DNA of 40,828 bases from NCBI RefSeq assembly GCF_016900375.1, contig NZ_JACJKB010000018.1:1-40828 (forward strand), given 5' to 3'. Below are positions 1 through 40,828 of the stretch, one piece after another; within the stretch, counting starts at the first letter, position 1, and each line of letters begins with the position of its first letter. Under the pieces are notes generated by a model. The model worked only from the letters and a program-made list of their open reading frames with translations. It was not told where the DNA came from and did no database searches. A program made the translations under genes and the position numbers. Source of the stretch: Collinsella tanakaei (GTDB lineage Bacteria; Actinomycetota; Coriobacteriia; Coriobacteriales; Coriobacteriaceae).

Positions 1-126
1 CTCATCGGCGCTGCCCGCTGTATCCGGTTCTCAAGGTGCCCGCCGCGGGTGCTCGCCCGCGCGGCAGGGAGATATATTGCCACTCCCCGGGGGCGCCGGG
101 GGCGGGAATGTACGCATTCACGTGGT

Positions 127-1533
127 CTACACAAATGCCTCTTCTTCGAGGCGTGCGATCTGCCCGCCCGCTTCGAGCAACTCGTCGCGCTGCTCGAGGG
201 TGAACGCCTCCGCATATATACGTACCAGCGGTTCCGTGCCGCTCGGACGCAGCAGGAGCCACGACTCGTCGGCAAATTCCAGACGCAGGCCGTCCGCATG
301 GCTCACGCGCTCCGGCTTCTTGCCCCCGACGGTCCGCGGGTTCATGCCGGGAAGCATCGTCCTGAGCATCTCGACGTTCTCGTTCTGCATGCGGATATCG
401 CGGCGCGCATACCAGGTCTTTCCGAACTCGGCTTCGAGCTCCTCCACAAGCTGGCCCAAGGTCTTTCCGGAAACCGCCATCATCTCGCACAGCAGAAGGA
501 TCATCAGCAGGCCGTCGCGCTCCGGGAAATGATCGGGCATGCCGAAGCCTCCCGCCTCCTCGCCGCCAAGGAGCACGCCGCCCTTGCGCATCTCCTCACA
601 TATATGCTTGAAGCCGACCGGCTTGATCACATATTTGCAGTCCAGCGAGCGGGCGAGCCTGCGAGTGAGCAGCGACGACGCCGCCCCCAGCACGACACGG
701 CCCGAAAGCCCCCGATTCTCCACGAGATGCCACAGAATGAGACTGAGCAGCTTATGGGAGTTCACATAGGTGCCGTGCTCGTCGACCGCACCCAGGCGGT
801 CGGCATCGCCATCGCTGATTAGGCCGCAGCAGGCGCCGCATTCGACGACCGCCTGCTCGCACTCGTCCACCCACGGCTCGATAGGCTCGGGGCGCATATC
901 CGCCACGCCCTCGTCGTCGGTCCCATGGATCTCGGTCACCGTCACGCCGAGCGCGCCCAGCACCGCGGTCATCGAGCCACGGCCGGAGCCGTACATGGAG
1001 TCGTAAACCACATGCATGTGCGCGCGGGCGATCGCATCTCCGTCGACAAGCGAGACAAGCGCGTCGAAATACGGGGTCGCGAAATCGATCAGTTTGACGG
1101 GGCCGCGCACCTCGGTCGGATCCGGGTCGATGGCGTCCTCGATCTCGTCCATGAAATCGGAAGAAGCCGCCCCGCCGTCCGCCACGCGGAACTTCATACC
1201 GAGATAGTCGCTCGGATGATGGGAGCCGGTCACGATGATGCCGCCGCAAGCGCGCGGGTCGTGCGCGATCGACCACGAAAGGGCCGGGGTGGGAACGAAC
1301 CGATCGCTCAGCATGGCAACCAGTCCGTGGCCGGCGATGACGCGCGCAGCGAGCCCGGCGAACCGACCCGCTTCCGGACGCGTATCGAAACCTATATATA
1401 CGATGGCCCCGGGATTCGAACGCGCCCACAGCGACGCCACCGCATCCGCGACGCGAATCACGTTGTCCTCGGTGAACGCGCCGTCGCAGCGCGCCCTCCA
1501 GCCATCTGTGCCGAAGCGAATCAATCCGCCCAT
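127..1533 (-). CDS. Phosphoglucomutase/phosphomannomutase family protein
   Basis: Alpha-D-phosphohexomutase of 468 aa, which moves a phosphate between C1 and C6 of a hexose (or amino-hexose) phosphate in the cytoplasm. The N-terminal FGTDGWR motif follows within a few residues of the chosen ATG at 1533; an upstream ATG at 1581 would add 16 atypical residues. Seen: phosphoserine loop TGSHHPSDYLG with Ser about residue 104, metal-binding DGDADR at about 241-246, sugar-binding GGEEAGGFG, and C-terminal phosphate-binding RPSGTEPLVRIYAEA. All four family signatures are intact, so it should be active. The substrate (glucose, mannose or glucosamine phosphate) cannot be decided from sequence alone. 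It lies about 150 bases downstream of the methyltransferase gene on the same strand and may be co-transcribed. The 126 bases left of its stop show no gene. Confidence 0.92.
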   Translation of the reverse strand: MGGLIRFGTDGWRARCDGAFTEDNVIRVADAVASLWARSNPGAIVYIGFDTRPEAGRFAGLAARVIAGHGLVAMLSDRFVPTPALSWSIAHDPRACGGIIVTGSHHPSDYLGMKFRVADGGAASSDFMDEIEDAIDPDPTEVRGPVKLIDFATPYFDALVSLVDGDAIARAHMHVVYDSMYGSGRGSMTAVLGALGVTVTEIHGTDDEGVADMRPEPIEPWVDECEQAVVECGACCGLISDGDADRLGAVDEHGTYVNSHKLLSLILWHLVENRGLSGRVVLGAASSLLTRRLARSLDCKYVIKPVGFKHICEEMRKGGVLLGGEEAGGFGMPDHFPERDGLLMILLLCEMMAVSGKTLGQLVEELEAEFGKTWYARRDIRMQNENVEMLRTMLPGMNPRTVGGKKPERVSHADGLRLEFADESWLLLRPSGTEPLVRIYAEAFTLEQRDELLEAGGQIARLEEEAFV

Positions 1534-1685
1534 TACCTCAGCGCTCCCGTGCGCATCTGCGCAGAGTGGGTTGTATTTCATATGCTTTATGTCTATACCC
1601 CATGAGGCAGATGCCAGTCACCGTTCACGCGCTCAACAACAGCGCGCAGTGGCAGCGCGGCTCGCGTCATTCACGATGTCGTGAC

Positions 1686-2630
1686 CTACCTGCGGGCTCG
1701 CGCCTCAAGGCAGCCGGACAGAGCGCATGTGGTGCGCGGCCCCGTGCCGCAGCACCCGCCGACGATGAGCGCGCCATCGGCGCACCAACGCTCGCAGGCG
1801 GCCGCGAAATCGTCGGGAAGCTCATACCAGTGAAGCTGTCCCTCGTCATCGACCTGGGGGTCTCCCGCGTTGGGCCTCACCATGACGGGAACCGAGACCG
1901 CGCGGACCATGCGAGGCACAGCCGCCGTCGCTGCTTCGAGCGAGCAGCAGTTGACGCCGACGGCACGTGCGCCGTGGCTCTCGGCAAACATGCACGCCGC
2001 CTCGATGTTGAGGCCGTCTCCCAGCAGGTTTCCCTCATCGTCGATGGCATAGCTCACGAGCACGGGCATGCCGTCCGCCACGGACTGCACGGCCCCGAGT
2101 GCCGCCTCGAGCTCGCGCAGGGCGGTGAAGGTTTCGAGCACGATGCCGTGGCATCCGGCGTCGAGCAGCGCATACGCCTGCTCGCGATAGGCAGCTATCA
2201 CCGCGCGGTATTCAGGGGTATCATCCGCAAGCCACGAGATGCCGCAAGGACCCATGGAGCCAAGCGTACAGGGGGCGCCCGCATGCAGAGCGCATGCCAC
2301 GGCAGCGCGGTTCACGCGCTCCATGCCGGCCCGGACCTCGTCGCGCTCCAGCGCGGGTCCGGATGCCTGAAAGGTATTGGTGAGCATGATGTCGGCGCCG
2401 ACCGTCCGGTACATCCAGTGGATGCGCTCGACCTCATGCGGGTCGGCAACGTTCCAAAAGGCCGGAGGCACCTGCGCGGAACCCACCTGGCCTATGAGTT
2501 CCGAGCCCATAGGCCCCTGCATGAGCAGGGTGTCTTTGCCAAGATGCTCCTCGAGCCACGCCGTTCCCGCGCGGTCGAACCGCGCCGGATCGAATCGGTC
2601 CTGCGCAACGCTATGCTCGATTTCGCCCAA
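1686..2630 (-). CDS. Homocysteine S-methyltransferase family protein
   Basis: Cytoplasmic, zinc-dependent methyl transfer to homocysteine giving methionine; the donor could be S-methylmethionine as in MmuM. The 314-aa length matches the stand-alone family. Zinc ligands are visible as GVNCCS in the middle and GGCCGTGP near the C terminus; the N-terminal MQGPMGSEL corresponds to the usual DGAMGTEL. The start is placed at a TTG (codon at 2628-2630) because an AGGAG lies 6 bases upstream, inside the last codons of the repressor gene; this start leaves 2 bases between the two genes, implying translational coupling. An ORF opening at 2681 would overlap the repressor and add arginine-rich nonsense. 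Linkage to a metal regulator suggests metal-responsive control, which is inference. Confidence 0.88.
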   Translation of the reverse strand: MGEIEHSVAQDRFDPARFDRAGTAWLEEHLGKDTLLMQGPMGSELIGQVGSAQVPPAFWNVADPHEVERIHWMYRTVGADIMLTNTFQASGPALERDEVRAGMERVNRAAVACALHAGAPCTLGSMGPCGISWLADDTPEYRAVIAAYREQAYALLDAGCHGIVLETFTALRELEAALGAVQSVADGMPVLVSYAIDDEGNLLGDGLNIEAACMFAESHGARAVGVNCCSLEAATAAVPRMVRAVSVPVMVRPNAGDPQVDDEGQLHWYELPDDFAAACERWCADGALIVGGCCGTGPRTTCALSGCLEARARR

Positions 2631-2632
2631 CG

Positions 2633-3058
2633 CTACTCCTCGCCGACGACGATGCCCTGCTGCTCGAGATAGCCGAGCCAACGCTGCATGGTGTCTTCAG
2701 ACAAGGCGTGCTCCATCATGCACGCCTCCGCATCGGCGCGCTCGAAGGGAACGCCGAGCTCTTGGATGAGGAACGTGCGGATCAGGCGATGGCGATACCA
2801 TACCGCGCGGCCCAGATCTCTGCCCGCATCGGTGAGCACGACCTTGCCGTAATGGGACTGCTCAACCAGGCCCTGCTCCTTGAGCACCGTGACGGCCTTG
2901 TTGACCGACGCCTTAGAGACCTCGAGCTGCTGGGCGATATCGACCGAACGGATGCCCTCGCCCTGCGCGCCCTCCTGCTCAAGGCGGACCATGCACTCGA
3001 GGTAGTCCTCGTTCGCGACCGTCAGGTGAAGCTCACGCGAGATGTCGGTGGTTTCCAT
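2633..3058 (-). CDS. DtxR/MntR-family metal-dependent transcriptional repressor
   Basis: 141-aa metalloregulator: an N-terminal winged helix (helix-turn-helix about residues 38-60, with SVDIAQQLEVSKASVNKAV) followed by the metal-binding and dimerisation domain. It lacks the C-terminal SH3-like domain of DtxR/IdeR, so in length it matches MntR. Primary-site ligands can be read as D18 and E21 (EDYLE), H90 (WYRHR), C113, E116 and H117 (EACMMEH). D18 is MntR-like, while C113 sits where DtxR has its Cys ligand. The start at 3058 has GGGAGG 8 bases upstream; the ATG at 3100 is less likely. It is the first gene of the minus-strand cluster and divergent from pepT across 139 bases. Mn or Fe as effector cannot be settled. 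Confidence 0.9.
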   Translation of the reverse strand: METTDISRELHLTVANEDYLECMVRLEQEGAQGEGIRSVDIAQQLEVSKASVNKAVTVLKEQGLVEQSHYGKVVLTDAGRDLGRAVWYRHRLIRTFLIQELGVPFERADAEACMMEHALSEDTMQRWLGYLEQQGIVVGEE

Positions 3059-3197
3059 ATGCGTATCCTCCCGTCGTATCCACGGACAAGTGTAGCGCAT
3101 TCATCATGACCTTCGCGTCCTGTCCGCGTGCTAGAGTAACCGTGAAGTCACCACGCGCGTGCGCATGCGAACGCGCGCCATCCCGAAGGAGTAAGCC

Positions 3198-4445
3198 ATG
3201 TCCCATACCGAGCAGTCCGACGTTCTCGAGCGCTTCTTGCGCTACGTCAAGGTCAATACCCAGTCCAGCGATGCGGATTGCGACCGTGTGCCCTCGTCCG
3301 ACTGCCAGTTCGACCTTGCGAACCTGCTCGCCGACGAGCTTCGCGCCCTCGGCGCACTCGACGTGGAGGTCAGCGAGCACGCGTACGTCACCGCGCACAT
3401 CCCTGCGAGCAGCGGGTCGGAGGACAAGCCGGCGCTTGGACTGATCGCGCATCTCGACACCACCGAGGTGGCGCCCGGCGCGGGCGTGGCGCCGCATATC
3501 GTTCACTATAAGGGTGGCGACCTCGTGTGCGGCACGGTCGACGGCACCGACATCAAGATCGGTCCCGACAAGCTCCCCGCGCTCGATGCGCTCGTCGGCG
3601 AGGACCTGGTGTGCACGGACGGCCGCACGCTGCTCGGCGGCGACGACAAGGCGGGTATCGCCGAGATCATGGCGCTTGTCGCCCGCATCGCCGAGAACCC
3701 CGAGCTGCCGCATCCGCCGCTTGCCGTCTGCTTCTGCCCCGACGAGGAGATCGGCCACGGCGCCGAGCTGCTCGACATCCCCGCGTTCGGCTGCACCTAC
3801 GCCTACACCGTCGACGGCGGCCCCATCGGTGAGATCGAATGGGAGTGCTTCAACGCCTGCGAGGTCACAGTGACCTTCGACGGCTATTCCATCCACCCGG
3901 GCGATGCCAAGAACCGCATGGTCAACGCCACGAACCTGTTCTGCGAGTTCCACAACCTGCTCCCCGTTCCCGAGCGCCCCGAGCACACGGAGGGCTACGA
4001 GGGCTTCATCCATATCGAGGGCGTATCGTCCACGGTCACCCACGCCACCGCACGCTATATCGTGCGCGACCATGACGCTGCGCGCTTCCAGGCCAAAATC
4101 GACCTCATGCAGCGCGCCTGTGACTTCATGAACGCCCGTCTGGGCGAGCAGCGCGTCCACATGGACATCAAGCAGCAGTATCGCAACATGGCCGAGATCG
4201 TGGCCGATTACCCCGAGCTCATCGACACCGCGAAGATGGCGTTCGAGACGGTGGGCGTGACGCCGAACGTCCTGCCCATCCGCGGCGGCACCGATGGCGC
4301 CCAGCTCTCGTTCCGCGGCCTGCCGTGCCCCAACCTGTCCACCGGCGTCTACTGCTGCCACGGCGTGAACGAGTTCATCCCCGTCAGCTCCCTCGAGAAG
4401 ATGGTCGACGTGCTTGCCGAGCTTGTCGCCCGCTTCGCACACTAG
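3198..4445 (+). CDS. pepT: Peptidase T (tripeptide aminopeptidase)
   Basis: M20-family dinuclear zinc aminopeptidase removing the N-terminal residue of tripeptides in the cytoplasm. The 415-aa length matches PepT. Seen: LIAHLDTTEVAPG (first His/Asp metal pair), GGDDKAGIAEIMA (bridging Asp), CPDEEIGHG (catalytic and metal Glu pair), and the C-terminal GGTDGAQLS and NLSTGVYCCHGVNEF that carry the last ligand. The dimerisation lid domain lies between them at roughly residues 205-310. An AAGGAG ribosome site sits 8 bases before the ATG. The acyltransferase gene begins 6 bases after its stop, so the two are probably one transcript. Confidence 0.95.
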   Translation: MSHTEQSDVLERFLRYVKVNTQSSDADCDRVPSSDCQFDLANLLADELRALGALDVEVSEHAYVTAHIPASSGSEDKPALGLIAHLDTTEVAPGAGVAPHIVHYKGGDLVCGTVDGTDIKIGPDKLPALDALVGEDLVCTDGRTLLGGDDKAGIAEIMALVARIAENPELPHPPLAVCFCPDEEIGHGAELLDIPAFGCTYAYTVDGGPIGEIEWECFNACEVTVTFDGYSIHPGDAKNRMVNATNLFCEFHNLLPVPERPEHTEGYEGFIHIEGVSSTVTHATARYIVRDHDAARFQAKIDLMQRACDFMNARLGEQRVHMDIKQQYRNMAEIVADYPELIDTAKMAFETVGVTPNVLPIRGGTDGAQLSFRGLPCPNLSTGVYCCHGVNEFIPVSSLEKMVDVLAELVARFAH

Positions 4446-4451
4446 CGCGCC

Positions 4452-5627
4452 ATGGGCACCAAGGCCCCGCGCAACATCCGCATCGAGGCGCTGCGCCTGG
4501 TGGCGATCTGCTCTATCGCGATTTTCCACAGCTTCCAGCCGCTCTTCGCGCACATGACGGAGCTGATGGGCCCCGGTCTCGTTCCCGGCGCCGGCGACGC
4601 CGCCTCGCTTGTCGCGGCGACGCCGGCCGCCGCCGGCCTGCTGGGGTTCATCAACCTGTTCGGCGCCTACGGCAACTGCGTCTTCTTCGCGATCTCCGGA
4701 TTGTTCCTCATACCGAGCGCTGCGCGTGCATCGCGCGAAGCCGGCTATCTGCGCGACCAGCTGGCGCGCACGGCTCGACGCGCCGCCGTGATTCTGCTGT
4801 CCGTTGCCCTCTACGCAGCGGTCGCCCTCATCGTGAGCGCTCGGGTCGTACCGCTGCCTGGCGTTTCGCTCCACGAGACCGGGTGGCTGATCGGCGGGCT
4901 CGAGTTCATCTGGGTCTACCTCGCCATGCTGGTGATCACGCCCCTTATCGGCTGGCTCTGGGAGCGCTGCCGCGCGCGCGTCGGCCTCACCGCCCTCATC
5001 GTGGCGGCCATCTACCTCATCAACGCATACATCGCGTTCGTTTCACCGGGAAACGAGGTGCGCGGATTGCTCGAATGGCGCAAGCTCATGAGCGCGGCGA
5101 GCTATGGCGCGGCTTTCATTGCCGGAGGCGCCCTGAGCGATGTGCTCAGCAAGAAAGCCTTGAGCTATCGCGCTGCGACCGCTGCGCTCGCAGGAGCCGC
5201 GAGCCTTTCGCTCGTCGGAGAAATCTGGCTTGCCGCGAACGGACGAGGCGACCTGATGGTTGCGACCTCGTTCAAATCGACATCTGCCATCTCGTTTGTC
5301 CTGGCATGGCTGTCGCTCGCCGTTGCCGCGCATCCGGAGGCGCCGCGCAAAGACCATCCGATGGCGGCGCCGCTCATCACCCGTGCCGCCGGCTCCATCC
5401 TGGGCTTCTACATCGCCCAGTCTATGTTCTATGCGCTTTGGCGTCGGGCGGTCGATGCGCTCATGTCCCTCGCGTTTGCTGGCGGTTCCAGCTTCAGTAC
5501 AACGATCGGTGCCATCGACCTCGTTGCAGCGGGTATCGCCGGTAGCCTGGCGGTCGTTGCGATCCTGATTGCTGTCGATGCCCTCACGCGAATGCCCCTG
5601 CTGCGCCTGGTCCGCCTGCAAAGGTGA
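4452..5627 (+). CDS. Membrane acyltransferase, acyltransferase-3 family
   Basis: 391-aa polytopic membrane protein. The N-terminal RIEALRLVAICSIAIFH is the typical opening of acyltransferase-3 (OafA/YjiB-like) proteins; the His at its end is the proposed catalytic residue. About ten hydrophobic segments follow, including FGAYGNCVFFAISGLFL and HETGWLIGGLEFIWVY. Such enzymes transfer acetyl or succinyl groups to cell-surface sugars. No clear Shine-Dalgarno precedes the ATG, so translation probably depends on coupling to pepT, which ends 6 bases upstream. The substrate is unknown. It is followed by a long inverted repeat and a strong terminator. Confidence 0.82.
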   Translation: MGTKAPRNIRIEALRLVAICSIAIFHSFQPLFAHMTELMGPGLVPGAGDAASLVAATPAAAGLLGFINLFGAYGNCVFFAISGLFLIPSAARASREAGYLRDQLARTARRAAVILLSVALYAAVALIVSARVVPLPGVSLHETGWLIGGLEFIWVYLAMLVITPLIGWLWERCRARVGLTALIVAAIYLINAYIAFVSPGNEVRGLLEWRKLMSAASYGAAFIAGGALSDVLSKKALSYRAATAALAGAASLSLVGEIWLAANGRGDLMVATSFKSTSAISFVLAWLSLAVAAHPEAPRKDHPMAAPLITRAAGSILGFYIAQSMFYALWRRAVDALMSLAFAGGSSFSTTIGAIDLVAAGIAGSLAVVAILIAVDALTRMPLLRLVRLQR

Positions 5628-5643
5628 GTTTTTGGGTGCATGC

Positions 5644-5807
5644 AACTCCGGGGACGGCGGAAGCGGGGGGACGCGGTGAAATTTAGGGGACAGGCCCCAA
5701 ACGTTCATTGCAGTAAAGGTGAACCTGAAGAAAAGGCACCTAATGAATGCTTGGGGCCTGTCCCCTAAATTTCACCGCGTCCCCCCGCTTCCGCCGTCCC
5801 CGGAGTT
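5644..5807. repeat. Long snap-back inverted repeat
   Basis: The arms 5644-5700 and 5751-5807 are exact reverse complements over 57 bases and stay similar for 9 more bases inward (two mismatches); the loop is about 32 bases. The arms contain GGGGACAGGCCCCAA, a core also found at about 37.5, 38.2 and 38.75 kb. It lies between the convergent acyltransferase and LCP genes. No coding potential was seen. Confidence 0.92.
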
Positions 5808-5813
5808 GAAAGA

Positions 5814-5845
5814 GGGCGCGTGCCGGTTTTGGCACGCGCCCTTTT
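5814..5845. terminator. Bidirectional intrinsic terminator
   Basis: 11-bp GC-rich stem GGGCGCGTGCC / GGCACGCGCCC with a 6-base loop, followed by TTTT on the plus strand and flanked by A-rich sequence that gives a T-rich tail on the minus strand. It separates the convergent acyltransferase and LCP genes. Confidence 0.85.
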
Positions 5846-5854
5846 CTACTCTTC

Positions 5855-7039
5855 TCAGTACTCGTCTTCGGAGTATTCCTCTTCGGTGTACTCGCTATCC
5901 TCCTCGGAGGAGGAGCTGCTGGTTGTCGCCGTTCCGTACGCCCAGTCATCCGCCTCGTTGTTGGAGAGGTCGCCTGTCGTCGCGGACTCGCCGCCCGTGC
6001 CCATGGTCTGGGGACCCTGCGGGTCCTCGCCGGCGTTGACGCGCTCCATCATCTCCTCGAGCTCGTCCTCGTGGACGAACACGTAGCTCTGGCCGTCGAT
6101 CCAGGTGTCTTCGCCCGCCCAGGACGGGAGATTCGCCGTCCAGATGTTGTCGGTGTTCATGCCGCGCATTGCGTTCACGAGGCTGATGATGTCCTGAACG
6201 CTCATGTCGGTCACGACCATGCTGGACAGCGAGTCGACGATGCCCATGAGGTTGCCCACATCCATCTTGTTCAGAATGGTGTTGGCGAGCGCCGCCAGGA
6301 AGATGCGCTGATGGCGCATGCGGGTGTAGTCGCCGTCGGTATAGGCGCGCGAGCGGCAGAACGCAAGCGCCTGCTCGCCGTTGAGCGTCTGCAGGCCGGG
6401 CTCGATCACGAAGTCGGCCGCCTTCGGGTCGTCGATGCGATCGGGCACGTTCACCTCGACGCCGCCCAAGGCGTCGACGAGCTGCTGCATACCCTCGAAG
6501 TTGATCTCGGCGTAATGCGAGATCTTGATGTCGCACAGGTCGTTGACCGCCTCGACCATACCCTCGGCGCCATCGTACACGTGCGCCGCGTTGATCTTCA
6601 TCGTGGAGCCGTCGTACTCGATCTTGGTATCGCGCGGGATGGAGATCAGCGTGACCTCCTTCTCGGGTGCGTCGATGCGCGCGAGCACGATGGAGTCGGC
6701 ACGGTAGGAATCCTCGCCCGGACGTCCGTCGGTACCCAGCAGGAGCATGTAGAACGGCTCTCTGGTCACGTTGGAATCGACCAGCGTGAGGAGCAGGTCG
6801 GGAGTGATGATAGCACCGTTGTTAAGACGACCCGCGATGCTGGAGAACCATACGCCGGCAGCCGTGCCCACGCAGGCGAGCAGGGCGACAAGCGTCACCA
6901 CGATCACGCGGCGAATTCGCTTGCCGGTACGGCGCTGGCGGGCGCGCTCGGAATAGCGACCGACGTTCTCGCGGCTGTAGATGCGGCTCGCCGCGCCGGT
7001 ACTGAGGCGCCGTGCGTCCTGTACGGGTTTCTTCTTCAT
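5855..7039 (-). CDS. LytR-CpsA-Psr (LCP) family cell-wall polymer ligase
   Basis: 394 aa. LCP proteins transfer polyprenyl-phosphate-linked glycopolymers (teichoic acid, capsule) to peptidoglycan outside the membrane. Seen: a basic cytoplasmic N terminus, one membrane segment at about residues 44-66, then the LCP domain with LLLGTDGRPGEDSYRADSIVLARID, SIPRDT, FEGMQQLVDALGGVEV and LNGEQALAFCRSRAYTDGDYTRMRHQR, which carry the conserved Arg and Asp residues. The C-terminal roughly 45 residues are low-complexity and end in a Ser/Glu/Tyr-rich acidic tail. It starts 12 bases after the murA stop with an AGGT ribosome site, so it is the second gene of a murA-LCP wall operon. Confidence 0.93.
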   Translation of the reverse strand: MKKKPVQDARRLSTGAASRIYSRENVGRYSERARQRRTGKRIRRVIVVTLVALLACVGTAAGVWFSSIAGRLNNGAIITPDLLLTLVDSNVTREPFYMLLLGTDGRPGEDSYRADSIVLARIDAPEKEVTLISIPRDTKIEYDGSTMKINAAHVYDGAEGMVEAVNDLCDIKISHYAEINFEGMQQLVDALGGVEVNVPDRIDDPKAADFVIEPGLQTLNGEQALAFCRSRAYTDGDYTRMRHQRIFLAALANTILNKMDVGNLMGIVDSLSSMVVTDMSVQDIISLVNAMRGMNTDNIWTANLPSWAGEDTWIDGQSYVFVHEDELEEMMERVNAGEDPQGPQTMGTGGESATTGDLSNNEADDWAYGTATTSSSSSEEDSEYTEEEYSEDEY

Positions 7040-7051
7040 GCGGCTACCTGC

Positions 7052-8335
7052 TTAATCGTCAATGGGATCGGGAAGCGACACGCGCTCGACGGAGGCGCCG
7101 AGATGGATGAGCTTCTCGACGAAGTGCTCATAGCCGCGGTCGATGTGGTGGATGGCGGAAACCTCGGTACGCCCGTCGGCAACCAGACCGGCAACCACCA
7201 GGGCGGCGCCGCCGCGCAGGTCGGGAGAGACCACCTGGGCGCCGGAGAAGCCCTCCACGCCGTGGATCATGGCGTGATGGCTCTCGATGCGGATGTCCGC
7301 GCCCATGCGCACGAGCTCGGAGGCGAACATGAAGCGGTTCTCGAAGATGTTCTCGGTGATGACGGAACTGCCGTCGGCAAGCGCGGAAAGCACCATGGCC
7401 TGCGCCTGCATGTCGGTCGGGAAACCGGGGAACGGAAGCGTCTGGATGTCCACCGGGCGGATGCGGTCGACGCGATGCACGCGCACACCGCCGGAACCGC
7501 GGTCGATCTGGACGCCCATGAGCTCGAACTTCTTGAGCACCATACCGAGATGGCTCGCATTGAAGCCGGTGATCTCGATGCCGCCCTCGTCGGCCATGAG
7601 CGCGCCGGCGACGATGAAGGTACCCGCCTCGATGCGGTCGCCGATCACGCGGTGCGTGACGGGATGGAGCTCCTCGACGCCCTCGATCTGCACGACCGGG
7701 GAACCGGCGCCGGTGATCTTGGCGCCCATCTCGTTCAGCATGTTCGCGAGGTCGACAATCTCGGGCTCGCGGGCAGCGTTGTCGATGACGGTCGTGCCGC
7801 GGGCGCGGACGGCAGCCATGATGAGGTTCTCGGTGGCGCCGACGCTGGCGAACTCGAGCGTCACCGTGGAGCCGACAAGGCCGTCGGACGCATCGGCGTA
7901 GATGTAGCCGTGGTCGGTATCGAACTTCACCCCGAGGGCCTCGAGGCCGAGGATGTGCATGTCGATCTTGCGCGCGCCGAGGTTGCAGCCGCCCGGCATG
8001 GCGATCTTGGCGCGACCGCAGCGACCCAGCAGCGGGCCCATGACGGCGGTCGAGGCGCGCATCTTGGCGACGAGCTCGTAGGGAGCCTCCCACGAATGCA
8101 CCTCGGAGGTATCGATTGCCAGGCTGTGCTCGTCCACGACGTCGATCGTGGCGCCCAGCCGCTTGAGAACCTTGCCCATGACGTGAACATCCGAGATGTT
8201 CGGCACGTTCTCGAGAATGGTCTTGCCAGGGGCCAGCAGCGTTGCCGCCATCAGCTTGAGGGCCGAGTTCTTGGCTCCCGACACGTGGACCCGTCCGTTC
8301 AGGGCGTGTCCGCCTTCAACGCGAATGATATCCAA
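7052..8335 (-). CDS. murA: UDP-N-acetylglucosamine 1-carboxyvinyltransferase
   Basis: First committed step of peptidoglycan synthesis: transfer of enolpyruvate from PEP to UDP-GlcNAc in the cytoplasm. About 427 aa. The start is placed at a TTG (8333-8335) with AAGGGA 7 bases upstream; this gives the normal MDIIRVEGGHALNG opening and puts the catalytic Lys at residue 22 (SGAKNS), as in E. coli. A GTG at 8353 would add six residues and lacks a ribosome site. The PEP-binding cysteine is present in MPGGCNLGAR (about Cys117), which predicts fosfomycin sensitivity if uptake exists. Other landmarks are EGVEELHPVTHRVIGDRIEAGTF-type and PGFPTDMQAQ-type sequences. Downstream it is tightly linked to the LCP gene. 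Confidence 0.95.
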   Translation of the reverse strand: MDIIRVEGGHALNGRVHVSGAKNSALKLMAATLLAPGKTILENVPNISDVHVMGKVLKRLGATIDVVDEHSLAIDTSEVHSWEAPYELVAKMRASTAVMGPLLGRCGRAKIAMPGGCNLGARKIDMHILGLEALGVKFDTDHGYIYADASDGLVGSTVTLEFASVGATENLIMAAVRARGTTVIDNAAREPEIVDLANMLNEMGAKITGAGSPVVQIEGVEELHPVTHRVIGDRIEAGTFIVAGALMADEGGIEITGFNASHLGMVLKKFELMGVQIDRGSGGVRVHRVDRIRPVDIQTLPFPGFPTDMQAQAMVLSALADGSSVITENIFENRFMFASELVRMGADIRIESHHAMIHGVEGFSGAQVVSPDLRGGAALVVAGLVADGRTEVSAIHHIDRGYEHFVEKLIHLGASVERVSLPDPIDD

Positions 8336-8369
8336 GCGCGTTCCCTTCGCCACAACGCCGACATATGAA

Positions 8370-8401
8370 CATGCCCGGAAGCGAAAGGGCTCCCGGGCAT
8401 G
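8370..8401 (-). terminator. Hairpin at the end of the atp operon
   Basis: Stem CATGCCCGG(G) with a roughly 12-base loop and matching arm, read on the minus strand, 42 bases beyond the atpC stop and upstream of murA. The following T run is weak (TTCAT), so termination may be partial. Confidence 0.55.
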
Positions 8402-8442
8402 ATGTCGGTTCTATCGGTACCGCCCGCATGCAGCCCGTCGGG

Positions 8443-8841
8443 CTATGCGTCGAGCAGCAGTTTACACCATGCGATTTCATTATAGAGGTAGGCACGGTGT
8501 GCATCGTTCTCCGACAAAACGCTCAACTGGTCTTCAAAACCTTGAATCTTGGCTTGAAGCTCCTCGCGGTCGATGCCGGAGACATCGCGGGCACGGGTCG
8601 CCAGGACGATGATCTTGTCGCCGGTGATCTGCACGTAGCCGCCGGTCACCGCGAAGGTGCGGTCAACCTGGCCCATGCGCTCGTCGCACACGCGCACGTA
8701 GCCCGGCGCGATGGTGCTGATCTCGCTCGCATGCAGCGGCGCGATGCCCACCTGGCCGTCGGTGGTGGGGACGGTCACGAAGGCCGCCTCGCCGTCGAAG
8801 GGGCACGAATCGGGGCAGACGATGCGCAGTTTCATGGCCAT
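8443..8841 (-). CDS. atpC: ATP synthase F1 epsilon subunit
   Basis: 132-aa central-stalk subunit, with an N-terminal beta-sandwich (LRIVCPDSCPFDGEAAFVTV, then GQVGIAPLHASEIS) and a short C-terminal helical pair (SGIDREELQAKIQGFEDQL). It couples c-ring rotation to F1 and usually restrains ATP hydrolysis. The start at 8841 has GGAGG 10 bases upstream; a second ATG two codons later is possible. It begins 5 bases after the atpD stop and is the last gene of the operon. Confidence 0.93.
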   Translation of the reverse strand: MAMKLRIVCPDSCPFDGEAAFVTVPTTDGQVGIAPLHASEISTIAPGYVRVCDERMGQVDRTFAVTGGYVQITGDKIIVLATRARDVSGIDREELQAKIQGFEDQLSVLSENDAHRAYLYNEIAWCKLLLDA

Positions 8842-8846
8842 GGCGA

Positions 8847-11188
<2,342 letters not shown>

Positions 11189-11204
11189 AGGGCTGGTCGC
11201 TCCT

Positions 11205-12809
11205 TTACGCCGTCTCGCCGGCAGCAGGGGTGGCCTGCTGCGCGCGTGCGGACACGAACTGGTTCTTGTACTCGACGATGCCCTGCTCGAGCTTGGCGCC
11301 CAGAGCGTCGTCGATCTTGGCGTCGCCGATCTGCTCCAAGACCTTGGAGTAGGCACCGTTCATGAACGTGATGAGGCCGTTGCGGAACGGGAGCACCTCG
11401 GAAATCTCGAGATCGTCGAGGTAGCCCTTGTTGCCGGCATACAGGACGGTAACCTGATCGGCCACGGTCATGGGATGGAAGCGCTGCTGCTTGAGCAGCT
11501 CGGTCATGCGCGAACCATGGGTGAGCTGCTTTTGCGTGGAGGCGTCCAGGTCGCTGCCGAACTGGGTGAAGCCCTGAAGCTCCTGGTAGCCGGCGAGGTC
11601 GAGGCGCAGGTTGCCCGCGACCTGCTTCATGGCCTTGGTCTGGGCGTCACCACCGACGCGCGACACCGAGATGCCGACGTCGACGGCGGGGCGCTGGCCC
11701 TGGAAGAAGAGATCGCCCTGCAGGTAGATCTGGCCGTCCGTGATGGAGATCACGTTCGTGGGGATGTAGGCCGACACGTCGCCATCCTGCGTCTCGATGA
11801 GCGGCAGGGCGGTCAGCGAGCCGCCGCCGTTCTCGTCGGAGAGCTTGCAGGCGCGCTCGAGCAGGCGCGAATGCAGGTAGAAGATGTCGCCAGGGTAGGC
11901 CTCGCGTCCGGGCGGACGACGCAGCGTCAGCGACATCTGACGGTAGGCGACGGCCTGCTTGGAGAGGTCGTCGTAGACCACGAGCACGTGACCGCCGGGG
12001 TTGGTGGCCGACGCGGGCTCGCCGTCCTCGCCGTTGTACATGAAGAACTCGCCGATCGCGGCACCGGCCATCGGGGCGATGTACTGCATGGGCGCGGAAT
12101 CGGCCGCGGTGGCGGAGACGATGATCGTATAGTCGAGCGCACCGTGGCTCGCCAGGGTCTCGCGGATCGCGGCAACCGTGGAGGCCTTCTGGCCGATGGC
12201 GACGTAGATGCAGACCATGCCCTTACCGCGCTGGTTGATGATCGCGTCGATGGCGATGGCGGTCTTGCCGGTCTTGCGGTCGCCGATGATGAGCTCACGC
12301 TGGCCGCGGCCGATGGGCACCATCGCGTCGATGGCGAGCAGGCCGGTCTGGACGGGCTCACACACGGGCTTGCGCGCGATAACGCCGGGGGCCTTGAACT
12401 CGATGGGACGGCGATGCGTCGCGTTGATGGGGCCCTTGCCGTCGATGGGCTGGCCGAGCGGGTTCACCACGCGACCGAGCATGCCGCGGCCCACGGGGAT
12501 GTCCATGACGCGGCCGGTCGTACGGCAGGTGTCGCCCTCCTTGATGAGCTCGACGTCGCCGAACAGAACGGCGCCGACCTCGTCGCGGTCGAGGTTCTGC
12601 GCCAGACCGTAGACGGTCTTGCCCGTCGAGCTGCTCGTGAACTCGAGCAGCTCGCCCGCCATGGCGCGCTGGAGACCGGCGACATGCGCGATGCCGTCGC
12701 CGACCTCTGCCACGAAGGACACCTCCTGGGTGTCGACCGTAGCGTTGAGGTCAAGGAGGCGCTGTTCCAGGATGCGCTCGATGTTCTGGGCGTTGATTGC
12801 CTCGGACAT
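11205..12809 (-). CDS. atpA: ATP synthase F1 alpha subunit
   Basis: 534-aa non-catalytic nucleotide-binding subunit. Seen: P-loop [13 protein letters not shown], the beta-barrel region ending [17 protein letters not shown], and the C-terminal helical domain with [14 protein letters not shown]. The start is ATG 12809 with GGGAGG 9 bases upstream; an upstream in-frame extension is spurious. The Lys in the third P-loop position (usually Gln) is a minor variation. It begins 5 bases after the atpH stop. Confidence 0.97.
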
Positions 12810-12814
12810 AGACG

Positions 12815-13288
12815 CTATACCTCCCTCTTCTTCGTATTCTGCGTCATCACCTTGCGCGCGGTCTCGAGCTGCGTACGCACGGAGGCGTCGCGGCGCTGGC
12901 CGCGGGCGGACAGGATGATGCCGCCGATGATCGTGGGGTCGACGTGCTCGATAAGGAACACGGGCGACTCCAGATCGGACTCGCATTTCTGTTTGATCAT
13001 GTCGCGCAGCTCGTCGTCGAGCGGGATGGCGGTCGTCACGTGGACGCCCACGACCTCCTGCTGCTCGTCGACCATGCCGCGATACAGATCGAGGACCTCG
13101 GGAAGCTTGTCGAGATCGCCCTCTTCGGACATCTTGGCGAGGACGGCGACCACCTCGGGCGACGCCTCGGCCTGCGCGATGAGGGGCGCGATGTTCTCGT
13201 AGACGTGGTCTTCGGCCTTGGATGCCTCGAGCAGCGTGCGCGCGTACGTCTCGAGCTTGCGGCTCTCGATGCGGTCGCTACTAGGCAT
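12815..13288 (-). CDS. atpH: ATP synthase F1 delta subunit (OSCP)
   Basis: 157-aa peripheral-stalk subunit linking b to the top of F1. The N-terminal [23 protein letters not shown] and the C-terminal [26 protein letters not shown] are typical. It is slightly shorter than the usual 175-180 aa, mainly in the helical N-terminal domain, where the opening helix starts late. Its start overlaps the last 8 bases of atpF, implying coupled translation. Confidence 0.93.
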
Positions 13289-13880
13289 GGAGGCTACCCA
13301 CTTCCGCTAGGTACTTCTTGATGATCTCGCGCTGCTTCTCAGGATCGTCGGCGAGGGTCTCGCCCACGATCTTGGAGGCCACGGCGACGGACACCTTGGC
13401 GATGGACTCCGTGGCACCGGCGTAGGCGCGCTGGAGCTCGTCGTCGGCGCGGTCGTGCGCCTTGGAGATGATGTCCTCCGCCTCGGCGTGGGCGTCGGCG
13501 ACGATGCGGGCGCGCTCCTTCTCGGCGTCGGAGCGGGCGGCAAGCACGATGTCGGAGGCCTGACGGCGCGCGTCGGCGATCACCGAGTCGGCCTGGCGGC
13601 GGGTCTCGGCGGCATGCTCACGCGTGGCCTCGGCTTCCTTGATGCTGTCCTCGATCGTCTTCTCGCGCTGCTCGAACATGGCCATAACGCTCGGCCACGC
13701 GAACTTGCACAGCAGCGCCAGAATGATGAGGAAGATCACGAGCGCCGGGATGAACTCTGCAGGCTTGGGGATGAGGATGTCAGCGCCACCGGCGCCGCCC
13801 TCTTCCGCAAACGCCACGGAGGGCACCATGCACGCGGCCGCAGCGAGGGCTGCAGACACACGGATGTGATCAAGTTTCAT
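13281..13880 (-). CDS. atpF: ATP synthase Fo b subunit
   Basis: 199-aa stator subunit. Residues 1-25 form a signal-peptide-like segment (basic start, Ala-rich core, AFA then EE as a likely cleavage site); a membrane helix follows at about residues 44-65 (ALVIFLIILALLCKFAWP), then a long charged coiled coil (about 70-175) and a C-terminal IVGETLADDPEKQREIIKKYL that docks delta. The extra N-terminal segment lengthens it relative to the 156-aa E. coli protein. Confidence 0.94.
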   Translation of the reverse strand: MKLDHIRVSAALAAAACMVPSVAFAEEGGAGGADILIPKPAEFIPALVIFLIILALLCKFAWPSVMAMFEQREKTIEDSIKEAEATREHAAETRRQADSVIADARRQASDIVLAARSDAEKERARIVADAHAEAEDIISKAHDRADDELQRAYAGATESIAKVSVAVASKIVGETLADDPEKQREIIKKYLAEVGSLHA

Positions 13881-13925
13881 GGCTTCTACTCCCTTGGGAC
13901 TGGCTGCATTCCCTGTACGGCGGTC

Positions 13926-14120
13926 TTACTGGACAACCAGGGCAACGACGAAGCCGATCAGGGCCAGAGCCTCTGCGAAAGCGGCGCCCATGATGAAGAC
14001 GGTAAACGCGCGGCCCTGGATCTCGGGCTGGCGCGCCATGGCGGTGGCGCAGCCGTAGGCAGCAAGGCCGATTGCAAGACCAGCACCGATAACACCGAGG
14101 CCGTAACCGATAACTCCCAC
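13926..14120 (-). CDS. atpE: ATP synthase Fo c subunit
   Basis: Rotor-ring proteolipid. A GTG start at 14118-14120 is chosen because AAAGGAGG lies 4 bases upstream; it gives 64 aa, two transmembrane helices and a polar loop (ARQPE). Helix 1 has the Gly-rich packing motif GAGLAIGLAAYG; helix 2 carries the ion-binding Glu at residue 50 (AFAEALALIG). Ala rather than Ser after the Glu, and no Gln in helix 1, argue for protons rather than sodium. An upstream ATG at 14165 would give 79 aa but has no ribosome site and would add a basic, unhelical start. Confidence 0.93.
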   Translation of the reverse strand: MGVIGYGLGVIGAGLAIGLAAYGCATAMARQPEIQGRAFTVFIMGAAFAEALALIGFVVALVVQ

Positions 14121-14138
14121 AATTCCTCCTTTAGTTGC

Positions 14139-14155
14139 ATGCACCCTTCGTGCAT
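14139..14155 (-). promoter_or_regulatory. Small hairpin before the atpE ribosome site
   Basis: ATGCAC / GTGCAT stem with a 5-base loop on the minus strand, ending 8 bases before the AAAGGAGG of atpE. Such leader hairpins may tune the high translation needed for the c ring or protect a processed mRNA end; here that role is inference. Confidence 0.45.
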
Positions 14156-14228
14156 TTGAAAACAACCGTTTATATCAAGCGCGTGTGCGCTCGGTACCGA
14201 ACTGAGATGCGCGCGGCGTGCGCGGGCG

Positions 14229-15029
14229 CTACTCCTCCTCCGTCTCCTCGGCCTCCTGGATGTAGACCGCGGTGAGGATGGTGAAGACGTAGGCCTGGAC
14301 GAACGCCACGAAGATCTCGATGGCGTAGATGACCAGCAGGATGAAGGCGAACAGCACGCCGGGCAGGGCCGCAAGCACATTGGACGCGGTGACCTGCTCG
14401 AGCAGCGGCTGCGCGAACAGCGTGACCATGATGGCGAACGAGCCCATGACGATGTGGCCGGCGAACATGTTGCAGAACAGACGGATGGCCAGCGTGATGG
14501 GGCGCAGGATAGTCGAGATGACCTCGATGATCCAGATGAGCACGTTCAGCGGGAACATGACGCCCTCGGGGGCCAGGCTCTTGAGGTAGCCGATGGGACC
14601 GTGCGTACGGACGCCGCAGGCGATGAAGTAGATGAAGACGACGACGGCGAGCGCGGCGGTGGTGGAGATGGTGCCGGAGCCCGGCTTCATGCCCGGGATG
14701 ACGCCGACGACGTTGTTCGCAAGGATGAAGAAGAACAGCGTGGCGAGGAACGGGAAGTGCTTCTTCCAGTTCTTGCCGATGATCTGCTTGCACACGTCAT
14801 CCTGCACGAACGAGACGCCCCACTCGACCATGTTCATGAACACGCCGTGCGGAACGAGCGACAGACGCTTCACGAACACGAACATGAGGACGAGCAGCAG
14901 CAGCGCCGAGGCGATCAGCCAGAACGTATACTGCGTGAGGCCCATCATGAGGTCGCCCATGACGGGGATGGAATGGAACTCCGAGACGAGGTGGTTGATC
15001 TCGTCGGGAAGCAGTGCGAAAGCGTCCAA
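14229..15029 (-). CDS. atpB: ATP synthase Fo a subunit
   Basis: 266-aa proton-channel subunit with five to six membrane helices. The essential Arg of helix 4 is at residue 183 in LAIRLFCNMFAGHIV; LPFLATLFFF-like and ILANNVVGVIPGMKPGSG sequences match the conserved second and third helices. The start codon is TTG (15027-15029) with AAGGAGGG 8 bases upstream. A 108-base gap separates it from atpE, the largest inside the operon. Confidence 0.96.
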   Translation of the reverse strand: MDAFALLPDEINHLVSEFHSIPVMGDLMMGLTQYTFWLIASALLLLVLMFVFVKRLSLVPHGVFMNMVEWGVSFVQDDVCKQIIGKNWKKHFPFLATLFFFILANNVVGVIPGMKPGSGTISTTAALAVVVFIYFIACGVRTHGPIGYLKSLAPEGVMFPLNVLIWIIEVISTILRPITLAIRLFCNMFAGHIVMGSFAIMVTLFAQPLLEQVTASNVLAALPGVLFAFILLVIYAIEIFVAFVQAYVFTILTAVYIQEAEETEEE

Positions 15030-15056
15030 GACTTAGCCCTCCTTGAATGCTGCGGG

Positions 15057-15347
15057 TCAGCGCCACTTCAGCGCTGTGAACGCCATAAGGGTCAGCATAA
15101 CCACGTATCCTAGCGCCAAACCGATACTGAGGGCAAGGAAAGACTGCGAGATTAACAGCCAGGCAATGCCTTCTGCAACGGTGAGCAGGCCGAATGATGC
15201 GGCGACCGCGAGCGCGCCCCACCGCAGGCCCGGCTGCACGCGGCCGCGGCGCACCAGAAGCATCACGGCGACGAGCGGCGCGAAGCCGACCACGGCGAGC
15301 GCGATTCCGCCGACGAACGGCGCTATGTCGAACGGCAGCTGCAGCAT
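15057..15347 (-). CDS. AtpI-like membrane protein at the head of the atp operon
   Basis: 96 aa with four predicted membrane helices (about residues 7-31, 42-60, 62-80 and 74-92, the last two close together). It occupies the position of atpI/ATP synthase protein I directly before atpB, 27 bases upstream. No sequence motif proves the assignment; size, topology and position support it. AtpI-type proteins help assemble the c ring or import Mg. The ATG has AAGGGA 8 bases upstream. Confidence 0.7.
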   Translation of the reverse strand: MLQLPFDIAPFVGGIALAVVGFAPLVAVMLLVRRGRVQPGLRWGALAVAASFGLLTVAEGIAWLLISQSFLALSIGLALGYVVMLTLMAFTALKWR

Positions 15348-15404
15348 GCGGCGTCCCTTATCGACCGGCTCGCTGGCGGCCGGATACGGTCAGATGGAGT
15401 TCCG

Positions 15405-15410
15405 ATTGTA
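15405..15410 (-). promoter_or_regulatory. Candidate -10 box of the atp operon
   Basis: TACAAT on the minus strand, 57 bases before the first gene's ATG, in the 123-base gap after upp. No convincing -35 hexamer lies 16-18 bases upstream, so this is tentative. Confidence 0.3.
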
Positions 15411-15470
15411 GTCGCTTCCCGTCGCGAAAGGGCCGCACCGGAAAGCGTCACTCTATAGAACGCACACAAG

Positions 15471-16118
15471 TTACAACGTGCCGAAGATGCGGTCGCCCGC
15501 GTCGCCCAGGCCCGGAACGATGTAGGCGTCCTCGTTCAGGCCCTCGTCGACCGAGCAGGTGTAGATATGCACGGCGGGATCGGCCGCGAGCACGCAGGCC
15601 AGGCCCTCGGGGGCAGCGACGATGGACAGGTAGCGCACATCGCGCGCACCCTGGGCACGCAGGTACTGAAGGGCTGCGGCAGCCGATCCGCCCGTCGCGA
15701 GCATAGGATCGACCACAAGGCAGATGCGCTCCGCGATGTCGGACGGGAGCTTCGCGTAGTACTCGTGGGGCTCGTGGGTCGTCTCGTCGCGATACATGCC
15801 CAAATGGCCGATGCGCGCGTCGGGCACGAGGTCGAGCGCGCCCTCCACCATACCCAGGCCCGCGCGCAGGATGGGGATGACAGCGAGCTTGGGCCCGGCA
15901 AGGCGCTTCGCGTCCGTGTCGCCGATGGGCGTGGAGATGCGCACGGTCTCGAGCGGCAGGTCGCGCGTGGCCTCGTAGGTCTCGAGGCGCGCGAGCTCGC
16001 GCACCAGGTCGCGGAACTGCTTGGTCCCCGTCTGCTTGTCGCGCAGGATGGACAGCTTGTGCTGCACCAGCGGATGGTCGACGACCGTGACCCTGCTTGC
16101 ATCGTACGTAACGGACAT
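15471..16118 (-). CDS. upp: Uracil phosphoribosyltransferase
   Basis: Salvage of uracil to UMP using PRPP. 215 aa. Seen: N-terminal [25 protein letters not shown], middle [12 protein letters not shown], the PRPP loop [16 protein letters not shown], and the C-terminal uracil-binding [19 protein letters not shown], all characteristic of Upp. It stands alone between rpiB and the atp operon on the same strand; a repeat and a terminator separate it from rpiB. Confidence 0.97.
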
Positions 16119-16199
16119 AGCGCCACCTTTCAGCGTTTGGCATTCTTTCTTGCCCTAGTGTACCCACCGGCCGGAAAAATGACCGTTAGGACGGGTGCG

Positions 16200-16232
16200 T
16201 GACAGTTAGGACGGGGCCCAGCCTAACTGTCA
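16200..16232. repeat. REP-like palindrome (GACAGTT type)
   Basis: Perfect 11-bp stem TGACAGTTAGG / CCTAACTGTCA around an 11-base loop. The left part TGACAGTTAGGACGGGG recurs with one change at about 38152, and a partial copy (accgttaggacgggt) lies just upstream at about 16184. Confidence 0.75.
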
Positions 16233-16244
16233 CGCCAAGCAAAG

Positions 16245-16274
16245 GGGGCAGGTTCCTGCAAAGGAGCCTGCCCC
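16245..16274 (-). terminator. rpiB terminator hairpin
   Basis: 12-bp stem GGGGCAGGTTCC / GGAGCCTGCCCC (one wobble) with a 6-base loop, 30 bases beyond the rpiB stop. On the minus strand it is followed by CCTTTGCTT, a weak U tract. Confidence 0.65.
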
Positions 16275-16303
16275 AACCGGACTTTGCGTTTTCAGGTCGA
16301 CGT

Positions 16304-16741
16304 CTAGTCGAGCTTCATGACCTTCGCGACGCGCTCGGCGTGGCGGCCGCCCTCGAACTCGGCGGTCAGGAAGACCTTGATGATGTCCTTGTTGACCTGC
16401 AGGTCGACGAAGCGGCCGGACAGGCAGACGACGTTGCCGTCGTTGTGGCGACGGAACAGGTCGGCGAACTCGGGCGTGGTGATCGAGGACGCGCGGATGC
16501 CGGCGACCTTGTCGGCAGCAAGCGCCATGCCGATGCCCGTGCCGCACACGAGCACACCGCAATCGGCGGTGCCGGAGACCACCATATCGGCAACCTTCTT
16601 GGCGTAGTCGGGATAATCCACGCGGTCGTCGGTGTCCGGCCCGCAGTCGATGGTATCGACCTTGAGCTCGCTGGCCAGATAATCGACAAGCTGCTGCTTC
16701 TGCTCGAATCCCGCATGATCGGACGCAATGGCGACGCGCAT
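16304..16741 (-). CDS. rpiB: Ribose-5-phosphate isomerase B
   Basis: Interconverts ribulose-5-phosphate and ribose-5-phosphate, which feeds PRPP for the pur, upp and car products nearby. 145 aa. Key residues fall at the usual places: D8/H9 (ASDHAG), Cys66 as the catalytic base in GVLVCGTGIGM, and H99 in RRHNDGNVV. It is RpiB rather than the allose or galactose isomerases by overall motif order. It is 48 bases downstream of the glpK stop on the same strand. Confidence 0.95.
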   Translation of the reverse strand: MRVAIASDHAGFEQKQQLVDYLASELKVDTIDCGPDTDDRVDYPDYAKKVADMVVSGTADCGVLVCGTGIGMALAADKVAGIRASSITTPEFADLFRRHNDGNVVCLSGRFVDLQVNKDIIKVFLTAEFEGGRHAERVAKVMKLD

Positions 16742-16789
16742 GGCATGTTCCTCTCTATCGCAAACTGAATCGGGGCCGTGCCCCCGGTC

Positions 16790-18334
16790 TCACTGTATCA
16801 CGGTTCGCGAGCGCGCCACGGCGTCGTGCCAGCCCGACAGGCGATGCGCGATATCCTCGGGGTCGCCCTTCGGCCAGAAGCGCTCGCCCAGGGCGTGATC
16901 GGCCGCAAGCTCGCTGCGATCCTCCCAGAAGCCGACCGCCAGACCCGCCAGGTAGGCGGCACCGAGCGCCGTCGTCTCGACCGCCTCGGTCTGCACGACG
17001 GGAATGCCCAGCAGATCTGCCTGGAATTGCATGATGAAGTCGTTGCGCGAGGCGGCGCCGTCGACCGAGAGCTCCGAGAGCTTCATGCCGGCGTCGGCCT
17101 CCATGGAGCGCAGCACGTCGAAGCTCTGGTAGGCCATCGACTCGCAGGCCGCGCGCACGAGCGTCGCTCGGTCGGAGGCCGCCGTGAGGCCGGTGATGAT
17201 GCCGCGGGCGCTCGGGTCCCACCACGGGGCGCCAAGGCCGCTGAACGCCGGAACGAGGTAGCACTCGTCGTCGGCCGCCGCCGCACGGGCGATCGCGGCC
17301 GTATCGCGGGCATCGGAGATGATTCCCAGCTTGTCACGCAGCCACTGGATGACCGAGCCGGCGTGGAAGATGGAGCCCTCGAGCGCGTAGGAGACCTTCC
17401 CGCCCTCGGCGATGCCGATGGTCGAGATGAGCCCGTTGTCCGAGCGGACGATCTCGTCGCCCGTGTTCATCAGCATGAAGCAGCCGGTTCCGTACGTGTT
17501 CTTGGTGTCGCCGCGCTCGAAGCAGCAGTGGCCGAAGAACGACGCCTGCTGATCGCCCGCCACGCCCGCAATGGGCGGCGTGTGCGTCATGACCTCGCTT
17601 GAGACGAAGCCGAAATCGTCCGAGCTCCAGCGCACCTCGGGAAGCATCGAGCGCGGGATATCGAGCATCTCGAGCAGCTCATCGTCCCATTCGAGCGTGT
17701 TGATGTTGTAGAGCATCGTGCGGCTCGCGTTGGTCATGTCGGTGGCGTACACGAGCCCGCCCGTCAGGTTATAGATGAGCCAGGTATCCACCGTGCCGAA
17801 CATGAGCTCGCCGGCCTCCGCGGCCTCGCGCGCGCCGCTCACGTTGTCGAGGATCCACTTGATCTTCGTGCCGGAGAAATACGGGTCGAGCTTGAGACCC
17901 GTCTTCTCGCGGACCATGTCCTCGTAGCCCTCGGCGATAAGCTCGTCGACGATGGGCGCGGTGCGGCGGCACTGCCAGCCGATGGCGTTGTAGATGGGCT
18001 GGCCGCTATCGCGATCCCACACGATGCAGGTCTCGCGCTGGTTGGAGATGCCGATGGCCGCGATGCGGTCGGAGTGGATACCGCTTTTGAACTGGACCTC
18101 TGCCATCACGGCTATCTGCGAGGCGAGGATCTCCATGGGATCCTGCTCGACCCAACCCGACTGGGGGTACATCGTGTGGATGGGCTTGGACGCCTGGGCG
18201 ACGATGCAGTCGTACTCGTCGACGATAATGGCGCGCACCGACGTGGTGCCCGAATCGAGCGCCATGATGTAGCTGCTGCCGGGAAGGTTCCTGACGCGGT
18301 CGACAAGTCCGATATCGTTCAGTGAATAGGCCAT
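16790..18334 (-). CDS. glpK: Glycerol kinase
   Basis: ATP-dependent phosphorylation of glycerol. 514 aa. Seen: YIMALDSGTTSVRAIIVDE (phosphate 1 motif), QSGWVEQDP, GISNQRET and WQCRRTAP substrate loops, GDQQASFFGHCCFERGDTKNTYGTGCF, and the SVDGAASRND C-terminal signature. The ATG at 18334 is one base after the ywlC stop (TGACATG), so the two are translationally coupled. The N terminus is about 20 residues longer than usual before ALDSGTTS. The His residue phosphorylated by the PTS in low-GC Firmicutes (loop after the CCFERGDTKN block) is not obvious. Confidence 0.96.
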   Translation of the reverse strand: MAYSLNDIGLVDRVRNLPGSSYIMALDSGTTSVRAIIVDEYDCIVAQASKPIHTMYPQSGWVEQDPMEILASQIAVMAEVQFKSGIHSDRIAAIGISNQRETCIVWDRDSGQPIYNAIGWQCRRTAPIVDELIAEGYEDMVREKTGLKLDPYFSGTKIKWILDNVSGAREAAEAGELMFGTVDTWLIYNLTGGLVYATDMTNASRTMLYNINTLEWDDELLEMLDIPRSMLPEVRWSSDDFGFVSSEVMTHTPPIAGVAGDQQASFFGHCCFERGDTKNTYGTGCFMLMNTGDEIVRSDNGLISTIGIAEGGKVSYALEGSIFHAGSVIQWLRDKLGIISDARDTAAIARAAAADDECYLVPAFSGLGAPWWDPSARGIITGLTAASDRATLVRAACESMAYQSFDVLRSMEADAGMKLSELSVDGAASRNDFIMQFQADLLGIPVVQTEAVETTALGAAYLAGLAVGFWEDRSELAADHALGERFWPKGDPEDIAHRLSGWHDAVARSRTVIQ

Positions 18335-18335
18335 G

Positions 18336-19040
18336 TCACAGCCCCTTTTGGTCGAATGTTGAAGCGTTTGCGAGCACCTGTGCGATGCGCTCTGCGGAAA
18401 GCGGCCCCTCGCGGACGATGCGGAAGGTGCCGTCGGCGGCATCGACGATCGTCGAGGCGCCGCTGCATGCGGTCGGACCCGCGTCGATGGCGGCATCCAC
18501 ACCCGCCAGGATGCGCGGCTCGACCTCGTCGAACGAGGCGGGAGCGGGGGCTCCGTGCGTGTTCGCGCTCGTCACGGCGAGCGGCGAGCCGCACGCCCGC
18601 ACGAGAGCTTGGATCACCGGAGACGCCGATGCGCGCAGCGCGACGGTGCCGTCGTCCGCCTGCATGAAGGCGGGCACGGCATCAGACGCCTTCACGATGA
18701 TGGTAAGGGCGCCCGGCCAGCACGCACGCGCCAGGGCATGCGCCTCGGGCGGGACATCCACGCCGTAGGTGTCGAGGTCCTCCTCGCCGGCGACGAGCCA
18801 GGGCACCGTCTGGCGCACATCGCGCCGCTTGAGCGTGAAAATGCGGCCGTAGCCGCTCTGATCAGAAGGCGCGTTTCTGCCTGCGACCTCGGCATACGCG
18901 GCCACGCAGACACCGACGCCGTATACCGTCTCGGTGGGAACAAGGGCGAGTCCCCCTGCACGCAAAACGGCGGCCGCGTCGCACACGGCCAAGGGATGCG
19001 GTTGCGCGGTGCCGCCCGCAACCCGATAGATGCGCTGCAT
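18336..19040 (-). CDS. Sua5/YciO/YrdC/YwlC family threonylcarbamoyl-AMP synthase
   Basis: Makes threonylcarbamoyl-AMP from threonine, bicarbonate and ATP for the t6A37 modification of tRNA. 234 aa, YrdC domain only. Seen: LRAGGLALVPTETVYGVGV (nucleotide and Thr binding), then KRR, WPGALTIIVKASD and ALRASASPVIQALV, SANTHGAPAPASFDEVEPRI and TIVDAADGTFRIVREGPLS. The first basic motif is interrupted by an unusual stretch about residues 42-62. The start is ATG 19040; AAAGGA lies about 11 bases upstream, and an ATG at 19112 would add 24 residues. The pairing with glpK appears to be purely positional. Confidence 0.9.
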   Translation of the reverse strand: MQRIYRVAGGTAQPHPLAVCDAAAVLRAGGLALVPTETVYGVGVCVAAYAEVAGRNAPSDQSGYGRIFTLKRRDVRQTVPWLVAGEEDLDTYGVDVPPEAHALARACWPGALTIIVKASDAVPAFMQADDGTVALRASASPVIQALVRACGSPLAVTSANTHGAPAPASFDEVEPRILAGVDAAIDAGPTACSGASTIVDAADGTFRIVREGPLSAERIAQVLANASTFDQKGL

Positions 19041-19166
19041 AGAGGAATCATCCTTTCCACGATGAAACACGGCGAAACGTTTTACCTTGTGATTGTCGCA
19101 CGCGGCGTGCATGCATATCTCAACCTAGCGGATAAACGGGTTGGCTCTTTCGGCAAAGGGAGACCT

Positions 19167-19250
19167 ATGTGTTGGTTGTATGGCCTGAGACGTCGGGCCG
19201 CACGGCGCGATGCCGTCGTTCAGCTTTTTCGACGCGGTGGCCGTACATGA
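19167..19250 (+). CDS. Orphan 27-codon ORF, leader-peptide-like
   Basis: Short ORF with a good ribosome site (AAAGGGAG, 4 bases before the ATG), encoding 27 residues that open MCWLYGLRRRAARRD and are Arg-rich; the TGA touches the foot of a strong terminator hairpin. The arrangement (ribosome site, tiny ORF, terminator) resembles a leader peptide or a free-standing small protein, but the next gene, prmC, is convergent, so there is no downstream gene to attenuate. No promoter is evident with confidence. Could equally be chance. Confidence 0.4.
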   Translation: MCWLYGLRRRAARRDAVVQLFRRGGRT

Positions 19251-19277
19251 AAACCCCGCCTCTTGAGACGGGGTTTT
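19250..19277. terminator. Bidirectional terminator
   Basis: AAAACCCCG / CGGGGTTTT 9-bp stem with a 10-base loop; T-rich on both strands. It ends prmC on the minus strand (10 bases past its stop) and any plus-strand transcript of the 27-codon ORF. Confidence 0.85.
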
Positions 19278-19287
19278 GGCGTGCAGA

Positions 19288-20505
19288 TTATTCGACGCGC
19301 TCGCTCTCTGCCGTGGCCGGGGCAGGCGCATCCTGCTCCCCCGCCGGGCGCGCCCGCGCGTCGAAGCGCGCTCGGGCCTCCTCACAGACCTGCTGCGGGA
19401 CGGTCGCCAGGATGAAGCGTGTCCTTCCCGCCAGGTCGCGCGCGATGCGAACCTCCTCGAAGCCCGCGTCCAAGCAGATGCGGGCGGCGTCGTCGAGCGT
19501 CGTCTCGTGCAGCTCGCAGGCGAGCAGACCGCCGGGACGCAGCATGCAGGGCGCGGCGTTGACGAGCCTGCGGAAGATGTCGAGGCCGTCGGCCCCGCCG
19601 TCGAGCGCGAGCGCAGGCTCGAAATCCGTGACCTCGCGCGGAATCACCTGCAGCACCGCGGTTGGGATGTAGGGCGGGTTCGAGACGAGCACGTCGAAGG
19701 TCCCCCACTCCGTCGCGCGGTCGAGCGGCGACACGAGGTTGCCCTCGCGGATGTCGACCGTCTCCGGCGCGATGCCGAGCGCCTCGCGGTTCCTGCAGGC
19801 AAGGGCGACCGCGCGCGGCTCGATGTCGGTAGCGACGCAGGACACGAGGCCGGCGCGCTCGAAGGCCAGCGACAGCGAGATGCATCCGGTGCCGCAGCCG
19901 ACCTCGAGTACGCGCGCGTGGCGCGGGGCGGCGGCTTCAGGCTGCTGGTTGGCGGGTTGAGCCACGACCTCGGGCGCAGCCGCCGTGGACTCTTCGTCGG
20001 TTTCGCTCGAAGCGCCGTCGTCTTCCCCGGCGGTCTCGCGCTGCTCTGCGGCGCGAGCTGCCGCGGCCTCCTGCTCGGCACGGCGCTTGGCCTCGACCTC
20101 GTCGTTCCACGGCAGCTCGATGCGATGGCGGCGGCGATCCTCGCAGGTCCACTCGAACACGCGCGCATCCAGGAAGGAAAGCACCTCCTCGACGAGCATC
20201 TCGGTTTCGGGGCGGGGGATGAGCACGCCGGGTTCGCACTGGATGGTGAGCGATCTGAACGCGGTATCGCCCGTGATGTATTGAATCGGCTCGCCCTTGG
20301 CGCGGCGCACGACGGACTCGTGCATGCGCGCGAGCTCGTCAGGCGCAAGCGGACGGTTGGGATCGGTGTAGAGGTTGATGCGCGGCACGTCGAGCACAGA
20401 CGAGAGCAGCCACTCGGCCGACACGCGGGGCGTTTCGTCGCCCTTGCTCGCCAGATACTCGATCGTCCAATTCAGGCACCGTATGACCGTCCAGGTTTCC
20501 GCCAT
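19288..20505 (-). CDS. prmC: Peptide chain release factor N5-glutamine methyltransferase
   Basis: Methylates the GGQ glutamine of RF1/RF2. 405 aa; the family is usually about 280. The N-terminal helical substrate domain (RVSAEWLLSSVLDVPRINLY, GEPIQYITGDTAFRSL, PGVLIPRPETE) and the SAM methyltransferase fold (VLEVGCGTGCISL, SNPPYIP at about 276-279) are intact. Between them, at about residues 116-196, lies an 80-residue charged, Ala/Glu-rich low-complexity insertion where other members have a short linker; the C terminus also has a roughly 30-residue disordered tail. The ATG at 20505 has GGAG 6 bases upstream; an ATG four codons earlier and a TTG at 20541 are weaker. Confidence 0.92.
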   Translation of the reverse strand: MAETWTVIRCLNWTIEYLASKGDETPRVSAEWLLSSVLDVPRINLYTDPNRPLAPDELARMHESVVRRAKGEPIQYITGDTAFRSLTIQCEPGVLIPRPETEMLVEEVLSFLDARVFEWTCEDRRRHRIELPWNDEVEAKRRAEQEAAAARAAEQRETAGEDDGASSETDEESTAAAPEVVAQPANQQPEAAAPRHARVLEVGCGTGCISLSLAFERAGLVSCVATDIEPRAVALACRNREALGIAPETVDIREGNLVSPLDRATEWGTFDVLVSNPPYIPTAVLQVIPREVTDFEPALALDGGADGLDIFRRLVNAAPCMLRPGGLLACELHETTLDDAARICLDAGFEEVRIARDLAGRTRFILATVPQQVCEEARARFDARARPAGEQDAPAPATAESERVE

Positions 20506-20678
20506 GGCGTGCTCCATCCCTTCCGCTTCGGCAATTCCCAAGGAATTCTATAGCACACGGCTGCCGGCTCGCGTGCTCGCCGTCGAGATGCGGGTGTAGG
20601 CCCCGTTTTTCACAGGGGCCCTGCGAAAACCTTGGCACGGATTGCATCGTTTCTGCACGGAATCCGACACGGTACGAA

Positions 20679-20708
20679 AACGGACCCGGCTTTGAGGCCG
20701 GGCCCGTT
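20679..20708 (-). terminator. purN terminator
   Basis: Stem AACGGGCCCGGC / GCCGGGTCCGTT (one mismatch) with a 6-base loop on the minus strand, followed by TTTTC, 37 bases beyond the purN stop. It closes the purM-purN transcript. A second small stem GGCCCC / GGGGCC lies at 20599-20620. Confidence 0.8.
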
Positions 20709-20744
20709 GGGCATGCTTCGGTTTTACCGGGCTGTTTGCCGGCG

Positions 20745-21578
20745 CTAGTCGCCCACGGCAACGGTGAGGTTGTCGCGCACCTGGATGCGGCCGTCGGCGA
20801 GTAGCTGAACTACCTGCGGGTACAGCTCGTGCTCGATCTCGTGGATATGAGCCTCGAGCGTGTCGACGTCCCAGCCCTCCTCCACCGGCAGCGCGCGCTG
20901 GGCGATGATGGGGCCCGCGTCGTAGGCGGCGTTGGCAAAGTGGACCGTCACGCCCGTGACCTTGACGCCGCGCTCGTAGGCGTCGTCGATGGCATGTGCG
21001 CCGGGGAAGCTCGGCAGCAGCGCCGGGTGCAGGTTCACGATGCGGTCGGGGAACGTCGCCAGCAGCGGGTCGCGGACCATGCGCATATAGCCGGCCATGA
21101 TGACGTACTCGACGCCATGGGACATGAGCTCGTGCGCGATGACCTCGTCGGCCGCGATGGGGTCGGCGTAGATCTCCTTGGAGAGGGTGAGCGTCTGGAT
21201 GCCCGCCTTCTCGGCACGCTGCAAACCCTTGGCAGACGGGCGGCTCGACACGACGAGCTCGATCGAGGCGTTGAGCGAGCCGTCGGCGATGCGGTCGATG
21301 AGCGCCTGCAGGTTGGTGCCGGAGCCGGAGATGAGCACGCCGATCTTCAGCGGCTCGAGGCTCTCTCCCGCAGTGCGCGCAGTGGCGCGAGCTGCCTGGA
21401 TCTCGTTGCTGTTGGGGATATTCAGCTCGGCTGCGACCTCGGCGCGCTCGGCGGCCTGAGCGGCAGCGCGGGCGAGTTCGCCGTCGACGTTGGCGTTGAA
21501 AAACGCATCGCTCGGCAGGGCCTCGGGCGGAAGCCCGGCCTCCTCAACCAGCTTGCGGTACTCGTCGCTACTGCTCAT
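20745..21578 (-). CDS. purN: Phosphoribosylglycinamide formyltransferase with N-terminal extension
   Basis: Third step of de novo purine synthesis: formyl transfer from 10-formyl-THF to GAR. 277 aa; the catalytic domain begins at about residue 77 with LKIGVLISGSGTNLQALI. Catalytic residues are seen as N182 and H184 (VNLHPALLPSFPG) and D220 (AAYDAGPI). The first 76 residues form an acidic, Ala-rich, probably helical segment absent from typical PurN. The ATG overlaps the end of purM by 11 bases, so the extension is within the coupled reading frame and not an annotation choice; no good start is seen at the domain boundary. Confidence 0.94.
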   Translation of the reverse strand: MSSSDEYRKLVEEAGLPPEALPSDAFFNANVDGELARAAAQAAERAEVAAELNIPNSNEIQAARATARTAGESLEPLKIGVLISGSGTNLQALIDRIADGSLNASIELVVSSRPSAKGLQRAEKAGIQTLTLSKEIYADPIAADEVIAHELMSHGVEYVIMAGYMRMVRDPLLATFPDRIVNLHPALLPSFPGAHAIDDAYERGVKVTGVTVHFANAAYDAGPIIAQRALPVEEGWDVDTLEAHIHEIEHELYPQVVQLLADGRIQVRDNLTVAVGD

Positions 21579-22671
21579 CGGAGTACACCACCTTGCCGGA
21601 ACCCTCGACGCAGGTGCCCACGCGGAACGGCTTCTCGCCGAGCTCGACGAGCTTCTCGGTGATGGCGGCCTCGTCCTCCGGGGCGCAGATGATGCACAGG
21701 CCCACGCCCATGTTGAAGGTCTTGCAGGCCTCGTTGGGGGCAAGCTCGGCGTGCTCGGCGATATAGGTGATGACGGGCGGAACGTCCCAACCCATCTCGG
21801 AGCCGTTGCGAGTCACCACGGCGTCGACATCGGAGGCCAGCGCGCGGTTGAGGTTCTCGGTGATGCCGCCGCCGGTGATGTGGGCGAGCGCGTGCACGGG
21901 GGCACCGGAGCGCAGCAGGTCGAGAACGGGCTTCACGTAGATGCGCGTGGGTGCGAGCAGGGCATCGGCGAGGTTCAGGCCGTCGACGACCTCGATGCCC
22001 TCGAGCTCGGCCTTCTTAGCTGCGGCCTCAGGCGTGCCGGGGATGATACCGTCGACGCCGATGACCTTACGCACGAGCGAGTAGCCGTTGGAGTGCACGC
22101 CGGTCGAGGGCAGGCCCAGGATGACGTCGCCGGGGCGGACGTTTGCCGGGTCGAGCATCTTCGGGCGATCGACGACGCCCACGGCGAAGCCGGCCAGGTC
22201 GTAGTCGTCCGGGCGCATGACGCCGGGGTGCTCGGCCATCTCGCCGCCGACGAGCGCGCAGCCGGAAAGCTTGCAGCCGTCCGCGACGCCCTTGACGATC
22301 TTGGCCATGTGCTCGGCCTCGATGTGACCGATGGCGATGTAGTCGAGGAAGAACAGGGGCTCGGCGCCCGAGGCGAGGATGTCGTTCACGCACATGGCGA
22401 CGAGGTCCTGGCCCACGGTCTCGTGGCGGTCGAGAATCTGGGCGAGCACGAGCTTGGTGCCCACGCCGTCGGTGCCGGAGATGAGGATGGGATCCTCCAT
22501 GTCCTTGAGGGCTGCAGCGGAGAACAGGCCGCCGAAGCCGCCGATACCGCCGATGACCTCGGGACGGTTCGTCTCGGCCACCATCTGCTTGATCGCGTCG
22601 ACCGCGCGGCCGCCCTCGGCGGTGTCGACGCCGGCGTCCTCATACGTGACGTGCTTGGTGTTCTCGCTCAT
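21568..22671 (-). CDS. purM: Phosphoribosylformylglycinamidine cyclo-ligase
   Basis: Fifth step of purine synthesis: ATP-dependent ring closure of FGAM to AIR. 367 aa. Seen: VTYEDAGVDTAEGGRAVDAIK near the start, GGFGG, ILISGTDGVGTKL, DLVAMCVNDILASGAEPLFFLDYIA, GCALVGGEMAEHPG and HITGGGITENLNRAL, all PurM signatures. The ATG at 22671 has AAAGGA 7 bases upstream. purN overlaps its 3' end. Upstream is the repeat-rich spacer from purF; whether it has its own promoter there is not clear. Confidence 0.97.
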   Translation of the reverse strand: MSENTKHVTYEDAGVDTAEGGRAVDAIKQMVAETNRPEVIGGIGGFGGLFSAAALKDMEDPILISGTDGVGTKLVLAQILDRHETVGQDLVAMCVNDILASGAEPLFFLDYIAIGHIEAEHMAKIVKGVADGCKLSGCALVGGEMAEHPGVMRPDDYDLAGFAVGVVDRPKMLDPANVRPGDVILGLPSTGVHSNGYSLVRKVIGVDGIIPGTPEAAAKKAELEGIEVVDGLNLADALLAPTRIYVKPVLDLLRSGAPVHALAHITGGGITENLNRALASDVDAVVTRNGSEMGWDVPPVITYIAEHAELAPNEACKTFNMGVGLCIICAPEDEAAITEKLVELGEKPFRVGTCVEGSGKVVYSDEQ

Positions 22672-22828
22672 GCGCATCCTTTCGAAAGGAGGTCCAACCT
22701 GCCCAAGATGATAACAGTCGACCGCGCCGATGAGGGCAGGCCTGCCGGCATAACAGCGAACAGTGAAAGGAATACACCAACGGGGCCGCACCCCACCCGA
22801 AAGCGGTATGAAGTGGAGTTAGACGATA

Positions 22829-22989
22829 TGAACAGCCGGTTTTCAGTATTTCCTGCGGGTATCGTCGAGTAGCAACGAGATTCCTGAAAACGCGCAAGTC
22901 TCTGAGCTGGGCTTTTATTACTCGCACGGCATGCAATAAGCCGGGCTACTCGACCGACCGCGTAAGAAATGCTGAAAACCGGCTGTTCA
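22829..22989 (-). repeat. Structured spacer element, copy 1 (inverted)
   Basis: 161-bp element with 26-bp terminal arms (GAACAGCCGGTTTTCAG inward) having 2-3 mismatches, an inner perfect stem GTCGAGTAGC / GCTACTCGAC, and the core CCCAGCTCAGAGACTTGC, all read on the minus strand. It is opposite in orientation to copies 2 and 3. It begins about 160 bases upstream of the purM start. No ORF. Confidence 0.85.
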
Positions 22990-23041
22990 GGGTGGTTAAC
23001 TTATCGCGAGCACCCCGTCGACGTGGCCCGGGGACCCAAGA

Positions 23042-23074
23042 CTCCCGCTCGGCGCGGCCGCGCGCCAAGCGGGA
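23042..23074. repeat. GC-rich hairpin in the purF-purM spacer
   Basis: Stem CTCCCGCTCGGCGCG / CGCGCCAAGCGGGAG with one mismatch and a 3-base loop, between copies 1 and 2 of the structured element. There is no T tract, so it is a poor intrinsic terminator. The rest of the spacer (22672-23608) shows no coding potential; a further stem GGGCGG / CCGCCC lies at about 23334-23364. Confidence 0.6.
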
Positions 23075-23123
23075 GCGGGCGACATGCCCGCCAGAAAGCC
23101 GCATGGAAACGAGCCGGCAAGAT

Positions 23124-23281
23124 ATGAAGGCCGTTTTCAGCGAATCTTTTCAGGAAGCCTGAGTAGGTGGGGAAGCGCTACAGTTGGTCTTTGCAAAACC
23201 GCAGCTCAGAGGCTTGCCCAATGGCTTGAAGGACGGCTCTACTCAGCTGGAGGCGCAAGAAACGCTGAAAACGGGCTTCAT
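23124..23281 (+). repeat. Structured spacer element, copy 2
   Basis: 158-bp element with terminal arms ATGAAGGCCGTTTTCAGCG and its near complement, an inner stem CTGAGTAG / CTACTCAG, and the core GCAGCTCAGAGGCTTGC at about 23201-23217. It is the most degenerate of the three at the outer arms (a G-G clash in GGCCG / CGGGC). Confidence 0.82.
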
Positions 23282-23386
23282 AATTGCCAACTTGCCGAAA
23301 ATGCAAGGCTCGGCGTACAAAGGGCGGTCCTGGGGGCGGCGCTCCGGGCCCCGCAGGCCGCCCGAAGCGCCCATAACGCGGGGCCG

Positions 23387-23559
23387 ACAAGATATAAAGC
23401 CGGTTTTCGGTGTATCTTTCGGGCAGGGCTGAGTAGGACAGCGAAATGCCGCGATCTGCCTCGACAAAATCCCAGCTCAGAGACCTGCACGAAACATGAA
23501 GAGGCCGCCCTACTCGAGCGGCCTCAAAAGATGCACCGAAAACCGGCTTCATATCTTGT
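23387..23559 (+). repeat. Structured spacer element, copy 3
   Basis: 173-bp element. The 33-base arms 23387-23419 and 23527-23559 (ACAAGATATAAAGCCGGTT and onward) pair with only two mismatches. Inner stem GAGTAGG / CCTACTC; core CCCAGCTCAGAGACCTGC at 23471-23488. It ends 49 bases before the purF stop and so may also lie in the purF transcript's 3' part. Confidence 0.88.
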
Positions 23560-23608
23560 TCGGGACCCTGCCGGGCCGCATAAAAGACCCGGAAAGCCGC
23601 CGCCGTAC

Positions 23609-25216
23609 CTATGCGCCCGGGTGCGCGGCCTCCCAGCTGTGGTCGTGGTCCTTGGCGCGCACGACATCGCGCGGCAGCTTGGGACTCTCGGTGAGGTTGC
23701 AAGGGTCGTAGCCGGGCATGAACTTGTCGCGCCCGAAGCTCTCGGGGATGGCGACCGGGTACACGCCGGTGAAGCACGCTGTGCAGTAGCCGCGAGCGGG
23801 ACAGCCCTCGCCCGCGCGCTCGCCGATCGCCGGCACGCAGGCAAGCAGGCCCTCGACAGACAGGAAGCCGAGCGAGTCGGCGCCGATATAGGAGCAGATC
23901 TCGTCCACGGTCTTGTTGGCGCTGATGAGCTGGGCCTGCACGTCGGTATCGATGCCGTAGAAGCAGGGCCACACGACCTCGGGCGAATTGATGCGCACGT
24001 GCACCTCGGCGGCGCCCGCCTGGCGCAGCATCTTAACGAGCTGCACCATGGTGGTGCCGCGCACGATGGAGTCGTCGATGACCACGAGGCGCTTGCCGGC
24101 GATGTTGTCGCGCAGCGGGTTGAGCTTCATGCGCACGCCCATGGCGCGCAGCTCCTGCGTGGGCTGGATGAACGTGCGGGCAACGTAGCGGTTCTTGATG
24201 AGGCCCTCGCCGAAGGGGATGCCGCTCTCGCGCGCGTAGCCCTCCGCCGGCGGCAGACCGGAATCGGGCACACCGATGACCATGTCGGCATCGACCGGGT
24301 TCTCGCGCGCAAGCTGACGTCCCATGTCGTAGCGGCAGGCGTAGACGGACTTGCCGCCCATGATGGAGTCGGGACGCGCGAAGTAGACCTGCTCGAAGAT
24401 GCACTCGGCGCTCTCCGCGACGGCGGGCACGCCCTGCTCGGACACGAGGCCATCGGCCGAGATGCGCAGGATCTCGCCGGGGCGGATATCGCGCACGTAG
24501 GCGGCGCCCACGATGTCGAGCGCGCAGGTCTCGGACGCCACGACCCAGCCGTCGGCGGTAGTGCCCTCATCGGCGGTCTCGCCCTCTGCCACCAGGCGCC
24601 CCAGCACGAGCGGGCGGATGCCGTACGGATCGCGGAAGGCGTAGAGCGCCTCCTCGTTGATGAGGGTCATAGCGTAGCCGCCGCGCACGAGCTCCATGGT
24701 CTTGCGGATGCCCTCGCGCAGATGGTGCGTGCGCTGGGTGAAGTAGCCGATGAGCTTGGCCGCGACCTCGGAATCGGAGTTGGACAGGAAGGGCACGCCG
24801 AGCTCGATCAGCTGGCGGCGCAGCTCATCGGTGTTGACGAGCGTGCCGTTGTGCGCGAGCGCGATGATGACGTCGTTGATGGTGGAGAGGTGCGGCTGGG
24901 CGGCCTCCCAGCTCTTGGCACCCGCGGTGCCGTAGCGCACGTGGCCCACGGCGAGCTGGCCGGTGAGCGTGGAGAGGTCGGCATCGGAAAACACCTGGTC
25001 GATGAGGCCGAGGTCCTTGCGCACCATGACGGTGCCGCCGTCGCCCACCGCGATGCCTGCCGACTCCTGCCCGCGATGCTGCAGGGCCTTCAGGCCGAAG
25101 TACGTAAGGCGCGCAACATCGCGCTCGGGTGCCCACACGCCGAAGACGCCGCACTCCTCGTGCAGCGTATCGTCCCGGGTCTGATCTGCAGCCGCCATCG
25201 TGTTCTCTCGCAACAT
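23609..25216 (-). CDS. purF: Amidophosphoribosyltransferase
   Basis: First committed step of purine synthesis: PRPP plus glutamine to phosphoribosylamine. 535 aa. Cys22 of the HEECGVFGV block is the N-terminal nucleophile exposed after removal of a roughly 21-residue propeptide. The PRPP loop is LVVIDDSIVRGTTM. Cysteines in SETCALD, PCFYGIDT, EGLLACV/GYC and TACFTGVYPV match the [4Fe-4S] ligand pattern of the B. subtilis-type enzyme, so it is likely oxygen-sensitive. The start is ATG 25216 (AGGA 7 bases upstream); an ATG six codons later is possible. It is divergent from the CmpB-like gene across 241 bases. Confidence 0.96.
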   Translation of the reverse strand: MLRENTMAAADQTRDDTLHEECGVFGVWAPERDVARLTYFGLKALQHRGQESAGIAVGDGGTVMVRKDLGLIDQVFSDADLSTLTGQLAVGHVRYGTAGAKSWEAAQPHLSTINDVIIALAHNGTLVNTDELRRQLIELGVPFLSNSDSEVAAKLIGYFTQRTHHLREGIRKTMELVRGGYAMTLINEEALYAFRDPYGIRPLVLGRLVAEGETADEGTTADGWVVASETCALDIVGAAYVRDIRPGEILRISADGLVSEQGVPAVAESAECIFEQVYFARPDSIMGGKSVYACRYDMGRQLARENPVDADMVIGVPDSGLPPAEGYARESGIPFGEGLIKNRYVARTFIQPTQELRAMGVRMKLNPLRDNIAGKRLVVIDDSIVRGTTMVQLVKMLRQAGAAEVHVRINSPEVVWPCFYGIDTDVQAQLISANKTVDEICSYIGADSLGFLSVEGLLACVPAIGERAGEGCPARGYCTACFTGVYPVAIPESFGRDKFMPGYDPCNLTESPKLPRDVVRAKDHDHSWEAAHPGA

Positions 25217-25457
25217 GAGCGTCCTGGTCCTTTCCTCCGCTCGCTCGCGCGCCCGCACGGCGCGAAACCCGCACATTATTGCACGGCTCGGGAGCGACGG
25301 CGAGCACGGCACACGTTGTCGACAGGTTTTTATCTTTCGCACCCGCGTTGCGCCCATGAGCCGCCTACGGGGAACTCGGCGCTTTTTGCCGCATGCCGGA
25401 TTAGAACAGCAGCAAGTGGGGAGAAGGGCCTCAAGCAACAACCCGGGAGGAGCACCC

Positions 25458-26780
25458 GTGAATGCAATGACCGCGGCCCCGCGCCGCGCTGCAACCGAGC
25501 CGCGCGGCAACGGCCTCGACCCCAAAACCCCTACCCCGCAGGAGCAGCGGCACATCCCGCGCCTACTCAAGGTCTACGGCATCCTCTGCCTCATCGACGG
25601 CATCATCACCCTGCCGCTCATCGTGGTGCTCATCGCGCTCGTGGCGATCGTCCTCGTGCGGTCGCCGGAGAGCCTGAGCGTCGCGGCCGACCCCACCCTC
25701 ACGGTCGTCGTGACCTGCTTCAGCGTCGTGCTGTCGCTCGTGGCGTCGGTGCTGCTCATCCGCTTCGGGCGCTCACTGCTCAAAAACCAGCGCCGCAATG
25801 CCGCGCTGTGGTCCGAGGCGCTGATCGTCATCACGCTTGCGCAGGCCATCGTCAACATCATGCTCGACGGCATAGGACCCAACCTCATCCAGCCGGCGAT
25901 CCAGATGGTCATCCTGATCGTCATCTCGGTCACCGTCGACCCGACGCTGCGCCAGGAGCGCGACCTGCAGGCGCGGCTGCGCAGCATGCAGGAGCGCGAG
26001 GCCGCCGAGGAGGGCATGCTCGGCCGCGACGAAACCGGCGAGGGCTACATCAAGCTCAACTTCTTCAACCTGTTCTGGGTCTTCGTGGTGTGCAGCGTCA
26101 TCGGCCTGGTGCTCGAGGTCATCTGGCACATGGTCGTCGTGGACCCGGGCGTGTACCAGGACCGCGCGGGCCTGCTGTTCGGCCCGTTCTCGCCCATCTA
26201 CGGTGTGGGCGCCGTGCTCATGACCGTGGCACTCAACCGGTTCTACCGCAAGAACCCCCTCATCATCTTCGTGGTGAGCGCCGTCATCGGCGGCGTGTTC
26301 GAGGTCGCGGTGAGTTGGTTCATGCAGACCTCGTTCGGCGCGGTGGCCTGGGATTATTCCGGCGCCACGCTGTTCGGTCTGGTGCCCGACCCTATCGCCG
26401 CCATCGCGCACGGGCGCACCTGCACCATGTTCGCGGGTATCTGGGGCTTTCTGGGTCTCATCTGGATCAAGCTGCTGCTGCCGCGCCTGCTCGGCCTTAT
26501 CAACCTGATTCCCTGGAAGGCACGCTACTCGTTCACCTCGCTGTGCGCCGTGCTGATGCTCGTGAACTGCGTCATGACGCTGCAGGCGCTGGACTGCTGG
26601 TTCGAGCGCGAGAGCAACATCGCGCCGAGCTCACCGGTCGAGGAGTTCTATGCCGCGCACTTCGACAACAGCTTCATGGCCAACCGCTTCCAGAGCATGA
26701 CTATCCATCCCGAGAACACGAGCCGCGTGAACTCGGGCAGCGCGACGGAGACGGCGATGGGCGGCGGGGCGACGTCGTAG
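25458..26780 (+). CDS. CmpB-type putative ABC transporter permease
   Basis: 440-aa membrane protein. The start is GTG 25458 with GGGAGGAG 5 bases upstream. The first roughly 35 residues are disordered and Pro-rich. Two helix pairs (about residues 41-64, 76-97, 108-130 and 133-150) are followed by a charged linker and then the conserved C-terminal domain: FVVCSVIGLVLEVIWHM, LLFGPFSPIYGVGAV, NPLIIFVVSAVIGGVFEVAVSW, AWDYSG and FAGIWGFLGLIWIKLLLP. This order matches the 'putative ABC-transporter type IV' (CmpB) family; the transported substrate is unknown and no ATPase gene is adjacent. It ends before a convergent hairpin. Confidence 0.82.
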   Translation: MNAMTAAPRRAATEPRGNGLDPKTPTPQEQRHIPRLLKVYGILCLIDGIITLPLIVVLIALVAIVLVRSPESLSVAADPTLTVVVTCFSVVLSLVASVLLIRFGRSLLKNQRRNAALWSEALIVITLAQAIVNIMLDGIGPNLIQPAIQMVILIVISVTVDPTLRQERDLQARLRSMQEREAAEEGMLGRDETGEGYIKLNFFNLFWVFVVCSVIGLVLEVIWHMVVVDPGVYQDRAGLLFGPFSPIYGVGAVLMTVALNRFYRKNPLIIFVVSAVIGGVFEVAVSWFMQTSFGAVAWDYSGATLFGLVPDPIAAIAHGRTCTMFAGIWGFLGLIWIKLLLPRLLGLINLIPWKARYSFTSLCAVLMLVNCVMTLQALDCWFERESNIAPSSPVEEFYAAHFDNSFMANRFQSMTIHPENTSRVNSGSATETAMGGGATS

Positions 26781-26801
26781 CTGCACGCCCGTATACATGA
26801 G

Positions 26802-26837
26802 GCGCGGCGGGCCGGATGTTCCATCGACCCGCCGCGC
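26802..26837. terminator. Convergent hairpin
   Basis: 10-bp stem GCGCGGCGGG / CCCGCCGCGC with a 16-base loop, 21 bases after the CmpB-like gene stop and 24 bases beyond the hepT stop. It lacks a T tract, so termination is presumed from position. Confidence 0.55.
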
Positions 26838-26861
26838 GCCCATTCACTCTCGTACAGCGCT

Positions 26862-27197
26862 CTAATCTTGCAGATGTTCGATTATCCACGCCTTCACGCG
26901 TGGATAATCCTCGACAGCGGTCTTGTACACCGTCTCGAAGTGCAAGGTGAAATAACCGTGGGCATAAACATCCCGGGTCTTGGCTGCATACCTGAGCTCG
27001 CTGCCAGGGAACGCCGCGTAGAACTCTTGAGACAAATGCTTGGCGAGCTCGCCGATATTGATCGATGCCATCGCGGCGGCGCGCTTCACCGTCTCATCCT
27101 TAAGGAACTCTTCCATCGAACGGTCACTGAGCAGGCCCTAGAGAAATGTAATCTCGTCGACGATGCGCTCGAGAACATGTTTGTCAGGCTGCCTCAT
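26862..27197 (-). pseudogene. HepT-like toxin interrupted by an in-frame amber codon
   Basis: Reading from ATG 27197 gives MRQPDKHVLERIVDEITFL, then TAG (27138-27140), then GLLSDRSMEEFLKDETVKRA in the same frame to a natural stop at 26862. Ignoring the TAG, the 111 codons form a normal-length HepT (DUF86) protein: the HEPN ribonuclease motif R-x4-H-x-Y is intact as RDVYAHGY. The start overlaps the mntA stop by 14 bases, the standard arrangement. An internal ATG at 27116 has no ribosome site. Either the toxin was inactivated by one base change, or a short or suppressed form is made. A 12-bp inverted repeat at 26880-26909 lies in the coding end. Confidence 0.8.
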
Positions 27198-27504
27198 ACA
27201 ACGGCACCTCTTTTGAGATCATCAACAGCGAGTCATCGGGAAGTGGGTCCTGAACGATATCGACCGGCACGTTGAAATGGCCCTCCATTGCTTCAAGCGC
27301 TCGGGCAAGGGTGAAGAAGCTGACCACAGGGTCTGAAAACGTGATTAACAGATCGACATCCGAATCGTCGTGCGCCCGCCCTTCCGCATAACTGCCGAAA
27401 AGAGCAACGCGTTTGATATGCGGACCGCTGTCGGCCTGTCCTTGCTGGTAGTCATCGACCGCAGAGAGGACAGCGCGACGGATCTCCTCAATCGAGCAGC
27501 ACAT
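27184..27504 (-). CDS. MntA-like minimal nucleotidyltransferase antitoxin
   Basis: 106 aa with the nucleotidyltransferase signature GS-x10-D-x-D seen as GSYAEGRAHDDSDVDLL, and a third acidic residue in VDIVQ. In characterised HepT/MntA pairs this enzyme AMPylates the HEPN Tyr of the toxin and neutralises it. The ribosome site AAGGAG lies 5 bases before the ATG. A TAGAAT that could serve as a -10 lies about 27 bases upstream of the start (27531-27536). The active site looks intact although its partner gene is interrupted. Confidence 0.88.
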   Translation of the reverse strand: MCCSIEEIRRAVLSAVDDYQQGQADSGPHIKRVALFGSYAEGRAHDDSDVDLLITFSDPVVSFFTLARALEAMEGHFNVPVDIVQDPLPDDSLLMISKEVPLYEAA

Positions 27505-27561
27505 GTTCTCTCCTTCCTCGCTACGTGTCTATTCTACCAGCGCGACATGACGCGCTGCGCC

Positions 27562-27969
27562 TTACGCCCGGTGCTCGACCTCGGAGACGCACTCGTTCTT
27601 GATGGTGCCGACGAGCGTCTGGAGGGCGTCGATCACGCGCGGGCGGATATCGCCGCCGATGAGCACGAGCATGATGTCGTCGCCCACCTCGAGCTCGCCC
27701 TCATTCAGCCACACGCGCACGTAGCCGATGCCGGGCAGCTGGCGGGTGACATCGACGGCCGCGTCGACCTTCGCGCGGTCATAGGAGAACGTCATGCCGC
27801 CAACCTTGCTGCCGGGCTGCACGCCGTCGGTCTCGATGCCGCGGACCTCGGCCTTGGGCGTCTCGCGCACCGTGCCGTTGTGCACGAGGTACATGCCGCA
27901 TGCGCGGAAGCTCGGGTCGGCCTTGGCCTCTGCCAGCCATGCGTCGATAGAGGGCATCTGCTCTGCCAT
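27562..27969 (-). CDS. MoaE-like protein (molybdopterin synthase large-subunit fold)
   Basis: 135 aa. MYLVHNGTVRETPKAEVRG, a central YDRAKVDAAVDVTRQLPGIGYVRVWLNEGELEVGDDIMLVLIGG and a final DALQTLVGTIKNECVSEVEH parallel, in order, the GTVR loop, the helix plus RVG-LEVGD strand and the ACR-x-ID-LK end of MoaE. Similarity is distant and judged by eye. No other molybdenum cofactor genes are in the window. The ATG has GGGAG 6 bases upstream. It stands alone between mntA and the sortase gene. Confidence 0.5.
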   Translation of the reverse strand: MAEQMPSIDAWLAEAKADPSFRACGMYLVHNGTVRETPKAEVRGIETDGVQPGSKVGGMTFSYDRAKVDAAVDVTRQLPGIGYVRVWLNEGELEVGDDIMLVLIGGDIRPRVIDALQTLVGTIKNECVSEVEHRA

Positions 27970-28078
27970 GGAAATCTCCCATCGTATGGTGAATGCGTTC
28001 GGTCTGCGGCATTGTACCCGCGTCGGGCGCTGGGCATGCGCGGCGGGCGCGATGCGGCGGGCGGGGAGCCCGTCGCGG

Positions 28079-29665
28079 TTAGCGGGCGACCGCCTCGGCC
28101 ATGTCGAGCACCATGACGGCGCGCGTCGTGCGCGGGATGATCTCGCCCGCGCAGGTGACGAGGCTCATGACCCGCGTCGCCGATGACAGGCGCTCCTCGG
28201 CATCGGGCGCCTCGGCCTTCGCGTAGGTGTACAGGTCGGCGAGGTAGGCCGGCAGCGATTCGTCCGCGCCGGTGAAGTTGGGCTTGCGTGCATCCGTGTA
28301 CGTGTCTTCGACCCGCGCGGTGAAGATGGGTTTCAGCACGTAGGTCGTGGTGCGCGTGATGTAGTACACCGTCTCGATCTTGTCGAACTCGGCCTGGTTG
28401 GTCGTGTTGTCGATGATCTTGAGCATCGAGCCGTCGTACATGTGGTGGCCGTACAGCGTCGTCTGCTGGTCGAGCATGCCGGGTGCGGTGTTGTCCATGT
28501 CCATGAAGATCGTGCCCGAGCCGTTGCCCGACAGATCGAAAAGGCGGTCCAGGTAGGTCGTGTTGTCGTCGGTGTGGACGACCGGATAGTTGACCACCGT
28601 GCCGGGAATGTAGATCCAGCCGACGATGTCGGGGTTGATGGCGGCAAGCGCGTCGAAGTCGACGTTGGGCACGCCGTCGCCCTCATCAGACGAGACCGCG
28701 TACTCCTCCTGCAGCTCCGTGTAGGTGCCCTGCGCCTGTTGGTAGCCGAGCAGCGCGCGGCCAAGCAGGACCGCGGCGACGATCAGCAGGATGACGCCGA
28801 TCACGATGAGGACGGTGGAGAGCACCGAGCCGCGGCGGCGCGGCTTCGCGTCGTAGGGCGAGGGCTCTACGGGAGCCTCGCCGGCGCGCGGGATGCGCGG
28901 GGCGGCACCCTGGCTGGGGGCCGGCGTGCCGCGGGGGATGGTGCCGTAGGAGCTTGGGGCGGGGGCGATCGGCTGCTGGGGCACGGGTGCTGCGGCCGGG
29001 GCGGCGACGGTCGGCTGCTGGCGCGAGGGCACTGCGGCCGAAGCGACGACGATCGGCTGCGCGGGGGTCGGGACCGGGGCGGGCACCGCCGGGCCGGATG
29101 GCGCCAGCGTGGATGTCGAGGCGGCTGGCGACGGAACGGCATTGATGGAAGGAACGGCCGACTGCGCGGAAGCGGGAGCCGAGGCCGCACCGATGGCGGG
29201 AATCCGGTCGGCGGCGATTCGCTGCGCGGCCGGGGCCGGCACGGCGGGCGTGGGCACGCTGGCAGCGGTGGGCACGGACGGAGCGGCAGGCGTTACAGGC
29301 GCGGGCGCCGGGGTGCGTTCCGTCGCATCGGCAGAGTCCGCCGAGATGCCGGGCACTGTCTGGGGCTTCGGTGTCGTCGCGAAGCGCTTGCCGGCGGGGC
29401 GCTCCCCCACCTCGGTCGTGTCGGGCGCACTGAGCGTATCGGCCGGCCGAAAGTGACCCGCCCTCGCCTGGCCGCTGGCGGCAGGAGCGGCGAACCGCTT
29501 TCCCGCCGGGCGAGACGAAACGGGATCATCCGCATGCTTTTGGGCCGAGAAATGAGATCCGCTCGGGACCATCCGCATGCGCTCCGCGGGAATCGAGCCG
29601 AGCTCGCCGGAGAACGCGGAGGCGGGCTGCTTGCCCTCAGAGGTGTGTTTGCCGTTTGCTGCCAT
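28079..29665 (-). CDS. Class B sortase with long cytoplasmic N-terminal region
   Basis: 528 aa. Catalytic motifs: YGHHMYDGSML (His at about 407), LVTCAGE (Cys505) and PRTTRAVMV (Arg512 or 515), with the class B long insert between His and Cys. One membrane anchor at about residues 283-306, then a linker. The first roughly 280 residues are Pro/Ala/Ser-rich with almost no predicted structure and contain the eight-residue block RPAGKRFA twice (about 52 and 92); most class B sortases have only 10-30 residues here. The start is ATG 29665 with AAAGG 8 bases upstream. No LPXTG-type substrate or pilin gene is in the window, so the role (housekeeping anchoring or pilus base) is open. Confidence 0.92.
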   Translation of the reverse strand: MAANGKHTSEGKQPASAFSGELGSIPAERMRMVPSGSHFSAQKHADDPVSSRPAGKRFAAPAASGQARAGHFRPADTLSAPDTTEVGERPAGKRFATTPKPQTVPGISADSADATERTPAPAPVTPAAPSVPTAASVPTPAVPAPAAQRIAADRIPAIGAASAPASAQSAVPSINAVPSPAASTSTLAPSGPAVPAPVPTPAQPIVVASAAVPSRQQPTVAAPAAAPVPQQPIAPAPSSYGTIPRGTPAPSQGAAPRIPRAGEAPVEPSPYDAKPRRRGSVLSTVLIVIGVILLIVAAVLLGRALLGYQQAQGTYTELQEEYAVSSDEGDGVPNVDFDALAAINPDIVGWIYIPGTVVNYPVVHTDDNTTYLDRLFDLSGNGSGTIFMDMDNTAPGMLDQQTTLYGHHMYDGSMLKIIDNTTNQAEFDKIETVYYITRTTTYVLKPIFTARVEDTYTDARKPNFTGADESLPAYLADLYTYAKAEAPDAEERLSSATRVMSLVTCAGEIIPRTTRAVMVLDMAEAVAR

Positions 29666-29699
29666 GCGTTTTTCGCCTTTCGTCGCAAGCGGAACAGGT

Positions 29700-29776
29700 G
29701 CGCGGGGCGGCCCCGCGCCCTGTATGCAGCGGGACCGCCGGCCCGGGCGCGTGTGCCCGGCATCGCCAGCGGTCCC
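29700..29776. repeat. Two GC-rich hairpins between purE and the sortase gene
   Basis: GCGCGGGGC / GCCCCGCGC at about 29700-29718 and GGGACCGC / GCGGTCCC at 29731-29776 with a nested CCGGGC / GCCCGG. Both lie after purE on its strand and could terminate or slow its transcript; no T run follows. Confidence 0.5.
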
Positions 29777-29831
29777 GACCATGCTGTGGAAAACGCCGCC
29801 AAAGCGGGTCTTCCGACGTTGAATCCTACCG

Positions 29832-30302
29832 TTACGCCTCGGCCATCTCGCGCTTGAGATCCTCGACCACGGTGCGGTACTCCGGCATGGTGGCGCCGAG
29901 GATCTGCGTGGCGTAGATGGCGGCGTTCTTGGCGCCGTTGATGGCGACGCAGGCCACGGGCACGCCGGAGGGCATCTGCACCATGGACAGCAGGGAGTCG
30001 AGGCCGCCCAGGTCGCTCGTCTTCATGGGGACGCCGATCACGGGCAGCGGAGTGAAGGCCGCGACGACGCCACCGAGGTGCGCAGCCTTGCCGGCGGCGG
30101 CGATGATGACCTTGATGCCGCGCTCGGCAGCGCTGCCGGCCCACTCATGCACCTTGTCGGGCGTGCGGTGCGCGCTGGCGATGACGAGCTCGTAGGGAAC
30201 GCCCAGGCGCTCGAGCTCGGCGGTGCAGCCCTCCATGGTGGGCAGGTCGGACTTGGAACCCATGATGATGCCCACGAGCGGGGTCTTCTCGGTATCTGCC
30301 AT
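29832..30302 (-). CDS. purE: N5-carboxyaminoimidazole ribonucleotide mutase
   Basis: Class I PurE, converting N5-CAIR to CAIR in purine synthesis. 156 aa. Seen: [13 protein letters not shown] (substrate phosphate loop), [11 protein letters not shown] with the catalytic His, [16 protein letters not shown] and [31 protein letters not shown] lies 7 bases before the ATG. It is separated from purF, M and N by several kilobases; purK is not in the window. Confidence 0.97.
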
Positions 30303-30355
30303 ATGCGGCCTCCTAGCCTTCTTGGACGACGATGAACGGTTTCAGTATGTCCCTT

Positions 30356-30409
30356 TTCAGGACGGAGATGTTTGTGGACATCGATGTCCACAAACATCTC
30401 CGTCCTGAA
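30356..30409. repeat. Perfect 54-bp palindrome
   Basis: 27-base arms with no loop (TTCAGGACGGAGATGTTTG onward), centred on ATCGAT at 30382/30383. ATGTCC flanks it on both outer sides in inverted order. It lies between purE and the small membrane protein gene. Confidence 0.92.
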
Positions 30410-30425
30410 TGCGGACATCGGGGGA

Positions 30426-30647
30426 CTAGCGCTTCTTGTGTGGGCGTTTTTTGCGGGCGGGACGCTGGGCCTGTGCGGACGCGCTTGCGCTGCGGCCACC
30501 GCCGCCTCGGCCCTCGCGACGTGCGCGCATGGCGTAGATGCCGCCGCCGAGCAGCGTGGCCAAGGCGATGATCAGCATGAACATGAGGGGGTTGCTTCCC
30601 GACGCTTCCTGCGTCGCCGCGGTGGCGGCAAGCATCACCATATGCAT
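30426..30647 (-). CDS. Small single-pass membrane protein, unknown function
   Basis: 73 aa: a short extracytoplasmic or signal-like start, a membrane helix at about residues 19-39 (PLMFMLIIALATLLGGGIYAM) and a highly basic Gly/Arg/Lys-rich tail ending RKKRPHKKR. The start is ATG 30647 with AAAGG about 9 bases upstream; an earlier GTG falls inside a palindrome and is rejected. No family is recognised. It is bracketed by perfect palindromes on both sides. Confidence 0.65.
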   Translation of the reverse strand: MHMVMLAATAATQEASGSNPLMFMLIIALATLLGGGIYAMRARREGRGGGGRSASASAQAQRPARKKRPHKKR

Positions 30648-30704
30648 GGGCAAGACCTTTCCGAGCCGGACACACAACCCCAGTGTACCCACGAACGCCG
30701 CCCT

Positions 30705-30772
30705 GGCCTCATTGGGGACGTAGCCGGCGGAGGCCACATTTGGCCTCCGCCGGCTACGTCCCCAATGAGGCC
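30705..30772. repeat. Perfect 32-bp-arm inverted repeat after carB
   Basis: Arms 30705-30736 and 30741-30772 are exact reverse complements around a 4-base loop (CATT). It starts 22 bases beyond the carB stop and could act as its terminator or mRNA 3' end, but no T run follows. Confidence 0.92.
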
Positions 30773-30793
30773 AAGAAAGGCGGCGAGAGAGGG

Positions 30794-34084
<3,291 letters not shown>

Positions 34085-34109
34085 GGAAACTCTTCTCTAT
34101 CCCTGCGGC

Positions 34110-34203
34110 CTCCCGTAGTGTCCGACCTTGCCCTTCACTCGTCGGTCGCCGCGCACCAGGCGTGCTCCCTCCTCGTTCAAGGCAATCTCGGGCACTACGG
34201 AAG
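34110..34203 (-). ncRNA. Candidate structured RNA in the carA-carB gap
   Basis: Read on the minus strand: an outer stem CTTCCGTAGTGCCCGA with TCGGACACTACGGGAG (one A-C mismatch plus one wobble), an inner stem TTGCCTT / AAGGGCAA with a bulge, and a GCAC / GTGC hairpin. About 45 loop bases between are purine-rich. It fills most of the 135 bases between the carA stop and the carB start and ends 25 bases before the carB ATG. Function not known: attenuator, translational coupler or repeat. Confidence 0.5.
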
Positions 34204-34219
34204 CCCGTCTCCGTGGTCG

Positions 34220-35635
34220 TTATTCGGCAGCGAAGGTCCAGCCGGCCAGGCGGTCTTTCGCGATATCGATGTTCAGGTAGTCGGGGTCGCCGTCCATGAG
34301 GCGCGCGAACGCCGTGAACAGGTAGTGGGCGTCGGTCGGACCGGGCGCGGCCTCGGGATGGTACTGCACGCAGAAAGCGGGGCGGTCAAGCAGCTGGATG
34401 CCCTCGGCCGTGCCGTCGTTGAGGTTCACATGCGTCAGGCGGATGCGGCCGAAGCGCTCGTTTTCCACCACGGGCGCCACGCCGCGCTCAACCCAGAAGC
34501 GCAGGTCGCCGTTGGCGGGATGCTCGGCCAAGCCGCCGGAGAGCTCGGGCACGAGCGCGCCCAGGCTCGGGAACACAAGCCCGAAGCCGTGGTTTTGCGC
34601 GGTGATCTCCACGCGGCGGCTAATGAGGTTCATGACGGGCTGATTGCCGCCGCGATGGCCGAACTTGAGCTTTTCCATCTGGGCGCCGCAGGCGAGGCTG
34701 ATCATCTGGTGCCCCAGGCAGATGCCGAACAGCGGCACGCGGCCGATGAGCTCGCGCACCTGGGAGTAGGTCTCCTCCACGGCATCCGGGTCGCCCGGGC
34801 CGTTGGACAGAAAGACGCCGTCGGGGTTGCCCGCCAGGACCTCCTCGGCCGGGGTATCCCACGGCACGACCGTGAGCTCGCAGCCCACGCGCACGAGACC
34901 CTCGAGGATGCCGCGCTTAATGCCGCAGTCGTACACCGTCACGCGGTAGCGCGGCTCGGCGGGCGCGGAGGAGGCGAAGTCGTGGGCGGCCGGCAGGTCG
35001 GCGGCGGTGTAGGGATGCGCCTCGGCGCAGCTCACCGTGCGCACGAGGTTCTGGCCCACGAGCGAGGGCGCCGCATCGAGCAGCTCGACGAGCTCGGCGA
35101 TGCCGAAGACCTCGGTGGAGATGATGCCCTTCTGGGCGCCGTGATCGCGCAGATGGCGCACGAGGGCACGCGTGTCGACGCCCTCGATGCCCACGATGCC
35201 CATCTGCTCCAGATAGTCGGGCACCGAGACCTGGCTGCGCCAGTTGGACGGGGCGGCGCACATGTCGTGCACGACGACGCCGCGCAGCGCCGGGGTGTTC
35301 GCCCCCCGTTCGGAGCTGCCTGGGAAGGCGCTCTGGACGTCGGCGGGGTCGATGCCGTAGTTGCCGATCTGGGGGTAGGTCATGGTCACGATCTGGCCGG
35401 CGTAGCTCGGGTCGGTGAAGACCTCGTAGTAGCCCTCGAGCGACGTGTTGAAGCAGACCTCGCCGGTCGCCGTGCCCTGGGCGCCGCACGCGCGGCCATA
35501 AAAAACGGTCCCGTCCTCAAGCATGAGGATAGCGGGACCGCGGTAGCCCTTGCTTGTCTGCGAGATGATGCGCTGCGCAAGCTCGCTCGGCGCAGCCTTT
35601 CGAGTTTCGATGCCAACAGTGGTTCTGAGTTCCAT
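34220..35635 (-). CDS. carA: Carbamoyl-phosphate synthase small (glutaminase) subunit
   Basis: 471 aa; typical CarA is 360-390. The N-terminal CPSase domain (LMLEDGTVFYGRACG, TSLEGYYEVFTDPSYAGQIV, YPQIGNYG) and the class I glutamine amidotransferase domain (NGPGDP, catalytic Cys306 in GICLGHQ, H426/E428 in YHPEA) are complete. Additions are a roughly 30-residue N-terminal leader, a 45-residue insertion at about 353-399 between QNHGF and THVNLNDGT in the glutaminase core, and a short C-terminal tail. The ATG at 35635 has AAAAGGAG 7 bases upstream. It is the first gene of the carAB operon. Confidence 0.96.
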   Translation of the reverse strand: MELRTTVGIETRKAAPSELAQRIISQTSKGYRGPAILMLEDGTVFYGRACGAQGTATGEVCFNTSLEGYYEVFTDPSYAGQIVTMTYPQIGNYGIDPADVQSAFPGSSERGANTPALRGVVVHDMCAAPSNWRSQVSVPDYLEQMGIVGIEGVDTRALVRHLRDHGAQKGIISTEVFGIAELVELLDAAPSLVGQNLVRTVSCAEAHPYTAADLPAAHDFASSAPAEPRYRVTVYDCGIKRGILEGLVRVGCELTVVPWDTPAEEVLAGNPDGVFLSNGPGDPDAVEETYSQVRELIGRVPLFGICLGHQMISLACGAQMEKLKFGHRGGNQPVMNLISRRVEITAQNHGFGLVFPSLGALVPELSGGLAEHPANGDLRFWVERGVAPVVENERFGRIRLTHVNLNDGTAEGIQLLDRPAFCVQYHPEAAPGPTDAHYLFTAFARLMDGDPDYLNIDIAKDRLAGWTFAAE

Positions 35636-35691
35636 AAACGCTCCTTTTCGGTCTCTCGGGACCGCTTTAAAGGATGGATAAGTCCTGTGGC

Positions 35692-35697
35692 ATTGTA
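35692..35697 (-). promoter_or_regulatory. Candidate -10 box of carAB
   Basis: TACAAT on the minus strand, 57 bases before the carA ATG, inside the only AT-rich stretch of the area (35690-35760). Upstream, TGAATAATTGTG resembles half of an ArgR operator. No clear -35 was found. A small hairpin CGGTC / GACCG lies between it and the start. Confidence 0.35.
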
Positions 35698-35898
35698 CGC
35701 TTATTCTCGCATCGTAATTGAGTTGAAACACAATTATTCATTTTGGCGGGAATATTCGATGGATTTATACGGAAGGGAGCGGGCGCAACGGGGCGTAGGC
35801 CGGCGGCGGGATGCTGCCCTCCGCCGATTGTTGCGCAACAGGGCGTGCGGCGCATGACCGACGATAGGGGCAGCGCAACCTGCTGCGATTGGAGCACC

Positions 35899-36480
35899 AT
35901 GCCTGCCGAGGAACTTGCCGCCGCGTTCTTTCACGCCCGCGATGACGCCGCGCGACGCGACGCCGCGCTCGAGCTTGCCGCCTGGTGCCATGACCATGAG
36001 GCTCCGTTCTCCTACTTTGGACAGCTCGCGACCGAGGGCGACTGGGTCGCATCCGCGTACTCCTACACGCCGGCGTCCGACCGCGCCGAGCGCTACCGGC
36101 TGGCGCGGCGCGCGGCCGCGTGGTGCTGCAGCAACGGGGCGAGCATCTGATTCAGAGAGACTTGGCTCAACGAGGGCGCGTGGCTCGCTATGGCCTACCG
36201 GGCCTGCGACGACAGCGCCAGCGCCCGGGAGCTCGCGCTGCGCCTGGCAGATCTCTGCCTGGGCGGGCACACGTCCTATCTGGTGGACGGCAGCTGGCTG
36301 AACGCCGGCGACTGGCTTGCCCGCGCGTACGCTCGCGCGCAAGGCGACGACGCCGCGCGCATTGCCGGGCGCGTAGCCACCTGGTGCCGCGAGAACGACT
36401 GCTCCGTGCAGCTCGAGGGCGCTTGGCACGACGCCGCCTGGTGGGAGCACGCGAGCAACGGAAGCGCCGCCGCCCGATAG
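35899..36480 (+). pseudogene. Tandem-repeat protein gene interrupted by an in-frame UGA
   Basis: From ATG 35899 (GGAG 5 bases upstream) the frame runs 83 codons to TGA at 36148-36150 and continues open in the same frame to a stop at 36480. Both parts share repeats of about 43 residues built on E/AG-D/A-W-L-A-x-AY and A-x-WC, e.g. EGDWVASAYSY, EGAWLAMAYRA and AGDWLARAYARA. The TGA falls inside a repeat, where the neighbours have Leu or Gln, so it is a nonsense change or recoded codon and not a domain end. The family is not recognised; the alpha-helical repeat resembles Sel1/TPR-like arrays only in general form. Reading as intact would give about 193 residues. Confidence 0.65.
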
Positions 36481-36610
36481 CATCGCCGGGCGAAACCGCC
36501 CCGACACCGGAAATGTGAACAAGAAGATTGTTGGACTTGCCTTGGTGCCAAAGCGCTAAGGTGGGGTGCGTACGCTGGTCCATAAGTCCGCGGAAGAAAG
36601 AGGAATAACC

Positions 36611-37504
36611 ATGTCTAACGGAATCACCAGCCCAGAAATGCCCCTTTACCAGCGCGAGGGGGCCTACATCCCGCGTGTCGCCGCCGTGCACGATATGTGC
36701 GGCTACGGCAAGTGCTCACTCGGCGTCGCCATCCCCGTGCTCTCCGCTGCAGGCTGCGACGTATGCCCCGTGCCCACCTCGCTGTTCAGCTCGCACACGG
36801 CGTTCCCCGGCTGGTACATGCACGATACGACTGAGATGCTCAGCGACTACCTGGCTGCTTGGAAGAACATCGGCGTGGATATCGACGCCGTGTACTCCGG
36901 CTTCTTGGGCGCGCCCGAGCAGGTCGACCGCATTCGCGATCTATACGAGATGTATCCGAAGGCGCTGCGCGTCGTCGACCCGGTGATGGCCGACCACGGC
37001 AAGGTCTACCCCACCTACACGCCCGAGCTCTGCGAGGCTATGGCCGAGCTCGCCGAGGGTGCCGACATCCTGACCCCCAACCTGACCGAGGCCGCCATCA
37101 TCCTGGGCGAGCCTATCGGTGACGCATGGGCGGGCGAGAACATCGCGGATGACGAGGCACACCGCCTGGTTGACGCCCTGCTCGCCAAGGGGACGCATAC
37201 CGTGGTGCTCAAGGGCATCCAGCGCGGGGACGGCCAGATCCGCAACTTTGTGGGCACCGATGGCGGCGCGTTCTTTGAGGTCAAAAACGAGCTGCTGCCC
37301 TACATGCTGCACGGCACCGGCGACCTGTACTGCTCGTGCCTGCTGGCCGCCGTCATGGCTGGCCGCACGCTGCGCGAGTCCGTCGTGTTCGCGGGCGACT
37401 TCGTGCACGATGCGATGATTGTCTCGTCGAAGCAGCCGCAGTTCCAGGACCGCGGCGTGTCGTTCGAAACGATGCTCGGCCGTGTCTCCGACCTGTTGAA
37501 ATAG
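36611..37504 (+). CDS. Pyridoxal/pyridoxamine kinase family protein
   Basis: 297-aa ribokinase-fold kinase, closest to PdxK/PdxY. Seen: VAAVHDMCGYGKCSLGVAIPVLSAAG (opening with substrate loop), LFSSHTAFPGWYMHD, YSGFLGAPEQ, VVDPVMADHGKVYPTYTPE, LTPNLTEAAIILGEP and the C-terminal HGTGDLYCSCLLAAVMAG, where the catalytic Asp (GTGD) lies. It phosphorylates vitamin B6 forms for PLP salvage. The ATG at 36611 has AGAGGAA 6 bases upstream; an upstream in-frame codon at 36566 is not used. A terminator follows. Confidence 0.93.
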   Translation: MSNGITSPEMPLYQREGAYIPRVAAVHDMCGYGKCSLGVAIPVLSAAGCDVCPVPTSLFSSHTAFPGWYMHDTTEMLSDYLAAWKNIGVDIDAVYSGFLGAPEQVDRIRDLYEMYPKALRVVDPVMADHGKVYPTYTPELCEAMAELAEGADILTPNLTEAAIILGEPIGDAWAGENIADDEAHRLVDALLAKGTHTVVLKGIQRGDGQIRNFVGTDGGAFFEVKNELLPYMLHGTGDLYCSCLLAAVMAGRTLRESVVFAGDFVHDAMIVSSKQPQFQDRGVSFETMLGRVSDLLK

Positions 37505-37507
37505 TGC

Positions 37508-37532
37508 AAGTTTGGGGACAGGTCCCAAACTT
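37508..37532. repeat. REP-like palindrome (GGGGACAGG type)
   Basis: Perfect 9-bp stem AAGTTTGGG / CCCAAACTT around GACAGGT. It begins 4 bases after the kinase gene stop. Relatives lie at 5686, 38222 and 38753. Confidence 0.75.
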
Positions 37533-37540
37533 TCATCCGA

Positions 37541-37569
37541 GCCCCGCGCACAGCTGCACGGGGCTTTTT
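37541..37569 (+). terminator. Kinase gene terminator
   Basis: GCCCCG / CGGGGC stem with a 12-base loop followed by TTTTT on the plus strand. A clear intrinsic terminator. Confidence 0.85.
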
Positions 37570-37754
37570 GCTGGCTCGGCAGCTCGATAGAGCGCGCCCG
37601 CACGTTTGAAGGCAGCCCCAGGTCCACGGCTCTATAGCTTCTGCTCGTCCGAGCGGCGCACGCTTGGCTTTCCGCCGGACAAGCGCCGCTTTCTTTCCGC
37701 TCAGCCATGATGGAAGGGCACTTTGTCCGTGGACACAGCTCATTTCTGCGACTG

Positions 37755-37952
37755 GCGGAAAGTAAGTTCAGATATGCGTTACCTACTTAGCTGCTTGGTT
37801 GTGCCGTTATGACCGTTTTGCTTCTCAAACAGTCATAACGGTCACATATTTGACGCATTTTCGCGGCTGCAGACGCCTATAGGGCGGCTTTTGCCCCGAT
37901 TTTCACTACCCACAAGCAAGATGGGTAACGCATATCTGAACTAACTTTCGCC
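37755..37952. repeat. Long inverted-repeat element A
   Basis: 198 bp with 29-base terminal arms (GTTCAGATATGCGTTACC inner part; 2 mismatches) and an inner stem CCGTTATGAC / GTCATAACGG at about 37805-37838. No ORF of note inside. MITE-like architecture without visible target-site duplication. Confidence 0.75.
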
Positions 37953-37957
37953 CAAGT

Positions 37958-38127
37958 GGACAATTGCCCCAGATATGTACTACTCGCACCTCGACGGGAT
38001 GCCGATATGCAATATAAGATGCTGCACTTTTCACTGGTCTGCGAGCGTGAACCCTCGCCCACCTGCCCCGACTCCCAATCCGCCCTCTGAGTCGGCTCGA
38101 AAAGATACATATCTGGTCAGATTGTCC
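37958..38127. repeat. Long inverted-repeat element B
   Basis: 170 bp, 5 bases after element A. Terminal arms GGACAAT(4 variable)CCAGATATGTA; an inner stem CGACTC / GAGTCG lies in the right half. It shares AGATATG with element A. No ORF of note inside. Confidence 0.7.
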
Positions 38128-38151
38128 AGTCTCCGGCCACAAGACTCAATG

Positions 38152-38180
38152 ATGACAGTTGGGACGGGGCTCGCTGTCAT
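38152..38180. repeat. REP-like palindrome (GACAGTT type), second copy
   Basis: ATGACAG / CTGTCAT stem around TTGGGACGGGGCTCG; the left half matches the copy at 16200 at 16 of 17 positions. Confidence 0.65.
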
Positions 38181-38221
38181 AGAAAAGTCCCACGCACGGG
38201 GCGATGTCAGCGGGGCCTTGC

Positions 38222-38254
38222 GTGAAAGATTGGGGCCTGTCCCCGAACTTTCAC
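38222..38254. repeat. REP-like palindrome (GGGGACAGG type)
   Basis: GTGAAAGATTGGGG / CCCCGAACTTTCAC with two mismatches around CCTGT. Same core as at 37508, with longer arms. Confidence 0.7.
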
Positions 38255-38407
38255 TTGAGGAGGGCTGAGCGGTAGACCCGGCCGATTTCACCCAGCTCGG
38301 GGCGCCCGGCAAATTCGGCAAGTCATCGCCAGATGGCGTTGACCGAAGACCGGCGCGGGCGCCCTTCGCCCTGAAAAAAACCCGCGCCACGCAGGGCTGC
38401 GCTTGGG

Positions 38408-38528
38408 TATACTCAGTACGAGCAGAAGGTTTCAAGCCCTCCTGCAATTTGGTGTAGTGGTGGGTGAACCCACACAGAACAACCGCCTTGGCAGGGGCGG
38501 TTGTTCCCGTTTTAGGGGCTCACCCACC
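38408..38528 (+). ncRNA. Candidate small RNA with promoter-like box and hairpins
   Basis: TATACT at 38408-38413 could be a -10. Downstream are a weak GCAG/CTGC hairpin (38422-38445), an outer 9-bp stem GGTGGGTGA / TCACCCACC (38459-38467 with 38520-38528) and nested within it a perfect 10-bp stem AACAACCGCC / GGCGGTTGTT (38478-38505), followed by CCCGTTTTA. Lacks ORFs with ribosome sites. No -35 box is seen. It could instead be a terminator plus repeat. Compare Rfam families before naming. Confidence 0.35.
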
Positions 38529-38703
38529 GAAAAGTGTCATTAGACCACCAGGATCAAGATGACCACAAACGCCACGAGAAGATGACCGGGCAACCTGCGG
38601 ATTTACGACACTGGAGCATGTCTCAACTGTCATAACCGAGTGGGCCGATCCGACAATATGTATATTCTCGACACCTTGTTCGGTATTTCCGCAGGATGCG
38701 CTC

Positions 38704-38743
38704 GCTGCCCGTTCCGAGAATATATATTCTCGGAACGGGCAGC
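38704..38743. repeat. Perfect 40-bp palindrome
   Basis: 20-base arms without loop (GCTGCCCGTTCCGAGAATAT), centred in ATATAT. A partial AATATGTATATTCTCG lies 45 bases upstream. Confidence 0.88.
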
Positions 38744-38752
38744 CCGGTGTAA

Positions 38753-38778
38753 CAGCTTGGGACCTGCCCCCAAACTTG
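38753..38778. repeat. REP-like palindrome at the end of the orphan gene
   Basis: AGCTTGGGACCTGCCCCCAA then ACTTG: an imperfect relative of the 37508 repeat, 5 bases past the stop of the large minus-strand gene, where it could act as its hairpin terminator. Confidence 0.6.
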
Positions 38779-38783
38779 CAACG

Positions 38784-40828
38784 CTACAGGTTCCAGTCCG
38801 CCATGCCGACTGATTCGACCTGATCGGCATCGTTGATGTAAAAGAACAGCACAATGGAACTTGGCAGCCGATATGCCTCATGAGTCGAAGACGAACTGAT
38901 TAGAACGCCGCCGGCATCCAGCGCGCGCTTCCTCGCGGCCGATATTCCCATATCAGGCGCAATGCCGTAAAGACAGTAACCCCAGGCCCTCACCTCAATG
39001 AAATCGACAGCCAGGTCGTCTTTAAGAGAGCTGATGATCACTTGTTCGTTTGCGTACTCTACGCCGGCGGTTGCATGACTGTTGCTCATATCGTCAAAAT
39101 GGTCAATCGCATCATACAGGTTGGTGCCATACAGTGAGGATATTTCTTCATTTTCCGAGATGACGAAATCGTGATCCCCGAAATCGACGCCTCCCGTCAA
39201 TATCTTGAACTCGTACTCTCCCTCACCGAAATAGTCCGTCCCACTCAAACACTCAACTCGAACGGCAAGCCCGTTCTCCAATTCAGAGAACGTAATCTGA
39301 TAGTCGTTCTTACTTCTCTGATCCTCTGCAGAGTACTGCGCAACACCGTCCTCAAGATCGATGAAGAAGTCCAAGACGGAAGGAAGGACCGTATCCCTGT
39401 GTTTGGCCAGCCAGCAAGTCAGTCCGTCAGCCCCTCGAGTAATCTCAATGTCATATGTCACATCGCCATGCCTTATCGTGCCAAACGTTTTGCCGACATA
39501 TTTGCTCCACTCGATACCGGGCATTTGCTCAGATTCATCCCAAGTGCAGTCTTTCACCCACGCCGATCCTTGGTCGGTGCGTTCCCAGTGATTGGAAAGC
39601 TTGATTGGGCTGTTCCTTTCGTTCATTAACTCGTGTTCGATCTTCAGAGAATCCGTCCACTCGCCAAACACCTCAGCGAACACGTCGCAGTACAGCCAAA
39701 AGTCTAGGTACAAACAGGTGAGCTTGGGACGCACTTCTGTTTTTACTCGTGAACCTAAGCCGCCCTCAAGACCCGCGTCCACGATCGGCTGACCGAGGAT
39801 CTGCAGGGCAACCACGTCTTGCACGCCGATTTTGCCCTCTATCATCGCTTCGAGATTGAACTCATTGCGCTGCTCAATACCTCCCGTTATCCGAGGGCTA
39901 TCTTCGAGATAGTTCTTTTCGGCATGGATGTCCACGGAAAACGAAGTGCTGTAACTGACCTCACCGGTTATATCGATCGTCGCGTACACGTTGAAGAACA
40001 ATCCGCATCCGAGCGGCAGAGACGTAAACGGAATGGGAATCGAAGCGATCTTGATTTTCTGCATCTTATCTGGCAGAGCATCTACCGAGAGCTGCATTAC
40101 CGGCGTGACCGTAGCGTCCGCGTCAAGGTTGTAATACTCGTATTTACGCCTAAGAAAACCAGTTCCCGCCCACGCGTCGTCATATTGGACAAGCGCGTCA
40201 AATCCCGAGACAAGAATGCCTCCGGTAAAAGTTGCATCATCTTCAAATCGGAGGGAAAACAGCAGCTTAACGGCACCGTTGTCAGACACCTCCGCCTTGA
40301 AGCTCCCGAATTCCGCGGAATCGCCCCATTCAACCTTCTTGTTAACAGCATTTACGAGATCTTCCTGGGTCAAGGTCTCGTTAATCCAAAGGTCATCATA
40401 GGCGTTGGCAATAGCCAGCAAATCGCCCGTAATAATGTAGTCCGCGTCCTCTATCTCGTCTGGATCAGCCAGCCTAATATCCGTTGTCTTGATAATCGTG
40501 CCGAGCGGAAGCGGCTCGGAGCGCTTGAATCCCACCGAATCTCCCACGCGAAGAGCGCTCGCGTCGCCCTTGACGCCTATCCGAATGGTATCGCCGTCTT
40601 TTGAGGCATACACAGGCGTGAGGCCATTGGCAACAACTACGCCTGCAGCATAGGTGCCCGAAGACGGCTTGCTATCGTCAAAATCGTCCGGGATCTCATC
40701 CTCCTGCACGTCACTGAGTAATCGTCCTTCTCGGTACCGGGTGCAGCGCGAATCGATACCGCCTCGCGCCCACGCCGATATTCCCGTTCGATACCGCCGG
40801 TATTCCGCCTCGGTACCGGCCGCGGACG
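38784..40828 (-). CDS. Large orphan protein, probably partial at the right edge
   Basis: The frame is open from the stop at 38784 to the right edge, at least 681 codons. An internal GTG at 40707-40709 has no ribosome site, so the true start is probably outside the window. No family is recognised. After an acidic start (EDEIPDDFDDSKPSSGTY), much of the region reads as beta-rich, with segments such as IPFTSLPLGCGLFFNVYATIDITGEVSYS; two short hydrophobic runs are too polar for sure membrane helices. Sampled lines have about half G+C against roughly two-thirds in neighbours, suggesting transfer from elsewhere. It stands alone beyond a repeat-filled gap. A secreted or surface role is only a guess. 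Confidence 0.65.
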   Translation of the reverse strand, partial: SAAGTEAEYRRYRTGISAWARGGIDSRCTRYREGRLLSDVQEDEIPDDFDDSKPSSGTYAAGVVVANGLTPVYASKDGDTIRIGVKGDASALRVGDSVGFKRSEPLPLGTIIKTTDIRLADPDEIEDADYIITGDLLAIANAYDDLWINETLTQEDLVNAVNKKVEWGDSAEFGSFKAEVSDNGAVKLLFSLRFEDDATFTGGILVSGFDALVQYDDAWAGTGFLRRKYEYYNLDADATVTPVMQLSVDALPDKMQKIKIASIPIPFTSLPLGCGLFFNVYATIDITGEVSYSTSFSVDIHAEKNYLEDSPRITGGIEQRNEFNLEAMIEGKIGVQDVVALQILGQPIVDAGLEGGLGSRVKTEVRPKLTCLYLDFWLYCDVFAEVFGEWTDSLKIEHELMNERNSPIKLSNHWERTDQGSAWVKDCTWDESEQMPGIEWSKYVGKTFGTIRHGDVTYDIEITRGADGLTCWLAKHRDTVLPSVLDFFIDLEDGVAQYSAEDQRSKNDYQITFSELENGLAVRVECLSGTDYFGEGEYEFKILTGGVDFGDHDFVISENEEISSLYGTNLYDAIDHFDDMSNSHATAGVEYANEQVIISSLKDDLAVDFIEVRAWGYCLYGIAPDMGISAARKRALDAGGVLISSSSTHEAYRLPSSIVLFFYINDADQVESVGMADWNL

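Follow-up and report, generated by a model that had tools for sequence, protein, structure and literature searches.

Background

In-frame stop codons are widespread in bacterial genes, often in genes whose dN/dS lies below 1, and readthrough has been proposed for them; most of these stops are as short-lived as polymorphisms within a population (Belinky et al. 2021, PMC7918605, in the part of the paper drawn on here). The survey that yielded this picture used stops common to two or more species (Belinky et al. 2021, PMC7918605). A tRNA-Trp with an anticodon stem of only four pairs has been reported to read UGA (PMC13092985, likewise drawn on in part). On stop codons in Collinsella, none of the literature matches listed deals with the subject in its title or at the start of its abstract.

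The stretch of DNA analysed here ("the window") is a 40,828-nucleotide contig of Collinsella tanakaei (NZ_JACJKB010000018.1, assembly GCF_016900375.1). A first-pass annotation of the letters alone had singled out a repeat protein of about 193 residues, if restored, that is broken by a single in-frame UGA, and had raised the prospect of recoding. The analysis that follows places the UGA in its repeat, its genus and its genome, and weighs what it may be.

The interrupted frame and its repeats

Translation of the frame gives 193 codons followed by a terminal TAG; the TGA at codon 84 is the only internal stop, as had been claimed. The ATG at the head of the frame is supported as the start codon because a GGAG-bearing stretch, CTGCGATTGGAG, lies directly 5' of it and is also present before the only intact homologue found, that of C. 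tanakaei An368. Coordinates are collected in Table 1; the repeat borders were assigned by us from the AlphaFold model of the homologue.

Table 1. Features of the interrupted repeat-protein gene (positions in the window)
Feature	Position	Strand	Basis or remark
Likely Shine-Dalgarno-like GGAG	35891..35894	+	four bases 5' of the ATG, inside the stretch common to the An368 homologue
Repeat-protein frame, 193 codons, one interruption	35899..36480	+	translation; 71% identity to the intact 187-residue An368 protein
Repeat 1, residues 16-61 (long helix, beta-hairpin, short helix; predicted)	35944..36081	+	borders from the homologue's AlphaFold model; self-comparison register
Repeat 2, residues 62-105, contains the stop	36082..36213	+	self-comparison register; homologue's AlphaFold model
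In-frame TGA, codon 84	36148..36150	+	translation; aligned An368 codon is sense (Arg)
Codon 87, Glu; a hairpin-turn Gly in the other seven repeat copies of both proteins	36157..36159	+	
First in-frame ATG 3' of the stop, 96-residue open frame	36190..36192	+	Leu codon in the homologue
Repeat 3, residues 106-148	36214..36342	+	self-comparison register; homologue's AlphaFold model
Partial repeat 4 and C-terminal tail, residues 149-193	36343..36477	+	self-comparison register; homologue's AlphaFold model
Terminal stop (TAG)	36478..36480	+	translation

When the window protein is compared with itself (with X at the stop), the top offsets are 44, 46 and 43 residues. The repeat and its continuation past the stop are taken to be real because no shuffle among 1000 attained the best self-comparison score, whether of the window protein or of its homologue. 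The positions of the glycine at the hairpin turn are spaced 46, 44 and 43 residues apart, with four repeats in frame. The proposal that repeats of about 43 residues run in register through the TGA, with the stop in mid-repeat, thus holds up; placed on the homologue's model, the stop lies in repeat 2, where residues 83-85 form the first of the predicted hairpin strands. Every one of the homologue's four repeats has the turn glycine, as do three of the four repeats of the window protein; the exception is a glutamate only three codons past the stop, which may hint, in a small way, at decay.

The AlphaFold model of the An368 protein has a mean pLDDT of 94.4, and its units consist of a long helix, a beta-hairpin and a short helix: the protein is confidently predicted to be an alpha solenoid like those of TPR (tetratricopeptide repeat) proteins, with one beta-hairpin per repeat. 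Judged by its type of fold, the intact protein would most likely serve as a protein- or peptide-binding scaffold. The TPR motif has 34 residues. Membership in the TPR family by that motif was considered and dropped: the spacing here is 43-46 residues, and neither the window protein nor its homologue matches a Pfam family at E up to 1. The repeat protein has no match in NCBIfam or PADLOC, none among PDB sequences at E up to 1, and best matches of only E 0.15 and 0.38 in PHROGs; Foldseek against the PDB returned 630 matches at E up to 10, with none at 0.001 or better.

The homologue and the distribution of the gene

Fourteen pattern matches among genome contigs led to a single relative, the An368 gene already referred to (positions 3001-3564 of its contig L003). 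The alignment is gap-free through the first 186 residues of the homologue, and an arginine codon stands at codon 84: the one homologue that turned up does not share the stop, and neither selenocysteine nor cysteine occupies the aligned position. Relative to this intact homologue the window gene has a single in-frame stop, as expected of a nonsense-mutated gene. The two genes have the same repeat register and the same site upstream of a pdx kinase gene (Pfam Phos_pyr_kin), which lies downstream of the repeat gene in both genomes; An368 differs in having no internal stop. On the other side the neighbours also differ: carA in the window, in An368 a protein kinase with WG repeats (L003 471-2831; Pfam Pkinase and WG_beta_rep), and tblastn listed none of carA, carB and purE in 9,000 bases of contig L003. 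The small frame before the WG-repeat kinase is, from its sequence, presumably FHA-like.

With the window's own genome included, 2 of 43 Collinsella genomes have the gene, as do 2 of 396 in a sample of the phylum; it was not found in IMG/VR or among plasmids and phages. At family level 3 of 65 genomes match; the third match (genome G040; E 0.004, 17 bits) is weak, lies in a frame that we take from its sequence to encode a radical-SAM protein, and was discarded as a chance match. When the first part of the gene is searched as DNA, 33 of the 43 genomes match at E 0.01; these matches are read as noise from GC-rich sequence rather than as homologues, since the best of them beyond the two known copies (E 7.2e-5) extends over only 38 bases. 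A corresponding search for the pdx kinase neighbour gave matches in 38 of 43 genomes, in many of them just 23 bases long. In the 17 best pdx loci of other species, with up to 1.5 kb on each side, the repeat protein has no tblastn match better than E 0.008, and two of these loci, read frame by frame (in G014 and G040), have no separate frame of at least 100 codons between carA and the pdx gene. By its distribution in these genomes, then, the gene is dispensable at the level of the genus, and the accessory standing claimed for it is upheld.

Selection on either side of the stop

The dN/dS ratio of the second half was of particular interest, and it equals that of the first: by the NG86 method the window gene and its An368 homologue give about 0.22 before the stop and about 0.22 after it, and a second count of our own puts the ratios at 0.25 and 0.24. 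On bootstrapping, pN/pS covers nearly the same range in the two halves (0.23-0.55 and 0.24-0.52); read in the wrong frame, pN/pS rises to 1.3-1.8. No frameshift separates the rest of the frame from the homologue: the mark of plain decay that had been named earlier has not accumulated in the window gene. The codon-usage scores of the two halves (0.08 and 0.09) are unlike those of conserved genes, and to the same degree on either side.

How much do these numbers say? They come from two sequences, with dS near 1 between them, and as such do not fix the direction or the timing of change on the window's own branch. A stop gained late on that branch would give just such ratios, and their equality does not show the second half to be still in use. 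Because constraint is equal on both sides and the downstream frame is unshifted, the stop should be recent, or a sequence error, or tolerated.

Around the stop 13 of 24 bases differ from the homologue, and shuffles attain an equally high maximum with P 0.46; the same density recurs in a second stretch of the gene, and the differences at the stop do not form a significant cluster. A patch of template switching or gene conversion at the stop was entertained and rejected on that P value and on the longest exact match elsewhere in the window, which is 11 bases.

Use of UGA in the genome

Stop-codon usage in the window and at other loci of the genome looks TAG-heavy. Calling frames by codon usage across 154,828 bases of loci that overlap in part (at least 120 codons, score above 0.2, identical ends counted once; both halves of the repeat gene fall below the score limit) yields 51 frames, of which 32 end in TAG, 14 in TAA and 5 in TGA; of nine genes that we chose by name in the window, none is terminated by TGA. 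Pfam domains are present in each of the three TGA-ended frames, out of five, that were scanned; in one of them, a phosphorylase, the domain is matched up to position 232 of its 233, which falls at residue 286 of 292, and TGA follows. UGA works as a terminator in this genome, though a rare one.

The decoding apparatus is unexceptional. Release factor RF2 was found above its family cut-off. None of 12 tRNA-Sec matches in the draft genome rises above the cut-off, and the eight that were fetched are ordinary tRNAs. Of 52 tRNA matches, 50 were read with ARAGORN, and none has a suppressor anticodon (one that would read UGA, UAG or UAA); the other two are fragments at contig ends, one of which (on L090) ARAGORN left uncalled. 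The tRNA-Trp has a CCA anticodon and five pairs in its anticodon stem (the pairing was made by eye; the energy-minimum fold is not the cloverleaf), and in this it is unlike the four-pair UGA reader of PMC13092985, as described in the part of that report drawn on here. Rfam has no match in 35700-36800 at E up to 5, and the RNA fold of 36142-36250 is ordinary (z 0.49; folds at least as good arise in 130 of 200 shuffles). The hint of recoding thus finds no backing: the homologue has a sense codon, and tRNA-Sec, a suppressor anticodon, an Rfam match and an unusual fold are all missing from what was searched. Recoding by selenocysteine, a suppressor tRNA, a four-pair tRNA-Trp or a change of code was accordingly dropped, RF2, the tRNAs read and the TGA-terminated domain genes all speaking against it.

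What is the stop?

In our view, held with a probability of roughly 0.79, the feature is a nonsense allele of recent origin, in an accessory repeat-protein gene restricted to one lineage, because a single stop interrupts an otherwise open repeat frame whose intact homologue has a sense codon; because RF2 is present, TGA is used as a terminator, and neither a suppressor anticodon among the tRNAs read nor a tRNA-Sec over the cut-off was found; and because a turn glycine has been replaced near the stop in a gene with which the genus can dispense. Several points count against it. The dN/dS ratios (0.24 after the stop against 0.25 before) do not in themselves demonstrate relaxed selection, and no frameshift has accumulated; two sequences do not fix the direction or timing of the change; genes here seldom end in TGA (5 of 51 called frames, none of nine picked genes); and the differences around the stop do not cluster significantly. 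The main rival, improbable but ahead of the others, is that the consensus base is wrong through an error of sequencing or assembly and that the gene is intact in the organism. A draft assembly in 87 contigs would allow it, equal constraint in the two halves of the gene agrees with it, and there is a second single-stop gene, hepT, within 10 kb. What speaks against an error is that the homologous codon differs at two of its three bases and that neighbouring codons differ as well, which does not look like one odd base; the completeness of the genome (99.84%, with 0.02% contamination) argues in the same direction but says little about single bases.

Could the stop instead be real and leaky? Readthrough, tolerated or regulated, would furnish some full-length protein and keep the second half of the gene under selection, and this we think unlikely. 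The UGA would then act as a brake, an equally unlikely device by which the 83-residue form is mostly made and a small share of full-length protein slips through. Purifying selection that is equal before and after the stop is what readthrough would predict, and the rarity of UGA at gene ends in this genome would in principle allow the codon to be a less efficient stop than usual; further positive evidence did not emerge. The next base is U, in bacteria an efficient context for UGA termination, and the only homologue found has no stop to read through. The RNA after the stop has no unusual fold (z 0.49), the region has no Rfam match at E up to 5, and among the tRNAs read there is neither a suppressor anticodon nor an unpinned tRNA-Trp such as PMC13092985 describes in the part drawn on. 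The survey of Belinky et al. (2021, PMC7918605), in the part used here, cuts both ways: it lends readthrough the precedent of genes with in-frame stops and low dN/dS, together with the proposal itself, and it finds such stops to be mostly short-lived. A split gene, with the 83-residue piece and a 96-residue restart product as two working proteins, is a good deal less likely still. There is an in-frame ATG 14 codons past the stop that is not an ATG in the homologue, and repeat proteins can sometimes work as fragments; the Shine-Dalgarno-like element before this ATG, GAGGG, is 13 bases away, which is too far and makes for poor spacing of a ribosome-binding site, and the restart product, as modelled on the homologue, would be without the hairpin of repeat 2 and without about half of that repeat's short helix. 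Last comes the reading of UGA as selenocysteine or as a codon reassigned throughout the genome, to which we give hardly any credence: the rarity of TGA at gene ends (5 of 51, 0 of 9) is in its favor, and it has against it the presence of RF2, a phosphorylase gene that ends in TGA right after its domain, the lack of a tRNA-Sec over the cut-off and of a UCA anticodon among the tRNAs read, and an arginine, not a cysteine, at the homologous position.

On the preferred reading, that of a recent nonsense allele, the course of events can be sketched. The intact form, as in An368, would be a four-repeat alpha solenoid of about 190 residues whose overall shape is predicted to resemble that of TPR proteins. 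In the genome of the window, translation would end at codon 84, within the hairpin of repeat 2, and the product that remains would be a fragment of 83 residues, about one and a half repeats, probably without the job of the full protein. The mutation would have come late enough for the rest of the frame to retain its codon structure and its signature of selection, and one hairpin-turn glycine beside the stop may already have been lost. Such an allele is mainly a matter for annotation, where the gene should be flagged as interrupted; otherwise it is of little import, and the intact homologue is the better object of study. If the UGA were read through after all, the gene would be a natural test of the leakiness of UGA in a genome that seldom ends its genes with that codon.

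Other features of the window

The amber codon noted earlier in hepT is where it was said to be: a frame on the reverse strand (26865-27197) matches Pfam HepT-like (E 2.5e-13) and has one in-frame TAG, at 27138-27140. The frame adjoins an open gene with a nucleotidyltransferase domain (mntA-like; 27184-27504). Outside its own genome, hepT has matches in 2 of the 43 genus genomes, both of them weak.

The gene-poor stretch between the pdx gene and a frame of 641 residues is shared by two further elements: a perfect, loop-free palindrome of 20 + 20 bases (38704-38743) and three dispersed, partly palindromic 27-base repeats of the AGTTTGGGGACAGGTCCCAAACTT type (37509-37535, 38227-38253 and 38754-38780), the second and third of which are 78% and 74% like the first.

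Relation to known systems

The closest structural company of the An368 model is that of the TPR and TPR-like alpha solenoids, to which its superhelix is similar by VIA-align: Pins/LGN, alpha-SNAP/Sec17 and kinesin light chain are among those listed. Pins gives the best Z (13.4; rmsd 5.6, 158 aligned), followed by chain 3j96_G of the 20S complex (Z 13.0, rmsd 3.0, 157 aligned) and Sec17, 1qqe (Z 11.8, rmsd 3.0, 159 aligned), values to be read with the tool's own note that helical repeats can reach a Z of about 13 through common shape alone. Unlike the TPR, the unit of the window and An368 proteins is 43-46 residues long and is predicted to have a beta-hairpin in every copy. On the unlikely reading in which the UGA is a leaky brake, a hairpin-bearing, TPR-like solenoid of this build would in addition be an undescribed repeat type, limited to a couple of Collinsella species.

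As to the stop itself, the gene resembles those surveyed by Belinky et al. (2021, PMC7918605) in having one stop inside the frame and, around it, a dN/dS far below 1, and differs, going by the part of that survey drawn on here, in that its stop is known from one genome only; at this locus the comparison of sequences fits the ordinary end of the picture that they drew.
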